Part shown: piece after piece, positions 1 to 64,000 of the stretch | How positions within the stretch are numbered: the first letter of the stretch is position 1 | Layout: every line of letters starts with the position of its first letter | NCBI RefSeq assembly: GCF_009363255.1 | Contig: NZ_CP045318.1 | Coordinates: 1,092,001 to 1,156,000 of the forward strand | Origin: Roseivivax sp. THAF197b | GTDB lineage: Bacteria; Pseudomonadota; Alphaproteobacteria; Rhodobacterales; Rhodobacteraceae | Length of the DNA stretch: 64,000 bases | Direction of reading: 5' to 3' | Program-made: the position numbers and the translations under genes | The notes under the pieces: generated by a model | What the model was told of the DNA's origin: nothing | The model's input: the letters and a program-made list of their open reading frames with translations, nothing else | The model's database searches: none

Positions 1-326
1 CCGCCGAAGAGCGCGGGAATGACCACGAAGAACATCATCAGGATGCCGTGGCCGGTGATCAGAACGTTCCACAGATGGCCGTTCGGGGTACATTCGCCGG
101 GGGCGGCGGCAAACATCCGCGCGCCTTCGAGGCACATGTACTGAACGCCCGGCTCCATGAGCTCCAGACGCATATAGACGGTGAAGGCGACCGAGATGAA
201 ACCTGCCAGGGCCGAAGTGACCAGGTACAGGATCCCGATATCCTTGTGGTTGGTGGACATGAACCACCGGGTGAAGAACCCCCGGTTGTCTTCGTGCTCA
301 TGGCCGTGGATGGCGGCGTCTGCCAT
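1..326 (-). CDS. ctaD: Cytochrome c oxidase subunit I (aa3 type), N-terminal part
   Basis: Subunit I of the inner-membrane haem-copper oxidase that reduces O2 with electrons from cytochrome c. The ATG at 326 is preceded by a good Shine-Dalgarno (GAGGAGG, about 6 nt away). The protein begins [14 protein letters not shown], then shows the subunit I hallmark [11 protein letters not shown] (about residues 23-33) and the first membrane helix. The start of helix II reads [11 protein letters not shown]; its His is the expected low-spin haem ligand. Only about 108 residues lie in the window and the gene continues past the left edge. The identity is clear; the copper-site residues lie outside the window. 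Confidence 0.95.
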
Positions 327-703
327 GTAAGCCTCCTCAAGGTGTTATCAGATCAGGCAGGACAGACTCGCCCCGCGCGTCGTTTGCCTGTTTAGGCAAA
401 GCATCTCCGTCCGGCAATGACCGCTTTCGTCGCAGGGCGGTCATTTTTGTCGCACATGTCTGATTTCTTGAATATGTGTCAATCAAGTCTGACAGAATGC
501 GACCCGGCAATTGTCAATCGCCGCCCCAAGGCTTGCGCGGACTACGCTCCCACGCGGCCAATCCGGGCGCCGCCCCCTGTCACGTTCGGACCAAAAATAC
601 CTCCGGAGGTCTGGAGGCAGAGCCTCCAGCGGATCGGCGCGGGCTTGTCCCGCGTCGATCCGATCCGCCGTCACCCACGCGGAACTTCCCTTCGGGGGGC
701 CGC
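327..703. other. Non-coding stretch upstream of ctaD
   Basis: About 380 bases without a supported gene, between the alpha-glucosidase stop and the ctaD start. The part nearest ctaD is AT-richer and should hold the ctaD promoter; I could not settle on a convincing -35/-10 pair. The half nearest the glucosidase carries one copy of a dispersed repeat (572-606). ORFs crossing this stretch on the plus strand are antisense shadows with no family resemblance. Confidence 0.6.
572..606 (-). repeat. Dispersed intergenic repeat, copy 1
   Basis: Read on the minus strand this is CCGGAGGTATTTTTGG followed by TCCGAACGTGACAGGGGGC. Closely similar copies lie at 22594-22630 and 26589-26624 on the plus strand, always between genes and close to a gene end. 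It is probably a family-wide intergenic repeat (REP-like). Its function is unknown. Confidence 0.7.
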
Positions 704-2251
704 TCAGCCCAGCGACATTCGGCCAGAGCCGGGAGCCAGGGCGCCGACCTCGACCTCATCCGTGGCCAGGACCACCTGGCCGGGCAGCACGATATCGACC
801 GGGCTCTCGCCCCAATTGATCGCCACATGCACGACATCGTCGCCCGCGCGGCGCGTATAGAAGAGGACGCCATCCTCGGCGCGCAGATCCTCCAGCGCGC
901 CCCGGCGCAGCGCTTCCCGTTCCCGGCGCAAGGCCAGCAGCCGACGGTAGAAGGCGAGCATGGAGGCCGGATCGTTGGTCTGGTTCTCCACGATCCGCGC
1001 GGGATCGAGATCCATGGGCAGCCAGGGGTCAACCTCGGAGAAGCCGCCATGGCGCGCGTCCTCCCACGCGATCGGGGTGCGCACCGGATCACGGCCAAGG
1101 CCATGGCCCGGCACGTTTTTCTCCCACGGATCCTGCACGCGGTCCGGCGGGATCGGCACGTTCTCCATGCCCAGCTCTTCGCCCTGATAGATGGTGGGCG
1201 TGCCGCGCAAGCTCAGCAGCATCAGCGCCGCGGCGCGTGCCCGCTCGGGTCCGATCCGGCTCGCGATGCGCGAGCGGTCGTGGTTGCCCAGCACCCAGTT
1301 GGGCCAGGCGCCCTCGGGCAGGGCGGCCTCGTATTCCCCGATGAGCGTGGCGAGGTTCTCCGCCTCCCACTCGGTCTCGATCAGCATGAAGTTGAACGGT
1401 TGCTGAAATGCATCGAGCGCATCGCCGTAATACTTCATGACTTGCTCTGTCTCGCCGTAGGCCTCCCCCACCAGAAGGCGGGGCGGGTCGTATTCCTCGG
1501 CCACGGCGCGCATTTCGCGGGCGATGTCGAAGATTTCCGGCTGGTGCTTCGTATTGGTGCCAAGATGGCTGCGCGCGGGCCCCATGCTTTCGACCCATTC
1601 CGGGTTGGGCGGGTTGTCGCCCGCTTCGGGGTTCGGAACCATGTTCTCGACTGCATCCACGCGGAAGCCGTCCACACCCCGGTCGAACCAGGTCCGCATG
1701 ACGTCGTACATCGCGGCGCGCAGCTCGGGATTGTGCCAGTTGAGGCTGGGCTGCTCGGTCAGGAAGATATGCATGTAATACTGACCCGTGGCCTCGTGGA
1801 AGGTCCAGGCGGGGCCTGCAAATTCGCTGATCCAGTTGGTGGGCGGGCTGCCATCGGGCTTCGGGTCGCGCCAGACATACCAGTCGCGCTTGGGGCTGTC
1901 CTTCGATGCGCAAGCCTCGATGAACCAGGGATGCTGGTCCGAGGTGTGGCTCGGCACAAAATCCAGAAGCACCTTCAGGCCGCGCGCCTCGGCTGCTGCG
2001 ATCAGGCTTTCGAAATCCTCGAGCGTGCCGAAGGTCGGATCGATGCCGGTATAGTCGGACACGTCATAGCCCGCGTCCTTCATGGGCGAGGGGAAGATCG
2101 GTGAAATCCAAGCCGCATCGACGCCCAGATCGACGAGGTGATCGAGCCGCGCCTCGATGCCACGCAGATCGCCCACGCCATCGCCATTCGTATCCTGGAA
2201 GCTGCGGGGATAGATCTGATAGATGACGCCGTCTTTCCACCATTCGGACAT
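704..2251 (-). CDS. GH13 alpha-glucosidase / oligo-1,6-glucosidase family
   Basis: A 515-residue alpha-amylase superfamily hydrolase that cleaves alpha-glucosidic bonds of short oligosaccharides. The start MSEWWKDGVIYQIYPRSFQD at 2251 has AGGAG upstream and matches the usual family N-terminus. The catalytic set is visible: nucleophile Asp199 in GFRVDAV, acid/base Glu263 in LLVGEAYG, and the transition-state Asp325 in GNHDRSR. The calcium-loop-like motif DTNGDGVGDLRG is near residue 20. No signal peptide is seen, so it is cytoplasmic. No sugar transporter genes are beside it in this window, so the natural substrate (maltose, isomaltose or sucrose-like) cannot be chosen. Confidence 0.93.
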   Translation of the reverse strand: MSEWWKDGVIYQIYPRSFQDTNGDGVGDLRGIEARLDHLVDLGVDAAWISPIFPSPMKDAGYDVSDYTGIDPTFGTLEDFESLIAAAEARGLKVLLDFVPSHTSDQHPWFIEACASKDSPKRDWYVWRDPKPDGSPPTNWISEFAGPAWTFHEATGQYYMHIFLTEQPSLNWHNPELRAAMYDVMRTWFDRGVDGFRVDAVENMVPNPEAGDNPPNPEWVESMGPARSHLGTNTKHQPEIFDIAREMRAVAEEYDPPRLLVGEAYGETEQVMKYYGDALDAFQQPFNFMLIETEWEAENLATLIGEYEAALPEGAWPNWVLGNHDRSRIASRIGPERARAAALMLLSLRGTPTIYQGEELGMENVPIPPDRVQDPWEKNVPGHGLGRDPVRTPIAWEDARHGGFSEVDPWLPMDLDPARIVENQTNDPASMLAFYRRLLALRREREALRRGALEDLRAEDGVLFYTRRAGDDVVHVAINWGESPVDIVLPGQVVLATDEVEVGALAPGSGRMSLG

Positions 2252-2450
2252 GGGGTCGCTCCTGTTGTCTCTGGCCCGATGCTCTGGGGCCGTTCGCGCT
2301 AACATGAGGCGCCATGCTGCAGGTGCAAGGTGAAAGCGGGAGATTGGCTTAAAATCGCACTGCCGCAGGCCGGGATTTCGCGGGAGCCGCAGGGCAGGCG
2401 CCCCAGCCCGTGCGTCCCGCCCCGGACATGCGGCCCCGGTGCACAGAGTG

Positions 2451-3113
2451 TCAGCCGGAAGGCTTATCGCCGAACACATCCTCGAAGCTGCGCCGCAGCG
2501 CCACATCCACGTCGTCCATCGTCACGGGCAATCCGAGATCGACCAGGCTGGTGACGCCGTAATCGGTGATGCCGCAGGGCACGATACCGTCGAAATGGCT
2601 CAGATCCGGCTCGACGTTGATCGACACACCGTGAAAGCTCACCCAGCGGCGCAGGCGGATGCCGATGGCGGCGATCTTGTCTTCCGCCATGGCGCCCGTG
2701 GCGAGACGAGGCCGGTCAGGCCGCTCGATCCAGACGCCCACGCGCCCCTCCCGGATATGTCCGGTCAGTCCGAACTCGCCGAGGGCCGCAATCACCCAGG
2801 CCTCGAGATCGCCCACGAAGCGCCGCACATCGCGCCCCCTGCGGCTGACATCGAGCATGGTATAGGCCACCCGCTGTCCCGGCCCGTGATAGGTGTATTG
2901 CCCGCCGCGCTTGGTGACATGCACCGGGAATCGGTCGGGATCCTTGAGATCCGCGCGCTGCGCCGATGTGCCCGCCGTGTAGAGCGGCGGATGCTCCACC
3001 AGCCAGATCAGCTCATCCGCCGTGCCTTCCGCAATGGCCGCCGCGCGGTCTTCCATGACCTGCACGGCCTCCGCGTAATCGGTCAATCCGTCCGAGATGC
3101 GCCATTCCACCAT
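2451..3113 (-). CDS. lipB: Octanoyl-[ACP]:protein octanoyltransferase
   Basis: LipB moves the octanoyl group from acyl carrier protein to lipoate-dependent enzyme domains, the first step of lipoate synthesis. It is 220 residues long, as usual for the family. Visible motifs are [12 protein letters not shown] (about residues 69-80), catalytic Lys146 in [18 protein letters not shown], and the catalytic Cys180 in IVPCGI. I chose the ATG at 3113 (MVEWRIS) because AAGGAGG lies 5 nt upstream; longer readings run back into the tRNA-Leu region. It is monocistronic here and reads away from tRNA-Leu. Confidence 0.95.
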
Positions 3114-3254
3114 GGTCGCCTCCTTGCCGTGTCCTGCCGCTCTTACCCTGACGCGCGGGGTGAGGAAAGTCGCCGTTTTCAACCTGTTCTGCGGGGGAAA
3201 AGCCGTCCGGCCCGTACTGATTTCAGGCGACGAAAAAAATCGCGACATTCCCCC

Positions 3255-3283
3255 TTCACAAGCTGAAAAGCGTCCTCTATACG
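3255..3283 (+). promoter_or_regulatory. Predicted promoter of tRNA-Leu(GAG)
   Basis: TTCACA at 3255-3260 and TATACG at 3278-3283 are separated by 17 bases, which puts the transcription start near 3290, seventeen bases before the tRNA. Position 3290 is also exactly where the 109-bp direct repeat begins. The promoter is therefore outside the repeat, and the second tRNA copy lacks it. Confidence 0.5.
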
Positions 3284-3289
3284 CACGCC

Positions 3290-3398
3290 ACCAAGCCTCA
3301 GACAGTGCGGTCGTGGCGGAATTGGTAGACGCGCAGCGTTGAGGTCGCTGTGGGGTAACTCCCGTGGAAGTTCGAGTCTTCTCGACCGCACCATTCAC
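3290..3398 (+). repeat. Left direct repeat (attL) with complete tRNA-Leu
   Basis: 109 bases identical to 11021-11129, from ACCAAGCCTCAG through the tRNA to CACCATTCAC. It covers a 17-base leader, the whole tRNA with CCA, and five bases after it. Sequences diverge immediately on both sides, as expected for recombination products. Confidence 0.9.
3307..3393 (+). tRNA. tRNA-Leu(GAG), left copy
   Basis: An 87-base cloverleaf including an encoded CCA end. The acceptor stem GCGGTCG pairs with CGACCGC. The anticodon arm is CAGCG-TTGAGGT-CGCTG with anticodon GAG, and there is a long variable arm as expected for leucine (class II) tRNAs. The T arm contains GTTCGAGTC. It has a plausible promoter at 3255-3283, so this is probably the expressed copy. 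Its 3' end is 53 bases before the integrase start. Confidence 0.95.
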
Positions 3399-3446
3399 CT
3401 AAAAATCAAGGACTTGCTCTCCCATCTGTAAGGGAGAAAAAGACCT

Positions 3447-4673
3447 GTGACCCGTACACTTCCCAAAGGTATCTTCAAGCGTAACGGCGTGTACGCTGTG
3501 CGTTTCAGCGTTCCAACCGAGGCTCAGTCCGTGGTTGGAAAGAAGGAGATCGTCCGATCACTCGGCACTCGGGACCTAGGTGAAGCCCTAGCCAGAAGCC
3601 CTGAGGTCCTCTCGGATATCAGAGAGAATTTGTTCAGCGCCAAGGTAGAGAAGCCTCAAGTGCACTGTAGGGTGTCCTCAGGTTCGACCGTGAGGGAGAC
3701 AGCCCATCGCTGGCTGAGCGAAAGTGACGGAATTAATAACTCCACCCGCGCTCGCTATCGAAGCATCCTCGCGCGGTTCGAGGAATACTCGGGAAACTGT
3801 GATGTGTCCCAGATTAAGCGTGAGATGGCTTTGGGCTTCATGGACCATCTCAGGGCAACTCCCTCTCCCAAGACAGGGCAACCGCTCTCGCATCGAAGCC
3901 TGTCCATCCATCAAATCTGCCTCGCCTCCTACTGGCGCGTCCTAGAGCACTGGGGGCTTGTCGATGGTGACATGAAGAACCCGTTCTCTTCTCTCCTTCG
4001 TCGCCTTGCAGGGCAGAAGAAGAAGACAGACCCGAGGAAGAAGAACCTGCGTCCGGTGACCCGTGAAGAGGCCGAAGCCTTGTTGGCCTTCATCGAACGT
4101 AACCAACGCCTCAAGTATCAGTTCGAGATGAGCGTGACCGTAAGGTTACTTTGGGTGACCGCCTGTCGCCTCGGGGAGATCGCAGGGCTTTCTCTGGGCA
4201 ACATTGACGACCGGGGCGACCATATCCGGCTGAACATCACGGGAGCCAAGACAGAGGCCGGGAACCGGAAGGTGATGGTCGTCGGGCAGGATGATTGTGA
4301 GTTACTCCGAGCAGCAATCCGCCGCGCTCAGGTGACCGAGCCAGCTTGTCCCGATAATCGCGGTCTACTGTTCCCGAGGCTGCTCAGAGGCGGATACGAC
4401 AGGACGCCGGGGCATTATCTCGGGAAGGCGTTGGAGAACGCTAGGAAGACCTTGGACATGCAATCGGGTGAGTGGGACATGCATTCCTTTCGTAGGACCG
4501 GGGTTTCCGCGCTGGTCAACGCCGGGGTTGCCAAGGAAGCGCGGAACCTTGCGGTGGGCCACTCGAACAAGGACGATATTGGCATGTCAGTCTATGCAAA
4601 GCGGGGCGACCTGAGCGAGGTCATAAAGGCGACCTTTGAGGCGCTCTACGGTGAACTTGGGGGGAGCCTGTAA
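3447..4673 (+). CDS. int: Tyrosine recombinase (integrase) of the tRNA-Leu element
   Basis: A 408-residue phage-type integrase that should catalyse site-specific integration and excision at the tRNA-Leu repeats. The catalytic residues are in place: Arg241 in TACRLGEIAG, His345 and Arg348 in HSFRRT, His371 in VGHSNKDD and nucleophile Tyr382 in MSVYAKR. A SAM-like N-terminal core-binding domain spans about residues 80-190. The start is GTG at 3447 with AGGGAG about 10 nt upstream. It lies directly downstream of the tRNA in the same direction, so read-through from the tRNA promoter may contribute to its expression. Confidence 0.93.
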   Translation: MTRTLPKGIFKRNGVYAVRFSVPTEAQSVVGKKEIVRSLGTRDLGEALARSPEVLSDIRENLFSAKVEKPQVHCRVSSGSTVRETAHRWLSESDGINNSTRARYRSILARFEEYSGNCDVSQIKREMALGFMDHLRATPSPKTGQPLSHRSLSIHQICLASYWRVLEHWGLVDGDMKNPFSSLLRRLAGQKKKTDPRKKNLRPVTREEAEALLAFIERNQRLKYQFEMSVTVRLLWVTACRLGEIAGLSLGNIDDRGDHIRLNITGAKTEAGNRKVMVVGQDDCELLRAAIRRAQVTEPACPDNRGLLFPRLLRGGYDRTPGHYLGKALENARKTLDMQSGEWDMHSFRRTGVSALVNAGVAKEARNLAVGHSNKDDIGMSVYAKRGDLSEVIKATFEALYGELGGSL

Positions 4674-4945
4674 TGCTGAGCGTAGGCAGTCTCACCCCGG
4701 CACAAGCAATCCATGAGCGTATCTGTCTTCTGTATCTAATGCTCACGGATAACCGCAGTGAACTTCTGGTCACCGACTGGGGCATAGAGACAGGGTGGGG
4801 TCTGAACCGTCTTCATACCTCGGAATGCCCTGAGGGACGCGAGGGATTGTTCAAGCAGCTTGCGGATGCTCTGTGGGCCTATGAGGAAATCACAGGGCGG
4901 GAGGATCATCCTGTGGGTGAGAAGTTGGACGATATCGATTTCTAA
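4673..4945 (+). CDS. Small protein translationally coupled to the integrase
   Basis: A 90-residue acidic protein whose ATG overlaps the integrase stop (TAATG at 4671-4675), so the two are probably translated from one message. I do not recognise a family. The sequence is mostly helical-looking, with QAIHERICLLYLMLTDN near the N-terminus and an acidic tail KLDDIDF. Its position next to int would suit an excisionase or a recombination accessory factor, but no helix-turn-helix is evident and that role is only a guess. Confidence 0.6.
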   Translation: MLSVGSLTPAQAIHERICLLYLMLTDNRSELLVTDWGIETGWGLNRLHTSECPEGREGLFKQLADALWAYEEITGREDHPVGEKLDDIDF

Positions 4946-5029
4946 GCTGTTGTGTCCGTATCCACTGTTGACCTGATGGCTGGCGTAACGCACAGCAAGT
5001 CATGATTGTGAATCCCTTACTACACGGAG

Positions 5030-5926
5030 ATGATTTTGAGTTATCTAGAGTATCCTGCGCGTACGCATAAACAACTCTATGTTGGACTTGAGGAAAACTC
5101 AGGGGATAACGAACGAACACGAAGCCGATTAATAGCGGTCTTCATTTCTTTTTCCGAGAACAGGACTCATAAAGTAGCGAAAAATATTGAGGCTGAAATT
5201 GGTATTTATCCAGGCTCACTTAGAGTTGCGAGTGACGTTCGGAAGTTCATGAGATCATTGGAGTGGGGAGATTTTCTCGACGTTCTAGGTGAACTGTATC
5301 ATACGATTAAGGCGGAGATTGTTGTTGGACCCCGTGGAGATGTAGCTAGACGAGAATTGGGTCAATATTTAGCTATGGTGAATCGTGTATTCGGGGAGCA
5401 GAAAGCGCGACTGGTCTTAAAGAATGATGGGATAATACACCCGAAGTATGATATGGCATTTGATCAGCAGAGGATGGCGCTGATACGAGGATTAGATTTA
5501 GATTCGTATGAGGCTGCGCGTTTGCATGTTGAGGCTTGTGAGGCGGCGCTTCTGAAGGACCCGGTAGATGGTTCTCAGGCAATTCGTAGTATTTTCCTCG
5601 CATCAGAGAATATCTTCAAGCAATTGGGCCGAAAACCACGCTTGGGGGTTGGAGAGGCAAGGGATTTATTATCGCCGATACTTGAAAATATGTATCCAGA
5701 AAAAACTAATGGCCTTAGGGCTTCCCTACGTATCCTGAAAAGCTTTGGGGAATGGATCGATGCGGCCCATTTTTACCGCCACGAAGAGGGTAAGCCTGAA
5801 CCTTCCCAGCCAACCGAAGAACTTGGTCTCCTTCTCGTAACCCAAGGGTTTTCATTCACACGATGGTTGGTCGATATCCACCAGTTTCAAATTCATAACG
5901 CCCAGTTTTCTGGAGAAAATTCGTAG
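5030..5926 (+). CDS. Candidate abortive-infection-type (HEPN-like) cargo protein
   Basis: A 298-residue cytoplasmic protein, markedly AT-richer than its neighbours, hence probably acquired separately. The C-terminal half (about residues 155-290) has the layout of Abi_C-like/HEPN domains: a helical stretch with VEACEAALLKDPVDGSQAIR, then LRASLRILKSFGEW and a charged turn HFYRHEEG, where HEPN RNases place R/H residues. Such genes are common phage-defence cargo of satellites; the function is inferred. Start choice is uncertain: ATG at 5030 touches the Shine-Dalgarno CGGAG, while TTG at 5036 has it at a normal 6-nt distance. Confidence 0.6.
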   Translation: MILSYLEYPARTHKQLYVGLEENSGDNERTRSRLIAVFISFSENRTHKVAKNIEAEIGIYPGSLRVASDVRKFMRSLEWGDFLDVLGELYHTIKAEIVVGPRGDVARRELGQYLAMVNRVFGEQKARLVLKNDGIIHPKYDMAFDQQRMALIRGLDLDSYEAARLHVEACEAALLKDPVDGSQAIRSIFLASENIFKQLGRKPRLGVGEARDLLSPILENMYPEKTNGLRASLRILKSFGEWIDAAHFYRHEEGKPEPSQPTEELGLLLVTQGFSFTRWLVDIHQFQIHNAQFSGENS

Positions 5927-6160
5927 AGGTATATCGTAGTCTCGCGATACCCCCTCCCCCCGTACCCCCTAGGGAAACCCAAGGTAGACCCTAGGAATAT
6001 CTCACGCGACCTAGCCTAACCATTTGCTTCTCTCGCTGCCGACACGAAAACGCTTGGGCTCTAGCTGGTTCGATCATAGTTACTCGCAGTGAACGCAGGG
6101 ATAACAGTAGGTTAGCGCGGGGAGCGTTAGGGTTCTGTACGGGTTTCGCTCGGTCATCCG

Positions 6161-6183
6161 TTAAACCACACCATATGGAGATA
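6161..6183 (+). promoter_or_regulatory. Phage RNA polymerase promoter-like motif P1
   Basis: A 23-base motif, TTAAACCACACC followed by ATATGGAGATA. Placed without gaps on the 23-base T7 class III promoter it matches at 14 positions, including the TAT and GGAGA-like initiation region. The last 12 bases and the next 13 (6172-6196) recur exactly at 6498-6522. It is suggested as a start site for a helper-phage single-subunit RNA polymerase; no such polymerase is encoded here. Confidence 0.45.
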
Positions 6184-6253
6184 ACACACACGCTACTGTC
6201 TTGGGACTTGCTCTCTTGAGGCCCGGAAAGCCCGGCTAAACACGTGTTATCCA

Positions 6254-6276
6254 TTAAACCCCTCCATATGGAGATA
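6254..6276 (+). promoter_or_regulatory. Phage RNA polymerase promoter-like motif P2
   Basis: TTAAACCCCTCC followed by ATATGGAGATA, 93 bases downstream of P1. Taken with the preceding A and compared with the T3 promoter, which has the same ATTAA...CC...GGAGA order, I count 16 matches in 22 positions. It contains the self-complementary block CTCCATATGGAG, so a protein operator is the main alternative. Confidence 0.45.
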
Positions 6277-6477
6277 CACGCCTCGTCCTGCCCGATGGTG
6301 CCCGAGGTGGACAACCGCTCACCAGCGTCCCTTACAGCGAGGCTGTGGAGCATCTCGGACAAGAGTTCGAGGAAGGTGTTCAGACACATGACATTTGCGA
6401 CATTTCCGGTAAGGGCGGAAGCTGCGGCATCTGATCGACACAAGACAAGGAAGGGGGGCTTTAGGGCCTCCCTTTTT
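6270..6477 (+). ncRNA. Possible small non-coding RNA between P2 and a terminator
   Basis: If P2 is a start site, transcription from about 6270 would end at the strong terminator at 6451-6477, giving an RNA of about 200 bases with no good ribosome-binding site plus ORF. The only ORF across it (TTG at 6244) runs through the terminator and is not credible. This is inferred from promoter-like and terminator sequences alone. Confidence 0.3.
6451..6477 (+). terminator. Rho-independent terminator
   Basis: A 9-bp stem AAGGGGGGC / GCCTCCCTT with one G-T pair and a loop of about six bases, followed directly by TTT, then GTCG and TTTTT. It separates the P1-P2 pair from the P3-P4 pair. Confidence 0.75.
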
Positions 6478-6484
6478 GTCGTTT

Positions 6485-6509
6485 TTAATTATGTCTGCAT
6501 ATGGAGATA
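6485..6509 (+). promoter_or_regulatory. Phage RNA polymerase promoter-like motif P3
   Basis: TTAATTATGTCTGC followed by ATATGGAGATA. Its downstream half (6498-6522) is a 25-base exact repeat of the one at P1. It lies eight bases after the terminator's first T-run. The upstream half differs from the other three copies, so it may be a weaker or distinct site. Confidence 0.4.
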
Positions 6510-6578
6510 ACACACACGCTACCGTTCTAGGCGTTGCCCTGCCTAGCTGCTGAAAGTCCAGCAAAATAGGGGCAAAAT

Positions 6579-6601
6579 TTAAACCCCCTCATCTGGAGAT
6601 A
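6579..6601 (+). promoter_or_regulatory. Phage RNA polymerase promoter-like motif P4
   Basis: TTAAACCCCCTC followed by ATCTGGAGATA, then ACACGC as in P2. It is 92 bases after P3, the same spacing as P1 to P2. It differs from P2 at two positions over 28 bases. It is the last such motif before the gene run starting at 6764 and could drive it. Confidence 0.42.
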
Positions 6602-6763
6602 CACGCGCGTCAGACTCACCCAAGGTCCCCTGCGTTTTCTCAGGCGTCCTCACGTATTTTCTCCCGACTACCCAGACCATTTTCAGTCGCTTCAAGCGGC
6701 CCCAAACTCATTCCCTCAAGTTAATGCCGCGCACGACAGTGCGTAGTTAAGAGGTTTTTCATC

Positions 6764-6931
6764 ATGTCCATGTACGAAGCCAGCTTGCTCACAACCGATC
6801 CCAAGACCGGAGCAACTCATCTCGACCGATTGTTCACTATGCCAGCCAGAAGCGCCGCCCACGTTAAGGCCAGGGTGGAGGCTCTAGGTCTGTCTAAGAC
6901 CAACTCTGAATTGCTCGTTTACCGTTTCTGA
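6764..6931 (+). CDS. Small 55-residue protein of the element
   Basis: A short ORF starting MSMYEASLLTTDPKTGATHL and ending SKTNSELLVYRF. It is preceded by AGAGG about 9 nt before the ATG and is the first reading frame after the P4 motif. I recognise no family. The C-terminal half is basic and amphipathic (ARSAAHVKARVEALGLS), which could be a DNA-binding or partner-binding helix. Support is the ribosome-binding site, its position and clean spacing to the next gene; coding status is likely but unproven. Confidence 0.5.
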   Translation: MSMYEASLLTTDPKTGATHLDRLFTMPARSAAHVKARVEALGLSKTNSELLVYRF

Positions 6932-6963
6932 GCGTCCATACTTTTGAAAGTGAATATCCAGCA

Positions 6964-7575
6964 TTGAAATACGAAGTTATCGAGCCGGACGCGGGGAGTT
7001 CTGTTTCTCCGCCAACGCAATTAATTTGCCCGAATTGCGGTATCCTATTCATCTACCGAAGCAATAAGACTTACTGCTCACCTCGCTGCCGCGATGCTGC
7101 AAAGAAGCGCAAGGCTAGACGTAAGACACCCGTTAACGCTAGCTACAGTTACGCCAAAGACAGACAGCAACACGAGAAGTTTGAACTCGCTGAGCGCATG
7201 GCTGAACGGCTTTATTCAATACCTCCTGCGCTCCGACTCGGGTATCTCGAAACCGTCATCAGGCTGGCCCGTGATGGTCACAGCCCAATGGTGCGCGATA
7301 TTCTAACCACCCCTCAGTTGATCCGCCCCAACCCAAAAAACCGCTATTTATTCTACCGGGGTCGTCCCTCTGTCTACTGCACGATTGCCCAAGCCGCTAA
7401 TCGCTATACCGTTTGGTCTCCTTGGAGCGCCACTATTGATCGTGTCGTTCGAGGTTTGATCCCTGAGCCGTCAACTGGGCTTGTCTCGGATGACGGTACC
7501 GTCGATGACGCTGGTCCGGGGTTCAAGGCTTGTACCCACCTGCAATTACCAAAACCGGGGACACCCCTTCTATAG
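6964..7575 (+). CDS. Zinc-ribbon protein of the element
   Basis: A 203-residue protein with an N-terminal zinc ribbon: Cys22, Cys25, Cys38 and Cys42 (CPNC ... YCSPRC), followed by the basic run KKRKARRK. This points to nucleic-acid binding. The rest (YSIPPALRLGYLETVIRLA and beyond) is not recognisable. The start is a TTG at 6964 because no in-frame ATG precedes the zinc ribbon; the ribosome-binding site is weak. The stop lies inside the first of two 26-base repeats (7551-7576). A regulatory or DNA-processing role is a reasonable but open guess. Confidence 0.65.
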   Translation: MKYEVIEPDAGSSVSPPTQLICPNCGILFIYRSNKTYCSPRCRDAAKKRKARRKTPVNASYSYAKDRQQHEKFELAERMAERLYSIPPALRLGYLETVIRLARDGHSPMVRDILTTPQLIRPNPKNRYLFYRGRPSVYCTIAQAANRYTVWSPWSATIDRVVRGLIPEPSTGLVSDDGTVDDAGPGFKACTHLQLPKPGTPLL

Positions 7576-7624
7576 ACAGCATGGTCTGGTCTCAGGTCAA
7601 AACCGGGGACACCCCCTCTATAGA
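7551..7624 (+). repeat. Pair of 26-base direct repeats ending in CTATAGA
   Basis: Copies at 7551-7576 and 7599-7624 differ at one base. Each reads AAAACCGGGGACACCCC and ends in TCTATAGA. The spacing is 48 bases. They lie between the zinc-ribbon gene and the HNH gene, overlapping the end of the former. The CTATAGA end resembles the core of T7/SP6-class promoters, so they may be a second promoter class or a protein-binding pair. Confidence 0.6.
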
Positions 7625-7777
7625 ACCGACAGACGAAACCTTGTCATCACCAAGGTGAAGACGAAGGTACAATCGTTGGCACCGCCGAGAAGACCGAGTG
7701 CCACAATAGGCCAGACCAAAGGCCCAACTCCTATCATCAATTTCTGATGACCATCCAACTACAACGAAAGCATTCAA

Positions 7778-8374
7778 ATGATGAATAAAACCGACCAACT
7801 ACTACGCCCAGAGAACCTAGATTTCCTCAGGGCTTGCTTCGATGCAACCAAGATCGACAAAGGCCTCCTCTACTGGAAAGAGCGCCCCCGTCACCACTTC
7901 AAATCGAAGCGTAATCAGACCAACTTCAACAACCAATACGCGGGAACTCTTGTCGGCAAGAATCCTTGTCTTAAAATGCCACATATTATCCTCGGGGTAA
8001 CTCATCCTGACTTAGGTCCGGTCCGAGTGATGCTTCATCGCCTTATCTGGCTTCTCAAATATGAAGAAGCCCCGCCCAAATTGATTGACCACATTAATCG
8101 TATCCCCTTCGATAATCGTCCCAGTAATCTCAAAGCGGCAACACCTCGGGAGAACATGGAAAACCGAATGTATAGCACGGGCTGCACCAGCTACGGCGAT
8201 ATTCAGAAAACGGAGGAAGGGAATTTCCGTGTCTCGTTCTTCTCGTCCAAGGGGGAGCCAGAGTTCAACCTAGAGTTCTCCAGTGAACTGTTAGCGACTA
8301 CGGCAATCAATTACCTCTCGTTCCTCTACGATAGGCGCTACGATGTAGCGGACGGGTCGGGCTGTGGTTCATAG
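7778..8374 (+). CDS. HNH homing-type endonuclease
   Basis: A 198-residue protein with the HNH_3-type nuclease core: MLHRLIWLLKY with His87, then LIDHINRIPFDNRPSNLKAAT containing Asp104-His105, Asn107 and the conserved Asn of PSNL, then NMENR. Proteins of this type are frequent in T7-like phages, where small HNH genes are scattered between structural genes. The start is ATG at 7778 (a second ATG follows at once). It overlaps the next gene by 11 bases, so the two are probably one operon. It may cut helper DNA or serve DNA processing. Confidence 0.8.
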   Translation: MMNKTDQLLRPENLDFLRACFDATKIDKGLLYWKERPRHHFKSKRNQTNFNNQYAGTLVGKNPCLKMPHIILGVTHPDLGPVRVMLHRLIWLLKYEEAPPKLIDHINRIPFDNRPSNLKAATPRENMENRMYSTGCTSYGDIQKTEEGNFRVSFFSSKGEPEFNLEFSSELLATTAINYLSFLYDRRYDVADGSGCGS

Positions 8375-9281
8375 GTCTCAGACTGGCCTTCCGAAATCCA
8401 AGCGCCAAGGGAAAGACTCAAGACAACGCGAGAAGCGTTCCATTGAAGTTCGGCAAGCCAAGAGAGCAAACAAAGCGGAGGTCTGTGCGGTCTCGGGATG
8501 CGCTATTCATCGACATGATTTGTACCCCTACTGCTACAGCCATGCTCAGCGATATCGGCGCTTCGGTCACCCCACCAATGAAATACCAAAACTGGCGGAC
8601 CTGAGGGCACTAGAGGAAGCCCTAAAGCAGTGGCTGGATACCGACCTCCTGACCAATGACCACCAGCGACAAGCCTTCAAGGCCGCTTGGGGTTCAGGGC
8701 AAAGGAAGATACGACACCATGCCTCCTACGCTCTCCCGTTCTATCGCCTCGAAGGCGTCTCAGGGTACACCCAGAAGGCCAAAGGCTGGATTATCCTGTC
8801 ACATTACTTCCACCGCCAAGGGCACTCTCTGTCCGACGCTATGTTGCGCTACATGGCCATCAGACTGTGGGCAGAGTTCAAATGGAAGATGCCCGAGGGA
8901 AGCCGCAAAGGCTTCACCAAGGAACGGGATCAATTCGTAAATACCTTGGCAGGGCGTTTCGTTCTGGCGAACTCGGGGTTCACCAAGACCACCACCGAGG
9001 AAAAGGTGATCGCTTGGGAGCGCCCTTGGTACATCTCGGAGAACCCGAGGGACAATCTCTCTCAACCCATTACCGAGACAATCACGAAGACCAAACAGCT
9101 AGACCTCTGGCGGTCTGCCACTCTTGTACGCGCAATCGGAGACGAACTCCGCTTGGCAGTAAAACACGCAATGGGGAGCGATTGGCTCTCCGACTATCGC
9201 CTTCTCGTAAAGGCCACCGAGGCCCTCGGTCTCCCGCTAGGCGGAGACAGCCTCACCAAACATTTTCAGAAAGAACATTAA
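8364..9281 (+). CDS. Zinc-knuckle protein of the element
   Basis: A 305-residue protein starting with GTG at 8364 inside the end of the HNH gene. A very basic N-terminus (SKRQGKDSRQREKR) leads into a zinc knuckle, Cys41-X4-Cys46-X10-Cys57-X2-His60, continuing RYRRFGHP. This form occurs in phage HNH-associated and DNA-binding proteins. The remainder is helical and rich in aromatics (KGWIILSHYFHRQG). No nuclease or helicase motif is visible. It is probably a nucleic-acid-binding replication or packaging factor of the element; that is inference from the motif only. Confidence 0.65.
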   Translation: MVHRSQTGLPKSKRQGKDSRQREKRSIEVRQAKRANKAEVCAVSGCAIHRHDLYPYCYSHAQRYRRFGHPTNEIPKLADLRALEEALKQWLDTDLLTNDHQRQAFKAAWGSGQRKIRHHASYALPFYRLEGVSGYTQKAKGWIILSHYFHRQGHSLSDAMLRYMAIRLWAEFKWKMPEGSRKGFTKERDQFVNTLAGRFVLANSGFTKTTTEEKVIAWERPWYISENPRDNLSQPITETITKTKQLDLWRSATLVRAIGDELRLAVKHAMGSDWLSDYRLLVKATEALGLPLGGDSLTKHFQKEH

Positions 9282-9284
9282 TCA

Positions 9285-10082
9285 ATGACCAACGCAATCG
9301 ACGCCAACGGCAACGCCGTTCCTACCTACTCCGACGATCTCACCGAAGGTAATGATCTCGGGTTCACCGCGCGGGACTACTCGGCAGAGAAGGTCGCCAA
9401 GGGACACTACTCCGTTGCGAATACGTATCTCTCGGATGAGGAAACCAACAACAATCCTGAGGTTGTCATTCGAGACGGTTCACGCCAGCACTCTAACGGC
9501 GAATACCTTCCGGGCGATCTCGTAGTGATTGAAGGCATGGAGGTCGCATACGATCAGGCTGTGTCCCTCGGGTTAATCAAGGGACAGACCCTGAGCAATC
9601 CCTCGGACGACTTCCTGTCTGACGCCGAGAATGCCCGAGCCGAACTTCAAGAGGCCCAGCAGGACAACCGCCATGAAGCCGCTCAGTTACTCGAAGCGCA
9701 ACTTGAGGTCGCAGTAGGCGAGGGCAATGCTGATGCCGCCTTGTCGGCCTTCCAGAATGATATCGTGTACAACGGTGAACTTGGGGCAGAGACATTTGCG
9801 TTCGCCCAGGACAAGCTGGGTATGTCGGAAGCTTCGGTTCGCCAGAGGTACGCTGACATGGAAGAGGCAGGGTCCCAAGTCCTGTCCGATTTTATGGCGG
9901 TAGGCGACGAATACGGTGAAGCGCGTATGGACTTCCTCGCAGACAAGGCTTGGAACGGGACTCAGCAAGAGCAAGCGATTGTTCGCAACCTCTGGTTCAT
10001 GGCCGCGACGGGGAAGCTGACCCAGAAAGACGCTGCTGAGGCTTACAGCTACCTCTACTCGCCCTACGGTCAGAAGGCGTAA
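9285..10082 (+). CDS. Acidic helical protein, weakly like a T7-type scaffold
   Basis: A 265-residue, strongly acidic protein without Cys-rich or membrane segments. The N-terminal 90 residues are Asp/Asn-rich (TYSDDLTEGNDLGFTA). A helical middle (ARAELQEAQQDNRHEAAQLL) leads to ELGAETFAFAQDKLGMSEAS, which lines up loosely with ELSAESYAKLAEIGYTKAF of the T7 gp9 scaffold as I remember it. Acidity, helicity and position just before a small-terminase-like gene support a capsid-assembly role. The resemblance is faint and needs a profile search. Confidence 0.5.
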   Translation: MTNAIDANGNAVPTYSDDLTEGNDLGFTARDYSAEKVAKGHYSVANTYLSDEETNNNPEVVIRDGSRQHSNGEYLPGDLVVIEGMEVAYDQAVSLGLIKGQTLSNPSDDFLSDAENARAELQEAQQDNRHEAAQLLEAQLEVAVGEGNADAALSAFQNDIVYNGELGAETFAFAQDKLGMSEASVRQRYADMEEAGSQVLSDFMAVGDEYGEARMDFLADKAWNGTQQEQAIVRNLWFMAATGKLTQKDAAEAYSYLYSPYGQKA

Positions 10083-10087
10083 CCCGC

Positions 10088-10348
10088 ATGGCTCAACGCA
10101 AGACCACGAAGATCGAAGCGCCCAGAGACCTCAATGCTACCCGAGAGGACCTAGAGAAACTCAATGGCCTTCTCATCCGCGCTTTGATCGCAAAGCTTGA
10201 GAACAACGAAGCTTCGGCAACTGACATTGGCAATGCTGTCAAAGTCGTCACGGCGAACCGAGTACAACCTGTTGAACCCGAGGGACCCCATGCGTTCGCC
10301 GGAGTAATCCCGGCTGACCAACTGGACTTCCCGGTAGACGTAGGCTGA
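10088..10348 (+). CDS. Small protein, possible T7 gp18-like small terminase
   Basis: 86 residues, close to the 89 of T7 gp18. The core LNGLLIRALIAKLENNEASATD followed by NAVKVVTANRVQP has the pattern of small packaging subunits of T7-type phages: two short helices with a Leu/Ala face, then a basic NRV-type turn. It starts 5 bases after the preceding stop, so the two are co-translated. A satellite-coded small terminase could redirect the helper's large terminase. The assignment is tentative. Confidence 0.45.
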   Translation: MAQRKTTKIEAPRDLNATREDLEKLNGLLIRALIAKLENNEASATDIGNAVKVVTANRVQPVEPEGPHAFAGVIPADQLDFPVDVG

Positions 10349-10422
10349 CCCGCAACGCCTTCGGAGGGGAGGGGGACAAACGCTCTCCTTCCTCGACCAT
10401 CATCATTTTTTAAGGATCATAT

Positions 10423-10911
10423 ATGAGCGAATTTCTTATGGACCCTGAGGGCCACGGAGAGGACTCCTCAGAGCCTCTTGAGGTTACGGAGGTGCCGACA
10501 CGAAAGAAAGCCCAGCCTGCACTCAGTGACTCTCTCCGGGCCGCTGTGAGCCAGCCCAGCCCGATCATTCTTGGATCAGCTTTATTTGACGAAGCGGCCA
10601 AGGCTTACCTGAGACGCCACGAGAGCAGGAATGAGGCAGACCGGATGGGCCATTTGTTTGTAGAGGTCGATGGCAGAATGCGCTTCCTCTATCGTGATCG
10701 CGAGGCCCGTGCTTGGCATCTCTTCCAAGACCTGAACGGCCTGTGCTTCCCCTGCGTCAAAACTGATGCCGAAAAGCGTTCTCTAAAAGACGGCTTCCGG
10801 CGTGGATGGGAGAGCGGAGAACTGGCTTTCCTTGCTTCGGTCAAGTCCGAGGAACTCGAAGACTACCGACAACGCTTGGCAGGGGGCTCGGAGGCTCACC
10901 CTGACATGTAA
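10423..10911 (+). CDS. Unknown protein at the right end of the element
   Basis: A 162-residue protein beginning MSEFLMDPEGHGEDSSEP, with an acidic first 25 residues and a compact remainder containing FDEAAKAYLRRHESRNEADR and FLYRDREARAWHLFQDLNG. I do not recognise a family; it has no membrane or signal segments. It is the last gene before the right repeat and is separated from the previous one by a 74-base spacer with AAGGA before the ATG. It could equally be cargo. Confidence 0.6.
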   Translation: MSEFLMDPEGHGEDSSEPLEVTEVPTRKKAQPALSDSLRAAVSQPSPIILGSALFDEAAKAYLRRHESRNEADRMGHLFVEVDGRMRFLYRDREARAWHLFQDLNGLCFPCVKTDAEKRSLKDGFRRGWESGELAFLASVKSEELEDYRQRLAGGSEAHPDM

Positions 10912-11020
10912 GGGTTGACAGGTGATTCACCCTTACACTACCGATGCTACTCGAACCACCACCGAGGGTAAGTCTAAGGTTGGTTAGGTGAAATGGTCGG
11001 CTCTACGTAAGGCGTTGAAA

Positions 11021-11129
11021 ACCAAGCCTCAGACAGTGCGGTCGTGGCGGAATTGGTAGACGCGCAGCGTTGAGGTCGCTGTGGGGTAACTCCCGTGGAA
11101 GTTCGAGTCTTCTCGACCGCACCATTCAC
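11021..11129 (+). repeat. Right direct repeat (attR) with complete tRNA-Leu
   Basis: Exact 109-base copy of 3290-3398. The sequence to its left is element DNA and the sequence to its right is chromosomal. Unlike most tRNA-targeted elements, which restore only the 3' end, the whole tRNA and its leader are present on both sides. Confidence 0.9.
11038..11124 (+). tRNA. tRNA-Leu(GAG), right copy
   Basis: Base-for-base identical to the tRNA at 3307-3393, including the CCA end and the GAG anticodon. The native promoter at 3255-3283 is not duplicated, so transcription would need element-derived signals; TTGACA at about 10915 is too far upstream to be a confident promoter. It is intact in sequence, and expression is uncertain. 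Confidence 0.9.
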
Positions 11130-11242
11130 TCCCAAAAGAGACGACGCGGCCCGTGCGGCCGTTCACCTAGACGCCCGGCAAATTGATGCCATGCGTGTCG
11201 TGGATGCTGCAGACGTCGCGCGCAAATCGCTGAAGCCGCATG

Positions 11243-11271
11243 AAAAAACCGCCGAAGCTGGGCTCCGGCGG
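11243..11271 (-). terminator. Terminator of the BI-1 family gene
   Basis: On the minus strand CCGCCG and CGGCGG form a stem around an 11-base loop, followed by TTTTTT (the A-run at 11243-11248). It lies 28 bases after the stop of the gene at 11299. Confidence 0.8.
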
Positions 11272-11298
11272 CCTTGGATACGTGCCTGCTCTACGCGC

Positions 11299-12042
11299 TT
11301 ATTCGCGATTGCCGAACAGCTGCAGCAGGAACATGAACATGTTGATGAAGTCGAGATACAGGCGGAGCGCGCCCATGATCGCCGACTTGCCAAGCCATTC
11401 CTGATCGGCGTGGCGGGCATGCTCGATATACTCGTTCTTGATCGACTGCGTATCATACGCGGTCAGACCCGCGAAGATCAGCACGCCGAGGATCGAGATC
11501 GCGAACATGATCGCCGGGCTCTGCAGGAAGATGTTGACGATCGACGCCACAACAAGGCCGATCACACCCATCATCAGGAAGGTGCCCCAGCCGGACAGAT
11601 CCTTCTTCGTGGTGTAGCCGAAGAGCGACAGGCCCGCGAAGGAGATCGAGGTCACGAGGAAGACCTGCGCGATCGAAATGCCGGTGAAGGCGACGAAGAT
11701 CCAGGACAGCGACAGACCCATCACGGCGGCGAAGACGTAGAAGAATGTCTGCGCGCCAGCCGCGGACAGCCGGTTGATCGCGGCGCCGAAGGCGAACACC
11801 ATGATGAGGGGCGCGAACATGACGATCCAGCCCAGGATATTGGGTTGGAGCGTGGCAGGGTCGCGGAAGATACCCAGCAATTGCGGGCTGGAGCCAACGG
11901 CCCAGGCCACAAGGAAGGTCAGGAACATGCCCACGGACATCGTGCCGTAGACCTTGTTCATATGGGCGCGCAGGCCCTCATCGATCTGAGCCGAACGCGC
12001 GCCGGCGGCGGCGCCGGTTCGAACGGTTCTGTATTCAGCCAT
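11299..12042 (-). CDS. Bax inhibitor-1 / YccA family inner-membrane protein
   Basis: A 247-residue polytopic membrane protein of the BI-1 (TMBIM) family. About seven hydrophobic helices follow a short N-terminal cytoplasmic segment. Family motifs include AAGAQTFFYVFAAVMGLSLS and near the C-terminus GLTAYDTQSIKNEY, whose Asp belongs to the conserved pH-sensing pair. The ATG at 12042 (MAEYRTV) has GGAGG five bases upstream, which favours it over the in-frame ATG at 12060. Homologues such as E. coli YccA modulate FtsH or ion leak; the exact role here is unknown. Confidence 0.92.
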   Translation of the reverse strand: MAEYRTVRTGAAAGARSAQIDEGLRAHMNKVYGTMSVGMFLTFLVAWAVGSSPQLLGIFRDPATLQPNILGWIVMFAPLIMVFAFGAAINRLSAAGAQTFFYVFAAVMGLSLSWIFVAFTGISIAQVFLVTSISFAGLSLFGYTTKKDLSGWGTFLMMGVIGLVVASIVNIFLQSPAIMFAISILGVLIFAGLTAYDTQSIKNEYIEHARHADQEWLGKSAIMGALRLYLDFINMFMFLLQLFGNRE

Positions 12043-12169
12043 TCTTTCCTCCGAAATCAATCCACCCCGGCGACCTGCCGGAAACTGTGAGAAATATCGG
12101 CGCTCCTACCGAGCTTTTCAAGAATATCCGGCGCTTTTGACCGAAACATTCGGTCGCATGCCTGTCGGG

Positions 12170-12379
12170 TCAGCCCTGCCAGTGATCGGGGGCATCCCAG
12201 GCCGGGCGCGCGGCTTCGATCCGTGCGTCTTCGGCGCTAACGCCGATATCCTGCAGCAAATGTGCGTCGAGCGCGCCCAAGGCCCGACGCTGGCTGTGCA
12301 GCCGTACCATGCGGGCAAAGCGCGCTCGGAGCGATTGGCGATGGCGGGGCAGGGGAAATGCGAGATCCATGAGGGACAT
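12170..12379 (-). CDS. DUF1127 small basic protein
   Basis: A 69-residue protein with the DUF1127 (YjiS-like) core: RRALGALDAHLLQDIGVSAED followed by ARIEAARPAWDAPDHW. DUF1127 proteins are short, arginine-rich alphaproteobacterial proteins linked to RNA and nutrient-stress regulation in some species. It is transcribed away from the LysR regulator at 12514, with about 130 AT-rich bases between them that should contain both promoters, so control by that regulator is possible. Confidence 0.85.
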   Translation of the reverse strand: MSLMDLAFPLPRHRQSLRARFARMVRLHSQRRALGALDAHLLQDIGVSAEDARIEAARPAWDAPDHWQG

Positions 12380-12513
12380 GATGTGACCTTTCAGTATCTG
12401 TGATGCTTTGGCTGTCTGCCTTCTTGATGGGTGATAGATAGGCTACATATGAATATTTGAAAAATGAATGATTATAGGGTATCGCATCACAGGTTGTGAT
12501 GAATGGGGTCCGC

Positions 12514-13356
12514 ATGCGTAATCTCGATCTGACAACTCTGCGCTCGTTTGCAGCCGTCGCCGATAATGGCGGGGTGACGAGCGCGGCGCGCATGCTGAAT
12601 TTGACGCAGTCCGCCGTGTCCATGCAGATCAAGCGTCTTGAGGATCTTCTGGGCCTGACGCTTCTGGAACGCGCCGGTCGTGGAGTGGCCTTGACCGCCT
12701 CCGGGGAGCAGCTTCTCGGCTATGCTCGGCGGATGATCGCGCTCAATGACGAGGTCTACGCGCTTCTGACGCATGATGCTCTTGAGGGGGAGATCACGCT
12801 CGGTGTGCCCGAGGATATCCTCTACCCCGTCGTGCCGCGTGCCATGAAGGCGTTTGCCGCAAGTTTCCCGCGTATGCGCGTGCAATTGCTGACCTTTTCA
12901 ACTTTCAATCTGAAGGAGAAATATGCCGCTGGTGAGATCGACATCATCCTGACGACGGAAGAGGAGGCGCAGGGCGAGACGCTCAGCGAAGCCCCGCTGC
13001 GCTGGTATGGTGCGCCGGACGGGACTGCCTGGCGGCAAAGGCCGCTGCCATACGCGCAGGCACGGATCTGCGCCTTCCGGGCCGCTGTCATCCGGCATCT
13101 CGATGCCGAAAATATCCCGTGGTTTCAGGTCATTGATACCGATAGCGACCGCTCGATCGAGGCCACGGTATCGGCCGATCTCGGTGTCATGGCGCTCATT
13201 GAGGGGCATGCGCCGCCGCAGCTGGAAGAAATCGATACCGGCGGTGCGCTGCCCGATCTCGGTACGACGAAGATCAACCTCTATGCCGCGCGTTCGACCA
13301 CCGGACCAGCTGCAGCGCTCGTCGATCTGCTGCGTACAGGGTTTGCGGCGATCTAG
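12514..13356 (+). CDS. LysR-family transcriptional regulator
   Basis: About 280 residues. The N-terminal winged helix-turn-helix reads LTTLRSFAAVADNGGVTSAAR and LNLTQSAVSMQIKRLEDLLG, and the effector domain follows, with ITLGVPEDILYPVVPRAMKAF. The target genes are unknown; the divergent DUF1127 gene is the nearest candidate. I prefer the ATG at 12514 (MRNLDLTTLRSF) with GGGG upstream; in-frame GTG at 12496 and ATG at 12499 would add five or six residues. Its TAG stop shares a CTAG with the stop of the convergent gene. Confidence 0.92.
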   Translation: MRNLDLTTLRSFAAVADNGGVTSAARMLNLTQSAVSMQIKRLEDLLGLTLLERAGRGVALTASGEQLLGYARRMIALNDEVYALLTHDALEGEITLGVPEDILYPVVPRAMKAFAASFPRMRVQLLTFSTFNLKEKYAAGEIDIILTTEEEAQGETLSEAPLRWYGAPDGTAWRQRPLPYAQARICAFRAAVIRHLDAENIPWFQVIDTDSDRSIEATVSADLGVMALIEGHAPPQLEEIDTGGALPDLGTTKINLYAARSTTGPAAALVDLLRTGFAAI

Positions 13357-14090
13357 TCCGCCTTGCGCTTCGGGATGCGAAGGGCCCGCGCGCGCATACG
13401 CTCGTAATAGGGAAGTGCAGCCTCCGCGATCCGATCATAGGGGGCCTCCAGCTTCGGCAAGGGGCGTTCGGATCCATGGAACCCCGTCGAGGCGTGAACC
13501 GACGCATACCACACCGGTGCCCAGACCCCGTCGAACGGTTTCGGACCTGCGGGCCAAGAGGTCATGGAATTGCGGTATTCGATCCCGAGTGCTGCGCAAA
13601 GCGCGCGCAAAGCTGCTTCAGGATCGGCCAGTATGTCACTGGAATCGATGACAATCGGCGCGGTATCGCCAAGCTTGGCCGCATCTTGGTAAAGGCTTTC
13701 CTGTTGCACAAAACCGATATCGTCGAGGCCCGCCGCCTCATATTTCGCGGCGAAGCTCGCCAGCACGCGCGCCGGATGCCGGATCAGGAAAACATGCGTG
13801 GCCTTTTCCATCCAATCGCGGGGCATCTCCGCGATCATGTGCTGGCACATATGTTTTTGATAAAACAACGGCTTGTCGTTCGCCCCTGAAGCGCATCTGC
13901 GGGCCACATCTGCGGGATCGCGCAGGCCTGCATCCATGATCTCGGCCCGCATCGGATGGTCCAGACCGGTACGATCAAGATACGCCGCGTAGAAGGGCTC
14001 GTCCCAGACCGTACAATCCCCGCGCGCCGCAAACGCGTACATCAGCGCGGTCGAAAGGTTGCGCGGGCCGGACCACATCGCGAGGTTCAT
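13353..14090 (-). CDS. Sulfotransferase-like P-loop protein
   Basis: A 245-residue protein beginning MNLAMWSGPRNLSTALMYAF. WSGPRNLST is the phosphate-binding (PAPS 5'-PSB) loop of the sulfotransferase-like family. Further conserved segments are VWDEPFYAAYL, YQKHMCQHM and FLIRHPARVLASF, the last resembling the 3'-phosphate-binding motif. The acceptor substrate is unknown. The start overlaps the stop of the upstream aminotransferase gene (ATGA), so the pair is one translationally coupled unit. Such proteins are often labelled aminotransferase-like because of this linkage. Confidence 0.85.
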   Translation of the reverse strand: MNLAMWSGPRNLSTALMYAFAARGDCTVWDEPFYAAYLDRTGLDHPMRAEIMDAGLRDPADVARRCASGANDKPLFYQKHMCQHMIAEMPRDWMEKATHVFLIRHPARVLASFAAKYEAAGLDDIGFVQQESLYQDAAKLGDTAPIVIDSSDILADPEAALRALCAALGIEYRNSMTSWPAGPKPFDGVWAPVWYASVHASTGFHGSERPLPKLEAPYDRIAEAALPYYERMRARALRIPKRKAD

Positions 14091-14986
14091 GCGCTCACCC
14101 GCTGCATATAGGCGGCCCGAATGCGTTTGGTCAGCGGGCCAAGCTCGCCATCTCCGATGCGGCGTCCATCGATCTCGGAAACCGGTGTCTGCGCCCCGAA
14201 AGAGCCGGTCAGGAACGCCTCCTCCGCGCTGTAAGTCTCTGTCAGGGAGAAGTTTTTCTCGAAGACCGGGATGCCTTCCGTACGACAGATATCGATCACC
14301 TGGCCCCTTGTGATACCGTTCATGCAATAATCCCCGGTGGAGGTCCAAACCTCGCCCTTTCGCACGATGAAGAAGTTGCAGGCATTCGTCGTATTCACGA
14401 ACCCGTGCACGTCCAGCATCAAGGCTTCATCCGCCCCGGCCTTTTCGGCCGCGATGCAGGCGAGGATGCAGTTCAGCTTTGAATGGGAATTGAGCTTGGG
14501 ATCCTGGCTCATCGGCAGCCCCCTGATATGCGGCACGGTTGCCAGCCGGATCGGACGCGCGATTTGGGGCTTCGAATGCTCCATGATGATCGCGATGGTC
14601 GGGCCTGAGCGGGACAGGCCGGGGTGCTGGAACGGCCGGGTTTTGACCCCGCGCGTTACCATTAATCGTGCATGAGCATCGGTCTGCATCCCATTGGCTG
14701 TCCGGGTTTTTTCCAACGCATCCACGATGTCCTCCGCGCTCAGGCCGATGTCGAGATCGATCGCCTTGGCTGCCTCGAAGAGCCGCGCGATATGGGCGTC
14801 GAGAAACGCCCATTTCCCGTTATAGAGGCGCAGGCCCTCCCAGATGCCGTCCCCCAACATGAAGCCGGAATCATAGATCGAAACGGTCGCCTCCGCCCGC
14901 GGCACCAATTTCCCGTTGAGCCAGAGCTGAACCGTCTCGTTGCGCGCATCCTCTTCCGCGGCATGGGTAAAGGTTGCGTCGGTCAT
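14087..14986 (-). CDS. Class IV PLP-dependent aminotransferase
   Basis: A 299-residue fold-type IV aminotransferase of the BCAT/D-amino-acid transaminase group. Motifs are VSIYDSGFMLGDGIWEGLR (about residues 35-53), PLP-binding Lys170 in LNSHSKLN, and DEALMLD at 186-192. The segment GFVNTTNACNFFIV (195-208) aligns with the usual GyvtEgsgaNiF motif but has Thr199 where the PLP-contacting Glu is expected, so its substrate or even reaction may differ from IlvE. It is co-transcribed with the sulfotransferase-like gene. A branched-chain role should not be assumed. Confidence 0.85.
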   Translation of the reverse strand: MTDATFTHAAEEDARNETVQLWLNGKLVPRAEATVSIYDSGFMLGDGIWEGLRLYNGKWAFLDAHIARLFEAAKAIDLDIGLSAEDIVDALEKTRTANGMQTDAHARLMVTRGVKTRPFQHPGLSRSGPTIAIIMEHSKPQIARPIRLATVPHIRGLPMSQDPKLNSHSKLNCILACIAAEKAGADEALMLDVHGFVNTTNACNFFIVRKGEVWTSTGDYCMNGITRGQVIDICRTEGIPVFEKNFSLTETYSAEEAFLTGSFGAQTPVSEIDGRRIGDGELGPLTKRIRAAYMQRVSA

Positions 14987-15206
14987 GGCCGCTGTCTCCT
15001 TGCAATGATCATACGCGGGCGCGGATTGCCCGCATCTGACGCGCCTTTCCGGTCAGGCATTAGGAAAGACGCAACGTTTCGCCCTTACGACACGAAGTGG
15101 GCTCAAGGACAGGGAGGGCGCGACAATGTGGATATCTCTGCACGTCCTGTGCGTCCTGCGGATTGTCATCGGGTCGTTTCGGGCCTTGTGCCGTGATTGG
15201 AACCCG

Positions 15207-16169
15207 TCACTTGATCTCGATCACGACCTTGCCGGTCGATTTCCGGGTCCGCATCAATTCCAACCCGTGGGCCGCCTCCGACAAGGGCAGGACGTGGCTG
15301 ACATGCGGCTTGAGGTGCCCCTCAGTGTACCAATCCATCAGCGTCGACAGGCTTTTGGTGATGATGTCTGGGCGAAAGGCCAGGTAGCCACCCCAATAAA
15401 GGCCCATGACAGACAGGTTCTTCACCAGAAGATGGTTCGCCTTGATCTCGGGAATATCCCCCGACGCAAAACCGATCGGCAGGAGCCGCGCTTCGGGATT
15501 GCAGGCCCGGAAAGCGGCCTTGAATTGATCGCCCCCAACGGGGTCATAGACCACATCCGCCCCGCCAAGCGCCTTGACCTCGGCCCTGAGATCGGCGGTT
15601 TCGGCATCGATCAGGTGGTCGGCCCCCGCGCGTTCAGCAACGGCCAGCTTGTCGGCCCCGCGGGCGCAGGCGATGACGGTGGCACCCATCAGCTTTCCGA
15701 TTTCGACCGCGGTAAGGCCCACGCCGCCTGCCGCGCCCAGAACCAGAAGCGTTTCGCCCGGTTGAAGCCGCGCGCGATGGTCCAGCGCCACATGGCTTGT
15801 GCCATAGGCAATCTGGAAAGCGGCGGCATCGACCGCACTCATCGCGTCCGGCAATCGCACGGCGCGCTGCGCATCGAAGACACCGTATTCGGCAAGCCCG
15901 CCCCGACCACCAAAGACGGCAACGCGGTCGCCGGGCGCCAGATGCGAGACGCCGCTTCCGACCATGTCAACAACGCCCGCAACCTCCATCCCCAGAACGA
16001 AGGGCAGGGCGGGCGTGTCCTGATACGTGCCCTTCACCATCAGGAGGTCAGCAAAGTTCAGCCCGCAGGCCTCGATCCTGACGCGAATGTCTCCCGATCC
16101 GGGTTCTGGCCGCGCGATTTCGGCTTCTTGCGGCGGTGCATCATGGGTTTCGACAAGAAGCGCGCGCAT
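15207..16169 (-). CDS. Zinc-independent quinone oxidoreductase (MDR family)
   Basis: A 320-residue medium-chain dehydrogenase/reductase of the NADPH:quinone oxidoreductase branch. The N-terminal GroES-like domain has GLNFADLLMVKGTYQ and LPFVLGMEVAGVV; the Rossmann domain has the nucleotide loop LGAAGGVGLTAVEIGKLMGA. The zinc-ligand Cys/His set of alcohol dehydrogenases is missing. The ATG at 16169 (MRALLVETHDAPPQ) is the family start. It may also be described as acryloyl-CoA-reductase-like; sequence alone does not decide the substrate. It is monocistronic. Confidence 0.88.
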   Translation of the reverse strand: MRALLVETHDAPPQEAEIARPEPGSGDIRVRIEACGLNFADLLMVKGTYQDTPALPFVLGMEVAGVVDMVGSGVSHLAPGDRVAVFGGRGGLAEYGVFDAQRAVRLPDAMSAVDAAAFQIAYGTSHVALDHRARLQPGETLLVLGAAGGVGLTAVEIGKLMGATVIACARGADKLAVAERAGADHLIDAETADLRAEVKALGGADVVYDPVGGDQFKAAFRACNPEARLLPIGFASGDIPEIKANHLLVKNLSVMGLYWGGYLAFRPDIITKSLSTLMDWYTEGHLKPHVSHVLPLSEAAHGLELMRTRKSTGKVVIEIK

Positions 16170-16480
16170 GGTTCGGTCCTCGGATTTGTGATGGCGTTGT
16201 TGTTGCCCGCCGTTCACCTTTGCGTCAAGCACACCGAAATAAAGCGATTAAACCGCGCGCCTTTGCAAAAATTCCGTAGTTTACGGAGGGGAAGGCGGTT
16301 CGTGACAGGCGTTCTTGCATCTTGTAACAGAAGGGGCTTTCGCTGTACCTTCCCGGAAGAAAATTGCTGGGCAGATCACCGCCTGTGTGAGGTACGAGTA
16401 GTCCGGTCGGCTGTGCCGCAACAATCAGCCTGCTTGGGTCGGATTGTAAAGCACCCGACAATGAATAAGGGAAAGAGGGT

Positions 16481-16861
16481 ATGACACATCCCGTCGACGT
16501 CCATGTGGGAAAGCGAATCCGCCATCGCAGATGGCTCGTCGGCATGACGCAGCAGCAGCTCGCGGAAAAGGTCGGAATCAAGTTTCAGCAAATCCAGAAA
16601 TACGAAACCGGTGCGAACCGTGTCTCCGCGTCCCGGCTTTGGGATATCGCCGATGCGCTTGACGTCCCGGTCAGCTGCTTCTTTGAAGGCATCGACGAGA
16701 CCGAAGAGAAATCAGAAGATGCCGCGCCGAACACGAAAGTTCCCGCCGATATCCTCGGTGACAAGGAAGCGCTGGACCTCGTGCGGTCCTACTATGCCAT
16801 TCCAGAAAACCAGCGGCGTCGCTTGTTTGAACTGGCACGGGTCCTGTCGGACGTCGCCTGA
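16481..16861 (+). CDS. XRE-family helix-turn-helix regulator
   Basis: A 126-residue cytoplasmic DNA-binding protein. The HTH (about residues 10-65) reads GKRIRHRRWLVGMTQQQLAEK, then FQQIQKYETGANRVSASRLW. A short acidic linker (EETEEKSEDAAPN-like) precedes a helical C-terminal segment ENQRRRLFELARVL that probably mediates dimerisation. Start ATG at 16481 with GAGGG upstream. This type is a conserved single-copy regulator in Rhodobacteraceae; its targets are not apparent here. The 311 bases upstream to the divergent gene at 16169 presumably hold both promoters. Confidence 0.9.
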   Translation: MTHPVDVHVGKRIRHRRWLVGMTQQQLAEKVGIKFQQIQKYETGANRVSASRLWDIADALDVPVSCFFEGIDETEEKSEDAAPNTKVPADILGDKEALDLVRSYYAIPENQRRRLFELARVLSDVA

Positions 16862-16978
16862 GGCGCAAGGTGCTGACACCTGCACCGTGCCCTTCAATAA
16901 AATTCTACCGCGAGGCCCCCACGCGATACCGCGCGGCTACAGCCGTCTCACGCGTGTCGACCTCCAGGGCTGCGCAGC

Positions 16979-17782
16979 ATGACGCCACCCAACTCCGAAA
17001 TCGGTCAATCCCGGATCCAGGACACAGCGGACGCGCTAGCGGATGCCGCCCGCGCAGCGGTCTTGCCGCTCTTCCGGTCAGCGGGATTGGCAACCGATAA
17101 CAAACTGGCAGACGGCTTCGATCCCGTCACCGAGGCCGACCGCGCCGCGGAACGCGCGATGCGCGAGATCCTCGCAGACCGCCATCCTGACGATGGGATC
17201 CTTGGCGAGGAATATGGGCACGCGCCGGGCCGGAGTGGTCGCACATGGGTGCTCGATCCCATTGACGGGACCCGCGGCTTCCTTTGCGGCACGCCGACCT
17301 GGGGCGTTTTGATCGCGCTCTCGTCCGCAGATCGCGTCCTCTATGGGGTCATCGACCAGCCTTTCACCAAAGAACGGTTCTGCGGTGGCCTCGGTCGGGC
17401 GGATGTGAGCGGGCCGCAGGGACGCCACAAACTGCGCGTGCGCCAGACCACCGATCTTGCCGATGCTCGCCTGATGACGACCTTTCCCGAAATCGGCATG
17501 CCTGCGGAGCGCACAGCCTTCGAGCGGGTCGCGACGCGGACCAAACTCACCCGTTACGGGATGGATTGCTACGCCTACGCACTTCTGGCGACGGGTCAGA
17601 TTGACCTCGTCATAGAGGCCGGTTTGAATGCCTATGACATCCAGGCGCCCATCGGCGTGATCGAAGCGGCGGGTGGCATTGTCACGAACTGGGACGGCGG
17701 ACCGGCGCTCCATGGCGGCACGGTTCTGGCCGCGGCGACGCCCGAGTTGCACCGCGCAGCGCAAACCCTGCTGATGGGGTAG
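16979..17782 (+). CDS. hisN: Histidinol-phosphatase, inositol monophosphatase family
   Basis: A 267-residue Mg-dependent phosphatase of the IMPase superfamily. Metal-binding motifs are GEEYG (about residues 76-80), DPIDGTRGF (about 96-104) and the C-terminal YDIQAPIGVIEAAGG. The replacement of WD by YD and the overall sequence fit the HisN type that dephosphorylates L-histidinol phosphate, the penultimate histidine step, in alphaproteobacteria lacking a HisB phosphatase. hisD lies elsewhere in this window (37514-38815). Inositol-1-phosphatase activity is an alternative. The next gene starts 3 bases after its stop. Confidence 0.85.
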   Translation: MTPPNSEIGQSRIQDTADALADAARAAVLPLFRSAGLATDNKLADGFDPVTEADRAAERAMREILADRHPDDGILGEEYGHAPGRSGRTWVLDPIDGTRGFLCGTPTWGVLIALSSADRVLYGVIDQPFTKERFCGGLGRADVSGPQGRHKLRVRQTTDLADARLMTTFPEIGMPAERTAFERVATRTKLTRYGMDCYAYALLATGQIDLVIEAGLNAYDIQAPIGVIEAAGGIVTNWDGGPALHGGTVLAAATPELHRAAQTLLMG

Positions 17783-17785
17783 GTC

Positions 17786-19126
17786 ATGGGCGAATGGCTC
17801 CTGCGCAATCCCGATCACATCCTGACGATGGACGATCAGAAATCTGAACGCACGGGCCAGGATATCCGCATTCGCGATGGCGTCATTGCCGAAATCGGTC
17901 CAGATCTCCGGACATCAGGCGAGATTGTCGATGCGGCGGGCTGCGTTATCACACCGGGTCTCGTGAACACGCATCATCACCTGTACCAAAGCTTGACCCG
18001 GGCTGTTCCCGGCGCGCAGGATGCGCTGCTTTTCGGATGGTTGCAGAAGCTCTATCCCATTTGGGCACACATGGGGCCCGAGGACATGCGCATCTCGGCG
18101 CTCACGGGATTGGCGGAACTGGCGCTGTCGGGATGTACGCTCACCTCCGACCATCTCTACCTGTTTCCGAACGGGGCGCGGCTCGACGATACGATCGACG
18201 CGGCGCGCGAGATCGGCCTGCGGTTTCATCCAACGCGGGGGGCGATGTCCATCGGGCAAAGCGCGGGCGGGCTGCCGCCGGACAGCCTTGTGGAGGCCGA
18301 GACGGCAATTCTCGAGGATACCATCCGGGTGATCGACCGCTTCCATGATCCCGAACCGGGCGCGATGATCCGAGTGGGGGTCGCCCCCTGTTCGCCTTTC
18401 TCGGTCAGCCGCGAATTGATGCGAGACGCCGCACTGCTCGCGCGGGACAAGGGCGTAATGCTGCACACGCACCTGGCTGAAAACGACGAGGATGTGTCTT
18501 ACAGCCTTGCCACCTTCGGCTGCCGTCCCGGCCAATATGCGGAGGATCTGGGATGGACCGGACCGGATGTCTGGCACGCGCATTGCGTGAAGCTCGATGC
18601 GGGCGAGATTGATCTCTTTGCCCGCACGCGCACCGGTATCGCCCATTGTCCCTGTTCGAATTGTCGCCTCGGATCCGGCATCGCGCCGGTCCGGGCCATG
18701 CGGGACGCGGGCGTCCGGGTCGGGCTCGGCGTGGATGGGTCGGCCTCGAACGATGCGGGCAACCTCGTCTCCGAGGCGCGGATGGCGATGCTGTTGCAGC
18801 GTGTCTCGAAAGGTGCGGATGCGATGAGCGCGCGGGAGGCGCTCTGGATCGCGACGCGCGGGGGGGCGGAGGTGCTGGGCCGAGAGGATTGCGGCCGCAT
18901 CGCGGTCGGTGCCCGCGCCGATATCGCGGTCTGGGATGTTTCGGGCATCGAGGCTGCGGGCAGTTGGGACCCGGCCGCCTTGCTTCTGGCCGGTCCGACC
19001 CGCGTGCGCGATCTCTTCGTGGAAGGACGTCAGATCGTGCGGGGCGGGCAGATCACCACCATCGACCTCGCCGCCACCATCACCGAGCAGAACCGCCGCG
19101 CGCGCCGCCTTGCCGAAACGCTCTAG
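17786..19126 (+). CDS. 8-oxoguanine deaminase / amidohydrolase family
   Basis: A 446-residue cytosolic amidohydrolase (COG0402-like). Metal ligands are visible in NTHHHLYQ (about residues 58-65), HTHLAEN and HAHCVKL, and the catalytic Asp is in GVDGSASND. The run LYQSLTRAVPGAQDALLF and YPIWAHM is typical of 8-oxoguanine deaminases, which convert 8-oxoguanine to urate. It lies opposite a guanine deaminase gene, which supports purine salvage or breakdown. It follows hisN by 3 bases. Its TAG stop overlaps that of guaD within one CTAG. Confidence 0.87.
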   Translation: MGEWLLRNPDHILTMDDQKSERTGQDIRIRDGVIAEIGPDLRTSGEIVDAAGCVITPGLVNTHHHLYQSLTRAVPGAQDALLFGWLQKLYPIWAHMGPEDMRISALTGLAELALSGCTLTSDHLYLFPNGARLDDTIDAAREIGLRFHPTRGAMSIGQSAGGLPPDSLVEAETAILEDTIRVIDRFHDPEPGAMIRVGVAPCSPFSVSRELMRDAALLARDKGVMLHTHLAENDEDVSYSLATFGCRPGQYAEDLGWTGPDVWHAHCVKLDAGEIDLFARTRTGIAHCPCSNCRLGSGIAPVRAMRDAGVRVGLGVDGSASNDAGNLVSEARMAMLLQRVSKGADAMSAREALWIATRGGAEVLGREDCGRIAVGARADIAVWDVSGIEAAGSWDPAALLLAGPTRVRDLFVEGRQIVRGGQITTIDLAATITEQNRRARRLAETL

Positions 19127-20409
19127 ACGCGGCGCCCACCGACCCAGACATCGCGCACGGCCCGGTCATCGCCCATCATGATGGTTGCGAAGACCTCTTC
19201 CCAGGCATCTTCGGCCCGATCTGCTCGCTGCGCGATGGCAGGCGTGGAGGCGAGGTCGAGGACCGTCAGATCCGCCTCGGCGCCCTCCGCGATCGTCCCG
19301 ATCACACCGGTCATGCCGAGGGTGTCCGCCGATCCCGCGGTGGCGAGCCACAGAAGCTCGGCCGCATGAAGTGCGCGGCCGCGCAGCTGTCCGATCTCGT
19401 AGGCCGCGGCCATGGTGCGCAGCATCGAAAAAGATGATCCGCCGCCTGTATCGGTGGCCAGTCCCACGCGCAGACCGCGCGCGACAAGCCCCGCCATGTC
19501 GAACAATCCCGATCCGATGAACGTGTTGGAGGTCGGGCAATGGATGAGCGCCGCGCCAACCTCAGCCAGCCGGTCCACCTCCCGCGGTTCAAGATGGATG
19601 GCATGGCCGTAGAGCCCGCCGGGCCCGAGCAGACCGAATTGCTCATAGGTATCGAGGTAATCGCGCGCCCCGGGATAGAGCGTGCGGACCCAGGCGATTT
19701 CATCGGTCTGTTCGGACAGATGGGTCTGCATCAGGCAGTCGGGATGTGCGGCCCAAAGCGCTCCGAGCGCCTCCAGCTGCTCCGGCGAGGAGGTGGGCGA
19801 GAAGCGCGGCGTGATGACGTAGGAGGCCCGACCAACCCCGTGCCAACGCGCAAGCAGGGCCGCACTGTCATCCAAAGCGCTTTGAGCGGTGTCGCAAAGC
19901 GCTTCGGGTGCGTTTCGGTCCATGCAGGTCTTGCCCGCGAACACCCGTTGTCCCCGCGCGGCGGCCGCCTCGAAAAAGGCATCGACCGAAGCGGGATGCG
20001 ATGTGCAATAGCTCGAGACGGTGGTCGTGCCCGCGGCCAGCGTCAGGTCGAGATAGCTGTCGGCCACCGCCCGGGCATAGGCCGGATCGCCAAACCGCAT
20101 CTCCTCGGGGAAGGTATATGTCTCAAGCCAGTCGATCAGCCGCTTGCCCCAGCTCGCGATGATGCGGGTCTGCGGGTAATGCACATGCGGATCGACGAAG
20201 CCGGGGCAGATCAGGTCGGAGCCGTAGCGCGTCTCGGCGGCCTGCGGATGGGTGCTGCGCAACGCACCTGCCGGGCCGAGTGCAGCGACCTTGCCGCCTT
20301 CGATCAGAACCGCCCAATCGGGCTCGATCCGCGCGGCGCCGGGCCCCTCCGTCATGGGCGCGCCGTCCCAGATCAACACCCGACCGCTTATCAAGGTTTG
20401 TTCGTTCAT
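19123..20409 (-). CDS. guaD: Guanine deaminase
   Basis: A 428-residue zinc amidohydrolase converting guanine to xanthine. Motifs in order are DPHVHYPQTRIIASWGKRL (zinc His pair plus the guanine-deaminase-specific YPQ), GTTTVSSYCTSHP, QTHLSEQTDEIAW, YGHAIHL and ATDTGGGSSFSML with the catalytic Asp. The ATG at 20409 (MNEQTLI) is preferred; an ATG fifteen bases upstream adds only five residues. It is convergent with the 8-oxoguanine deaminase gene and divergent from mgtE. Confidence 0.92.
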   Translation of the reverse strand: MNEQTLISGRVLIWDGAPMTEGPGAARIEPDWAVLIEGGKVAALGPAGALRSTHPQAAETRYGSDLICPGFVDPHVHYPQTRIIASWGKRLIDWLETYTFPEEMRFGDPAYARAVADSYLDLTLAAGTTTVSSYCTSHPASVDAFFEAAAARGQRVFAGKTCMDRNAPEALCDTAQSALDDSAALLARWHGVGRASYVITPRFSPTSSPEQLEALGALWAAHPDCLMQTHLSEQTDEIAWVRTLYPGARDYLDTYEQFGLLGPGGLYGHAIHLEPREVDRLAEVGAALIHCPTSNTFIGSGLFDMAGLVARGLRVGLATDTGGGSSFSMLRTMAAAYEIGQLRGRALHAAELLWLATAGSADTLGMTGVIGTIAEGAEADLTVLDLASTPAIAQRADRAEDAWEEVFATIMMGDDRAVRDVWVGGRRV

Positions 20410-20539
20410 TCCGGCCTGCCTCATGCTCGTGCGTGCCGGACCCTACGCGCCCCGGCTGCGGGGGTAAATTGTCGATCCGCCCTGTTGCTTTTCCGGGCGC
20501 TGTCCTAGTCTCCGGCCAAATCCGCAAAAGGAATCTGCC

Positions 20540-21934
20540 ATGGTGCACGAGCCCGATATCGCCCCTGAGCCCGAGGTCCCGGAGGACGACGCCTATGCGC
20601 TGTCGCCGCGCACGATTGCCGCAATTCTCGAGGCGGTCGAGGCGGGGGACCGCGACGCGCTCGTGTCGCTCATGGAGCCGCTTCATGCCGCCGATATCGC
20701 CGACATGCTCGAGCAGATCGACGCGCCCGACCGCGCGGCGCTGATCCGGCTTTACGACCAGGAATTCGACGGCGAAATCCTGACCGAACTCGATGAAGGC
20801 ATCCGCGAGGAAGTCATCCGTATCCTGCGGCCCGAGGTTCTGGCCGATGCGGTGCGCGAGCTCGATTCGGACGACGTGGTCGACCTCTTGGAAGACCTCG
20901 AGGCGGAGCAGCGCGACTCCATCCTGGGCGCGCTGACCGACCGCGACCGCCTCGCCATCGAGCAGTCGCTGGAATTCCCGGAATATTCCGCGGGCCGCCT
21001 CATGCAGCGCGAAGTGGTCATGGCGCCCGAGCATTGGAGCGTGGGCGAGGCCATCGACTACATGCGCGCCACCGAGGATCTGCCGGACCAGTTCTACCAC
21101 ATCATCCTGGTCGACCCGCGCATGAAGCCCGTGGGCAAGGTGCAGCTCGGCAAGCTCATGTCGTCGCCGCGCGCGACCAAACTGGCCGAGATCACCGATG
21201 CCAGCTTCCATGTGATCCCGGTCTCCCGGCCCGAAGCCGACGTGGCCTATGCCTTCAACCAGTACCACCTGATCTCGGCGCCGGTGGTGGACGAAAACGA
21301 ACGGCTCGTGGGTGTGATCACCATCGATGACGCGATGATGGTCCTCGATGAAGAACACGAGGAAGACATCCTGCGCCTTGCCGGTGTGGGTGAGGAAAGT
21401 TCCCTGTCGGACAGTGCCGTCGAGACGACGAAACAGCGCTTTCCCTGGCTCGCAGTGAACCTCGCGACCGCGATCCTGGCCTCGCTGGTGATCGCGCAGT
21501 TCGAAGCGGCCATCGCGCAGATCACGGCCCTTGCGGTCCTGATGCCGATCGTGGCCTCCATGGGCGGCAATGCGGGCACGCAATCGCTGACCGTGGCCGT
21601 GCGCGCGCTGGCCACGCGCGATCTGACCGGGTCCAACGCCTGGCGGGTCATCCGGCGCGAGGCGGCGGTGGGCCTGATCATGGGCGTGGCCTTCGCCATC
21701 GTCATGGGCATCGTCGGGCTGATCTGGTTCGGCTCGCCCGCGCTGGGCTGGGTCATTTTCGCGGCGATGATCATCAACATGGTCGCGGCCGCGCTGGCGG
21801 GGATCGGCATCCCCATCGTGCTGGAAAAGCTCAAAGTCGATCCGGCCCTGGCCTCGGGCACTTTCGTGACCACGGTGACGGATGTGGTGGGCTTCTTCGC
21901 GTTCCTCGGGCTCGCATCGGCTGTCTTGCTGTGA
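20540..21934 (+). CDS. mgtE: Magnesium transporter MgtE
   Basis: 464 residues, the usual length. An acidic N-terminal superhelical domain (about 1-140) contains repeats such as LHAADIADMLEQI. Two CBS domains (about 145-270) sense cytosolic Mg and include YHLISAPVVDENERLVGVI. A C-terminal membrane domain has five helices, with the pore signature MPIVASMGGNAGTQ. Start ATG at 20540 follows AAAGGAA. The stop overlaps the GTG of the next gene (GTGA), so mgtE and the cyclo-ligase are translationally coupled. Confidence 0.95.
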   Translation: MVHEPDIAPEPEVPEDDAYALSPRTIAAILEAVEAGDRDALVSLMEPLHAADIADMLEQIDAPDRAALIRLYDQEFDGEILTELDEGIREEVIRILRPEVLADAVRELDSDDVVDLLEDLEAEQRDSILGALTDRDRLAIEQSLEFPEYSAGRLMQREVVMAPEHWSVGEAIDYMRATEDLPDQFYHIILVDPRMKPVGKVQLGKLMSSPRATKLAEITDASFHVIPVSRPEADVAYAFNQYHLISAPVVDENERLVGVITIDDAMMVLDEEHEEDILRLAGVGEESSLSDSAVETTKQRFPWLAVNLATAILASLVIAQFEAAIAQITALAVLMPIVASMGGNAGTQSLTVAVRALATRDLTGSNAWRVIRREAAVGLIMGVAFAIVMGIVGLIWFGSPALGWVIFAAMIINMVAAALAGIGIPIVLEKLKVDPALASGTFVTTVTDVVGFFAFLGLASAVLL

Positions 21935-22494
21935 GCCTTGCCGAGGCCAAGGCCGCGGCGCGCAAGGCCGCCTTCGCCCGACGGGCCGCGGCGCATGACA
22001 TGCACGGGCCGGGACGGGCAGGGCATCTGTCGCAGGTGCTCGCGGGCTATCGCGGTGTGCCGGTCTCGGGCTATTGGCCGATCCGGACCGAGATCGATCC
22101 GCGCCCCGCGATGGAGGAGGCCGCAGCACACGGGGCCGTCGGCCTGCCGGTGATCGAGGGGCCGGAGATGCCGCTGCGCTTTGCCCGCTGGGAGCCCGAT
22201 TGCGCGATGATCCCGGGGCCCTTCGGCGCCATGGTGCCTGAAACGCAGGACTTCATCGCGCCGGAAATCCTGATCGTGCCGCTCTTGGCCTTCACGCGGC
22301 AAGGCGCGCGGTTGGGGTATGGCGGGGGCTTTTACGACCGGACGCTGGAGCTTTTGCGGTCAAGGCAGGCCACTCTGGCCGTGGGCTTTGCCTATGCGGC
22401 TCAGGAAACCGACAGCCTGCCGGTCGAGGAGACCGATCAGCCGCTCGACCTGATCGTGACCGAGCGAGAGGTGATCAGCCCGCGCGCAGGCTAG
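21931..22494 (+). CDS. 5-formyltetrahydrofolate cyclo-ligase
   Basis: A 187-residue enzyme that uses ATP to convert 5-formyl-THF to 5,10-methenyl-THF. Visible motifs are SGYWPIRTEIDPRPAM (about residues 46-61), the basic/aromatic substrate region RFARWEPD, and the hallmark LGYGGGFYDRTLE near 130. The start is GTG at 21931 overlapping the mgtE stop; the next candidate start would remove the conserved N-terminal helix. No regulatory site of its own is seen. Confidence 0.93.
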   Translation: MSLAEAKAAARKAAFARRAAAHDMHGPGRAGHLSQVLAGYRGVPVSGYWPIRTEIDPRPAMEEAAAHGAVGLPVIEGPEMPLRFARWEPDCAMIPGPFGAMVPETQDFIAPEILIVPLLAFTRQGARLGYGGGFYDRTLELLRSRQATLAVGFAYAAQETDSLPVEETDQPLDLIVTEREVISPRAG

Positions 22495-22593
22495 AGCCGT
22501 TGCAGGCGCGGGGACTGTCTGCCCCGCCGGCAGTATTTTTAGATCAATGGCGCACCAAAAGGGCGAGGGGGCTGTCTGCCCCCTCGCGCTCCC

Positions 22594-22630
22594 CCGAGAG
22601 GTATTTCTGGTCCGGTCGTAACAGGGGGGG
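22594..22630 (+). repeat. Dispersed intergenic repeat, copy 2
   Basis: Reads CCGAGAGGTATTTCTGG then TCCGGTCGTAACAGGGGGG. It is preceded by a GAGGGGGCTGT...CCCCCTCGC inverted stretch, as at copy 3. It lies between the convergent cyclo-ligase and cobS genes. Copies 1 and 3 are at 572-606 (minus) and 26589-26624. Confidence 0.65.
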
Positions 22631-22706
22631 GGCGCCGTGCCACAGCTTGGACACTGGGGCGGCACGCGGGAGCCGCGGGCGCCGCGCGTGGCGGCGCCGA
22701 TTGGCC

Positions 22707-23693
22707 TTACTTCATCGCGACGGAGGCCGCGCTTTCGGGCAGCTCTTCGTCGAAGCAACGCTGGTAGAACTCGGCCACGGTCTGGCGCTCGAGCTCGTCG
22801 CATTTGTTCAGGAACGACACGCGGAAGGCGTAGCCCGCATCGCCGAAGATCTGCGCGTTCTGCGCCCAGGCGATCACGGTTCGCGGGCTCATCACGGTGG
22901 AGAGATCGCCGTTCATGAAGGCGGTGCGGGTCAGCTCCGCCACGGTCACCATCTGGCGCACCTGACGGCGGCCCTTTTCGGTGTCGTATGCGGGGTTTTT
23001 CGAGATCACGATCTCCACCTCGGCATCGACGGGCAGGTAGTTCAGCGTGGCCACCAGCGACCAGCGGTCCATCTGGCCCTGGTTGATCTGCTGGGTGCCG
23101 TGATAAAGCCCCGTCGTGTCACCAAGGCCCACAGTGTTCGAGGTCGCGAAGATGCGGAAGAACGGGTGGGGGTGGATCACCTCGTTCTGGTCGAGAAGCG
23201 TCAGCTTGCCGTCCACTTCGAGAACACGCTGGATCACGAACATCACATCCGCGCGGCCCGCATCGTATTCGTCGAAGACGATGGCCGTGGGATTGCGCAG
23301 CGCCCAGGGCAGGATGCCTTCCTGAAATTGCGTGGTCTGCTTGCCGTCCACGAGGCGGATCGCGTCCTTGCCGATCAGGTCGATCCGGCTGATATGGCTG
23401 TCGAGGTTCACGCGCACGGCGGGCCAGTTGAGACGCGCCGCGACCTGCTCGATATGGGTGGACTTGCCGGTGCCGTGATAGCCCTGGATCATCACCCGGC
23501 GGTTATGTTCGAACCCCGCGAGGATGGCGAGCGTGGTGTCGTGGTCGAACTTGTAGGTCGAGTCGATATCCGGCACGCGATCGCTCGCTTCGGGAAAGCC
23601 GTGCACGACCATGTCCGTGTCGAGGCCGAAGAGCTCGCGCACCGAGTGTTCGACCGTCGGTTTTGCATTGATATCTATCGATCCGTCCGCCAT
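22707..23693 (-). CDS. cobS: Cobaltochelatase subunit CobS
   Basis: A 328-residue AAA+ ATPase subunit of the aerobic cobaltochelatase, which with CobN and CobT inserts cobalt into hydrogenobyrinate diamide. Walker [10 protein letters not shown] is at residues 71-79 and Walker [11 protein letters not shown] near 130; the sensor region reads [14 protein letters not shown]. The ATG at 23693 ([18 protein letters not shown]) is the family start; upstream in-frame residues look like non-coding sequence. cobT, usually next to cobS, is not beside it here; the downstream gene is the convergent cyclo-ligase. Confidence 0.94.
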
Positions 23694-23819
23694 GATTTTC
23701 ACTGTCCTTTCGGCCGATCCTTGAGTTGCGCCCGTCGTGCAACATATCGCGAGGGGGAGCAAGGGAAAGCCCGGACCTGCGGCGTTGCGGTCCGACAAAA
23801 AAAGGGCAGATGCCGCATC

Positions 23820-24401
23820 GTGACACAGGCCAGACAAACGCAGGGCAAGTCCATCATAACACCGCAGGAAGAAATCGAGGCCTTGCTGGCGCGCATCGCC
23901 TTGCGCGACCGCGCGGCCTTTTCGGAGCTTTATGATCGCACCGCGGCGAAACTCTTTGCCGTCTGCCTGCGTGTCTTGAAGGACCGCGCTGAGGCGGAAG
24001 AGGCTTTGCAGGAGGCATTCCTGCGCATCTGGGGCCGGGCAGAGATGTACCGCGCCAACGGTTTTTCGCCGATGACATGGCTGATCACATTGTCGCGCAA
24101 CGTCGCCATCGACCGGCGTCGCAAGCGCGTGCCCGACACGGGCGCGACCCTCGACACGGCGGATCTCGTGGCCGATGCGGCCCCGGGACCCGAGGCGCAG
24201 GCGATGATGTCTTCCGATGCCCGCGCGCTTTACGCCTGCATGGACGGGCTGTCGCCCGATCGCGCGGAAATGGTCAGCCGGGTCTATCTGGACGGGTGGA
24301 GCTATGCCGACCTCTCAGAGGCGACGGGCGTGAAGCTGAACACCGTGCGCACCTGGCTGCGCCGGTCCCTCATTGATCTCAAGGAGTGTCTGGCGTCATG
24401 A
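23820..24401 (+). CDS. ECF sigma factor
   Basis: A 193-residue sigma-70 family extracytoplasmic-function factor. Region 2 reads [20 protein letters not shown] and [15 protein letters not shown], with the -10 recognition stretch [16 protein letters not shown]. Region 4 near the C-terminus reads [21 protein letters not shown] and [12 protein letters not shown]. The start is GTG at 23820; no ATG precedes region 2 in frame, and the Shine-Dalgarno is weak or distant. It is coupled by ATGA overlap to an anti-sigma gene, and a fasciclin gene follows. This is SigK/RskA-like logic, so release by redox or envelope stress is plausible. Confidence 0.92.
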
Positions 24402-25114
24402 GCGGGCAGGACGGCGAACGCCCCCTGGGGCCCGGGGACGAGGACGACGCGCTGGCCGCGGAATATGTCCTTGGTCTCTTGGATCCCGCCGAGACGGAGG
24501 CCTTCGAGGCGCGGCTCGATGTGGAGCCCGATCTCGTGCTGTCCGTCGTCGCCTGGACGGAGCATCTCGCGACCCTGACCGAAAACCTGCCCGAGGAGAT
24601 GCCCGCGCCGCAGCTCAAGCGCCGGATCGAGGTGCTGGCCTTCGGTGATGCGCCGCGTCGCCCCTGGTGGCAAAGCCTCATTCCCTACGCGGTGGGCGCG
24701 GTGGCCGCGGCCCTCTTTGGTTGGGCGGTCATGATCTCCGGGCTCCTGATGCCCGATGCACCGACCCCGCTTTACGTGGCGGATCTGGAAGCTGCGGAGG
24801 GGCCGGAACTGCTGGTCCATGCAGGCTATCTCGAAGAGACGAACGAGTTCCTCGTGCGCCGAGACGGCGGGCTGGTGCCCGAAGAGCGCGATAACGAGAT
24901 CTGGCTCGTGCCGGATGACGGCCCGCCCATCTCGCTGGGCCTCGTGCCGCGCGAGACCGGTGTGATCGGACGTCAGGTTCTGCCCGAGGCGCTGCGCCCG
25001 CTCCTGGATGGCGGCACGCTTGCCATCTCCGAGGAGCCGCTTGGCGGTTCGCCCACCGGGCTGCCCACGGAAGTCCGCGCAATCGGTCCGATCGTTCCCT
25101 TCACGGAGACGTGA
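24398..25114 (+). CDS. Membrane-bound anti-sigma factor (RskA-like)
   Basis: 238 residues. The cytoplasmic N-terminal anti-sigma domain contains ALAAEYVLGLLDPAETEAFEA, typical of RskA/anti-sigma-K proteins. One transmembrane helix follows at about residues 90-112 (IPYAVGAVAAALFGWAVMIS), then a periplasmic C-terminal domain. No zinc-binding HX3CX2C motif is present, so it is not a ZAS-type anti-sigma. The ATG at 24398 overlaps the sigma factor stop. It should hold the sigma factor at the membrane until proteolysis; that is family knowledge. Confidence 0.88.
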   Translation: MSGQDGERPLGPGDEDDALAAEYVLGLLDPAETEAFEARLDVEPDLVLSVVAWTEHLATLTENLPEEMPAPQLKRRIEVLAFGDAPRRPWWQSLIPYAVGAVAAALFGWAVMISGLLMPDAPTPLYVADLEAAEGPELLVHAGYLEETNEFLVRRDGGLVPEERDNEIWLVPDDGPPISLGLVPRETGVIGRQVLPEALRPLLDGGTLAISEEPLGGSPTGLPTEVRAIGPIVPFTET

Positions 25115-25219
25115 GCGCAATAATCTTCATCCTCTGAAACTCCGGCGTCGCGGCGCGCGTGGCTCAGGGCAACTCCATCGCAAGAACGTGGTGGAGAGAC
25201 CCAGAACGGAGAGATGAAG

Positions 25220-25789
25220 ATGAACGCGACTTTCACACTCGGCGCAATCGCCACCGCAACTGCATTTCTGGCCGCAGGCACCGCCTCGGCGCAGGACAAT
25301 CCGATGGTCGGCGGGGCCGCGATGTTCCCCTCGAAGACCATTGTCGAGAACGCGGTGAATTCCGCGGATCACACCACGCTGGTTGCAGCGGTCCAGGCCG
25401 CCGAGCTGGTCGATACGCTCAATTCCGCAGGGCCTTTCACGGTCTTCGCACCCACCAACGATGCGTTTGGCATGATCTCCGAAGACAGCCTGAACGCGCT
25501 GCTCGATCCCGCGAACCAGGGCCAGTTGCAGCAGATCCTGACCTGTCACGTGGTCGCCGCGGAAGCCATGTCGAGCGCGATTGCAGGCATGATCGCCGAT
25601 GATGGCGGCATGCACCCGGTGCCCACCGTCGGTGGCTGCACATTGCAGGCGAAGATGGAAGGCTCCGACATCATCCTGACCGATGAGAATGGCCGCTCGG
25701 CCACCGTGACCATCGCCGATGTGCGCCAGTCGAATGGCGTCATCCACGTCATCGACCGCGTGATGCTGCCCGCCGGTCAGGCAGGCTGA
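25220..25789 (+). CDS. Secreted fasciclin-domain protein
   Basis: About 189 residues: a Sec signal peptide ending ...TASAQD, then one fasciclin (FAS1) domain with the H1 motif TLVAAVQAAELVDTLNSAGP followed by FTVFAPTNDAF, and the H2 motif NGVIHVIDRVMLP. It is probably periplasmic or surface adhesive. I favour the second ATG (25220) because GGAG at 25208-25211 is 8 nt away; from the first ATG (25214) it would be only 2 nt. It lies about 100 bases downstream of the anti-sigma gene and is a likely target of that sigma factor. Confidence 0.88.
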   Translation: MNATFTLGAIATATAFLAAGTASAQDNPMVGGAAMFPSKTIVENAVNSADHTTLVAAVQAAELVDTLNSAGPFTVFAPTNDAFGMISEDSLNALLDPANQGQLQQILTCHVVAAEAMSSAIAGMIADDGGMHPVPTVGGCTLQAKMEGSDIILTDENGRSATVTIADVRQSNGVIHVIDRVMLPAGQAG

Positions 25790-25833
25790 TCCCTTTCAAG
25801 TCGGGGTAGAGCCCCCTACCTTGACTTGCAGGT

Positions 25834-25865
25834 GGCCCGGTCGGTTTCCGGCCGGGCCTTTTTTT
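25834..25865 (+). terminator. Rho-independent terminator after the fasciclin gene
   Basis: GGCCCGG (25834-25840) pairs with CCGGGCC (25852-25858) across an 11-base loop, followed by seven T residues. It lies 44 bases after the fasciclin stop and ends 24 bases before the msrB start, so msrB must have its own promoter or depend on read-through. Confidence 0.9.
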
Positions 25866-25889
25866 GAAGATCCAACCCGGAGAGACGAC

Positions 25890-26357
25890 ATGCACCGCCG
25901 AACCTTTCTCGGAACGACCGCCGCAGCCCTCGGGCTGGGGACAAGCGCCTCCGCCGTGGAGGGCAATTTCGAAGTGACGCGCAGCGAGGCCGAATGGCGC
26001 GCCATGCTGAGCGATCTGGAATACCGCGTGATGCGCGAGGAGGCGACCGAGCGGGCCTTCACCTCGCCGCTGAACGATCAGAAGGCCGAGGGCACCTATG
26101 TGTGCCGTGGCTGCGACCTGCCGCTCTATTCGTCGCTGCACAAATACGACAGCGGCACCGGCTGGCCGAGCTATTGGCGCGCGATCTCGGATGACGCGAT
26201 CGGGACCAAGCAGGACCGGTCCTTGTTCATGACGCGCACGGAATGCCATTGCGCGCGCTGCGGATCGCATCTGGGGCATATCTTCGATGATGGCCCGCAG
26301 CCGACGGGCAAGCGGCATTGCATCAACGGAGTTTCGCTGACTTTCGTGGCGGCGTGA
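25890..26357 (+). CDS. msrB: Exported methionine sulfoxide reductase B
   Basis: A 155-residue reductase of methionine-R-sulfoxide. The N-terminus MHRRTFLGTTAAALGLG has a twin-arginine-like motif (RRTFLG) and an Ala-rich stretch ending TSASA, so export by Tat to the periplasm is likely. The MsrB domain shows zinc Cys pairs CRGC and CARC, the motif DSGTGWPSYW, and catalytic Cys in KRHCINGVSL. The ATG at 25890 has GGAG 7 nt upstream. Next to the ECF sigma and fasciclin genes, it suggests a theme of envelope oxidative stress. Confidence 0.9.
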   Translation: MHRRTFLGTTAAALGLGTSASAVEGNFEVTRSEAEWRAMLSDLEYRVMREEATERAFTSPLNDQKAEGTYVCRGCDLPLYSSLHKYDSGTGWPSYWRAISDDAIGTKQDRSLFMTRTECHCARCGSHLGHIFDDGPQPTGKRHCINGVSLTFVAA

Positions 26358-26407
26358 CGGACGGCTGACGTTGTCGGATCGACGCGTGCCGCGCCGATCC
26401 GCTGGGG

Positions 26408-26569
26408 GCGCTGCCCGCCGCCGATGCCCTTGGGCCATCGGTGCACTCAGAAAGGCGAGGGGCTCTGCCCGCCGCCGATGCCCTTGGGCCATCGGCGCAC
26501 TCAGAAAAGCGAGGGGCTCTGCCCGCCGCCGATGCCCTTGGGCCATCGGCGCACTCAGAAAAGCGAGGG
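26408..26569 (+). repeat. Three tandem 54-bp repeats
   Basis: Units begin at 26408, 26462 and 26516; units 2 and 3 are identical and unit 1 differs at a few bases. Each holds GCCGCCGATGCCCTTGGG, then CCATCGGCGCACTCAG and AAAAGCGAGGG, and the GATG...CATC part can fold as a short hairpin. A partial fourth unit (26570) leads straight into the dispersed repeat. There are no spacers, so it is not CRISPR. Confidence 0.9.
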
Positions 26570-26588
26570 GCTCTGCCCCTCGCGCTCC

Positions 26589-26624
26589 CCGGAGGTATTT
26601 TGGGTCCGAACGTGACAGGGGGCC
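26589..26624 (+). repeat. Dispersed intergenic repeat, copy 3
   Basis: Reads CCGGAGGTATTTTGGG then TCCGAACGTGACAGGGGGC, nearly identical to copy 1 (572-606, opposite strand). It follows the tandem array directly, which suggests the array arose by amplification of the flank of this repeat. Confidence 0.7.
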
Positions 26625-26741
26625 GCGCGTCACTAAGGCGTTGGACGCGTGGATGGCTGGCGATGCCTAAGTCGCGGTCCGTCCGAACGAAAAACGGCGC
26701 GCCTCGGGATGGGCGCGCCGATTTGCGTTTTGGCGGAGGCG

Positions 26742-27368
26742 TTACTTGAAGTTGCGGCTGTCTTTCAGCTGATCCCAGGCCCAGACGACCTGTTGCAGCT
26801 GTTCTTCCTGACTGCGGTCGCCGCCATTCATGTCCGGGTGCAGGACCTTGATCAGCGCCTTGTAGGCCTTGCGCACATCGGCCTTGGTGGCATCGGCGCG
26901 CACTTCGAGGATGTCGGCGGCGCGCTGCTCGGTCGGCGGCAGGCGGCGCGCGGCGGTCTGGCCGTTGCGGCCCGGATTGCGCGTCGCGTTGTCGCCCAGC
27001 ACCTGGTGCGGGTCCTCGATCCCGAGGCGCGCCCAGGCGCGCGTTTCGGGGTCGCGCCAATCCTTGGTGCGCCGTTCCCACACCTTGTCCGCGGTGTTCT
27101 GGGCGTTCATCTCGGCCTCGGTCTTGCCGTCGAAGAAGCTCCATTTGGCGTTGTATTCGCGCACATGGTCCTTGCAGAACCAGTAGAAATCATCGAGCAC
27201 GTCCGGCGCCTTGGGCGCGCGAAACTTGCCCGGCTCGTTGCAGCCGTCATGATCGCAGATGCGCGTCGAGGTTTCGCTCTCGCCGGACATGCCCCGCCGT
27301 CCGCGCGGGTTTTTCTTCTTCGACGACTTGATAGACATGTCGAAACCGAAGGGATCGGGTTTGCTCAT
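26742..27368 (-). CDS. J-domain (DnaJ-like) protein
   Basis: 208 residues with the J domain at the C-terminus (about 150-205): ADILEVRADATKADVRKAYK, then ALIKVLHPDMNGGD with the HPD tripeptide that stimulates DnaK ATPase. The N-terminal part has a Cys/His pair region ICDHDGCNEPG ... FYWFCKDHVREYN that may bind zinc. In alphaproteobacteria this gene normally sits with bolA and cobS/cobT. Here bolA is next to it (divergent), but cobS is 3 kb away across the sigma module. It is probably a co-chaperone; the client is unknown. Confidence 0.9.
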   Translation of the reverse strand: MSKPDPFGFDMSIKSSKKKNPRGRRGMSGESETSTRICDHDGCNEPGKFRAPKAPDVLDDFYWFCKDHVREYNAKWSFFDGKTEAEMNAQNTADKVWERRTKDWRDPETRAWARLGIEDPHQVLGDNATRNPGRNGQTAARRLPPTEQRAADILEVRADATKADVRKAYKALIKVLHPDMNGGDRSQEEQLQQVVWAWDQLKDSRNFK

Positions 27369-27445
27369 GATCGGGTACCTTTTCGACTCGGACGCCAGAG
27401 TTTAGACAAAACCCCAGCGGTTTGTAGGGGGAGAGGCAGGAAAAA

Positions 27446-27703
27446 ATGACGCGAACTGAAATGATCGAGACACGTCTGCGCGAGGCTTTCGCACCGCGCG
27501 AACTGGTTGTGAGAGACGACAGCGAACGGCATCGCGGTCATGCGGGTTTCCAGGAAGGCGGCGAGAGCCACTTCCATGTGATCGTGCGCTCGGAGGCCTT
27601 CAAGGGCCAGAGCCGGATCGCGCGGCACCGGGCGGTGCATGGCGCGCTCGGGCCCGAGCTGGTGACGGCGATCCATGCGCTGTCGCTGGATCTTGGCGAA
27701 TGA
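27446..27703 (+). CDS. bolA: BolA family protein
   Basis: 85 residues with the BolA fold signature: IETRLREAFAPRELVVRDDS, then ESHFHVIVRSEAFKGQSRIARHR, where the His and the conserved RVxRHR-type loop contribute to Fe-S cluster binding with monothiol glutaredoxins. BolA proteins act in iron-sulfur trafficking and in morphology or stress regulation. It is divergent from the J-domain gene with 77 bases between them that must contain both promoters. Confidence 0.92.
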   Translation: MTRTEMIETRLREAFAPRELVVRDDSERHRGHAGFQEGGESHFHVIVRSEAFKGQSRIARHRAVHGALGPELVTAIHALSLDLGE

Positions 27704-27704
27704 C

Positions 27705-28211
27705 TTAGTCGCGGCGGGGCGCGTCGTCCGGTGACGGATCGTCGCGGTCGGCTGTCCCGCCATCGCTTTCCGGCCCGCCCAGATCGGTGGGCATGGCCAC
27801 GAGGCTGTCGGCGCGCGATTTCAGCATCGTCTCCATGCGATCCGCGTCTTTGTCCTCGGCGTCGGCCTTGGCGCTCGGCTCCTGCTCCTGCTGGTTTGCA
27901 TCGGCGGGAGTGGCCGCTTGCGCATCGTCCTCGTCCGGCGCGGGCAGCTCCTTGGGGCGGAACGCGTCGGCGTGATCGAGGCGGATGCGCCGGAAGACCA
28001 GCAGCGTGCGCCACTCGGTCACCGACGAGGTCAGGCCTGCGCGCTCCTCGGACGGCAGCGTGTCGGCGCGCAGATATTCCCAGCCCTCGGCGCCCATCTC
28101 GTTCATCAGCGTCTCGACGCTATGCGCAAAGCGCGCTTTCGGACCTTTGACGCCCTTGGCCTTGAGGCCTTTTTCAGGCGCGGGTAGGACGCGGTATTCG
28201 TAATGCGGCAT
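27705..28211 (-). CDS. DUF4177-like N-terminus with a long charged tail
   Basis: 168 residues starting MPHYEYRVLPAPEKG at 28211. The first 90 residues contain HSVETLMNEMGAEGWEYLRA and TEWRTLLVFRR, the pattern of DUF4177-type small domains (N...G..GWEl). The tail is rich in Asp, Ala, Pro and Glu and probably disordered. No signal peptide or membrane segment. The function is unknown. The stop is one base from the bolA stop (convergent). Confidence 0.8.
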   Translation of the reverse strand: MPHYEYRVLPAPEKGLKAKGVKGPKARFAHSVETLMNEMGAEGWEYLRADTLPSEERAGLTSSVTEWRTLLVFRRIRLDHADAFRPKELPAPDEDDAQAATPADANQQEQEPSAKADAEDKDADRMETMLKSRADSLVAMPTDLGGPESDGGTADRDDPSPDDAPRRD

Positions 28212-28389
28212 TGGGATCTCGCTGATTTGTTCGGCGCGGGCCGGACCATAGGCCGGAGCTTGCGCGAAGGCCAGCGCTCCGGCGCGGAGACCCGCGCCAT
28301 GCGCGGTCACTTGCAGAGTGCCGACCGCAAAGAAAGAAACGGGACCCGCGCGAAAAGCGGACGCCAATCACGCGGGGGCAGGGAGGGGC

Positions 28390-29904
28390 CTAGAGGCCGA
28401 GCTTCGCGGTCACGATCTCGTTCACCGCCTTGGGGTTCGCCTTGCCGCCGGTGGCCTTCATCACCTGGCCCACGAACCAGCCCGCGAGCTTGGGGTTGGC
28501 TTGCGCCTTCTCCACTTGCGCGGGGTTGGCGGCGATGACCTCATCGACGGCAGCCTCGATCGCGCCTGTATCGGTGACCTGCTTGAGACCCTTGTCCTCG
28601 ACGATCTGCGCGGGATCGCCGCCCTCGGTATAGACGATCTCGAAGACGTCCTTGGCAATCTTGCCGGAAATGTCGCCCGACTTGATCAACTTGACGAGCC
28701 CGGCCAGTTGCTCCGGCGAGACGGGGCTCTCCTCGATGCCCCTGTCGTCCTTCTTCAGCCGACCGAAGAGCTCGTTGATGACCCAGTTCGCGGCCAGCTT
28801 GCCGTCGCCCGCTTGTGCTGCCACGGCCTCGAAGTATCCGGCATTGGCGAGATCCGCGGTCAGCACCGAGGCGTCGTATTCCGACAGGCCGAAATCCTTG
28901 ACGAAGCGCGCCTTCTTGGCGTCGGGCAGTTCGGGCAGGTTGGCGGCGATGTCGTCGACCCAGGCCTGCTCGATCTCAAGCGGTAGCAGGTCGGGGTCGG
29001 GGAAGTAGCGGTAATCATGCGCTTCTTCCTTGGACCGCATCGAGCGGGTCTCGCCCTTGTCCGGATCGTAAAGCCGCGTCTCCTGCGTGATCTCGCCGCC
29101 TGCTTCCAGAATGCCGATCTGACGCCGTGCCTCATAGTCGATGGCGGCCTGGATGAAGCGCATGGAGTTCATGTTCTTGATTTCGCAGCGCGTGCCGAGA
29201 TGGCTGAAATCCTGCGTCTCCATGTATTTCTCATACGCGCCGGGGCGGCAGACGGACACGTTCACATCCGCGCGCAGGTTGCCGTTCTGCATGTTGCCGT
29301 CGCAGGTACCGAGATAGCGCAGGATCTGGCGCAGCTTGGCCACGTAGGCCGCCGCCTCTTCGGGGCCGCGGATATCGGGGCGCGAGACGATCTCCATCAG
29401 CGCCACACCCGTCCGGTTGAGATCGACGAAGGACATCGCGGGGTCCATGTCGTGGATCGACTTGCCGGCATCCTGTTCCATGTGAATGCGCTCGATCCGC
29501 ACCCGGCGGGCGATGCCCGGCTCCATGTCGACGATCACTTCGCCTTCGCCCACGAGCGGGTGGTAGAGCTGCGAAATCTGGTAGCCCTGCGGCAGGTCGG
29601 GATAGAAGTAGTTCTTCCGGTCGAAGGCCGAGCGCAGGTTGATCTGTGCCTTGAGGCCAAGCCCCGTCCGCACCGCCTGCTCGACGCAGAACTCGTTGAT
29701 GACGGGCAGCATGCCGGGCATCGCCGCATCCACGAAGGCCACGTTGGAATTGGGCTCTGCGCCGAATTGCGTGGACGCGCCCGAGAAGAGCTTGGCCTTG
29801 GAGGCGACCTGGGCATGGACCTCCATGCCGATCACCAGCTCCCAATCGTGCTTTGCCCCGGCAATGACCTTGGGCTTCGGGGCGTCGAACGTCAGATCCA
29901 GCAT
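28390..29904 (-). CDS. gatB: Asp-tRNA(Asn)/Glu-tRNA(Gln) amidotransferase subunit B
   Basis: 504 residues. GatB is the kinase and tRNA-binding subunit of the GatCAB complex that amidates mischarged Glu-tRNA(Gln) and Asp-tRNA(Asn). Motifs are [19 protein letters not shown] (about 25-43), the [17 protein letters not shown] region, [20 protein letters not shown], and the C-terminal YqeY-like helical domain ending [17 protein letters not shown]. Start ATG at 29904 ([14 protein letters not shown]). gatA and gatC are not adjacent. Confidence 0.96.
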
Positions 29905-30097
29905 GCGTCCCGTGTCCTTTATGCGTGTCGGTTCGAGGAGCGGTTTAGGCGAGCGGCCGGGACGGGGCAAGAGGGGCGAAGAGGGTCATTGCGCGTTCCC
30001 GCACGACCGTTCCGGCAAAGGTCTCGGGCAGCAATCCGCCCATGCCTGTCGCGGGGCGACTTGCGCGATGCGTCCCTGTTGGGCCATCTTTGCGGCC

Positions 30098-30814
30098 ATG
30101 TTTGCCCGTGCTGCCGCACTCGCCCTGATCTGTCTGGCCCCGCCGCTTGCCGCGCAGGGCGATGCCGCGTCCGAATTGCACCCCGTCGCGCGGTCCCTGC
30201 CGCTGGACCTCGTGACCGAGGCGAGCCCGCAAGCGGTCATTGCCTCCCTGCGCCCCAAGCCGCGCCTCGATGTGCTGCCGCCTGCGCGCTGGGGCGCGAC
30301 CGGGCGGCCCGCACTCTGGACCCGCGCGGCCGTCTCGGCGCTGCGCAGCCATGCCGACGACCTGCCGCAGATCGTGCCCGGCGATATCCGCGAGTGGTGC
30401 CCCGCCTATCCCGAAGCCTCGCGTCGCGACCGGGAGGCGTTCTGGGTCGGCCTCGTCTCGTCGCTGGCGAAACACGAAAGCACCTATCGCCCGCGCGTCG
30501 TGGGCGGGGGCGGGCGATGGTACGGGCTGTTGCAGATCCTGCCCTCCACCGCGCGCGCCTATCAATGCAAGGCAGGCTCCGGCGAGGCGCTGAAACACGG
30601 TCCTGCGAACCTCGCATGCGGGCTCCGGATCATGGCCAAGACCGTGAAGCGCGATGGCGTCGTGAGCCAGGGCATGCGCGGTGTCGCCGCCGATTGGGGC
30701 CCGTTTCATTCGCGCGCCAAGCGCGGCGACATGATGGCCTGGACCCGGTCGCAGACCTATTGCAAGCCGCTGATCTCGACCCGCCCGAAGCTGCGTCCGC
30801 GCGACTTCTCCTGA
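30098..30814 (+). CDS. Lytic transglycosylase-like (SLT) protein, periplasmic
   Basis: 238 residues with a Sec signal peptide (MFARAAALALICLAPPLAAQG). The catalytic domain shows VSSLAKHESTYRPRVVGGGG, where Glu is the expected general acid, followed by GRWYGLLQILPSTARAYQC and the C-terminal KTYC/QTYCKPLI-like end. It should cleave peptidoglycan with 1,6-anhydro-product formation. An in-frame ATG at 30068 would lengthen the N-terminus by ten residues and is the alternative start. It is divergent from gatB. Confidence 0.88.
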   Translation: MFARAAALALICLAPPLAAQGDAASELHPVARSLPLDLVTEASPQAVIASLRPKPRLDVLPPARWGATGRPALWTRAAVSALRSHADDLPQIVPGDIREWCPAYPEASRRDREAFWVGLVSSLAKHESTYRPRVVGGGGRWYGLLQILPSTARAYQCKAGSGEALKHGPANLACGLRIMAKTVKRDGVVSQGMRGVAADWGPFHSRAKRGDMMAWTRSQTYCKPLISTRPKLRPRDFS

Positions 30815-30860
30815 GTAAAATGAACGGCGTGGCACCGGCCAAAGACGCGGTGCAGAAGGC

Positions 30861-31736
30861 CTACGTCGCCTTGATCGCCTTCAGCCAGGACGGCCTGCGC
30901 GAATTGTCCAGCAAGGACACCGCAGGCGCCCGATGGCCGCCCAGTTCCAGCGTGGCACGGCGCAGAATCTCGATCCCGTCCTCGGATTTCTGCGGCAATG
31001 CGCTGGCCGAGATCGGCTCCCCGATGGTGACGCGGTACGGCTGACGCGCCTTGTTCAGCGTCTCGTGGAAGAGAGTGATATCGCGCAGCGTCGGATGGAT
31101 GAAGTCGAACAGGTAGAACAGCACCGAATTTCGCGCGCGGATATTCAGCGGCACGACCGGCAACTCGAACTTGCGCGCGAGCATCGCCGCCGACGGCATC
31201 CATTCGCGTTCATGCAGGCTGAGCCCGCGGCGTTTCGCGAGACGACCCGACGGGAAGATGATGCCGAGGCGGTTCTCGTCGACCGCGCGGCGGGTATAGG
31301 CCATCGTCTCGCGCGTCTTGCCGTGGCTGCGCTTTTCCTTGCGCCATTCCACCGGCGCGATCATGTCCTCCATTTGGGGCATGACGCGCAGGATGTCGTG
31401 ATTTGCGAAGACATAAAGATCCGGGCGGATCGAATGCAGCAGGTGGAACAGGATGATCCCGTCGGCAATGCCCGTCGGGTGGTTCGCCACCACAAGGGCC
31501 GGACCATTGCGCGGGATATGATCGAGGCCGGACACTTCCACGTCGCGGGCCAGCATCTCGCCCAGGATGGTCATGAACTCGGCCGAGGGCATGTCGCGGA
31601 ATTGCTCGGCCAGCGTTATCGTCTTCTTGTATCCGAGAAGCATGTTGAGAACGCGCCGGGCATGGCGTGTGCCAAGCCTGTCGCTGAAGAGCCACGGCGC
31701 ACGCTCTTCGATCAGGGGGTCGATGCGCTCTTTCAT
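30861..31736 (-). CDS. PlsC-like lysophospholipid acyltransferase family protein
   Basis: 291 residues. The acyltransferase core has ALVVANHPTGIADGIILF (about residues 80-97), a His-X5-Asp version of the usual HX4D catalytic motif, as in the hemolysin/ornithine-lipid acyltransferase branch. GIIFPSGRLAKRRGL is the glycerol-phosphate-binding-like motif and VVPLNIRARNS the last block. No clear membrane helices, so peripheral membrane attachment is likely. The acyl acceptor is unknown. Confidence 0.85.
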   Translation of the reverse strand: MKERIDPLIEERAPWLFSDRLGTRHARRVLNMLLGYKKTITLAEQFRDMPSAEFMTILGEMLARDVEVSGLDHIPRNGPALVVANHPTGIADGIILFHLLHSIRPDLYVFANHDILRVMPQMEDMIAPVEWRKEKRSHGKTRETMAYTRRAVDENRLGIIFPSGRLAKRRGLSLHEREWMPSAAMLARKFELPVVPLNIRARNSVLFYLFDFIHPTLRDITLFHETLNKARQPYRVTIGEPISASALPQKSEDGIEILRRATLELGGHRAPAVSLLDNSRRPSWLKAIKAT

Positions 31737-32202
31737 GGCGGCCTAATCCCGTTTCAACCTTGCTTATATTCCCATCGCATGACGCTCGCGTGAAGGGAAG
31801 AGGCCGTTCCTGCCGCTTGATGGGCAGCAGATTGCCTACACGTCAACTTAACACCTTCCAACGCAAAATGTCAGGGTGGGGTTCCATTTTCGGTGCTGGT
31901 TGCCTGGACAAGCGCCTGATTTCAGGTCCTTTCGAGGCTTCGGATGCGGTGCCCGAGCGGACTTTTTCACCACGTTCCACAGGTTCGAGGCAAGGAAATC
32001 GCACCTGTCCGGCGGCTGTGCAGCCATCACGACGCCATTGGCGAAACACGTTTCATCGCAACGGCCCGCGCTTCGAAACGGCTCGAACAAGCCGTCCCGA
32101 CCGATCCGGTTCACCGGCGCGGCGCATCCACGGACAATGAAAGGGCGCCGCCCGGACCGACACGCGATCCGGGCCGCACCCATCGAGCAACAACCCGCGT
32201 CC
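31737..32202. other. 466-bp intergenic region without a supported gene
   Basis: It lies between the start of the acyltransferase gene and the pepN stop, both on the minus strand. The part next to 31737 is AT-richer (TTGCTTATATTCCC) and should carry the acyltransferase promoter. A 126-codon plus-strand ORF (31760-32140) has an unstructured, Arg/Ser-rich translation and no family resemblance; I regard it as noise. No repeat, tRNA or clear hairpin was found. Confidence 0.5.
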
Positions 32203-34773
32203 TTAGTCCTGCAGCATCCGCGTGACCATCTCGGTCGTGTCGCGGCTGAGACCCGGTTGGTCCGCGATCCGCTGTAAGGCCGCGCGCATCTTGGCCTGCC
32301 GGTCCGTGTCATAGCGCCGCCAGGTCTGGAACGGTGCACACATCCGCGCCGCCGTCTGCGGGTTCTTCGCATCGAGTTTGACCAGCCAATCGGCTAGAAA
32401 ATCGTAACCCGCCCCATCCGCTCGGTGAAAGCCCGCATGGTTCATGGCGAACGCCCCGAGCACGGCGCGGAAGCGGTTGGGGTTCTTCATGTCGAAGGCC
32501 GGGTGCTGTGTCAGCGCCTCTGCACGGGGCAGGGCGTTGTCCGGCGCTGTGGCCGCGATCTGCATCGCGAACCACTTGTCCATGACGAGCCGGTCCTCTT
32601 GCCATTGCTCCGCAAAGGCCGCGAGCGCTTCGGCATCCTGACCGGCCCGCACGAGGCTCGTCAGGGCCGACAATTGCAGCGTCATGTTGTCCGCGCTCTC
32701 GAATTGCGCCTGCGCGGTGCGCCCCCCGTCGCGACGGGTCTGCAGGCTGAGGACCGCGGCGCCGAGCGCGCGCTTGCCCGATTGCGCGGCATCAGGCGCG
32801 TAAGGCGCATCGACCCGGCAGGCCATGGCCAGACCATCGAGCATCGGCGCCAGTGCCGCCGCCTTCGCCTCCGCCAACGCTTCGGCGGCGGCATAGATGG
32901 CATCGGGGTCCGGCACGACGCCGCGCTCATGCAGGGTCTGCGCCATTTCGGACTGGGTCGGCGCGCCCAGCATCAGCGCACGGAACGCAGGATCGAGCGT
33001 CTCATCCCGGATCACCGCTGTCAGCCCGTCGAGATAGCCCGCATCGGGCGCGGCCCCTTGGGTGATCTGCGCCACGAGGCTTTCGCGCGCGAGCTGACGG
33101 CCCGCTTCCCAGCGATTGAACGGGTCGGTGTCATGGGCCAGGAGGAAGGCACGCTCCTCGGGGCCGGGATCGCGGTCGAGCACCACGGGCGCCGAAAAGC
33201 CGCGCAGGATCGATGGGACCGGTCGCCCCGAGAGCCCCTCGAAGGTGAAGCTCTGCTCGGTTTCCGTCATCTCGAGCAGGGTGGTGGGCACGACCTCATC
33301 ACCATTGGCACCCAGAAGCCCCGTCGCGATGGGCAGGACCTGCGGCGCCTTCTCTGGCTGGCCCGGCGTGGGCGGCGTGTGCTGGTGGAAGGTGAGCGTG
33401 TAGGTGCCGCCATCGCCATCGCCTGAGGGCGCCCAGTTCTCCTTGACCGACAGGCGCGGCGTGCCTGCCTGGCTATACCAGCGCTTGAACTGCGCGAGAT
33501 CCCGACCGGTCACATCCTCGAAGACCCGCAGCCAATCCTCGATCGTGCAGGCCTGTCCGTCATGACGGTCGAAATAGAGCTCGAGCGCCTTGTCATAAGC
33601 CTCGTCGCCCACCAGCCGTTTGAGCATGCCGATCACCTCGGCGCCCTTTTCGTAGATGGTGGCGGTGTAGAAGTTGTTGATTTCCTGAAAGCTTTCTGGC
33701 CGGACGGGATGCGATAGCGGGCCCTGATCCTCGGGAAACTGCCGCGCGCGCAGGTCGATCACATCCGAGATCCGCTTGACCGGGGCGGAGCGCATATCGG
33801 CGGTGAACTGGCTGTCGCGGAAGACGGTCAGCCCTTCCTTGAGGCAGAGCTGGAACCAGTCGCGGCAGGTGATCCGGTTACCCGTCCAGTTGTGGAAATA
33901 TTCATGGGCGATGATCGCCTCGATCCGCTCGAAATTGGCATCTGTCGAGGTCTCGGGCGAGGCCAGAACCGCGGAGGAGTTGAAGATATTCAGCCCCTTG
34001 TTCTCCATCGCGCCCATGTTGAAATCGTCGACCGCGACGATGTTGAAGATGTCGAGATCGTATTCGCGCCCGTAGACCTCTTCGTCCCAGCGCATGGATT
34101 TCTTCAGCGCCTCCATCCCAAAGGCGCATTTGCCCTCGTCGCCCGGCCGCACATAGAGGTTCAGTTCCACCTCGCGACCCGACGCAGTGGTAAAGCGGTC
34201 GGGATGTGCCACGAGATCGCCCGCAACCAGCGCAAAAAGATAGGCCGGTTTCGGCCAGGGATCGTGCCATTCCGCCCAGCCATCGCCCGCCCCCTGCGGA
34301 TTGCCGTTTGACAGGAGCACCGGCAGATCGCCCTCGATCCGCACGGTGAAGACACCCATCACGTCAGGCCGGTCGGGATAATATGTGATCTTGCGGAACC
34401 CCTCGGCCTCGCATTGCGTGCAATACATGCCGTTCGACATGTAGAGCCCCTCGAGGGCCGTATTGGCGGCGGGTGCAATCTCGACCTCCGCCTCCCAGAT
34501 GAAGGGCGCGTCGGGCACGTCGCAGCTCAGTCCTTCCGCGGTCAGCTCGGGCGTCACTTCGGCCCCGTTGATCCGCGCCGAAATGAGCGTCAGCTCCTCG
34601 CCATGCAGAAAAAACCGTCGATCCGTGGCGTCGGGATTTGGCCGGAACGCGATGCGGCTTTTCACCCGGGTCGCATCCGGGTTCAGCGTGAATGTCAGAT
34701 GGACCGCGTCGACCTCGAAGCCGAACGGGGTGTAATCCTTGAGATAGACGGTTTGCGGGCTCGCATCCTTCAC
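32203..34773 (-). CDS. pepN: Aminopeptidase N (M1 family)
   Basis: About 856 residues, a zinc aminopeptidase of broad specificity. Substrate motif GAMENKG, zinc site HEYFHNWTGNR with the third ligand Glu in CLKEGLTVF, and the C-terminal DUF3458-type helical domains of bacterial PepN are all present. I chose GTG at 34773 (MKDASPQTVYLKDYTPFG) because AAGGAG lies 9 nt upstream. The ATG at 34791 would place that Shine-Dalgarno inside the gene and has none itself. Confidence 0.93.
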   Translation of the reverse strand: MKDASPQTVYLKDYTPFGFEVDAVHLTFTLNPDATRVKSRIAFRPNPDATDRRFFLHGEELTLISARINGAEVTPELTAEGLSCDVPDAPFIWEAEVEIAPAANTALEGLYMSNGMYCTQCEAEGFRKITYYPDRPDVMGVFTVRIEGDLPVLLSNGNPQGAGDGWAEWHDPWPKPAYLFALVAGDLVAHPDRFTTASGREVELNLYVRPGDEGKCAFGMEALKKSMRWDEEVYGREYDLDIFNIVAVDDFNMGAMENKGLNIFNSSAVLASPETSTDANFERIEAIIAHEYFHNWTGNRITCRDWFQLCLKEGLTVFRDSQFTADMRSAPVKRISDVIDLRARQFPEDQGPLSHPVRPESFQEINNFYTATIYEKGAEVIGMLKRLVGDEAYDKALELYFDRHDGQACTIEDWLRVFEDVTGRDLAQFKRWYSQAGTPRLSVKENWAPSGDGDGGTYTLTFHQHTPPTPGQPEKAPQVLPIATGLLGANGDEVVPTTLLEMTETEQSFTFEGLSGRPVPSILRGFSAPVVLDRDPGPEERAFLLAHDTDPFNRWEAGRQLARESLVAQITQGAAPDAGYLDGLTAVIRDETLDPAFRALMLGAPTQSEMAQTLHERGVVPDPDAIYAAAEALAEAKAAALAPMLDGLAMACRVDAPYAPDAAQSGKRALGAAVLSLQTRRDGGRTAQAQFESADNMTLQLSALTSLVRAGQDAEALAAFAEQWQEDRLVMDKWFAMQIAATAPDNALPRAEALTQHPAFDMKNPNRFRAVLGAFAMNHAGFHRADGAGYDFLADWLVKLDAKNPQTAARMCAPFQTWRRYDTDRQAKMRAALQRIADQPGLSRDTTEMVTRMLQD

Positions 34774-34918
34774 GCGGTGGCACTCCTTCATGTTTCGTAG
34801 GGCCGGGCTGTTCAATGTGTCGCAGGAACAAGCGGCGTCCACTGGTCGTTAGGTGCGTAACAGCAGATGGGCTTTGGCCTGTCCGCACCTGTAATGTGTT
34901 CAAAGGGGAAGTAATCAG

Positions 34919-35203
34919 ATGTCCGCACCTGATACCAACGTGAAAAACGAAGAAAAGAAGCACCGCCACTCCTTGCTCGGGATCAAGGCCTCGCTTGCCT
35001 ATGGCGTCGGTCTGCTCGCGATTTTCACGATTTACGTGATCACCGCCTCGAATGAGGGCGAAACGGGCGTTGCCGGTGCCGACACGGCCGGATCGTCGAT
35101 GGTCGAAGGGGAGACGGAAGGTACCGCGCTCGAGGGCTACGAGGCCGAAGGGTATGAGCCCGGCGGAAACTCGACCGGATCCGTCACTCTCGAATCCGAA
35201 TGA
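34919..35203 (+). CDS. Small single-span membrane protein
   Basis: 94 residues: a hydrophilic N-terminus with a KNEEKKHRHSLLGIK cluster, one transmembrane helix at about residues 26-43 (LAYGVGLLAIFTIYVITA), and an acidic Gly/Ser/Glu-rich tail (EGYEAEGYEPGGNSTG). The charge pattern puts the N-terminus inside and the tail in the periplasm. I do not recognise a family. GGGGAAG precedes the ATG at about 6 nt. The function is unknown. Confidence 0.75.
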   Translation: MSAPDTNVKNEEKKHRHSLLGIKASLAYGVGLLAIFTIYVITASNEGETGVAGADTAGSSMVEGETEGTALEGYEAEGYEPGGNSTGSVTLESE

Positions 35204-35248
35204 GAGTGAGCGGGCGGCCTTGTGCCGCCCCGTCTATCTGAGGCAGCC

Positions 35249-35416
35249 ATGGCCAAGATGCGCAAGAAGGGCGATCTGCCTCAGAAGACATGCGCCACAT
35301 GCGGTAAGCCCTTCACATGGCGCAAGAAATGGGCGGATGTGTGGGACGAGGTGCGATACTGCTCCGATCGCTGTCGCCGCTCCAAGGGGCGAGCTGGAGA
35401 CGGGTCAAAATCTTAA
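35249..35416 (+). CDS. DUF2256 zinc-finger-like small protein
   Basis: 55 residues, [20 protein letters not shown] then [24 protein letters not shown]. The CxxC...CxxxC arrangement with the WRKKW core is diagnostic of DUF2256, a tiny zinc-ribbon family. The ATG at 35249 has AGG upstream; an ATG nine codons earlier is not needed. The TAA stop lies inside a 20-bp palindrome (35407-35426). The role is unknown. Confidence 0.85.
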
Positions 35417-35466
35417 TTAAGATTTTGCATTGCCCATGGACGCGCCGAAAATTAATAAATTTTCGG
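35407..35466. terminator. Two adjacent AT-rich perfect inverted repeats
   Basis: 35407-35426 is a perfect palindrome, AAAATCTTAATTAAGATTTT. 35445-35466 has arms CCGAAAATT and AATTTTCGG around AATA. They lie between the convergent DUF2256 and GNAT genes and are far more AT-rich than the surroundings. Each would form a hairpin with T-rich 3' arms in either direction, so a bidirectional terminator is the simplest reading. Confidence 0.65.
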
Positions 35467-35477
35467 TAAGCCGCGCA

Positions 35478-36059
35478 TCAAAGTTCCCGCATCCAGAACT
35501 GCAACTCATGTGCGGTCTCGGCCTCTTGGTCGATATCCTTCCATGAAAATCGCGCGACCACACCGGGCAGCGGCGCGTAATCGCGCTTGCGCCAGAACCC
35601 GTTCAACGGGCGGAAGTCCTCCGGGCGCAGCGGGTGGGTATCGGGGCGCATTACCGCGCAAAACGCCGAATGCGTCCGGCCCAGGGCACGGGCATGCTCT
35701 TCCCGCATGTCGAAAAACAGATGGCCGATGCGCCGCCCCCGGTATTCCGGCAACAGCACCGATTCCGCGCAATAAAAGATGCTGCCGAGATCATGCCCGG
35801 TATTGGAGAAGGCCGCCGCGAAATCCTCGGCGTGATCCTCCATCGGTGTGCCTGTGGCTGCCCCCACCAGACGGTCGCCGTCGAACGCGCCGATCACGAT
35901 CGCATCCGGATTGTCCCGGTAAGCCTGCAGGTAATCCCGTTCGTAGGCCGCATCGCCGTCGTAAAGGTAGGGATATTCGCGAAACACCGCGATCCTGAGG
36001 GCGGCCACGTCGTCCAGCACCGCCTCGAGGGCGTCTCCGGTCAGCGCCTTCACCCGCAT
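35478..36059 (-). CDS. GNAT-family N-acetyltransferase
   Basis: 193 residues. The acetyl-CoA site is in CAESVLLPEYRGRRIGHLFFD (motif A, R-G-R-R-I-G), preceded by VIGAFDGDRLVGAATGTPM. The ATG at 36059 (MRVKALTGDALEAVLDD) overlaps the stop of the upstream gene by one base (TGATG), so it is the last gene of a coupled run 36900 to 35478. The acceptor substrate is not predictable. Confidence 0.87.
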   Translation of the reverse strand: MRVKALTGDALEAVLDDVAALRIAVFREYPYLYDGDAAYERDYLQAYRDNPDAIVIGAFDGDRLVGAATGTPMEDHAEDFAAAFSNTGHDLGSIFYCAESVLLPEYRGRRIGHLFFDMREEHARALGRTHSAFCAVMRPDTHPLRPEDFRPLNGFWRKRDYAPLPGVVARFSWKDIDQEAETAHELQFWMREL

Positions 36060-36454
36060 CAGGATACCTGCCGGATCCAGTCGGAGAGGTTGTAATAGGT
36101 CGCGATCCGCGTGATCCGCCCCTCGTCGAGCGAGAAGAACGACCCCGCAGGCAGCCTGTAGGTCTGACCTTTGGCCTCCGGCAGGCCCGCATCTGTTTGA
36201 AGGTAGGTGCCATTGACCATGTATTCCGCGGCCCCGCGCGCGCCTTTCTCGGCCTCGAAGATCACGAGCTCCGTCAGTTTCTCGTCGTAGCAGCGCGACA
36301 TGTGCGCGCAAAAGTCACGAAACGCGTCGCGCCCGATGCGCACATCGCCCTCGTTGACGTGGTGAGCGACATCCTCGGACAAACAATCGATCATCGCGTC
36401 CGTATCGCCGCGATTGAACGCGTCGAAATAGCGGGTCAGGGTCGGATGGCTCAT
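36059..36454 (-). CDS. SnoaL/NTF2-like (ketosteroid-isomerase-fold) protein
   Basis: 131 residues of the cone-shaped NTF2-like fold: LTRYFDAFNRGDTDAMIDCL then EDVAHHVNEGDVRIGRDAF and the C-terminal GRITRIATYYNLSDWIRQV. It is a small-molecule-binding or isomerase-like domain with unknown substrate. I start at 36454 (MSHPTLTR), which overlaps the upstream stop as ATGA; an ATG at 36466 adds four residues. Its coupling with a phosphatase and a GNAT gene suggests co-expression only. Confidence 0.83.
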   Translation of the reverse strand: MSHPTLTRYFDAFNRGDTDAMIDCLSEDVAHHVNEGDVRIGRDAFRDFCAHMSRCYDEKLTELVIFEAEKGARGAAEYMVNGTYLQTDAGLPEAKGQTYRLPAGSFFSLDEGRITRIATYYNLSDWIRQVS

Positions 36455-36900
36455 CTTGTTCCCCATTTCTCAATCATGTGGCGACGCAACTGGTCGCGGG
36501 TCTGGCGATAGGCCTGAAGCTTGACCTCCCGCGTCTCACCGATCCCGGTGGGATCCATGATCGGCCAGTATTCGACCGACAGGTGAAACTTGGCGGTCAG
36601 CTCCAGCGCCTGGCGGTTCGCGGCAGGCGACATGGCGACGATCAGGTCGAAATCCGACAACGCCTCGCCCATCTCCTCAAGCTCTTCGAAACTGCGCGAC
36701 TTGTGGCGCGAAAGCTCGACGCCGAGCTCCTTGCAGGCGGCGATGGCAAAGCCGTCGATATCGAGATCGCCCAGCACGCCCACCGATTGCACATAAGGCT
36801 CCTGACCATAGAGCTGTTTCATCAGTCCCTCGGCCATGGGGGAGCGGACCGCGTTGTGATCGCAGCAGAACAGCACCGAACGGGGCAGGGTCTGGGGCAT
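36451..36900 (-). CDS. Low-molecular-weight protein-tyrosine-phosphatase-like protein
   Basis: 149 residues. The P-loop is CDHNAVRS (nucleophile Cys13, Arg19; C-X5-R) and the general-acid Asp is in MDPTG. The fold is shared by LMW-PTPs and arsenate reductases of the ArsC-thioredoxin type. In Rhodobacterales this gene stands next to UPF0262 and hisD, as here, so a housekeeping role is more likely than arsenic resistance. The start ATG at 36900 is one base from the UPF0262 stop. Confidence 0.87.
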   Translation of the reverse strand: MPQTLPRSVLFCCDHNAVRSPMAEGLMKQLYGQEPYVQSVGVLGDLDIDGFAIAACKELGVELSRHKSRSFEELEEMGEALSDFDLIVAMSPAANRQALELTAKFHLSVEYWPIMDPTGIGETREVKLQAYRQTRDQLRRHMIEKWGTR

Positions 36901-36901
36901 C

Positions 36902-37381
36902 TCAGCCGCCGAATTGCAGCACGCAGACCAGCGTGAAGAGCCGCCGCGCCGTGTCGTCGTCGATCTCGGCCTTGCCGTCGAGCCGGTCCTGCAACAGCCG
37001 CGCGCCTTCATCATGGATGCCCCGGCGGGCCATGTCGATCGTCTCGATCTGGCTTGGCGGCAGCGATTTCACCGCGTCGAAATAGCTTTTACAGATCTGG
37101 AAATAATCCTTCACCACCTGCCGAAAGGGCGAGAGCGAAAGGTGAAACTCGCTGGCCTTGGTGCCGTCTTCGGTGGTCACGTCGAAGACCAGCCGCTTGT
37201 CCCGGATCGCGAGCGTCAGCCGGTAAGGCCCCTCCGGCGGGGGCGTGCCGTCCCGTGCGGGCAGGGTGAAGGTGTTCTCTTCCATCAGGTCGAACAGGGC
37301 GACGCGGCGCTCTTGCTCGATCTCGGGCGTGGGCGGGGGCAGGTTCGCGTCATCAAGCGCGATATCGGCGATGTAGCTCAT
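36902..37381 (-). CDS. UPF0262 family protein
   Basis: 159 residues, start ATG at 37381 (MSYIADIALDDANLPPP). Characteristic stretches are TPEIEQERRVALFDLMEENTF, LSLSPFRQVVKDYFQIC and IDMARRGIHDEGARLL. This family is restricted to alphaproteobacteria and normally lies between hisD and a LMW phosphatase, exactly as found. The biochemical role is unknown. Confidence 0.92.
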   Translation of the reverse strand: MSYIADIALDDANLPPPTPEIEQERRVALFDLMEENTFTLPARDGTPPPEGPYRLTLAIRDKRLVFDVTTEDGTKASEFHLSLSPFRQVVKDYFQICKSYFDAVKSLPPSQIETIDMARRGIHDEGARLLQDRLDGKAEIDDDTARRLFTLVCVLQFGG

Positions 37382-37513
37382 GAATAACGGTCCGGCATGT
37401 CTGCCGTCCTGCCTAGCGGCAAAGACCGGGCCGGGCAACGATGCATTCGTCGAAGGTCCGGCCGGCAGCCCTGATCAGGCCTGCGCGTCGGGACATGCGC
37501 AGGAAAGTGGCGC

Positions 37514-38815
37514 TTATCGGTTCAGCTTCTCGAGCCGTGCCGTGACGGATAGCCCATGCGCCTCGAGGCTTTCGGCCCGCGCCAGCGTTTCGGCGGCAGG
37601 TCCGATGGCCCGCAAGGCCTCCGGTGTCATCTTGGCCAGCGTCGTGCGCTTGACGAAATCCATCACCGAAAGGCCCGACGAAAAGCGCGCGGAGCGGGCC
37701 GTGGGCAGGACGTGGTTCGGCCCGCCGACGTAATCGCCGATGGCCTCCGGCGTCCATTGCCCAAGGAAGATGGCGCCCGCATGGGTGATCTTTTCTGACA
37801 GCGCATCGGGATCGGCCACGCAGAGCTCCAAGTGCTCGGGCGCGATGCGGTTCGACAGCGCCGCCGCCTCCTCGAGATCGCGCGCCACGACAATGGCACC
37901 GAAATCACGCCAGGATGCGCCCGCAACCGCGCGCCGTTCCAGCGTTTGCAGCCGGGTCTCGACGGCATCGGCCACGGCGCGGCCGAAAGCGGCATCGGTG
38001 GTGATCAGGATCGACTGCGCGCTCTCGTCATGCTCGGCCTGGCTCATCAGGTCGAGCGCGATCCAGTCGGGATCGTTGTCGCCATCGGCGATCACGAGGA
38101 TCTCCGACGGCCCCGCGATCATGTCGATGCCCACACGGCCGAAGACGCGGCGCTTGGCAGCGGCAACGAAGGCATTGCCGGGCCCCGTGATCTTGTCCAC
38201 CGGCGCGATGGTCTCGGTGCCGTAGGCCAGTGCCGCAATGGCCTGCGCGCCGCCCACGCGGTAGATTTCGTCAACGCCCGCGATGCGCGCGGCCAGCATG
38301 ACCAGCGGGTTTATCACGCCATCCGGCGTCGGCACCGTGATGGCCAGCCGCCCGACGCCTGCGACTTTCGCAGGCACCGCGTTCATCAGCACCGAAGACG
38401 GGTAGGAGGCGATGCCGCCCGGCACGTAAAGCCCTGCCGCCGACACCGGCGTCCAGCGCCAGCCAAGCTCGGCCCCCGTCTCGTCGGTCCAGCGCTGATC
38501 CTCGGGCATCTGGCGCGCGTGATAGGCCCGGATGCGGTCTGCGGCGGTCTCCAGTGCCTGCCGCTCGGCCTCGGGCACCTTGGCGATCTCGGCATCGACC
38601 TCGTCGCGGCTGACGGCGATCTTGTCCGCAGTGATTTCCATCCGGTCGAATTTCGCGGTGTAGTCCAGAAGGGCCGCATCGCCCCGCGCCCGCACGTCTG
38701 CGATGATCGCGGCGACGGTGTCGTCCACATCGGGGCTGTCTTCGCGCTTGGCGGTCAGAAGCGCGGCAAAGGCGGCCTCGAAATCGGATTGTGTCGTGTT
38801 CAGAAAGACGGGCAT
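37514..38815 (-). CDS. hisD: Histidinol dehydrogenase
   Basis: 433 residues; NAD-dependent zinc enzyme that oxidises L-histidinol to L-histidine in two steps. Motifs include AGLYVPGGIASYPSSVLMNA (about 130-149), the KITGPGNAFVAAAKR and GIDMIAGPSEILVIAD blocks, HDESAQSIL, and IAPEHLELC with the catalytic Glu/His. The C-terminal GGPNHVLPTARSARFSSGL block is also present. The ATG at 38815 is the family start. It is probably co-transcribed with UPF0262 downstream. Confidence 0.96.
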   Translation of the reverse strand: MPVFLNTTQSDFEAAFAALLTAKREDSPDVDDTVAAIIADVRARGDAALLDYTAKFDRMEITADKIAVSRDEVDAEIAKVPEAERQALETAADRIRAYHARQMPEDQRWTDETGAELGWRWTPVSAAGLYVPGGIASYPSSVLMNAVPAKVAGVGRLAITVPTPDGVINPLVMLAARIAGVDEIYRVGGAQAIAALAYGTETIAPVDKITGPGNAFVAAAKRRVFGRVGIDMIAGPSEILVIADGDNDPDWIALDLMSQAEHDESAQSILITTDAAFGRAVADAVETRLQTLERRAVAGASWRDFGAIVVARDLEEAAALSNRIAPEHLELCVADPDALSEKITHAGAIFLGQWTPEAIGDYVGGPNHVLPTARSARFSSGLSVMDFVKRTTLAKMTPEALRAIGPAAETLARAESLEAHGLSVTARLEKLNR

Positions 38816-38904
38816 TGCGGCGACCTCTCTAGCCTGTTGCCCGGGGTTCTAGCGGGATGCGCGCCGGGCGCAACCGGGGCAGGGGGCCGCACGCCACCCG
38901 GGGA

Positions 38905-39555
38905 TCAACCGGTCCGAAGTTCGGGACGCAAGGCCAGACGGTCGAGATGGGCGGCCGCACCTCCGAAATCCGCGCGCGCATTGCGCTTGTCCGGAAAGGC
39001 AAGGCAGGCCAGACCCGCCGCACGTGCGGCCCTAAGCCCATGTGCCGTGTTCTCCACGGCAATCGCGTCATGCGGCAGGGTTTCAAGCTCCAGCAGCGCC
39101 TTCAGGTAGCTGTCGGGGGAGGGCTTCGGCGCCACGCGGTTTGCGCGGGTCACAATTGCATGGAAACTGTCGCGGCCCAGATGAGTCGCCCTGAGCACCG
39201 CATCCACGATGGCCTCGGAGGCAGAGGAGACCAGCCCGATCCGCCAACCCTTGGTGCGGGCCTCGGCAATCGTGTCGGCGACACCCGGCCGCAATGTGAC
39301 GGGGCGGGTCAGCGCGGTCTGAACGATTTCCGACTTGCGGCGGGCCAGCGCGTCGACATCAACATGGAGTTCCGAGGCCTCCGCGTGCCGGGCGATCCGC
39401 GCACGGTCGCTCAATGCGCAGGGATGCGATTTCAGGTCCTCGTCGCTCCATTTCCAGTCGAGCCCGACCTCTCCGAAAGCGCGATTGAACGCATCGCGTT
39501 GCACGGCCGACGTCTCGACCAGGACGCCGATGGAACCGAGAAGGAGGGCTGGCAT
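38905..39555 (-). CDS. Degenerate HAD-superfamily protein
   Basis: 216 residues with the overall plan of phosphoglycolate-phosphatase-like HADs: a helical cap (about 15-80), motif II IGLVSSAS, the APKPSPDSYLKAL lysine region, and the motif IV-like AVENTAHGLRAARAAGL. Motif I, normally FDLDGVLVDT, here reads LLGSIGVLVET, so both the nucleophile and acid Asp are replaced (Gly and Ile). It should lack classical phosphatase activity. Start ATG at 39555 (MPALLLGSIG) with AAGGAGG before it on the minus strand is ambiguous in spacing. Confidence 0.85.
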   Translation of the reverse strand: MPALLLGSIGVLVETSAVQRDAFNRAFGEVGLDWKWSDEDLKSHPCALSDRARIARHAEASELHVDVDALARRKSEIVQTALTRPVTLRPGVADTIAEARTKGWRIGLVSSASEAIVDAVLRATHLGRDSFHAIVTRANRVAPKPSPDSYLKALLELETLPHDAIAVENTAHGLRAARAAGLACLAFPDKRNARADFGGAAAHLDRLALRPELRTG

Positions 39556-39708
39556 ATACGGGAGCTCCGGAAAAGATGCATTGGGAATGCTATCAACACC
39601 AGAGTGGCGCCCCGGTTCCACCGTTTCGATAGAGAATTTGTGATGAAGAACAGAGGGATGAGCGCTTCGGCGGGTCTATGCCCGATAGGGGCGCTCGCAC
39701 GGCGAAAG

Positions 39709-39727
39709 CCCGCGCAAAACGCGCGGG
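39709..39727 (-). terminator. Hairpin after the murA / DUF2948 operon
   Basis: CCCGCGC and GCGCGGG form a perfect 7-bp stem with a five-base loop. On the minus strand it is followed by CTTTCGCC, a weak T-tract. It lies about 50 bases beyond the DUF2948 stop, so it plausibly ends that operon. Confidence 0.5.
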
Positions 39728-39777
39728 GGCTGTCGCTCATGATAAGGCTTTATTGCAGGTGCGAAAGGCGGACCCGA

Positions 39778-40242
39778 TCAGTCCAGCGGATGATCCGGCC
39801 GCTTGCCCGAGGGCGCGAGGTAAGGCCGCGTTACGTCCTTCACGCGCAGCTCCAGCGCTTCGACCTCCGCGCGGATCGCGCCGTCGCCCGCAAGCGTGAT
39901 CTCGACGAAGCCCGCGCCGTCCTCGCCCGGCTGAAAGGCGATGGACAGGATCTGTAGGATGGTATCCGCATCGCCGCGCGTCACGCCCTGGCTGGCCACC
40001 TTGAGCACGTTCTCCACGGACAGAACGGCCTGCACCCGCTCGACATCTGCGCGCGTTTCCTCGTGGCGCAGACGGTTGATGAGAAGGGCCAGACGCCGCT
40101 CTTTCCGCGAGAAGGAAATTTCGGTCGCAGGCAGCACCGCGTCCTGCACCAGCGCGGACAACACCGCCAGATCGTCGATGTCGAGCGCCCCGAGGTTCAG
40201 CGGCTTCGGCGTCGCGTCTTCGAAACGTGCGTCTTCGCTCAT
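39778..40242 (-). CDS. DUF2948 family protein
   Basis: 154 residues, [20 protein letters not shown] followed by [20 protein letters not shown] and [18 protein letters not shown]. This domain occurs in alphaproteobacteria, nearly always between murA and hisD, matching this locus. The start overlaps the murA stop (ATGA), so it is coupled to cell-wall synthesis genes. No catalytic motif is evident and the function is unknown. Confidence 0.9.
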
Positions 40243-41507
40243 GCTTCCTTGATCCTTTCGATCTCGGCACCCACGCCGCGAAGCTTGCGCACCACATGCT
40301 CATAGCCGCGATCGAGGTGGTAGACCCGGTTGACCTGCGTTTCGCCCTCGGCCGCGAGTCCTGCGAGGATCAGCGACACCGAGGCCCGCAGATCGGTCGC
40401 CATGACCGGCGCGCCCTTGAGCTTGTCGACGCCCGTCACGGTGGCGGTGCCCCCCTGCACGTCGATTTTCGCGCCCATCCGCATCAATTCGGGCGCATGC
40501 ATGAAGCGGTTTTCGAAGATCTTCTCTTCCAGAACGCTGGTGCCTTCGGCGGTGCACAGAAGCGCCATCATCTGCGCCTGCAGGTCGGTGGGGAAGCCGG
40601 GGAAGGGCTCCGTGGTGACATCGACCGCCGAGACGCGGCCATTCTTGCGGGACACTTTCAGGCCGGTCGTCGTCTCTTCGACCGAGATGCCCGCCGCGTC
40701 GAGCTTTTCGCAGAAGGCCGCGACCAGCCGGATCTCCCCGCCCAGGCACTCTACCTCGCCGCCGCAGATCGCGGGCGCCAGCATATAGGTGCCTAGCTCG
40801 ATCCGGTCGGTGACGACGCGGTGGGTGGCGCCGCCCAGCCGCTCGACGCCTTGAATGGTGATCGTGTCGGTACCGTCGCCTTCGATCTGGGCGCCCATGC
40901 GGCGCAGACAATCGGCCAGATCGACGATTTCCGGCTCTTTCGCCGCGTTATTCAGCACCGTCGTGCCCTTCGCGAGCGTTGCGGCCATCAGCGCATTCTC
41001 CGTGGCGCCCACGGAGACAAGCGGAAACTCGAACGTGCCGCCTTTCAGACCGCCCGGCGCCTTGGCATGGACGTAGCCGTCCCGCAGGTCGAGCTCCGCG
41101 CCCATGGCTTCCAGCGCGCGCAGATGCAGGTCCACGGGCCGCGCCCCGATGGCGCAGCCGCCGGGCAGGGAGACCACCGCATGCCCGTCCCGCGCCAGCA
41201 TCGGGCCCAGAACGAGGATTGAGGCGCGCATCTTGCGGACGATGTCGTATTCGGCCTTGTGGTTATGGATGTCATGGCTCGACAGGGCCAGGACATGCCC
41301 GTCCTGCAGGCTGGAGACTTCCGCGCCCAGCGATTGCAGCAGCGTGGTCATGGTGCGGATATCCGACAGACGCGGCGCGTTGGTCAGCGTCAGCGGCTCT
41401 TCGGACAGAAGCGTCGCGGGCATGAGCGTGAGGCAGGCATTCTTCGCGCCCGCGATGGGGATCTGGCCCGAAAGCGGGCCGCCTCCGGTGACGACGATGG
41501 AATCCAT
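40239..41507 (-). CDS. murA: UDP-N-acetylglucosamine 1-carboxyvinyltransferase
   Basis: 422 residues; first committed step of peptidoglycan synthesis, transferring enolpyruvate from PEP to UDP-GlcNAc. Lys22 (GAKNACL) and the reactive Cys118 in [21 protein letters not shown] are present, so it is expected to be fosfomycin-sensitive. [18 protein letters not shown] and [14 protein letters not shown] motifs are present. Start ATG at 41507; a 49-residue gene ends 5 bases upstream, suggesting one transcript 41661 to 39778. Confidence 0.96.
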
Positions 41508-41511
41508 GACC

Positions 41512-41661
41512 TCAATCCTTGTCTTTGTCCTGCGCCTCGTCGGGACCGCTGCGCGCCTTGGCCTGCCGTTTGCGGCGGGCCAGATTGGCCTTGAGCGCGG
41601 CTTTCAGCCGGTCCTCTCGGCCAGTGTCGCGGGGTTTTCCGGGCGTGCGTTTCTGCTCCAT
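41512..41661 (-). CDS. Small basic protein upstream of murA
   Basis: 49 residues starting [20 protein letters not shown], then [20 protein letters not shown], ending in an acidic DEAQDKDKD. The start is CAT at 41659-41661 with GAGAGCGCCC before it on the minus strand; the stop is at 41512-41514. Its charge segregation (basic helix, acidic tail) recalls ribosome- or RNA-associated small proteins. It is close to and in the same direction as murA. No family name is assigned. Confidence 0.65.
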
Positions 41662-41765
41662 GGGCGCTCTCTATCGCAGCGGGCAAAGAGGGTCCAGATT
41701 CATGCTTGCGCCTTCGGTTTTTTGCCAGTAGAGACCCGCCACATCGCCAGACACGGCGACCCGGC

Positions 41766-41840
<75 letters not shown>

Positions 41841-41898
41841 CTCTAACCCCTTGATCATAAAGAAACCCCTTGCTTTCTAAGGGCTTTCACCATTTCGC

Positions 41899-41919
41899 TG
41901 TTACAAACAGTGTTACAAA
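41899..41919 (+). repeat. Two TGTTACAAA direct repeats before the integrase
   Basis: Copies at 41899-41907 and 41911-41919, the second abutting the integrase start. The same nonamer occurs at 59294-59302, with CGTTACAAA at 59319-59327, near the other end. Short direct repeats flanking both att cores suggest integrase arm-binding sites. Confidence 0.5.
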
Positions 41920-43503
41920 ATGGGCTGTGACATGGGGCGGAATCCTCGTCATTTCCTCGACCGTGGCGGTCGCTACTTCGCGCGCATCGTGGTGCCGAAA
42001 GAGCTCCGGCCATATCTCGACAACAAGACCGAGCTCCGCGCGCCGCTCGGTCCTGATCGACGCACGGCGCTCCGGCACCATCCCATCGCGGTCGCCGAGT
42101 TGATGCAGAAGATCGCGGTCGCTGAGCGCGCCCTGGCGGACGCCCAGGGCATCGCCCAGGTGCCAGGCCGATACCCTCTGAGCGATGCGCAGATCGCCTT
42201 TCGCAGCTATAGCGCCCGACTGGTTCAGGATGCCGGGGAGCGACAGCGCTTGCCTGGCTACGCGAGCGTCAGCGTGGATGAGACCTATGCCGCTCAGCTC
42301 CGCGCCGGTATGGCCGGGCACGCGAGCGATGCCGAGCTCGAGGAGCTCGTCGGCCATCGGATCGCGCACTATCGGAAGATCGGCAACACGATCGCCGTTC
42401 GCGGCACGCCAGAATGGCGCAGCCTGGCAATGGCTTTGTGCGTGTCCGAATACGAGGCGCTGAGCCGCGTCGCAGAGCGCGATGAGGGAGACTTCGCGGG
42501 CATCCCGGCGCATCCCATGATCCGTGACGCTGAGCCCGAAGCAGAGGGACCGCCACCGATCCCGCTCCGCAGGCTACTGCATGATTACCTGGGCCATCTG
42601 AAAGTGCAGCGGAGATCACCTGCCACGATCAAGAGATGGCGCGGCGTTCTCGATGATTTTGTCGATGATCTCGGCCACGACGATGCGCGCCGCGTCACCA
42701 GGAAGGATGCGATTGCATGGCGCGACAAGCTCCTGACCTCGCGCTCGGCGAAGACGGTGAGCCAGACATATCTCGGCGCGCTCAGAGCTGCATTTAACTG
42801 GGCGGTGGCCGAGGACCGGCTTGATGCAAATCCGGTCGAGAAGGTGCGGCAGGCGGTGCCCAAGAAAACGCGCTCCCGGCAGAAGGGGTATACCGATGAG
42901 GAGGCGCGCGCGATCCTGAAATTCAGCCGCGCCCACGAGCCGAAGGTCGACATGGGAATCGTCCGAGAGGCACCGACCACAACGCTGGCCCGCCGCTGGG
43001 GGCCGCTTCTCGCGGCTCATACCGGGGCGCGCATCACCGAGATCATGCAGCTCAGGAAGTCTGACCTTCGGCAGGAGGACGGCAGCCTGGTGATCCGGAT
43101 CACCCCTGAGGCTGGCACTGTGAAGACAGGGCAATATCGGGACGTGCCGTTGCATCCCCAGCTGATCGACCTCGGCTTTCCGGCTGTGGTGAATGCAGCT
43201 CCGGATGGGCCGCTGTTCTACATCGGCAGTCCCGAAAAGCTGTCTTTGCAGAAGGCTCAGCACCAGGGGGTGCGGATTGCGAAATGGCTGAAAGAGGCCG
43301 GTCTGGTGCCTGATGGTGTGCAGCCGAACCATGCTTGGCGGCATCGTTTCAAGACTGTCGCCCGTGAGGTCGGGATATCTGATCGCATCGCCGACGCGAT
43401 CTGCGGTCATGCCGGTCGGACCGCTGGTGATGACTACGGCGATGTAACGATCAAGGCTAAAGCGGTGGTGCTCGGGAAAATGCCGTCATACACCGTTGAG
43501 TGA
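41920..43503 (+). CDS. int: Tyrosine recombinase (integrase) of the tRNA-Thr element
   Basis: 527 residues, long for the family because of an extended N-terminal arm-binding region beginning NPRHFLDRGGRYFARIVVP. Core-binding and catalytic domains follow: TYLGALRAAFNWAV, Arg in AAHTGARITEIMQL, the NHAWRHRFKT box (His-X-X-Arg), and CGHAGRTAGDDYGDV with the nucleophile Tyr. Start ATG at 41920, or at 41932 (MGRNPRHF). No Shine-Dalgarno is clear for either, since the TGTTACAAA repeats occupy that space. It should catalyse integration at tRNA-Thr. Confidence 0.93.
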   Translation: MGCDMGRNPRHFLDRGGRYFARIVVPKELRPYLDNKTELRAPLGPDRRTALRHHPIAVAELMQKIAVAERALADAQGIAQVPGRYPLSDAQIAFRSYSARLVQDAGERQRLPGYASVSVDETYAAQLRAGMAGHASDAELEELVGHRIAHYRKIGNTIAVRGTPEWRSLAMALCVSEYEALSRVAERDEGDFAGIPAHPMIRDAEPEAEGPPPIPLRRLLHDYLGHLKVQRRSPATIKRWRGVLDDFVDDLGHDDARRVTRKDAIAWRDKLLTSRSAKTVSQTYLGALRAAFNWAVAEDRLDANPVEKVRQAVPKKTRSRQKGYTDEEARAILKFSRAHEPKVDMGIVREAPTTTLARRWGPLLAAHTGARITEIMQLRKSDLRQEDGSLVIRITPEAGTVKTGQYRDVPLHPQLIDLGFPAVVNAAPDGPLFYIGSPEKLSLQKAQHQGVRIAKWLKEAGLVPDGVQPNHAWRHRFKTVAREVGISDRIADAICGHAGRTAGDDYGDVTIKAKAVVLGKMPSYTVE

Positions 43504-43555
43504 TGTTGTGCTCATCACCAACACTTATTGAAAAAGAAATCACTCATTGGAGTTA

Positions 43556-44158
43556 ATGGGCGTGAAGAAACCCTCGACTATTATTCTGGCATTGGCCTAT
43601 TCAATTATATTTTCTCCCCTAGCAACTGCGCAGGAGGATTTTTTCGCAATCGAGGGAGACCCGAGTTGGGTGTTTCTATCAAAGTATAGAGAAGCATCGG
43701 TTTCTATCAATGATCAAGTCTCTGGTGGATGCTGGATAGACCCAACCGCTTCGATGAATGTTGTCCAGTTGGAGCTCTTGCGCAGTTCGATTCACATTGA
43801 AGAAGGTAGTTTTTTCACGCCGGAAATATTTGTCTCTGCAAATGGCTACGCCATAGATGATTACTCATGTGCTGCCAATGTGAAGTTGAAGGTTTGGGCT
43901 ACTGGATTTCGCAACGTTCATAATGAAGAATTGAAGCTTCCTTCTATCTATAGATACTCGCTTTGGTCGAGTTCTTATTTGCTGACTGGATCTAAGGGTG
44001 ACATGTCGTCACGAATTACCGAAGCACATCAAAATCTCATCCGATCATTTCTAGTAGATCTTGAGAAAAACTCGCAAGCTTTTTCTAGGGCTGCCGTAAA
44101 GGATCTTGATGGGCACTTGCGAGATCGTTGGCTCGAATATTTTGAGCCAGATCGATAA
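43556..44158 (+). CDS. Secreted AT-rich cargo protein
   Basis: About 200 residues, conspicuously AT-rich against its neighbours. Signal peptide KKPSTIILALAYSIIFSPLATAQ, then a mature domain with two Cys (GGCWIDP and YSCAAN) that could form a disulfide, and a helical C-terminus. No family recognised. GGAG at 43549-43552 is only 3 nt from the ATG at 43556 but 9 nt from an in-frame GTG at 43562, which would begin the protein right at the KKP signal start. It may be a lysogenic-conversion gene; function unknown. Confidence 0.65.
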   Translation: MGVKKPSTIILALAYSIIFSPLATAQEDFFAIEGDPSWVFLSKYREASVSINDQVSGGCWIDPTASMNVVQLELLRSSIHIEEGSFFTPEIFVSANGYAIDDYSCAANVKLKVWATGFRNVHNEELKLPSIYRYSLWSSSYLLTGSKGDMSSRITEAHQNLIRSFLVDLEKNSQAFSRAAVKDLDGHLRDRWLEYFEPDR

Positions 44159-44249
44159 TATTCATTCAAACCCGTAGATTTTTTATGCTGGGAGTCTGAG
44201 ATTGTGGTATGATGGATTAAATCATCATACCGCCCGATTTGTTTCCCAC

Positions 44250-45449
44250 ATGACTATCTTCGACCGCCTCTTGGGCCGCACCGCCCTCGAGAAAAAAAGC
44301 ACGAGTCCGATCTCTCTGACCGATGCCGAGGCCCTCGGTATCTTCGGTGTCATGCCAACCTCGAGCGGTATGTCGGTCTCCGCCGCGACCGCGATGCGCG
44401 TGCCTGCCGTCGCCTGCGCCGTGGCGCTCATCGCCGAGACCATCGGCACGTTGCCGGTCAAGGGCTTCGACAAGAGCACGAAGGAGGCCAACCGCACCCA
44501 TCCCTCATTCCGGCTGACCCATGACGAGGCGAATCCCTGGACCGCCGCCGGAGCGCTGCGCACGGCGCTGACGCTTGATGCGCTGGTGAATGACAAGGGC
44601 GGCTTTGCGCTCGTGGTGCGCGCCAGCGATGGCCGTCCGCTTGAGCTCCACCGCCTGGAGCCCTCGGCGGTCACGATTGCCACGGCATCGGATGGCAGCC
44701 CCGCCTACTTGGTGCAGAATGCGACCGGCAAGGCGACCTACAGCTTCGAGGACATTCTGCACGTCGCGCCGTTCGGCGGCATCGCCCCACTGACACAGGC
44801 GCGCGAGGCCATCGGCTTGGCGTTGGCCTTCGAGCAGCACATCGGCTCGCTCTTCAAGAATGGTGGCCGTCCCTCCGGCATCATCATGTCGCCCAAGACG
44901 CTCGACGCCGAGGGCAAGAAGAAGATTGCTGGCTCTTGGTTCACCACGCATTCCGGCGCTCGCTCAGGGGGCACTGCAATCCTCGACGAGGGGATGAGCT
45001 ACCAGGCGCTGAGCACGACGCTTGCCGATGCACAGTTCGCCGAGAACCGTGTCGAGCAGATCCGCGAGATCGCGCGTGCCTTCCGCATTCCGGCCCCCAT
45101 GATCGGCGAGCTGGGCCGCGCCACCTGGTCGAACCTCGAGCAGCTCAACCGCCAGTTCCTCCAGATGACGCTCGCGCCTTGGCTGCGCGCCTGGGAAGCC
45201 GCGTATTCCCGCACGCTGCTGACGCTGGAAGAGCGCCAGGCGCTGCGCATCGAGTTTGTCGTCGATGCCCTCCTTGAGACCGACGCCGCCACGCGCGCCG
45301 CTGCCTACGCGCAATATCGCAGCATGGGCGCAATGACCGCGAACGAGGTCCGCGCCGGGCTCAACCTTCCCGCTCACGTTGCCGGTGATGAGCTGAGCAA
45401 CCCCTTCACAACCTCAAACAGCGCCCCGGTGCAGGAGCCCTCTGCATGA
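44250..45449 (+). CDS. HK97-family portal protein
   Basis: 399 residues forming the dodecameric DNA-entry ring at one capsid vertex. Start MTIFDRLLGRTALEKK matches the family N-terminus. VPAVACAVALIAETIGTLPV, the GRPLELHRLEPSAVTI block, DILHVAPFGGIAPLTQAREA and FRIPAPMIGELGRATWSNLEQ are characteristic. The ATG at 44250 has no obvious ribosome site. An in-frame TTG at 44202 has GGGAG 7 nt upstream and is a real alternative (16 more residues). The stop overlaps the next ATG. Confidence 0.92.
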   Translation: MTIFDRLLGRTALEKKSTSPISLTDAEALGIFGVMPTSSGMSVSAATAMRVPAVACAVALIAETIGTLPVKGFDKSTKEANRTHPSFRLTHDEANPWTAAGALRTALTLDALVNDKGGFALVVRASDGRPLELHRLEPSAVTIATASDGSPAYLVQNATGKATYSFEDILHVAPFGGIAPLTQAREAIGLALAFEQHIGSLFKNGGRPSGIIMSPKTLDAEGKKKIAGSWFTTHSGARSGGTAILDEGMSYQALSTTLADAQFAENRVEQIREIARAFRIPAPMIGELGRATWSNLEQLNRQFLQMTLAPWLRAWEAAYSRTLLTLEERQALRIEFVVDALLETDAATRAAAYAQYRSMGAMTANEVRAGLNLPAHVAGDELSNPFTTSNSAPVQEPSA

Positions 45450-45601
45450 GCACCACGACCGCGAACATCCTCGAAGCCATGCGCCGCGACACTGAGCGCG
45501 GCTTGAAGGCGATGAAGCTCCGCCGCCATCCGGCAGGCGAGGCGCTTTTGCGCGATCAGGATGAGCTGATCGCCGAGGTAAAGGTCGAGGCCGAGAAATG
45601 A
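45446..45601 (+). CDS. Small phage protein between portal and chaperone genes
   Basis: 51 residues, MSTTTANILEAMRRDTERGL then KAMKLRRHPAGEALLRDQDE. Its ATG overlaps the portal stop and its TGA overlaps the next ATG (ATGA at both junctions), so translational coupling supports it as a real gene. It looks like a short helical protein. No family recognised. Confidence 0.65.
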   Translation: MSTTTANILEAMRRDTERGLKAMKLRRHPAGEALLRDQDELIAEVKVEAEK

Positions 45602-45924
45602 CCATCAACGTGCGCGCATTCTTCGGCGATGCAGAGCGCGACTTCGCGCTAACCGATCACATGATCGAAGAGCTCGAGCGGCTCAGTGATGCCGGGATCG
45701 GCCTCATCTACCGCCGCGCCACTGCCATGCAGTTCGGCCTCAAAGACATCACCGAGACGCTCCGGCTCGCTCTGATCGGCGCAGGCACGCCACCCGAAGA
45801 GGCTGAGCGCCTCGTCACCGCCTGGTGCCGCAATCGCCCCATTGCCGAAACCCTGCCGCTCGCGCTCGACGTGCTGGATGCGCGCTGGAGCGGTGCCCCC
45901 GCCAAGACGAGCGACGCAGCATGA
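45598..45924 (+). CDS. GTA-gp10-like tail assembly chaperone
   Basis: 108 residues of the GTA-gp10 / Phage_TAC_11 type: FFGDAERDFALTDHMIEELE, then GIGLIYRRATAMQFGLKDIT and the LALIGAGTPPEEAERLV motif, ending RPIAETLPLALDVLDA. In gene transfer agents and siphophages this protein works in tail-tube assembly. It sits unusually between portal and capsid genes. ATGA overlaps on both sides. Confidence 0.8.
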   Translation: MTINVRAFFGDAERDFALTDHMIEELERLSDAGIGLIYRRATAMQFGLKDITETLRLALIGAGTPPEEAERLVTAWCRNRPIAETLPLALDVLDARWSGAPAKTSDAA

Positions 45925-47483
45925 CCGACTTCATCGAGATCAAGGCGCAGCTCGCCGTCGATGATACCGGCCACGTCTCCGGACTGGCCTGGCCCTTTGG
46001 ATCGCCGGATCATGTCGGCGACGAGATCCTGCCCGGCGCGTTCAAGGCCGTGGCCGCACCGCTGCCCATGCTCTTCCAGCACGATCAGACCCAGGTGGTC
46101 GGCGTCTGGGAAAAGATCACCGAAACAGCCGAAGGCCTGACCGTCAAAGGTCGCCTTCTGGTCGATGAGATCGCGCGTGCCCGTGAGGTCCGCGCGATGC
46201 TCGTCGAGAAGGCCGTCACCGGCCTCAGCATCGGCTTCAAGACGAAAGCCGCAGCACCCAGCGTCCGTGGTCGCACGATCACCGCGCTCGACCTCTTCGA
46301 GGTCTCTCTGGTCGCCGTTCCGTGTCATCCGGCGGCGCGCATCACGACTGCAAAATCTGCCGCCGATGACACGGCACATCCTTCCATTGGAGAAAAAATG
46401 GAAAACGAAACGACCCCGGCAATCACGCCGGTTGTTCCGACCGTCCCGGCGAATGATGCTCCGGCGGTCGATCTGAAAGCCTTCGAGACGATCCGCAATC
46501 GTCTGGACGCCCTTGAGGCAAAAGCGGCACGTTCCCACGGCGTGACGATCACCGGCCCGGCCATCCACACCGGCGATGAGCGCAAGGCCTTCACCGACTA
46601 CCTGCGCACTGGCGATGCGACCGAGCTCAAGGCGCTGGCCGCGAACAGCGGCACCGGCGGCATCCTCGCACCTGAAACGGTCTCGGCCACGATCATCGAG
46701 AAGATCGCCGAGTTCAGCCCGGTGCGCGGCATCGCCCAGACCATTGCCATGAATGGGCCGCTGCTCCAGCTTCCGCGCCTTGTTACCGAAGTGACGGTCG
46801 GCGAGGTGGCCGAGCTCGAGGCCAAGCCCGAGAGCGAGCCGACCTTCGAGCAGATCGACCTCAAGCCCTTCGAGATGGGGGTAATGGTTCCGGTCAGCCG
46901 CACGCTGATCGAAGACGCACAGGTGGATATTTCCGGCTACCTGGCGAACCACATAGCGCGCCGCTTCGGCCAGAAAGAGGCCTCCTGGTTCGTCACCGGC
47001 AACGGCACCTCGCAGGCCGAGGGTGTCCTGACCTCGACCGAGGTGCAGGTGTTCGAGCATACCGGGGGCCTTGTCGATCTGGACGCGATCAATCAGCTCT
47101 TCTACGGCTTGCCGACTGCGTATGCGGTCAACGGCGTCTGGCTGATGAACCGCCGCACCATGTCGGTGATCCGCGCAATCAGCGATGGTAACGGTGTGCC
47201 GATCTGGCAGCCCTCGCTTGCATCCGGTCAGCCGCCGACCCTCTACGGTCGCCCCGTGCTCGAGGCGGTGGACATGCCCGATCCGGCCCCCGGTGGCACG
47301 CCCATCGTCTTCGGCGACTTCGCCACCGGCTACGCCATCGCTGACCGCATCGGCTTCGAGGTGATCCGCGACGAGCTGACCGGCGCGCTCAACAGCATGG
47401 TCAAGTTCGTGGCCCGCCGCCGCGTCGGTGGCCGCGTCATCCTGGGCGAGTCACTGGTCAAGCTCGAGCTGGCAGCCGCCTAA
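45921..47483 (+). CDS. Fused prohead protease and major capsid protein (HK97 fold)
   Basis: 520 residues. The N-terminal about 160 residues are an HK97-family prohead protease: LAWPFGSPDHVGDEILPGAF, His54 in LFQHDQTQ and Ser103 in GLSIGFKTK. A flexible region (about 165-200) leads into the major capsid protein with FTDYLRTGD, NSGTGGILAPETV, VMVPVSRTLIEDAQVDI and the C-terminal DFATGYAIADRIGFEVIRDE. Fusion makes the protease-delta domain-capsid order in one chain, to be matured by self-cleavage. The ATG at 45921 overlaps the previous stop. Confidence 0.92.
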   Translation: MTDFIEIKAQLAVDDTGHVSGLAWPFGSPDHVGDEILPGAFKAVAAPLPMLFQHDQTQVVGVWEKITETAEGLTVKGRLLVDEIARAREVRAMLVEKAVTGLSIGFKTKAAAPSVRGRTITALDLFEVSLVAVPCHPAARITTAKSAADDTAHPSIGEKMENETTPAITPVVPTVPANDAPAVDLKAFETIRNRLDALEAKAARSHGVTITGPAIHTGDERKAFTDYLRTGDATELKALAANSGTGGILAPETVSATIIEKIAEFSPVRGIAQTIAMNGPLLQLPRLVTEVTVGEVAELEAKPESEPTFEQIDLKPFEMGVMVPVSRTLIEDAQVDISGYLANHIARRFGQKEASWFVTGNGTSQAEGVLTSTEVQVFEHTGGLVDLDAINQLFYGLPTAYAVNGVWLMNRRTMSVIRAISDGNGVPIWQPSLASGQPPTLYGRPVLEAVDMPDPAPGGTPIVFGDFATGYAIADRIGFEVIRDELTGALNSMVKFVARRRVGGRVILGESLVKLELAAA

Positions 47484-48109
47484 TGACCATCCGGCTCGCA
47501 TATGAGGAGGCCACGGTGCAGCTCGGCGATCTCGCCGTGCAGCTCCGTCCCTCTTTGCGCGCCGCTGCCATCCTCGAGGCCGACATTGGCCTCGAGCGTC
47601 TTTTCCGGGGCCTGGCTCAGTTCGAGCTGGGCATCGTGAAGAAGATCATCCGCGTGGTGGTCGGTAGGAGCGTCGCCGAGCAACTCCTGGCAGACATCGC
47701 AGATGTGCCCCTGCGCGCTGCCGAGGCGGCGCTCCGGCGGCCCCTCCAGGCGCTTTGCCTGGGCTTCATCCCCCACGTCTCTCAGGACCAAAAGACACGC
47801 TTTCAGACAGGCATCACCGCTGAGCCTATGCCCTGGGCCAATGTCTACGCACAGCTTCATCGGCGCGCGACCGGCTGGCTGCACTGGACGCCGGCGGCTG
47901 CATGGAACGCCACACCCTCCGAGATCGCAGCTGCGCTCGAAGAGCATCTCGACATGCTGCGCACGATCCACGGCTCGGCAGAGACCAAAGAGACTGGCCA
48001 GGTCTCGGAAGAGCAGCGCGAGCGCAACATCGCGGAAGGGCTCGACCCTGAGTTCGACCGCGATGCCCTGCGCGCACTCAAGGCCAAGATCGCCGGAGGG
48101 ATCGCCTAA
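47483..48109 (+). CDS. Second tail-assembly-chaperone-like protein
   Basis: 208 residues. LGDLAVQLRPSLRAAAILEA at 14-33 and WLHWTPAAAWNATPSEIAAAL near 134-154 resemble the chaperone pairs of siphophages and gene transfer agents; ATPSEI is a frequent end motif there. Starts with ATG overlapping the capsid stop. The C-terminus is acidic and helical. Assignment is moderate; a head-tail accessory role is an alternative. Confidence 0.6.
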   Translation: MTIRLAYEEATVQLGDLAVQLRPSLRAAAILEADIGLERLFRGLAQFELGIVKKIIRVVVGRSVAEQLLADIADVPLRAAEAALRRPLQALCLGFIPHVSQDQKTRFQTGITAEPMPWANVYAQLHRRATGWLHWTPAAAWNATPSEIAAALEEHLDMLRTIHGSAETKETGQVSEEQRERNIAEGLDPEFDRDALRALKAKIAGGIA

Positions 48110-48453
48110 TGCCCCGGCCTCCGCATCTCTGCACCTGCGGAAAGATCGTGCCCGATGGCGTTCTCTGTGCCTGCAAACGCCCTGCTATCCGTGCCAGGAA
48201 CAAGCGCCACGATGCTCGCCGTCCGAATGCGCGTGCTCGCGGATACACGAGAGCATGGGAGGAAGCGCGTACTACGTTCCTTTCAATTTACCCCTATTGC
48301 GCACACTCCGGATGCACCGAAAAAGCCTCTGTGGTCGATCACGTCATCCCGCACCGTGGCGACATGCAGCTCTTCTGGGATCGCACCAACTGGCAGGCGC
48401 TGTGCGCGCACCACCACAACGCGCACAAGCAGCGGCAGGAGCGGAGCGAATGA
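48109..48453 (+). CDS. HNH endonuclease
   Basis: 114 residues. Zinc-binding Cys residues at the N-terminus (LCTCGKIVPDGVLCACK) and in YCAHSGC frame the nuclease core: VVDHVIPHRGD, LFWDRTNWQALC and AHHHNAHKQRQ, the classical HNH motif. Small HNH proteins next to packaging genes assist terminase cleavage in many HK97-type phages and in capsid-forming satellites. The start overlaps the previous stop. Confidence 0.88.
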   Translation: MPRPPHLCTCGKIVPDGVLCACKRPAIRARNKRHDARRPNARARGYTRAWEEARTTFLSIYPYCAHSGCTEKASVVDHVIPHRGDMQLFWDRTNWQALCAHHHNAHKQRQERSE

Positions 48454-48920
48454 CCGCGCCATTCTCCGGCCGCTTCACCATCGACACCCTCGACAACGAG
48501 ACCGCGCCCGAGCGGCGGCTCTGGGCGTCCGTGCTTCTGGCGCTCATCGAAGACGCAGTGTTCGGTGCACCAGCCTGCCTCGGAACGCCTGGCCTCCGCA
48601 TCGTCGAGACCCGCAAAGCACGCGAATACTTCCTCGCCCCGAATGACAGCCTGCGCGCGATCTGCGAGCTCCTCGGCCTTGATCCCGTTGCGGTTCGCGA
48701 CCGTGTGGCCCGGCAGATCGAAGCGGCTGAGACACCCGAGGTGCTGATCTCGAAGCCGGTGCGTCACTCGCCGCGCGCCACTCCGACGCGCCGCAGGGCG
48801 AAGGATGCCGGGGGTGCCTGTGGTCTTTCGACCGATCCACGGGACCGGCGCGGGAAGGCTCTTACGCCATCGCCGGTATTTGCGCTCGGCAAAACAGCCG
48901 AATTTAGATTTTTTCACTGA
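48450..48920 (+). CDS. Phage-associated protein of unknown function
   Basis: 156 residues, ATG at 48450 overlapping the HNH stop. The segment RIVETRKAREYFLAPNDSLR then AICELLGLDPVAVRDRVARQ is a helix-rich pattern seen in small proteins near HNH/terminase genes in alphaproteobacterial phages, often with (K/R)REARxW and C.L..ldP..V. The C-terminal 45 residues are low-complexity and basic. A DNA-binding packaging accessory is plausible; unproven. Confidence 0.6.
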   Translation: MTAPFSGRFTIDTLDNETAPERRLWASVLLALIEDAVFGAPACLGTPGLRIVETRKAREYFLAPNDSLRAICELLGLDPVAVRDRVARQIEAAETPEVLISKPVRHSPRATPTRRRAKDAGGACGLSTDPRDRRGKALTPSPVFALGKTAEFRFFH

Positions 48921-48930
48921 GACCTGACCC

Positions 48931-49221
48931 ATGCCACACCCTCTGCTTCCCCTAGTGAAAGCCCAGATCAACCTCGATCACGATCTCGATGACGCGCTCC
49001 TCGAGCACAAGATCGCCACCGCCGAAGCCTGGTGCGCGACCTTCCTGGGCGTTCACGAGATCCCCGCGCCGGTGCTGACCGAGGCCGTCCTGCAGCTCGC
49101 CGCATATTGGTATGCCGAGCGCGAGGCGGTCACTTCCGGGCCGATGGGTATGATCCCCTTCGGCGTGCACGACCTTCTGCGGCCCTATGCCGAGGTGGTG
49201 ACTGGTCATGTCAGCATCTGA
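48931..49221 (+). CDS. Head-tail connector (HK97 gp6-like)
   Basis: 96 residues, MPHPLLPLVKAQINLDHDLD then DALLEHKIATAEAWCATFLG, the QLRG/gp6 pattern of adaptor proteins that form a ring beneath the portal, and ending PFGVHDLLRPYAEVV. It overlaps the following gene by 14 bases. The function follows from family and from its place in a connector gene run. Confidence 0.85.
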   Translation: MPHPLLPLVKAQINLDHDLDDALLEHKIATAEAWCATFLGVHEIPAPVLTEAVLQLAAYWYAEREAVTSGPMGMIPFGVHDLLRPYAEVVTGHVSI

Positions 49222-49621
49222 CGACGCCAAGCGCATCTCCGCGCGCCTCGGGGCCATCCCCACCGAGATCCTCACCCACCTCCGGCCCGCTCTGGTGCGC
49301 TCGGCTGACGAGGTTGCAGGCAACATGCGCGCGCTCGCACCAGAAGATGAGGGTGATTTGATCGCGTCCATCGCCGTGACCGGCCCACTCGAGACCACCC
49401 CGGCCTATGCAGATGGCGGCGGCAGGCGCACCGCTGGCCCGAATGAAGCACTGGTGACGGTCGGCGATCCAGACATGCGCCACGGCCACCTGCAAGAGTT
49501 CGGCACCGTCCACCACGAGGCGCAGCCCTTCATGCGGCCCGGCTGGCGCCTTGCCAAGCCCCGCGTCGAGCGCCGCATAAAACGAGCCATCACGACCGCG
49601 ATCAAGAAAGCCCTGACATGA
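49208..49621 (+). CDS. HK97 gp10-family head-tail joining protein
   Basis: 137 residues. LRPALVRSADEVAGNMRALAP, DLIASIAVTGP, and the family end HGHLQEFGTVHHEAQPFMRPGW are typical of HK97 gp10 / tail-component proteins: the HLxEFGT...QPFMRPA box is diagnostic. The start is inside the gp6-like gene and the stop overlaps the next ATG. Confidence 0.9.
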   Translation: MSASDDAKRISARLGAIPTEILTHLRPALVRSADEVAGNMRALAPEDEGDLIASIAVTGPLETTPAYADGGGRRTAGPNEALVTVGDPDMRHGHLQEFGTVHHEAQPFMRPGWRLAKPRVERRIKRAITTAIKKALT

Positions 49622-50040
49622 TCGACCCGACACTCGCCTTCCGCACCGCTGTGCGCGCTGCCCTGATGGGTGCACCTGCCGTCACCGCCTTGGTCCCGGC
49701 AGATCGCATCCGCGCAGGCTCCACCCGGCCCGGTGACGCCGCCTGCATCGTGCTTGCCGGGGAGCAGATCGTCTTCAAAGGCCGCGCCTCCGGCGAGCAG
49801 TTCTGCGCCAGTGTCTATCTCGATGCGCATATCTGGGCACCCGAAGGCGCGGACTTGGCGCACCAGATCGGCGGCGCGGCCATGCTGGCGCTGCTCGACG
49901 CGCCGACCTCCGAGGAGATCCACGTCGATGAATGGACGAAGCCCAGCATCCGGTATCTGCGCGACCCGGCCCCGGAGCGCGCCTGGACGCATGGCGTCAT
50001 CGAGCTCGAAGCTGCGATCCGCTGGAGGGCCTACGCATGA
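49618..50040 (+). CDS. Tail completion / terminator protein (DUF3168-like)
   Basis: 140 residues: FRTAVRAALMGAPAVTALVP, VFKGRASGEQFCASVYLDAH and the closing HGVIELEAAIRWRAY match the DUF3168 family of tail-completion proteins (HK97 gp10/lambda gpU-like role). ATGA overlaps at both ends. Such a protein caps the tail and joins it to the head. Confidence 0.83.
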   Translation: MIDPTLAFRTAVRAALMGAPAVTALVPADRIRAGSTRPGDAACIVLAGEQIVFKGRASGEQFCASVYLDAHIWAPEGADLAHQIGGAAMLALLDAPTSEEIHVDEWTKPSIRYLRDPAPERAWTHGVIELEAAIRWRAYA

Positions 50041-50351
50041 TCCGCGCAGGCAAGCTCGACCGGATCGTGACGCTCGAGCGCAAGGTCGAGACCGTGGCCG
50101 CATCCGGCGCGGTCTCGGAAGCCTGGGCACCCATCGCGACGATCCGCGCCGAGCTGGTGCAGCGGAGCGCCGAGGAGTTCCTGGCCTCGGACATCGAGCG
50201 CGAGACCGTGGCCGTGATCTTCCGCATTCGGTGGCGCGCGGACATCTCGACCGCTGACCGGCTGACCTATCTGGGCCGCGCCTATGACCTCGAAGAGATC
50301 GCAGAGCTTGGGCGGCGGCAGGGCCTCGAGCTTCGGGCGGTGGCGGCATGA
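50037..50351 (+). CDS. Phage head closure protein
   Basis: 104 residues, MIRAGKLDRIVTLERKVETV, then WAPIATIRAELVQRSAEEFL and the ending IFRIRWRADISTADRLTYLG; this is the SPP1 gp16 / head-tail adaptor family that closes the capsid after packaging. The start overlaps the previous stop and the stop overlaps the small terminase gene. Confidence 0.9.
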   Translation: MIRAGKLDRIVTLERKVETVAASGAVSEAWAPIATIRAELVQRSAEEFLASDIERETVAVIFRIRWRADISTADRLTYLGRAYDLEEIAELGRRQGLELRAVAA

Positions 50352-50743
50352 GCGCGCATCTGCGCGGCGTAAAGCCGCCCCTCTCCGCTGACAAAGACGC
50401 CCTGACCAAAGCGCCGCCGGTGCCGAAGCATCTCTCGAAGCACGCCGCCGCCGAGTGGAAGCGGATCATGCCCCAGCTCATCGCGCGCCGCGTGCTTACG
50501 AAGGCCGATCTCGGCGGTGTCGAAAATTACTGCGTGATGGCTGGCACCGTGCGGCAGATCGCCGACGATCAAGCCGCCGCCGGTGGCGTGATTGACCTCA
50601 AGATGATGGGCCTGTCGATCCGCTGCGCGCAGACCGCGCGCCAGCTCGCCGCAGAGTATGGGCTGAGCCCGACGAGCCGCGCCCGGATCGGCGCGACCCA
50701 GGCCGAAGACGATGACGACGACAACCCGTTGACGGTGCGGTGA
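50348..50743 (+). CDS. terS: Terminase small subunit (P27 family)
   Basis: 131 residues. PPVPKHLSKHAAAEWKRIMP then RRVLTKADLGGVENYCVMAG and SIRCAQTARQLAAEYGLSPT are the P27-type small terminase pattern; the acidic run EDDDDDNP is near the C-terminus. It recognises packaging-initiation DNA and recruits the large subunit. Placement after the connector genes, rather than before the portal, is unusual for HK97-type phages. Confidence 0.88.
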   Translation: MSAHLRGVKPPLSADKDALTKAPPVPKHLSKHAAAEWKRIMPQLIARRVLTKADLGGVENYCVMAGTVRQIADDQAAAGGVIDLKMMGLSIRCAQTARQLAAEYGLSPTSRARIGATQAEDDDDDNPLTVR

Positions 50744-52356
50744 TGACTGGCAGCGTGCACCCGGCATGGATCAGCGACGGATCGGCCATCCCCGATCCGC
50801 TGCGCTGTGGCGCGCGCGCTGTCGAGTTCCTGCGCCGCCTCCGGCATCCCCAGAGCGATGCGCCGCGCCAGGCCTTCCAGCTCTTCCCCTGGCAGGAGCG
50901 CATCGTGCGGCATATCTACGGGCCGCGCCACGAAGACGGGCGGCGGATCGTGCAGACCGTGCTCCTGCTTCTGCCGCGCGGAAACCGGAAGACCTCGCTC
51001 GCCGCTGCGCTAGCACTCTTGCATCTGATCGGTCCCGAGCGTGTCCCGGCAGGGCAGGTGATCTTCGCGGCGGCGGATCGTGAGCAGGCGGGCATCGGTT
51101 TCCGCGAGGCCGCGAACATCGTCCGCATGGACAAGCGCATCGAGGCCGCGACGCGCATCTATGACGCGCACAATGCCCCGAAGAAAATCGTCTACAGCGC
51201 CGAGGACGTGACCCTCCGCGCGATCAGCTCTGACGGTTCCGCCCAGCACGGCCTGACGCCGAGTTTCATCCTGGCCGACGAGCTGCACGTCTGGCGTGGC
51301 CGCGATCTTTGGGAGGCGTTGCGCTCGGGCACTGCCAAGGTGCCGAACGCGCTCACCGTGATCGCCACGACCGCCGGGCGCGGCTCTGACACCGTGGCGG
51401 CGGACCTCTTTGACTACGGGCGGCGTGTCGCGCTCGGCGAGATCACCGATCCGAGCTTCCTGCCGATCATCTTCGCCGCCGAGCCCGAGGAAGACTGGCG
51501 CGATGAGGCTGTGTGGCACCGCGTGAACCCCGGTCTCGAGCACGGCTTCCCGAGCCTCGAAGGCCTGCGCAACCTCGCCCGTGAGGCCGAGCACCGGCCA
51601 GGCGACCGCTATGCTTTCGCGCAATACAATTTGAACGTTTGGATGGCGAACAGCCGCGATCCGCTCTTCGATCTCGACACCTATGCGGCGCGCGCCTTCG
51701 AGATCGACTTTGAGGAGCTCGAGGGCCTCCCGTGCTGGCTGGGTGTCGATCTCTCGCTCTCCGGCGACCTGAGCGCGGTGGTGGCCGCGTGGCGGCACAC
51801 TGATGGACAGATCACCATCGCGCCTTGGGTCTTCGTGCCTGGTGAAGATCTGCGTGCCCGTGCGGATCGTGACGGCGCACCCTACGAGGCCTGGGAAGCG
51901 GCGGGCCAGATCATCGTGACGCCTGGGCCGGTGGTCGATCATGGTGCGGTCGAGACCCAGATCACCGAGCTCTGCGCGCGCTTCGACGTGCAAGAGATCG
52001 CCTTCGATCCGCACCTCGCGCGGAAGATGATGCAGAACCTGCACGACGATGGCCTGCCGGTGGTCGAGTTCCGCCAGACACCGCTCAACATGGGCGTGGC
52101 CGCTGGCGATCTTGAGCGCACCGTGAACGGGCGCATGATCCGCCATGATGGGCACCCGGTGCTCGCTGTGCACTTCGCCAACGTGGTCGCGAGCCGCAAT
52201 GACAACTCCGGCCTGATCCGGATGCACAAGGCGCGCAAGACCGACCGCATCGACGCTGCCATTGCCGCCGCGATGGCCGTGAGCCGCGCCTGCGCCGCCG
52301 AGACCGCCGTTTCCGCCTACAATGACCCCGCGCATGGCGGGATCTTCACCTTCTAA
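50743..52356 (+). CDS. terL: Terminase large subunit
   Basis: 537 residues; ATP-driven packaging motor and nuclease. Walker A-like LLLPRGNRKTSLAAA (Lys83, Thr84), Walker B FILADELHVW (Asp/Glu near 177), coupling motif VIATTAGRG. The nuclease domain has acidic residues in WLGVDLSLSGDLSAVV, the FDPHLARKMMQNL region and KTDRIDAAIAAAMAV. ATG at 50743 overlaps the terS stop; a GTG at 50740 is possible. It appears intact. Confidence 0.93.
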   Translation: MTGSVHPAWISDGSAIPDPLRCGARAVEFLRRLRHPQSDAPRQAFQLFPWQERIVRHIYGPRHEDGRRIVQTVLLLLPRGNRKTSLAAALALLHLIGPERVPAGQVIFAAADREQAGIGFREAANIVRMDKRIEAATRIYDAHNAPKKIVYSAEDVTLRAISSDGSAQHGLTPSFILADELHVWRGRDLWEALRSGTAKVPNALTVIATTAGRGSDTVAADLFDYGRRVALGEITDPSFLPIIFAAEPEEDWRDEAVWHRVNPGLEHGFPSLEGLRNLAREAEHRPGDRYAFAQYNLNVWMANSRDPLFDLDTYAARAFEIDFEELEGLPCWLGVDLSLSGDLSAVVAAWRHTDGQITIAPWVFVPGEDLRARADRDGAPYEAWEAAGQIIVTPGPVVDHGAVETQITELCARFDVQEIAFDPHLARKMMQNLHDDGLPVVEFRQTPLNMGVAAGDLERTVNGRMIRHDGHPVLAVHFANVVASRNDNSGLIRMHKARKTDRIDAAIAAAMAVSRACAAETAVSAYNDPAHGGIFTF

Positions 52357-52368
52357 GGACAAGACCAA

Positions 52369-54723
52369 ATGAGCGACCGCCTGCCTGGAATGATCATCGA
52401 GCTCGAGGCCAAGATCGACAAGCTCGAGCGCGGCCTGGCCCGTGCCAACCGCGCCCAGAGTTCCGCCGCGACGCAGATGGAGCGCCGCGCGCGCGACAGC
52501 GCGGACCGGATGAATGCGAGCTATGGCTCCGCGATGGACCGGATCACGGCTGGCTTCACCCGTCTCGGTGCCAGGGCGGTGCCCATCATCGGCGCGATCA
52601 CCGCTGCCGCTGCAGGTGGCGCGAAGACCCTCGACACAGTGGCGCGGAGCATCGCAGAGACCGCCGATGCGGCCCGGCGCGCTGGCGTGGACTTCGAGAG
52701 CTTTCAGGCGCTCGACTTCGTGGCGCGGCAGAACCGGATCGGCGTGGACGTGCTGACCGATGGCCTCAAAGAGCTCCAGCTCCGCGCCGACGAGTTCATC
52801 CTGACCGGCCAGGGCTCCGGTGCCGAGGCATTCCAGCGGCTCGGCTTCGGCGCGAGCGAATTGAAGCGGCGGCTCGAAGACCCGACTGAGCTCTTCCTCG
52901 AGATCACCAAGCGCTTGGAAGGCCTCGACCGGGCCGGACAGATCCGCGTGGCAGATGAGATCTTCGGCGGCACGGGCGGCGAGCGCTTCGTCGAGCTTCT
53001 GGCCCAGGGCGAGGGCAATATCCGCGCGACGATGCAGAGGGCGCGCGATCTAGGCCTAATTATGGACCGCGACGTGCTCGACCGGGCCGAGCGCATCAAC
53101 CGCAAGTTCGACGAGCTGCGCGCGCGTGTCTCGACGCTCGCGAAGACTTCCGTGGTCGAGCTGGGCGCAGCCATCGAGGACGCCTTCACGGTGGACGTGG
53201 ATGAGCTTTTCGGATCGGTCGAGCGCGCCATCGCCATGATGGGCGAGGCCAACTACCGCGCCCTGAAAGAGGGCGGGGCAGAGCTCGAAGAGCAGCGCCA
53301 GAACGTCGAAGGCCTAATCGGCACCTATGACGAGCTGTTCCGCGCGATCAATGCTGCCACCGGCCCGGATGGCATTCGGCTCATGGACGTGGCCGATCTT
53401 GATGTCGCTCAGGACCTGGCGGCGATCCTGCAGGAGATCGACCGCGAGATGCGCGCCTTCGAGAACGGCTCGAAGAGCGCCGCCGAGTTCGAGGCCGAGG
53501 TCGCCGAGCTGGTAGAAGAGGCACAGACGCTACTCGGTGAGCTGAGTGCCGTTGATGCTCAGCGGTTCGGGAATGTCATCGGCGCGATCAATGGCATTGC
53601 CAGAGCCCTGGCGACCGCCGCACAGAACGCGGCCACGCTCCGCGGCAACCTGCCCGCCGGTGACACAGAGACCGCGATCAGCTACGGGCCACAGAACGGA
53701 CGCCCCAAGTATAACTCGCCCGGCAGCGCCATCGCCCCGACGAGCTCGCCGCGCCCGGTTCTGCCGAGTATCGACGCCAGCTTCGGCGCACCGGCACACT
53801 CATCGTCTGGCGGTGGTGGTGGATCGGGTGGCGGTGGTGGTGCAACGAAGGCTGACGAGTATCAGCGCGAGGTGGCCGCGATCCGCGAGCTGACCCGTGA
53901 GCTGGAGCTCGAAGCGCTGGCGCTGGCTGGTGTCACCCTCGCAGGCCGCGACCTCTCCGGCGCTATCGACGATGCCGCAAGGAAGGCCGAGCTCTTGAAC
54001 GCTGCACTCCAGGCTGGGCGCGCGGACACTCCTGCCTTGCGCGCCGAGATTGATCAGCTTGTAGCCGCGCACCGCGCGCAGGCCGACGCCGTGGACGCCG
54101 TGACCAACAAACTGGAAGGCATCGAGGATGCCCGCGAGCGGCTGGCAGGCACCGCCGAGAGCGCCTTCGTTGGCCTAGTGCGGGGCACGCTGACCTGGCG
54201 GGATGCGCTCGCCCAGGTGCTCGACCAGCTTCTCGAGATGGCGGCGTCATCGGTCTTCCAGAGCGTGTTCAGCGGTGTCTTCGGCGGCACCGGCTTCGGC
54301 AATCTCCTGGGCGGGCTGCTTGGCTTCGCCGGTGGCGGCTACACCGGCGACGGTGCGCGCCATGAGCCTGCCGGTGTTGTGCATCGCGGCGAGTTCGTGC
54401 TCTCAAAACCTGCGGTCGAGCGGATCGGCGTGGCGAACCTGGAGGCTCTGCACCAGGGCGCACTCAAGGGCTATAGCGCTGGCGGCTATGTCGGTGCCGC
54501 TCCAGCGCTCACCCGCACTCCTGGGCTCGCTCCGGCAGCGCCTGGTGGCATCGCTGTGTCGATCAACGCGCCGGTGACGGTGCAGGGTTCATCCGGATCA
54601 CCTGAACAGAACAATGACCTTGCCAAGCGCATGGCGCGCGAGATGGAGAACACGGTGCGCGGCTTGGTGATTGACGAGCTGCGTCGGGCGACGAGGCCGG
54701 GGAATATGCTGGGGCGGAGATGA
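52369..54723 (+). CDS. Tail tape measure protein
   Basis: 784 residues. N-terminal coiled coil (MIIELEAKIDKLERGLARAN), alternating hydrophobic and helical segments, a Gly/Ser hinge near residues 480-495, and a C-terminal GGYTGDGARHEPAGVVHRGE and EFVLSKPAVERIG motif found in tape measures. It determines tail length in siphophages. It is the last recognisable virion gene; immediately after it the sequence becomes AT-rich cargo, so downstream tail genes are absent. Confidence 0.88.
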   Translation: MSDRLPGMIIELEAKIDKLERGLARANRAQSSAATQMERRARDSADRMNASYGSAMDRITAGFTRLGARAVPIIGAITAAAAGGAKTLDTVARSIAETADAARRAGVDFESFQALDFVARQNRIGVDVLTDGLKELQLRADEFILTGQGSGAEAFQRLGFGASELKRRLEDPTELFLEITKRLEGLDRAGQIRVADEIFGGTGGERFVELLAQGEGNIRATMQRARDLGLIMDRDVLDRAERINRKFDELRARVSTLAKTSVVELGAAIEDAFTVDVDELFGSVERAIAMMGEANYRALKEGGAELEEQRQNVEGLIGTYDELFRAINAATGPDGIRLMDVADLDVAQDLAAILQEIDREMRAFENGSKSAAEFEAEVAELVEEAQTLLGELSAVDAQRFGNVIGAINGIARALATAAQNAATLRGNLPAGDTETAISYGPQNGRPKYNSPGSAIAPTSSPRPVLPSIDASFGAPAHSSSGGGGGSGGGGGATKADEYQREVAAIRELTRELELEALALAGVTLAGRDLSGAIDDAARKAELLNAALQAGRADTPALRAEIDQLVAAHRAQADAVDAVTNKLEGIEDARERLAGTAESAFVGLVRGTLTWRDALAQVLDQLLEMAASSVFQSVFSGVFGGTGFGNLLGGLLGFAGGGYTGDGARHEPAGVVHRGEFVLSKPAVERIGVANLEALHQGALKGYSAGGYVGAAPALTRTPGLAPAAPGGIAVSINAPVTVQGSSGSPEQNNDLAKRMAREMENTVRGLVIDELRRATRPGNMLGRR

Positions 54724-54839
54724 GCTGTTTTCCAGATTGCTGAGAAACGAGGAGTTTTTGGATTGCAGGTAACCTCTTCACTAGGGAGCAACGAATGATA
54801 TATGCTACACGTGCTTTTAGAGAATTGGAGTAGCGTATA

Positions 54840-55496
54840 ATGCGCGAAGGATATAAGGGCATTTTGAAAAACGCTGAAATCGCAATATCATACGCTGGCG
54901 ACCACCTCGAAGAGTTGAGGCATGCTGACGAGGCTAGAGCTCTTTGGCGCGCTTGGTCCGGATTTCTCGATCAATATGTGAAAGCAGTGGCCGCTTTGCG
55001 AAGGGCGACAGATACTGGCTCATCAAAGTCTTGGTCTGATAAGTTGCTTCAGGAGCAAAGGTCTCATCCATATCTCCAGTATGCATTTCAAGCAAGAGAT
55101 CATGCTAATCATGTCTTTGAAGATGAAAAGGAGGCTAGAGAAAGATCAGTTTCAATCGGTGACTTTATTCGGGTTTCGGGAGATTCCTCTATTGAGTTGT
55201 ATAATAATCGCATCATTCATCCTGATGGTCGTGTAGAGCGCTTGCCTGATGGGAAGCTTGAAGTGAAGGGCGGTCGATATGCCGGAGGCTCAATTGGAAG
55301 AGAAGGTGTCAAAGAGCACGAGCACTTCCTTGTTTTAAAGGATGTTAAAACAAGGAGTGGAGTGTATCGGGTTCCAAATGAGGCTATTATTGCAGAGCAT
55401 CAAGCTATTGAGCTTGGACAGGTTGTCGTTGAGTGGTTGCAAGCGAAACTTCAAGAAGCAGAAAAAATGAGAGAAGATGAGTGCGAATCGAGGTAA
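54840..55496 (+). CDS. AT-rich cargo protein, possible HEPN-like
   Basis: 218 residues with composition unlike the phage genes before it. The N-terminal half is helical, with EARALWRAWSGFLDQYVKAVAA then HPYLQYAFQARDHANHVFED, where an R...H pair near the helix end recalls HEPN-like domains (aRn..eH). The C-terminal half is beta-rich (SSIELYNNRIIHPDGRVERL). No known family is certain. Located at the end of a virion module, it may be a phage-defence or superinfection-exclusion gene. Confidence 0.55.
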   Translation: MREGYKGILKNAEIAISYAGDHLEELRHADEARALWRAWSGFLDQYVKAVAALRRATDTGSSKSWSDKLLQEQRSHPYLQYAFQARDHANHVFEDEKEARERSVSIGDFIRVSGDSSIELYNNRIIHPDGRVERLPDGKLEVKGGRYAGGSIGREGVKEHEHFLVLKDVKTRSGVYRVPNEAIIAEHQAIELGQVVVEWLQAKLQEAEKMREDECESR

Positions 55497-55534
55497 AGCG
55501 CATAATCCATTTCGATTAGGTTATTGAATTTGTG

Positions 55535-56251
55535 TCATTCTCTGGCGGCATCATTTTGCCGCGCTCTTAGGCGGTTTACTAGATCGTCATATTGATATCG
55601 TGCCTTTAGTATTTCTTGAGCCAGCTCAATGGAGAGCTTGGACTCTTCCGCTCCAACGCTAGAGTAATTCTTGGCTTTGATATGCGCTGCATCATTCCCA
55701 AGGGCCTTAAGGTGAGACATGGCCTCAAATAGGGCGGGAGGAAGAATGACCTGTTCTTGAAGCGCTGTTAATCGGTCATGCAGGTTTTTCCCGTCGGCGT
55801 CATTGAGATCGCATAACTCTTCCAGAAGACGCCGGACCATCATTGCGGAAGCACGAAATGCGCCATTAGCATGACAGGTGATTGCCTCTTGGAGTGTAGA
55901 GACCAGTCGCTCGGGAATATTCTCAGTTGAAAAGCCGATCCGCTCTGGAGGTAAGATGGATTCTAGGTTATCACTATAGAGCAGATAGAGAACAATTCCA
56001 CGACAACTTTCATTTGGGCACTGCCTTATTGCTACCTTGACGGGCTCCGTTAACTTTCTGCCCTCGCTATTTATGGTCGCCTTCTGATATTGAACAGGAG
56101 TCCTTAATACGGAGAATACACTTGATGTATGGCAATGAGGGCATCTAATGGGCGCTCTCGGAATTTCGTGAGTTTGGATTTCACTTATGTGAGTGTCGGC
56201 TTGAAGTATATTAGGATTTTCCAAACGAAATTCGGGGGTGGGGGTTGGCAT
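55535..56251 (-). CDS. DUF4145-domain protein with zinc ribbon
   Basis: 238 residues, AT-rich. An N-terminal zinc ribbon (RCPHCHTSS ... RQCPNESCRG) is followed by the helical DUF4145 core: LVSTLQEAITCHANGAFRAS, MMVRRLLEELCDLNDADGKN, LHDRLTALQEQVILPP and HLKALGNDAAHIKAK. This HEPN-related domain is common beside restriction and other defence genes. It is transcribed opposite to its neighbours, so it is its own unit. Defence function is inferred. Confidence 0.82.
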   Translation of the reverse strand: MPTPTPEFRLENPNILQADTHISEIQTHEIPRAPIRCPHCHTSSVFSVLRTPVQYQKATINSEGRKLTEPVKVAIRQCPNESCRGIVLYLLYSDNLESILPPERIGFSTENIPERLVSTLQEAITCHANGAFRASAMMVRRLLEELCDLNDADGKNLHDRLTALQEQVILPPALFEAMSHLKALGNDAAHIKAKNYSSVGAEESKLSIELAQEILKARYQYDDLVNRLRARQNDAARE

Positions 56252-56326
56252 CTATAATTCCCTGGCTTGCATATCGCCTCACGACCTTCTCGCCTTCATC
56301 CAGGCAGCGCAAGGTATATCTTGCCA

Positions 56327-56350
56327 TACAATACAATAAACGGTATTGTA
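56327..56350. promoter_or_regulatory. Inverted repeat upstream of the RHH-like gene
   Basis: TACAATAC and GTATTGTA are perfect 8-base arms separated by 8 bases, in the 130-base divergent gap between 56251 and 56382. This is an operator-like arrangement and may be bound by the product of the gene at 56382. Confidence 0.5.
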
Positions 56351-56381
56351 GTGCTATATCGTCTGGAGACCTTTTTGCAAT

Positions 56382-56834
56382 ATGGGACAGCTTCCCAAAA
56401 TCGCGCTCCCCTTGGAGCGCTATCAACAGCTCGTGGATCTCCGCGACCTGCTCAATGCCCCTAGCTTCTCCGCAGCCATCGGTGAGCTGATCAAGACTTT
56501 CGCCGAAATCGGCAAGATCGAACATTCGCTTCCCGGCGTGGATATACGTGCCGCGACCGATGGCTTCGTGATCCGCTTCGACGGCACGACCGCCGCCGGG
56601 ATGTCGTATGAAGATGCCATGCATCTCGTCGGCGCGATCCGCGAATACCTGGCCGACACGAAGCCCAGGAAGACCGCGCTCGCTCACCCGACGCGCGACT
56701 TCATCGTGAAGGGGATCGGGCGCTCGGTCGCGATCCAGTTCATCAAGCGGAAGATCACCAAGCAGTTCGCCCCGGACATCGCGGCGGACTTCGCTGACCT
56801 CCTCGAGCGGAACATCGCGCAAGCGAACACCTGA
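56382..56834 (+). CDS. Possible ribbon-helix-helix regulator of the element
   Basis: 150 residues. The N-terminal IALPLERYQQLVDLRDLLNA then PSFSAAIGELIKTFAEIG has the strand-helix-helix pattern of Arc/MetJ-type proteins. The rest (VDIRAATDGFVIRFDGTTAA) is not recognised. It has a perfect inverted repeat upstream and a strong hairpin after its stop, so it is a self-contained unit that could be the maintenance repressor in place of CI. Moderate to low certainty. Confidence 0.55.
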   Translation: MGQLPKIALPLERYQQLVDLRDLLNAPSFSAAIGELIKTFAEIGKIEHSLPGVDIRAATDGFVIRFDGTTAAGMSYEDAMHLVGAIREYLADTKPRKTALAHPTRDFIVKGIGRSVAIQFIKRKITKQFAPDIAADFADLLERNIAQANT

Positions 56835-56850
56835 CCCGCTATACATGATG

Positions 56851-56880
56851 AAGGCCGGAGCGCACCAACGCTCCGGCCTT
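56851..56880. terminator. Hairpin after the RHH-like gene
   Basis: AAGGCCGGAGCG and CGCTCCGGCCTT form a perfect 12-bp stem around CACCAA, sixteen bases beyond the stop at 56834. There is no T-run beyond the last TT in either direction, so termination strength is uncertain. Confidence 0.65.
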
Positions 56881-56938
56881 GAAAACGTCGCTCCTACACG
56901 ACTGCCCGAGACCGCTTTGCACCAGCACGAGCTCAACC

Positions 56939-58228
56939 ATGTATAGCACTACCGCCGCTCAACTGCATGAGATTTCTGACGAGGAGCTCGAGCTTGTGCT
57001 CGCTGACCTCGACCTTTCCGGTCACTTTCCTGAGCCGGAAGACGACGACTGCTTCGAGACCGAGGAGGAGTATCAGCGGGCTATGGCCGAGCTTGAGCTT
57101 CGTCAGCTCGTAGAGGTCCGTGGATCTGGGGTCATATCGAACGAGCCAACTCCAGCGGCACGCGCGCTGGAACCCTCGGCTGAGAAAATCATGCTCGACG
57201 GAAAATCCAGTCTCGCTGAGCTTGACGCTGCGCTCGAGCAGATCGTCGGGCTCAACGAGCTTAGCGAAATCCGCGCACTTTCGGACACGCCGGATCTGCC
57301 GAAAACCCCAGTAAACACAAGCCCCAACGGCTGGAGTGATGGCTTTCGTGCAGTAGGTCGCATTGGAGGCAACTTGAGTCCAGCACTCCGCGCCTTCATC
57401 GCAGCCAACGCACACACCCCAAAGGCCGTCGCGCCGCGCATAACTCACACGCCCTCGCACACACTCAAGACCACGCCTCCGACCCCCATCCCCGCGTCCG
57501 TCGCCCAGCACCATCGCCAGCACGCCCCACAGATCGCCGCAGAGCTCGCCCAGAAACGCGCCGCCTACCTGGCGAAGCACGGTGCCGCCCCCGTGCTCAC
57601 TGGCCCCTGGAAGAGTCTCAGCGAGGCCCAGAAGCACGTCGCCGCCGGGATCGCCGCTGAGCACCTCGGCGGGCAGAACGTCACGATCCAGTTCGGCGAC
57701 GTGCAGCACCAGACGCTCATCGGCCACAAGGATGCCCTCGGCTATGTCCGGCGTCGCGTGCAGACCATCTTCGCCAAGCATGGCCTCTCCGGCGTGCCGG
57801 TTCAGATCATGCTCGGCATCTCCGGCACTGGCCGCATCCATCTGCACGGCAACATCCTTCCCGGCGCGCACCCTCTTCCTCTCATCAAGAGCGCGCTCTT
57901 CGATGTCGCGGGGAAAACCACCGGCATGAAGGCGCGGCTGGTGACGGCCAGGGATGTCTTCTACGGCCCTGGCACCATTGGCTATGCCGGGAAGACCTGG
58001 GATCGCACAGACCACCGCGAGGAAGGGGAGCGCCTCGCAGAGGCATTCCCTGGGCAGCCGACCACCTATATGAACGATGAGATGCGTCGTGTGGCGCGCG
58101 CCCTCTATGAAGCTGGGCGTCCGGCGATCAGGCCCAGGAAGAAGCGGAAGACCGTGACGGTCGAGACCGTTCATCCCGATACGCTTCCGGCACCTGCTAA
58201 CCAGGCCGCACTTCGCCTCAGCCGGTGA
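56939..58228 (+). CDS. HUH-endonuclease-like (rolling-circle Rep-like) protein
   Basis: 429 residues from the ATG at 56939 (MYSTTAAQLHEISDEE). The N-terminal 200 residues are acidic and low-complexity with a Pro/Thr/His hinge. The C-terminal part carries NVTIQFGDVQHQT (possible motif 1), GTGRIHLHGNILPG with His301-Leu-His303 (the HUH motif, like GRPHYHA of phage initiators), and GTIGYAGKTW with Tyr349 and Lys352 (Y-X-X-K motif 3). If right, it would nick DNA for replication or mobilisation. Identification is by motif only. Confidence 0.5.
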   Translation: MYSTTAAQLHEISDEELELVLADLDLSGHFPEPEDDDCFETEEEYQRAMAELELRQLVEVRGSGVISNEPTPAARALEPSAEKIMLDGKSSLAELDAALEQIVGLNELSEIRALSDTPDLPKTPVNTSPNGWSDGFRAVGRIGGNLSPALRAFIAANAHTPKAVAPRITHTPSHTLKTTPPTPIPASVAQHHRQHAPQIAAELAQKRAAYLAKHGAAPVLTGPWKSLSEAQKHVAAGIAAEHLGGQNVTIQFGDVQHQTLIGHKDALGYVRRRVQTIFAKHGLSGVPVQIMLGISGTGRIHLHGNILPGAHPLPLIKSALFDVAGKTTGMKARLVTARDVFYGPGTIGYAGKTWDRTDHREEGERLAEAFPGQPTTYMNDEMRRVARALYEAGRPAIRPRKKRKTVTVETVHPDTLPAPANQAALRLSR

Positions 58229-58263
58229 CGCGGCACGATCTTCCTTGCGCGCATGACGTAAAT

Positions 58264-58276
58264 GTTATAGTATAAC
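58264..58276. promoter_or_regulatory. Small AT-rich palindrome, operator or -10 region
   Basis: GTTATA-G-TATAAC, perfect 6-base arms about one base, nested loosely in TGACG...GCGTCA. It lies upstream of the last two genes of the element and could be an operator overlapping a promoter. Confidence 0.4.
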
Positions 58277-58304
58277 ACTGCGTCAGTTAGAAGGGGCGCA
58301 TCTT

Positions 58305-58339
58305 CGCCCATGCCGGGAGTAAGCCACCGGCATGGGCGT
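58305..58339. other. Perfect 12-bp GC-rich hairpin
   Basis: CGCCCATGCCGG and CCGGCATGGGCG pair across an 11-base loop. It is followed by TTCTCATC rather than a T-run, so it is a structured leader, attenuator or weak terminator. It lies in the 246-base gap between the Rep-like gene and the gene at 58475. Confidence 0.55.
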
Positions 58340-58374
58340 TCTCATCTCCGGCGCAGCGAACATGCGATCCGAGA

Positions 58375-58413
58375 AAAAAGTGATGATAAGCAGATGCTTA
58401 CCTTCACTTTTTG
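58375..58413. terminator. Bidirectional terminator-like interrupted hairpin
   Basis: AAAAAGTGA pairs with TCACTTTTT, and inside them TAAGCA pairs with TGCTTA. This A-rich/T-rich stem-loop would act in both directions and precedes the last small genes of the element. Confidence 0.6.
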
Positions 58414-58474
58414 CTGGACAGGATTCCGGCAATAGCGGAATCTGATCTCACCGAAACCCCTTTGAGTAACCAGC

Positions 58475-58903
58475 ATGACGCACACCTGTGTCAGTTCCGG
58501 CCCGGCTTTCATGCCCGCCGCGAGCTACGAAACCCTTGTTGCCGAGCTCCTGGCGGCACCCGCCACCATGTGCCCCTCCAGCGCCGTGAAGGAGGCCCTG
58601 GGCGAGCGCCTCAACCTTTGGCCCGACACCATCCTCGACGATCCTGAGGTTGATCGCCTAACGCCTGAGGACCGGCACACTGCCGCGCTCCTGATGATCG
58701 GGGCCGAGGTCGCCACCGGCCCGAAGTTCCGGCACGCGCCGACCGCCCGGCGGGCGATCCTCTCTGCGCTGCGCCATGCCGCTGCTGCGCTCGCACCGAA
58801 GGCTGTCACTCGGCTCGATGAATGCATGGTGACAATTGGCGATGAGCGCCCGCATCGGTTTGCGGAGCAGCTCGGCGAACAATCCGGCAACGCGCGAATC
58901 TGA
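58475..58903 (+). CDS. Unknown protein near the right end of the prophage-like element
   Basis: 142 residues from ATG at 58475, or 130 from an ATG at 58511 (MPAASYETLVAELLAAP). Helical, with SAVKEALGERLNLWPDTILD and EDRHTAALLMIGAEVATGPK; no family recognised and no membrane segment. Composition resembles the virion genes. It lies downstream of a terminator-like hairpin, so it has its own promoter. Confidence 0.55.
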   Translation: MTHTCVSSGPAFMPAASYETLVAELLAAPATMCPSSAVKEALGERLNLWPDTILDDPEVDRLTPEDRHTAALLMIGAEVATGPKFRHAPTARRAILSALRHAAAALAPKAVTRLDECMVTIGDERPHRFAEQLGEQSGNARI

Positions 58904-58913
58904 GGGCACCAAT

Positions 58914-59180
58914 ATGAATGCACGCGAATTTTTCACGTCCGCGCTCGAAACGTTCGTTCAGGAGCCGACAGCAAATAATGCACTCGAGCTCTATCGAGCC
59001 TGTGGCGCTGTGTGGAACGTCGGGGCACGCTTGCCAGACTTCTACCTGCCAGATGTTGCGGCCATTGTTAAAAGCCAAGCTGATTTTCGTCAGTGGCAGG
59101 TGAATGGACAAACCTATGCAGGAGCCGCCCACAGGATCAGGCCTTTGCTTGTCGAGGAATTTCAACTCCCGGTGAAGTAG
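58914..59180 (+). CDS. Unknown 88-residue protein, last gene of the element
   Basis: MNAREFFTSALETFVQEPTA then NNALELYRACGAVWNVGARL. The ATG at 58914 has TGAGGG about 8 nt upstream, a good Shine-Dalgarno, which fixes this start over longer readings. The sequence is helical and small; it follows the previous gene by 10 bases and is probably co-transcribed. No family recognised. Confidence 0.6.
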   Translation: MNAREFFTSALETFVQEPTANNALELYRACGAVWNVGARLPDFYLPDVAAIVKSQADFRQWQVNGQTYAGAAHRIRPLLVEEFQLPVK

Positions 59181-59293
59181 GCCGTCGAACCCCCGCCATC
59201 TAATTCTTCGCCCGGCCATCGCGCCGGGCGTCTTCGTTTCGCGGCTCCCTTGGCTAGGCATCGCCCTCGTGGGCGATCACGATCTCGGCAAAA

Positions 59294-59327
59294 TGTTACA
59301 AAAATCAGCCCGTTACGCCGTTACAAA
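59294..59327 (+). repeat. TGTTACAAA / CGTTACAAA repeats near attR
   Basis: TGTTACAAA at 59294-59302 and CGTTACAAA at 59319-59327 repeat the nonamer found twice before the integrase at 41899-41919. The left copies lie 58 and 70 bases inside the left core and the right copies 65 and 40 bases inside the right core, consistent with integrase arm sites. Confidence 0.5.
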
Positions 59328-59367
59328 ATGCCTTGTAAGTATATGATTTATCGCCAGAAATCCAAAA

Positions 59368-59390
59368 TTCAATTCTCTCCAGCAGCACCA
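59368..59390 (+). repeat. attR core (partial tRNA-Thr 3' end)
   Basis: 23 bases identical to 41818-41840, without the rest of a tRNA, so only the 3' end of tRNA-Thr is duplicated. This marks the right boundary of the prophage-like element. Confidence 0.9.
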
Positions 59391-59538
59391 TTTTCCTCCC
59401 TTCATCGCCCAGTCTCAGTGGCCCGCAGCGCCATTCCGTCGGAGATGCCTCCTTTGCGACGTTCTTACACATTGCGCGGAACAAAACGGCGTTACCGACG
59501 CTTCATCCACATACAAATTGTAAAAGTGGAGAAAAAAG

Positions 59539-59607
59539 ATGCGTAATATCATTTACCTTGTCGGCCTCGTCGTCATCGTTGTCGCTATCGTCCAGTTCGT
59601 CCTCTGA
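59539..59607 (+). CDS. 22-residue single-span membrane peptide
   Basis: MRNIIYLVGLVVIVVAIVQF then VL and TGA, one hydrophobic helix with a positive N-terminus. GGAG 7 nt before the ATG supports translation. Very similar short MxNIIYLVGLVVIV peptides are, from memory, common in Rhodobacteraceae. It is the first chromosomal gene right of the prophage boundary. Function unknown. Confidence 0.6.
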   Translation: MRNIIYLVGLVVIVVAIVQFVL

Positions 59608-59707
59608 ATTTCCCTATCCACGCAACGAGCGCAGGCGCTTGGCCTGCGCTTGTCTGCGCGGGGTCCGGTTGATAAGCCCCAAGCGTCACAGCCCAAGGTG
59701 CCGGATC

Positions 59708-60847
59708 ATGCGCGCAGCCATCGCCACAAGCGATTACCACGTCCCCGGCGAGACGTTCATCAATCGCCATATTGCGCATCTTTTCGGTGGCGACACTGTG
59801 ATCGTCACCGGCCGCTTCAACGGCGACGATGCCCATTCCAAACCCCTTTTCGAGCGCCGTGCCAAACCGCCCCTGTCGGACGTAATCCGCGCCCCGTTCT
59901 GGACGGTGTGGAACAGGGTGCGGCACAAGACCACGCGGCTGCCGTTCGGCCATCAGAAAGCGGCCCTTGCTGCCTTTCTGCGCACGGAACGCGTTGAGGT
60001 CATCCTCGCCGAGTTCGGCACGCAAGCCCTGGCACTGGCCCCCCTGGCCAACGAGTTGCGCATCCCGATCTTCACCTATTTTCGCGGCACCGATGCGTCG
60101 AAATCCCTGGCACCGCCACGGATGCAGGCGGCCTACCGGCTGATGATGCCACGGCTTGCGGGCGTCATCTCGGTCAGTCAGTTCCTGCTCGACAATCTTG
60201 CCGCCCATGGCGTGTCGCATCCCAATGCGCATGTGATCCCTTCGGGCGTGGATGTGCGCCGGTTCGCGCCGGGCCGGAAGGTGCCGCTGTCCTGCCTCGC
60301 CGTAGGGCGGTTCGTCGAGAAAAAGGCGCCACTGACCACCCTGCGCTCCTTCGCCGAGGCATCGGAAGGCCTGCCCGACGCCAGGCTAGATTTCGTGGGC
60401 GACGGCCCGCTTCTCGAACAATCCAAAGCGCTTGCGGAAAGTCTGGGCGTGACCGAGAAGGTCCGATTCCATGGCGCGCAACCGCATGATTTCGTGCGAG
60501 AAAAGCTGAAGACGACGGCGTTTTTCCTGCAGCATTCGGTCACGGCTGCTGATGGCAATACCGAAGGTTTGCCCACCGCGATCCAGGAGGCGATGGCCGC
60601 GGGCTGCATCACCGTCTCCACCCGGCATGCAGGCATCCCCGAGGCGATCGACGAAGGTGAGACGGGTTATCTTGTGGCCGAACACGACGCGGCGGGGTTC
60701 ACCGCCGCCATCCAAACCGCTTTGAACGCGCCGGACCACGCGGCCATGTCGGCGCGTGCACGAGAGGTGGCCGAGGCGCGGTTCGACAACGAACGATTGC
60801 TGGCAAAGCTCGAAGACACGATCCGCGCCACGCTCAAGGGCGCCTGA
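59708..60847 (+). CDS. GT4-family glycosyltransferase
   Basis: 379 residues with two Rossmann-like domains (GT-B fold). FTYFRGTDASKSL and VISVSQFLLDNL lie in the acceptor half. The donor half has VIPSGVDVRRFAPG, LDFVGDGPLLEQSKALAESL and the GT4 signature NTEGLPTAIQEAMAAGC with the catalytic-site Glu pair. Start ATG at 59708 (MRAAIATSDYHVPGE). It stands upstream of waaA on the same strand, so a role in LPS or exopolysaccharide is likely; donor and acceptor are unknown. Confidence 0.9.
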   Translation: MRAAIATSDYHVPGETFINRHIAHLFGGDTVIVTGRFNGDDAHSKPLFERRAKPPLSDVIRAPFWTVWNRVRHKTTRLPFGHQKAALAAFLRTERVEVILAEFGTQALALAPLANELRIPIFTYFRGTDASKSLAPPRMQAAYRLMMPRLAGVISVSQFLLDNLAAHGVSHPNAHVIPSGVDVRRFAPGRKVPLSCLAVGRFVEKKAPLTTLRSFAEASEGLPDARLDFVGDGPLLEQSKALAESLGVTEKVRFHGAQPHDFVREKLKTTAFFLQHSVTAADGNTEGLPTAIQEAMAAGCITVSTRHAGIPEAIDEGETGYLVAEHDAAGFTAAIQTALNAPDHAAMSARAREVAEARFDNERLLAKLEDTIRATLKGA

Positions 60848-60951
60848 TCACTGACCAAACCGGACGTCACAGACCCGCCTCCAGCCCCGCCGCCTTCACA
60901 ACGCAGCGTCGCGCGGTGTAGGAGGGCGCGATCCGCCGCAACGGGATAGCC

Positions 60952-62175
60952 ATGCTGCTTTATCGTTTCCTGATCTCCATCTTTGCTAGCGTCGTTCTGG
61001 TGAGCACGGGCCTGCGCGAGGGCAGGAGCGCCGTCGCCGCGAGGCTGGGGATAGGTGGCCCGCGCAACGGACAGGCGCGGCTTTGGCTGCACGCCGCCTC
61101 GAATGGCGAATTGGCCTCCGCGCGCCCGGTGATCGAGGCCCTGCGGAAGGCACGGCCCGATCTGCCCATCCTCGTCACCTGCAACACGGAGACGGGCTGC
61201 GATCTGGCGCGAAAGATGGGGCTGGAGGCCCGGCTTGCCCCTCTCGATCTTCGCTGGATCGTGGCGCGGTTTCTGCGCGACTGGCAGGTGGCGGCGCATA
61301 TCACGCTCGAATCGGAGATATGGCCGAACCGGATCCTGCGCATGCCGGGGCCGGTGATCGTTCTGGGTGCGCGGTTGACGGAACGCTCCGCGCGCAGCTG
61401 GCAGCGTCTGCCCGCCCTGGCGCGCACGCTTCTGTCACGCATCGACTACCTGTCGGCGCAGGACAACAATTCGCGCGCGCGCTTGCTGGGCCTTGGTCTT
61501 CCCGAGGCCGCAGCAGGCCCCGTGACCGATCTCAAAGCGCTTTATACGCCGCCGCAGGACCTTATGCCTGATGCGGATTTGATGGCCGCCTATCCGCGGG
61601 CGCGGACATGGCTCGCGGCCTCGACCCATGAGGGCGAGGAGGAGACGGTGATCGCGGCGCATCTCAAGGCCCGCACGGCGGAGCCGGGGCTGCGCCTGAT
61701 CCTCGCGCCGCGTCATCCCGCGCGCGGGGACAAGGTCGCGGCGCTGTTGCAGGGCGCAGGGCTTGAGATCGCGCGGCGCAGTCGGGGCGAGATTGGCGCC
61801 GAGGTGCTGCTGGCCGACACGATGGGCGAGATGGCGCTGTGGTATCGCCTGGCCGGTCGGGTGTTCATCGGCGGCACGCTCACCGATCGCGGCGGGCATA
61901 CGCCGTTCGAGCCTGCGGCCTTCGGTGCGGCCCTCCTGCACGGGACGGATGTGGCGAATTTCGCGCGTCCCTTCGCGCAGCTGGACAAGGCCGGGGCGGC
62001 GCGCCGGATCGCCGATGCCGACGGGCTGGCCGAGGCGCTGACGGCGTTGGGCGATCCCGCGGACCAGGTGCGGCAAGGGCAGGCGGCACAGCAGGCGCTG
62101 CAGCCCGAGGCCGATCTCGATGCGCTCCTCGCCGCGATCCTGCAGCGGCTGCCGGAGCGGTCGGGCATGGCTTGA
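60952..62175 (+). CDS. waaA: 3-deoxy-D-manno-octulosonic acid transferase
   Basis: 407 residues; attaches Kdo to lipid A precursors at the cytoplasmic face of the inner membrane. An N-terminal hydrophobic anchor (MLLYRFLISIFASVVLV) is followed by WLHAASNGELASARPV with the catalytic Glu, ESEIWPNRI, WLAASTHEGEEE and the FIGGTLTDRGGHTPFEPAAF donor-binding motif. Length and motifs are standard. No kinase or other lipid A genes adjoin it here. Confidence 0.94.
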   Translation: MLLYRFLISIFASVVLVSTGLREGRSAVAARLGIGGPRNGQARLWLHAASNGELASARPVIEALRKARPDLPILVTCNTETGCDLARKMGLEARLAPLDLRWIVARFLRDWQVAAHITLESEIWPNRILRMPGPVIVLGARLTERSARSWQRLPALARTLLSRIDYLSAQDNNSRARLLGLGLPEAAAGPVTDLKALYTPPQDLMPDADLMAAYPRARTWLAASTHEGEEETVIAAHLKARTAEPGLRLILAPRHPARGDKVAALLQGAGLEIARRSRGEIGAEVLLADTMGEMALWYRLAGRVFIGGTLTDRGGHTPFEPAAFGAALLHGTDVANFARPFAQLDKAGAARRIADADGLAEALTALGDPADQVRQGQAAQQALQPEADLDALLAAILQRLPERSGMA

Positions 62176-62225
62176 AGGCCTTGGGCGATGCAATATCTTT
62201 AAAGGTAGAAACTCAGAGCCAGTCC

Positions 62226-62681
62226 ATGATCAGCTACACGCTCAAATGCGCGTCGGGACACAGCTTCGACAGCTGGTTCCAATCCGCCACCGCCTTCGAA
62301 ACCCTGCAGGCGCAGGGCATGGTCTCCTGCGCGATCTGCGGGGACACGAAAGTGGAAAAAGCGTTGATGGCGCCTGCCGTGTCCAAGTCGACGTCAAAGG
62401 ACGAACAGGCCAAGCCCATAGCGGCGCCGGACCGGCCAGGGCCGCTTTCTGCGCCGAAAAGCCCGGCGGAACAGGCGATTGCCGCGCTCAAGGCGCATGT
62501 GGAGAAGAACCACCATTATGTCGGCAAAAGCTTCGCCAGCGAGGCGCGCGCGATTCATGACGGTGATGCGCCCGAACGCCCCATCTGGGGCGAGGCGCGG
62601 CCTGACGAGGCGCGCAAATTGGCAGAGGACGGGGTACCCATCGCCCCCTTGCCATTCACCCCGACACGCAAAAGTAACTGA
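62226..62681 (+). CDS. DUF1178 family protein
   Basis: 151 residues, MISYTLKCASGHSFDSWFQS then VSCAICGDTKVEKALMAPAV. The Cys/His set (C8, H12 and CAIC) suggests a zinc ribbon as in regulatory FmdB-like proteins, and the C-terminal half contains HHYVGKSFASEARAIHDGDA and WGEARPDEARKLAEDGV, the DUF1178 hallmark. Alphaproteobacterial, function unknown. The SDR gene starts 7 bases after its stop. Confidence 0.9.
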   Translation: MISYTLKCASGHSFDSWFQSATAFETLQAQGMVSCAICGDTKVEKALMAPAVSKSTSKDEQAKPIAAPDRPGPLSAPKSPAEQAIAALKAHVEKNHHYVGKSFASEARAIHDGDAPERPIWGEARPDEARKLAEDGVPIAPLPFTPTRKSN

Positions 62682-62687
62682 GGTAAC

Positions 62688-63335
62688 ATGGCGCGGATAT
62701 TGATCACGGGTGCCAGTCGCGGCATCGGCGCGGCGCTGGCCGAGCGCATGGAGACGCAAGGACACGAAGCGATCCGCACCTCGCGGGCAGGGGGCGGTAC
62801 GGTCGCCCTCGATGTGACAGACCCGGCCTCGATCGCGAACCTTGCCACGCGGATCGGGGAGGACAGCCTCGACGTGCTGGTCTGCAATGCGGGCATCTAC
62901 CCCGACAAGGCAGAGGCGCTCGACAATGGCTATCCGCCGCAAATGTGGGCCGACGCCTTCGCCACCAACGTCACCGGCGTCTTCGCCACGATCCAGGCGC
63001 TTTTGCCCGCGCTCCGGCGCTCGAAGGCCGGCAAGATCGCGATCATCTCCTCGCAGATGGGATCGTCCGAACGCGCGCCGGGCGGCAGCTATATCTACCG
63101 CGCCACCAAGGCGGCGGTGACCAATCTGGGGCGCAACCTTGCCGCCGATCTACGCGATGACGGCATCGCCGTGGGTATCTACCATCCCGGCTGGGTGCGC
63201 ACCGATATGGGCGGGCAGGGGGCGAGCATCTCGCCCGAGGCGTCCGCTGCGGGCCTTGCAGACCGGATCGCGGAGCTGAGCCTCGAGACGACCGGCGCCT
63301 TCCTGACCTGGGACGGAGAGGTGCATCCGTTCTGA
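62688..63335 (+). CDS. Short-chain dehydrogenase/reductase
   Basis: 215 residues, a compact SDR. Cofactor loop ITGASRGIGAALAE (TGxxxGxG), DVTDPASI, NAGIYPD (NNAG-like), and the catalytic Ser (IISSQMGS) with YIYRATKAA (Tyr-X-X-X-Lys). It is slightly short at the substrate loop and C-terminus, as in sniffer/C-factor-like SDRs. NAD(P)-dependent oxidoreductase; the substrate is not predictable from context. Confidence 0.9.
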   Translation: MARILITGASRGIGAALAERMETQGHEAIRTSRAGGGTVALDVTDPASIANLATRIGEDSLDVLVCNAGIYPDKAEALDNGYPPQMWADAFATNVTGVFATIQALLPALRRSKAGKIAIISSQMGSSERAPGGSYIYRATKAAVTNLGRNLAADLRDDGIAVGIYHPGWVRTDMGGQGASISPEASAAGLADRIAELSLETTGAFLTWDGEVHPF

Positions 63336-63485
63336 GCCCGCCCCCCGGGTCTGTGCGCAACATCCTGAGGCACGCGTCATAGCGGCATCCGGGCCAGCCC
63401 CGCGCCGCGGATGCAAGCACGCTCTTGCGCGTGTTCGACCCCCCGATTAAAGGGCGAGGCGAAGTCAGTCCCCGGGAGGCGCGCC

Positions 63486-64000
63486 ATGCCCGTTCTCGTG
63501 ATGAAGTTCGGCGGCACGTCCGTCGCCACGCTCGATCGTATCCGCCGCGCGGCCAAACGCGTGGGCGTCGAGGTATCCAAGGGCTATGACGTGATCGTCA
63601 TCGTCTCCGCGATGTCGGGCGAGACCAACAAGCTCGTGGGCTTCGTGAACGAGACCTCGCCTTTCTACGATGCGCGCGAATATGACGCCGTGGTGTCCTC
63701 GGGCGAGAACGTGACCGCGGGGCTGATGGCGCTGACGCTGCAGGAAATGGACGTGCCTGCGCGCTCCTGGCAGGGCTGGCAGGTGCCGCTTCTGACTACC
63801 TCGGCTCATGGTGCGGCCCGGATCGAGGACATCCCCACCGACAACATCAACGCCAAGTTCGGCGAGGGCATGCGCGTCGCGGTCGTGGCGGGCTTTCAGG
63901 GCATCAGCCCCGAGGGCCGGATCACCACGCTGGGGCGCGGCGGGTCTGACACGACGGCGGTGGCCTTTGCGGCGGCCTTCGGCGCGGAGCGTTGCGATAT
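63486..64000 (+). CDS. lysC: Aspartate kinase, N-terminal part
   Basis: About 171 residues of the kinase domain before the window ends. [19 protein letters not shown] holds the KFGGTS nucleotide/phosphate motif; [23 protein letters not shown] and the [14 protein letters not shown] motif are all standard. It phosphorylates aspartate for Lys/Thr/Met synthesis; regulatory ACT domains would lie outside. GGGAGG lies 9 nt before the ATG at 63486. The gene runs off the right edge. Confidence 0.96.

Follow-up and report, generated by a model that had tools for sequence, protein, structure and literature searches.

A 7.7-kb integrative element with T7-class promoter-like motifs that looks like a satellite of T7-like phages

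Phage satellites of the PICI/SaPI and cf-PICI types carry an integrase, att sites and their own small terminase, which redirects packaging, and PICIs are induced by de-repression. In satellite P4 with its helper P2, the satellite promoters are activated by a transcription factor of the helper. The element described here has an integrase, att sites and a relative of the small terminase in common with PICI/SaPI and cf-PICI, but its proposed induction runs through the promoter code of a helper polymerase and not through de-repression. It also differs from P4, where the helper supplies an activator of the host polymerase, while for the present element a single-subunit polymerase of the helper is proposed. 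According to the text of PMC10803314, the helpers of PICIs and cf-PICIs are temperate phages, and PICMIs are Vibrionaceae satellites that depend on virulent marine phages and have three core genes, which serve excision and replication. The present element is like a PICMI in being small, marine and presumably dependent on a virulent helper, and the defence gene that PMC10803314 describes for PICMIs is paralleled by defence genes in several sibling elements found here. As a difference, the term "small terminase" is absent from the main text of PMC10803314, while the present element encodes a relative of this protein. Charybdis elements, portrayed in PMC12324425 as 4.6 kb long and tied to archaea, did not fit. 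In the literature on T7-like phage satellites and phage-polymerase promoters, at the level of titles and abstract openings and with few subscription papers covered, no such satellite was found.

Within the window, by which the whole analysed stretch of 64,000 nucleotides is meant, a 7,731-bp (7.7-kb) stretch is a complete integrative element, a parasite of a bacterium related to the marine roseobacters. The element is flanked by two 109-bp direct repeats on the forward strand that are 100% identical and lie 7,731 bp apart. The left repeat (3290..3398) is the attachment site and contains a tRNA-Leu(GAG) gene at 3307-3393, and the right repeat (11021..11129) contains tRNA-Leu(GAG) at 11038-11124. 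These two tRNAs were the sole matches in an Rfam scan. All described genes, from the integrase to the last gene, are read rightward on the forward strand. A tyrosine integrase (3447..4673), identified in the family scans by DUF6538 and PF00589, is followed by two ORFs of 90 and 298 aa of unknown function (4673..5926), which occupy a slot holding anti-phage genes in several siblings. The first ORF 3' of the promoter-like array encodes 55 aa (6764..6931) and had no family above cut-off; by eye, a similar ORF stands 3' of the motifs in the sibling L006. It is followed by a zinc-finger protein (6964..7575) with weak NinG/HNH similarity below cut-off, an HNH_3 endonuclease (7778..8374; family scans), a satellite-conserved protein of unknown function (8364..9281, the 8364 protein), a second satellite-conserved protein with a weak scaffolding match (9285..10082, the 9285 protein), a relative of the small terminase or T7-type DNA maturase A (10088..10348; PF11123 and profile comparisons) and a last gene of unknown function for which one homologue was found (10423..10911). 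As expected of a phage satellite, the element combines site-specific integration by its own integrase with a packaging gene, and among the ten element proteins scanned none had a confident match to a capsid, portal, tail or large-terminase family. The sole tail match was weak (E 0.064) and fell on the small-terminase relative itself. The 8364 protein was found in 5 of 390 genomes of the host's order, its own included, in 3 of 54 genomes of one genus, and in 1 of 9 genomes of its own genus, which was the genome of the window. The 9285 protein was found in 4 of 394 genomes of the host's family, again counting its own.

Since its genes include both an integrase and a protein related to the small terminase of T7-like phages, the element looks like a satellite of such phages. 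The match of the small-terminase relative to Pfam PF11123 (E 9e-4) stayed below the curated cut-off, and that to the terminase small subunit of PHROG was no better than E 0.058. The profile of this protein matched roseophage DNA maturase A at E 1e-5 with 82% probability. When 57 families from eleven T7-like phages were compared, DNA maturase A again came first (E 1.6e-5, 79% probability), far ahead of the runner-up (E 0.055). A tblastn search of the small terminase against phage records gave no match, and IMG/VR searches with the 8364 protein, with the small terminase and with the small-terminase alignment A1 yielded no relatives. Solved structures yielded no useful relative, the small terminase matching one designed repeat protein (E 2e-4). 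For the 9285 protein, the head scaffolding protein was the best among the 57 T7-like phage families, but the match was weak (probability 5%). The possible kinship to a scaffold is taken as a lead only, and such a protein might resize the capsid of the helper. The 9285 protein and the T7-like scaffolding protein share NG.L..F, MG and V..Y..M.

The leader of the element contains four promoter-like copies in two pairs, all on the forward strand, which the preliminary description had already seen and which were confirmed by a window scan, shuffles and a whole-genome count. The pattern ATMTGGAGATA, or AT(A/C)TGGAGATA, occurs exactly four times in the window, at 6173, 6266, 6499 and 6591, all in the same orientation (0.01 in shuffles). 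The sequence CATATGGAGATA has three occurrences in the 4.24-Mb genome, all within the element, with 0 for the reversed control. Each copy ends in GAGATA, whose first G is the proposed +1. Copy 1 (6161..6183) has TTAAACCACACCATATG before this G at 6178, copy 2 (6254..6276) has TTAAACCCCTCCATATG before 6271, copy 3 (6487..6509) has AATTATGTCTGCATATG before 6504 and copy 4 (6579..6601) has TTAAACCCCCTCATCTG before 6596. The 25 contiguous identical bases reported for copies 1 and 3 were found again, while copies 2 and 4, said to agree at 26 of 28 bases, agreed at 25 of 28 ungapped. The spacing within the two pairs was equal as described (92-93), at 93 and 92 between the ATATGG cores. Matches of copies 1 and 2 to the T7 promoter at 14 of 23 positions were also reproduced, but 15 window positions reach this score. 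The likeness of copy 2 to the T3 promoter, given earlier as 16 of 22, held in the form of 16 of 23 for both copies 1 and 2, which were the two best window positions with both strands counted. Copy 1 was in addition the best K11 match of the window (16/23), and copy 2 has CCCTC at -11 to -7, like the T3 promoter. When 24 promoter templates were used jointly, 27 of 127,958 positions scored as high as copies 1 and 2 or higher, so that resemblance alone is not decisive. No sigma-70-like site was found at 5900-7800 (1.4 in shuffles).

Sibling elements, reached through the homologues of the 8364 and 9285 proteins, were found in L005/L010 (Maritimibacter sp. 55A14, partial), L006, L007, L008 (Citreimonas salinaria), L009 (Tropicimonas sediminicola, partial), L229, L230 and L233, with the partial elements L011 and L231 left outside the comparison. 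In L006, L007 and L230, a direct repeat with a tRNA gene or tRNA end flanks the element on either side. No 9285 homologue was seen in the L008 element. Six of the seven elements with leader sequence carry the motif (window, L006, L008, L229, L230 and L233). With +1 set at the G after TATR, the sequences before this G were AATAAAAGTGTCATATA and AATAAACGTGCCATACG in L006, AATTAAGTGGCCATATA and AATAAACACCCCATATA in L229, AGTTAGGTTGCCATTAG and TAATAAAGCTGCATATG in L230, AATAAAAGCTTCATATG and AATAAACCCTTCATATG in L233, and TTAAAACCCTTCATATT in L008. Two further, worse-fitting copies in L230 were excluded from the counts. All 13 counted copies are oriented toward the downstream genes. A held-out profile built from 7 copies of four other satellites ranked window copies 3, 2, 1 and 4 at 1, 4, 11 and 30 of 127,966 positions, and the L008 copy was detected by a profile trained without L008 (score 17.3, next 6.9). 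The leader of L007 had no copy, its best profile match (12.6) lying inside an accessory gene. Across eleven copies, A at -13, C at -6, A at -5, T at -4 and G at +1 were invariant, and the variable columns -12 to -7 had 0.06-0.9 bits. These copies have the T7-class layout of an A/T-rich stretch at -17 to -13, a variable box at -12 to -7, CA-TATR and G at +1.

Ten Autographiviridae roseophages taken from PMC11092137 served as the comparison set, and their genomes were compared over full length. Repeated sites around the RNA polymerase genes read ATTAGGTTGCACCATAG in CRP-113, 125 and 171, AATTAGGTTGCACCTAAG in CRP-114, 227 and 361, TTAATCACCCTTACTAG or near it in CRP-118, 403 and 804 and, less surely, TGTGTCAAGTCTACGCTATACG in CRP-143. 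Many of the 52 IMG/VR polymerase loci examined (80 fetched) had their own repeats around the gene, and four polymerase-bearing stretches from genomes of the host's family had no recognisable promoter repeat. The satellite motifs are like the promoters of T7-like phages (T7, T3, SP6, K11; CRP-113/125/171, CRP-114/227/361) in layout and register, and the L230 box is identical. They differ from them in having several boxes per element and in reading (N)CA, with CA at -6/-5, where the ten tabulated phage promoters have CAC at -7 to -5. The repeats of certain T7-like phages (L204, L205 and CRP-118/403/804) likewise misfit CAC at -7 to -5, and the phage promoters also differ among themselves at -12 to -8.

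A profile trained on 12 roseophage and IMG/VR promoter variants of the GGTTGC type was run over 148,002 positions in nine satellite stretches. Rank 1 was a site on the other strand of L233 outside any promoter slot, but ranks 2 to 4 all fell in promoter slots, namely a site just 5' of the last gene in L233 (rank 2), copy 1 of L229 (rank 3) and copy 1 of L230 (rank 4). Of these four sites, two are counted motif copies. Placing two copies within the top 4, 10 or 20 was achieved by none of 1000 column-permuted profiles, and within the top 50 by 5 of 1000. In the register used here, copy 1 of L230 has the roseophage box GTTAGGTTGC at an equal distance from +1. Single promoter templates are weaker evidence than this phage-trained profile. 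In the scan of the satellite stretches, copy 1 of L229 matched SP6 at 13 of 18 (2 of 148,002 positions score at least as high) and K11 at 12 (21 positions); copy 2 of L229 and copy 2 of L233 matched T3 at 12 (33 positions), and window copies 1 and 2 and copy 2 of L230 matched T7 at 11 (132 positions). Eight other phage templates had no motif copy in their top 50. In L005, CTATAGGGAGA, the T7 sequence from -5 to +6, stands before the last gene. With profiles of three CRP promoter groups, window copy 1 ranked only 48-107 and the others lower, apart from copy 4, which reached rank 16 by the ARP-C profile. For the window's own boxes, IMG/VR exact-pattern scans and blastn gave no convincing phage carrier, with none or single chance-like matches among the matches listed. 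The IMG/VR follow-up, covering 80 sites of 98 stretches and 92 sites of at least 120 stretches, gave repeated sites for A/T-rich boxes only. The preliminary description would be refuted if no roseobacter podovirus had a matching promoter consensus, and this condition holds by half, as roseophage promoters matched the sibling satellites but not the copies of the window. The host genome had no match to a roseophage RNA polymerase; a PF00940 scan of the same genome also gave no match, and was not counted because its control was silent as well.

Overall, we put the probability at roughly three in four that the element is a phage satellite with T7-like (Autographiviridae-type) helpers and that the four motifs are T7-class promoters for the helper's single-subunit RNA polymerase. 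Transcription by a T7-like helper polymerase, as proposed at the outset, is supported in kind by the layout shared with promoters of single-subunit phage RNA polymerases, by the sibling copies found with the phage-trained profile, by the kinship of the small terminase, by the host genome having no roseophage-type polymerase match and by the absence of a sigma-70-like site. On the other side, the searches turned up no phage that carries the boxes of the window. The repeat, the element limits, the terminase kinship, the conservation of motif and orientation and the profile matches are observed; the +1 position and the following course of transcription, induction and packaging are inferred. In the uninfected cell the leader would be silent. 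Upon infection, the helper polymerase would start at the G after TATG, and the first promoter pair would yield a short RNA ending at the 6448-6477 terminator. The second pair would drive the 55-aa, zinc-finger, HNH, 8364, 9285 and small-terminase genes, with the TATAG motifs at 7550 and 7598 assisting transcription of the downstream genes. The small terminase would steer the packaging enzyme of the helper onto satellite DNA, and the parasite would thus wake when a T7-like virus attacks and travel in viral particles. If true, T7-like phages, a group abundant in the sea, would gain a further satellite family, and helper sensing would have a new form in which the satellite answers the promoter code of a phage polymerase alone. 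The box of each copy would then name the polymerase type of the helper, so that helpers could be found by sequence, and box changes in otherwise conserved leaders would be the traces of an arms race in which promoter specificity is contested.

An unlikely alternative is that the motifs are operators, partly palindromic sites (CTCCATATGGAG and similar) to which a dimeric regulator of the satellite binds to switch the element. Copy 2 contains a perfect 12-bp palindrome, and in 10 copies the box was complementary to +1..+6 at 28 of 60 positions (permutation P 0.002), which a regulator site would account for but a plain promoter would not. However, the 13 counted copies share one orientation, the A/T-rich half is one-sided, and the CAT|ATG symmetry is broken in 5 of 11 cores (CATATA in three, CATACG in one and CATCTG in one). 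Sibling sites were, moreover, found by phage promoter profiles. Improbable as well is an iteron function, in which the copies would belong to a replication origin, be bound by an initiator of the satellite and perhaps serve a phage polymerase too, as at the primary origins of T7. The copies are repeated, oriented and non-coding as iterons would be, but they are few and unevenly spaced, their boxes differ within one element, and they match phage promoters in register. Composition was no help to iterons, since the leader is not A/T-richer than the element (53.2% against 53.5% GC, with 62.5% for the window). It is highly improbable that the motifs are host promoters of the usual kind, or a leader sequence that was duplicated, and that phage polymerases play no part. 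Copies 1 and 3 do in part reflect a duplication, and single-copy resemblance is not decisive with 24 templates, but sigma-70-like sites are absent at 5900-7800, the motif recurs in most elements with a leader, and the held-out and phage-trained profiles gave the results above.

Under the helper-polymerase reading, the variation of the box at -12 to -7 between copies casts doubt on a single promoter code. In window copies 1 and 3 the box is identical at 1 of 6 positions and +2 to +16 at 15 of 15. In copies 1 and 2 of L230 the box agrees at 0 of 6 positions and the sequence after +1 at 28 of 33, and between L229 and L233 the values are 1 of 6 and 47 of 59, with an upstream flank that is conserved with a one-base gap (13 of 40 ungapped). 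The box ACCCTT recurs in L008 and L233, and GGTTGC in L230, L233 and the roseophages. With boxes that differ and a conserved sequence after +1, the array may be open to more than one helper polymerase. Tentatively, it might be a menu, with differing polymerase boxes before the same transcript start for several T7-like helpers, and boxes exchanged between satellites as polymerases diverge; the box changes are suggestive support for it.

Between the two promoter pairs the leader contains a C-terminal fragment of an adenosylcobalamin-type ribonucleotide reductase (6291..6434, forward strand) and, next to it, a strong intrinsic terminator (6448..6477, forward strand; 13 pairs, U-run, z -3.6). The fragment consists of the last 47 residues and the stop codon, with no start codon, and is 83% identical to roseophage CRP-3 and 77% to CRP-212. 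No other copy was found in the host genome below E 0.5, and the T7-like roseophages compared had no good match. As the fragment is closest to CRP-3 and CRP-212 and otherwise has no host counterpart, phage DNA has probably entered the leader, as far as these comparisons go. A T7-like donor is not indicated, because CRP-3 and CRP-212 gave neither a convincing match to a polymerase of the T7-like kind (the best had E 0.27) nor a class-A site in the 47,964 of 52,963 and 48,749 of 54,748 bases covered. The fragment points to phages that are not T7-like, which weakens the T7-like helper reading; reductase genes may, however, move between phages. In L229 (7488-7525) and in the minus-strand orthologue of L233, a hairpin was observed right after the first promoter, its pairing preserved by a compensatory change of GCCCGA/TCGGGC versus ACCCGA/TCGGGT.

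A second motif class is present at 7550..7624 on the forward strand as two copies of CAAAACCGGGGACACCCC(T/C)TCTATAGA, 48 bp apart, which are probable further promoters. An IMG/VR scan for a pattern of this class gave none or single chance-like matches. The class was observed in four satellites, at 7550-7624 in the window, 7067-7164 in L230, 9592-9955 in L006 and 343-643 in L009, in the forms GGGGACACCCC..CTATAGA, GGGACA..CCGTATAGA, GTCGACACCCTTAATAGGAGA and GTGGACACCCATAATAAGAGAGA. It sits 3' of the first class where the sequence covers both, and has a partial likeness to the CRP-804 promoter. The second-class copies of L230 also score with the first-class profile.

The anti-phage slot of the siblings lies just 5' of the leader; in L006, L007 and L230 the integrase stands on its other side. 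It holds a PD-T7-4 match in L006 (11895-12695), a PifA-like KAP NTPase and a GajA/Old-type ATPase in L233 (8526-12865), Mrr-type restriction in L230 (5770-6678), SIR2/NB-ARC in L229 (4133-7330) and the modification and specificity subunits of a type I RM system in L007 (2711-5957). In E. coli, T7 is a target of both PifA and PD-T7-4, so that these siblings speak for T7-like helpers. The 298-aa ORF of the window had no match to a PADLOC defence model. The anti-phage gene was seen to differ from sibling to sibling, and an ORC-CDC6-like ATPase was observed 5' of the leader in L008 from Citreimonas (2285-4381). In L007, an in-frame TGA was observed in the small-terminase-like frame (10380-10600), which suggests that this sibling, whose leader also has no promoter motif, may be decayed. 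Finally, for the homologues P0003, P0009, P0016, P0022, P0025, P0026, P0029, P0030 and P0031 the longest metagenome contig was 7.6-9.7 kb, approximately the size of the element, and these contigs are possibly packaged or circular satellite genomes.
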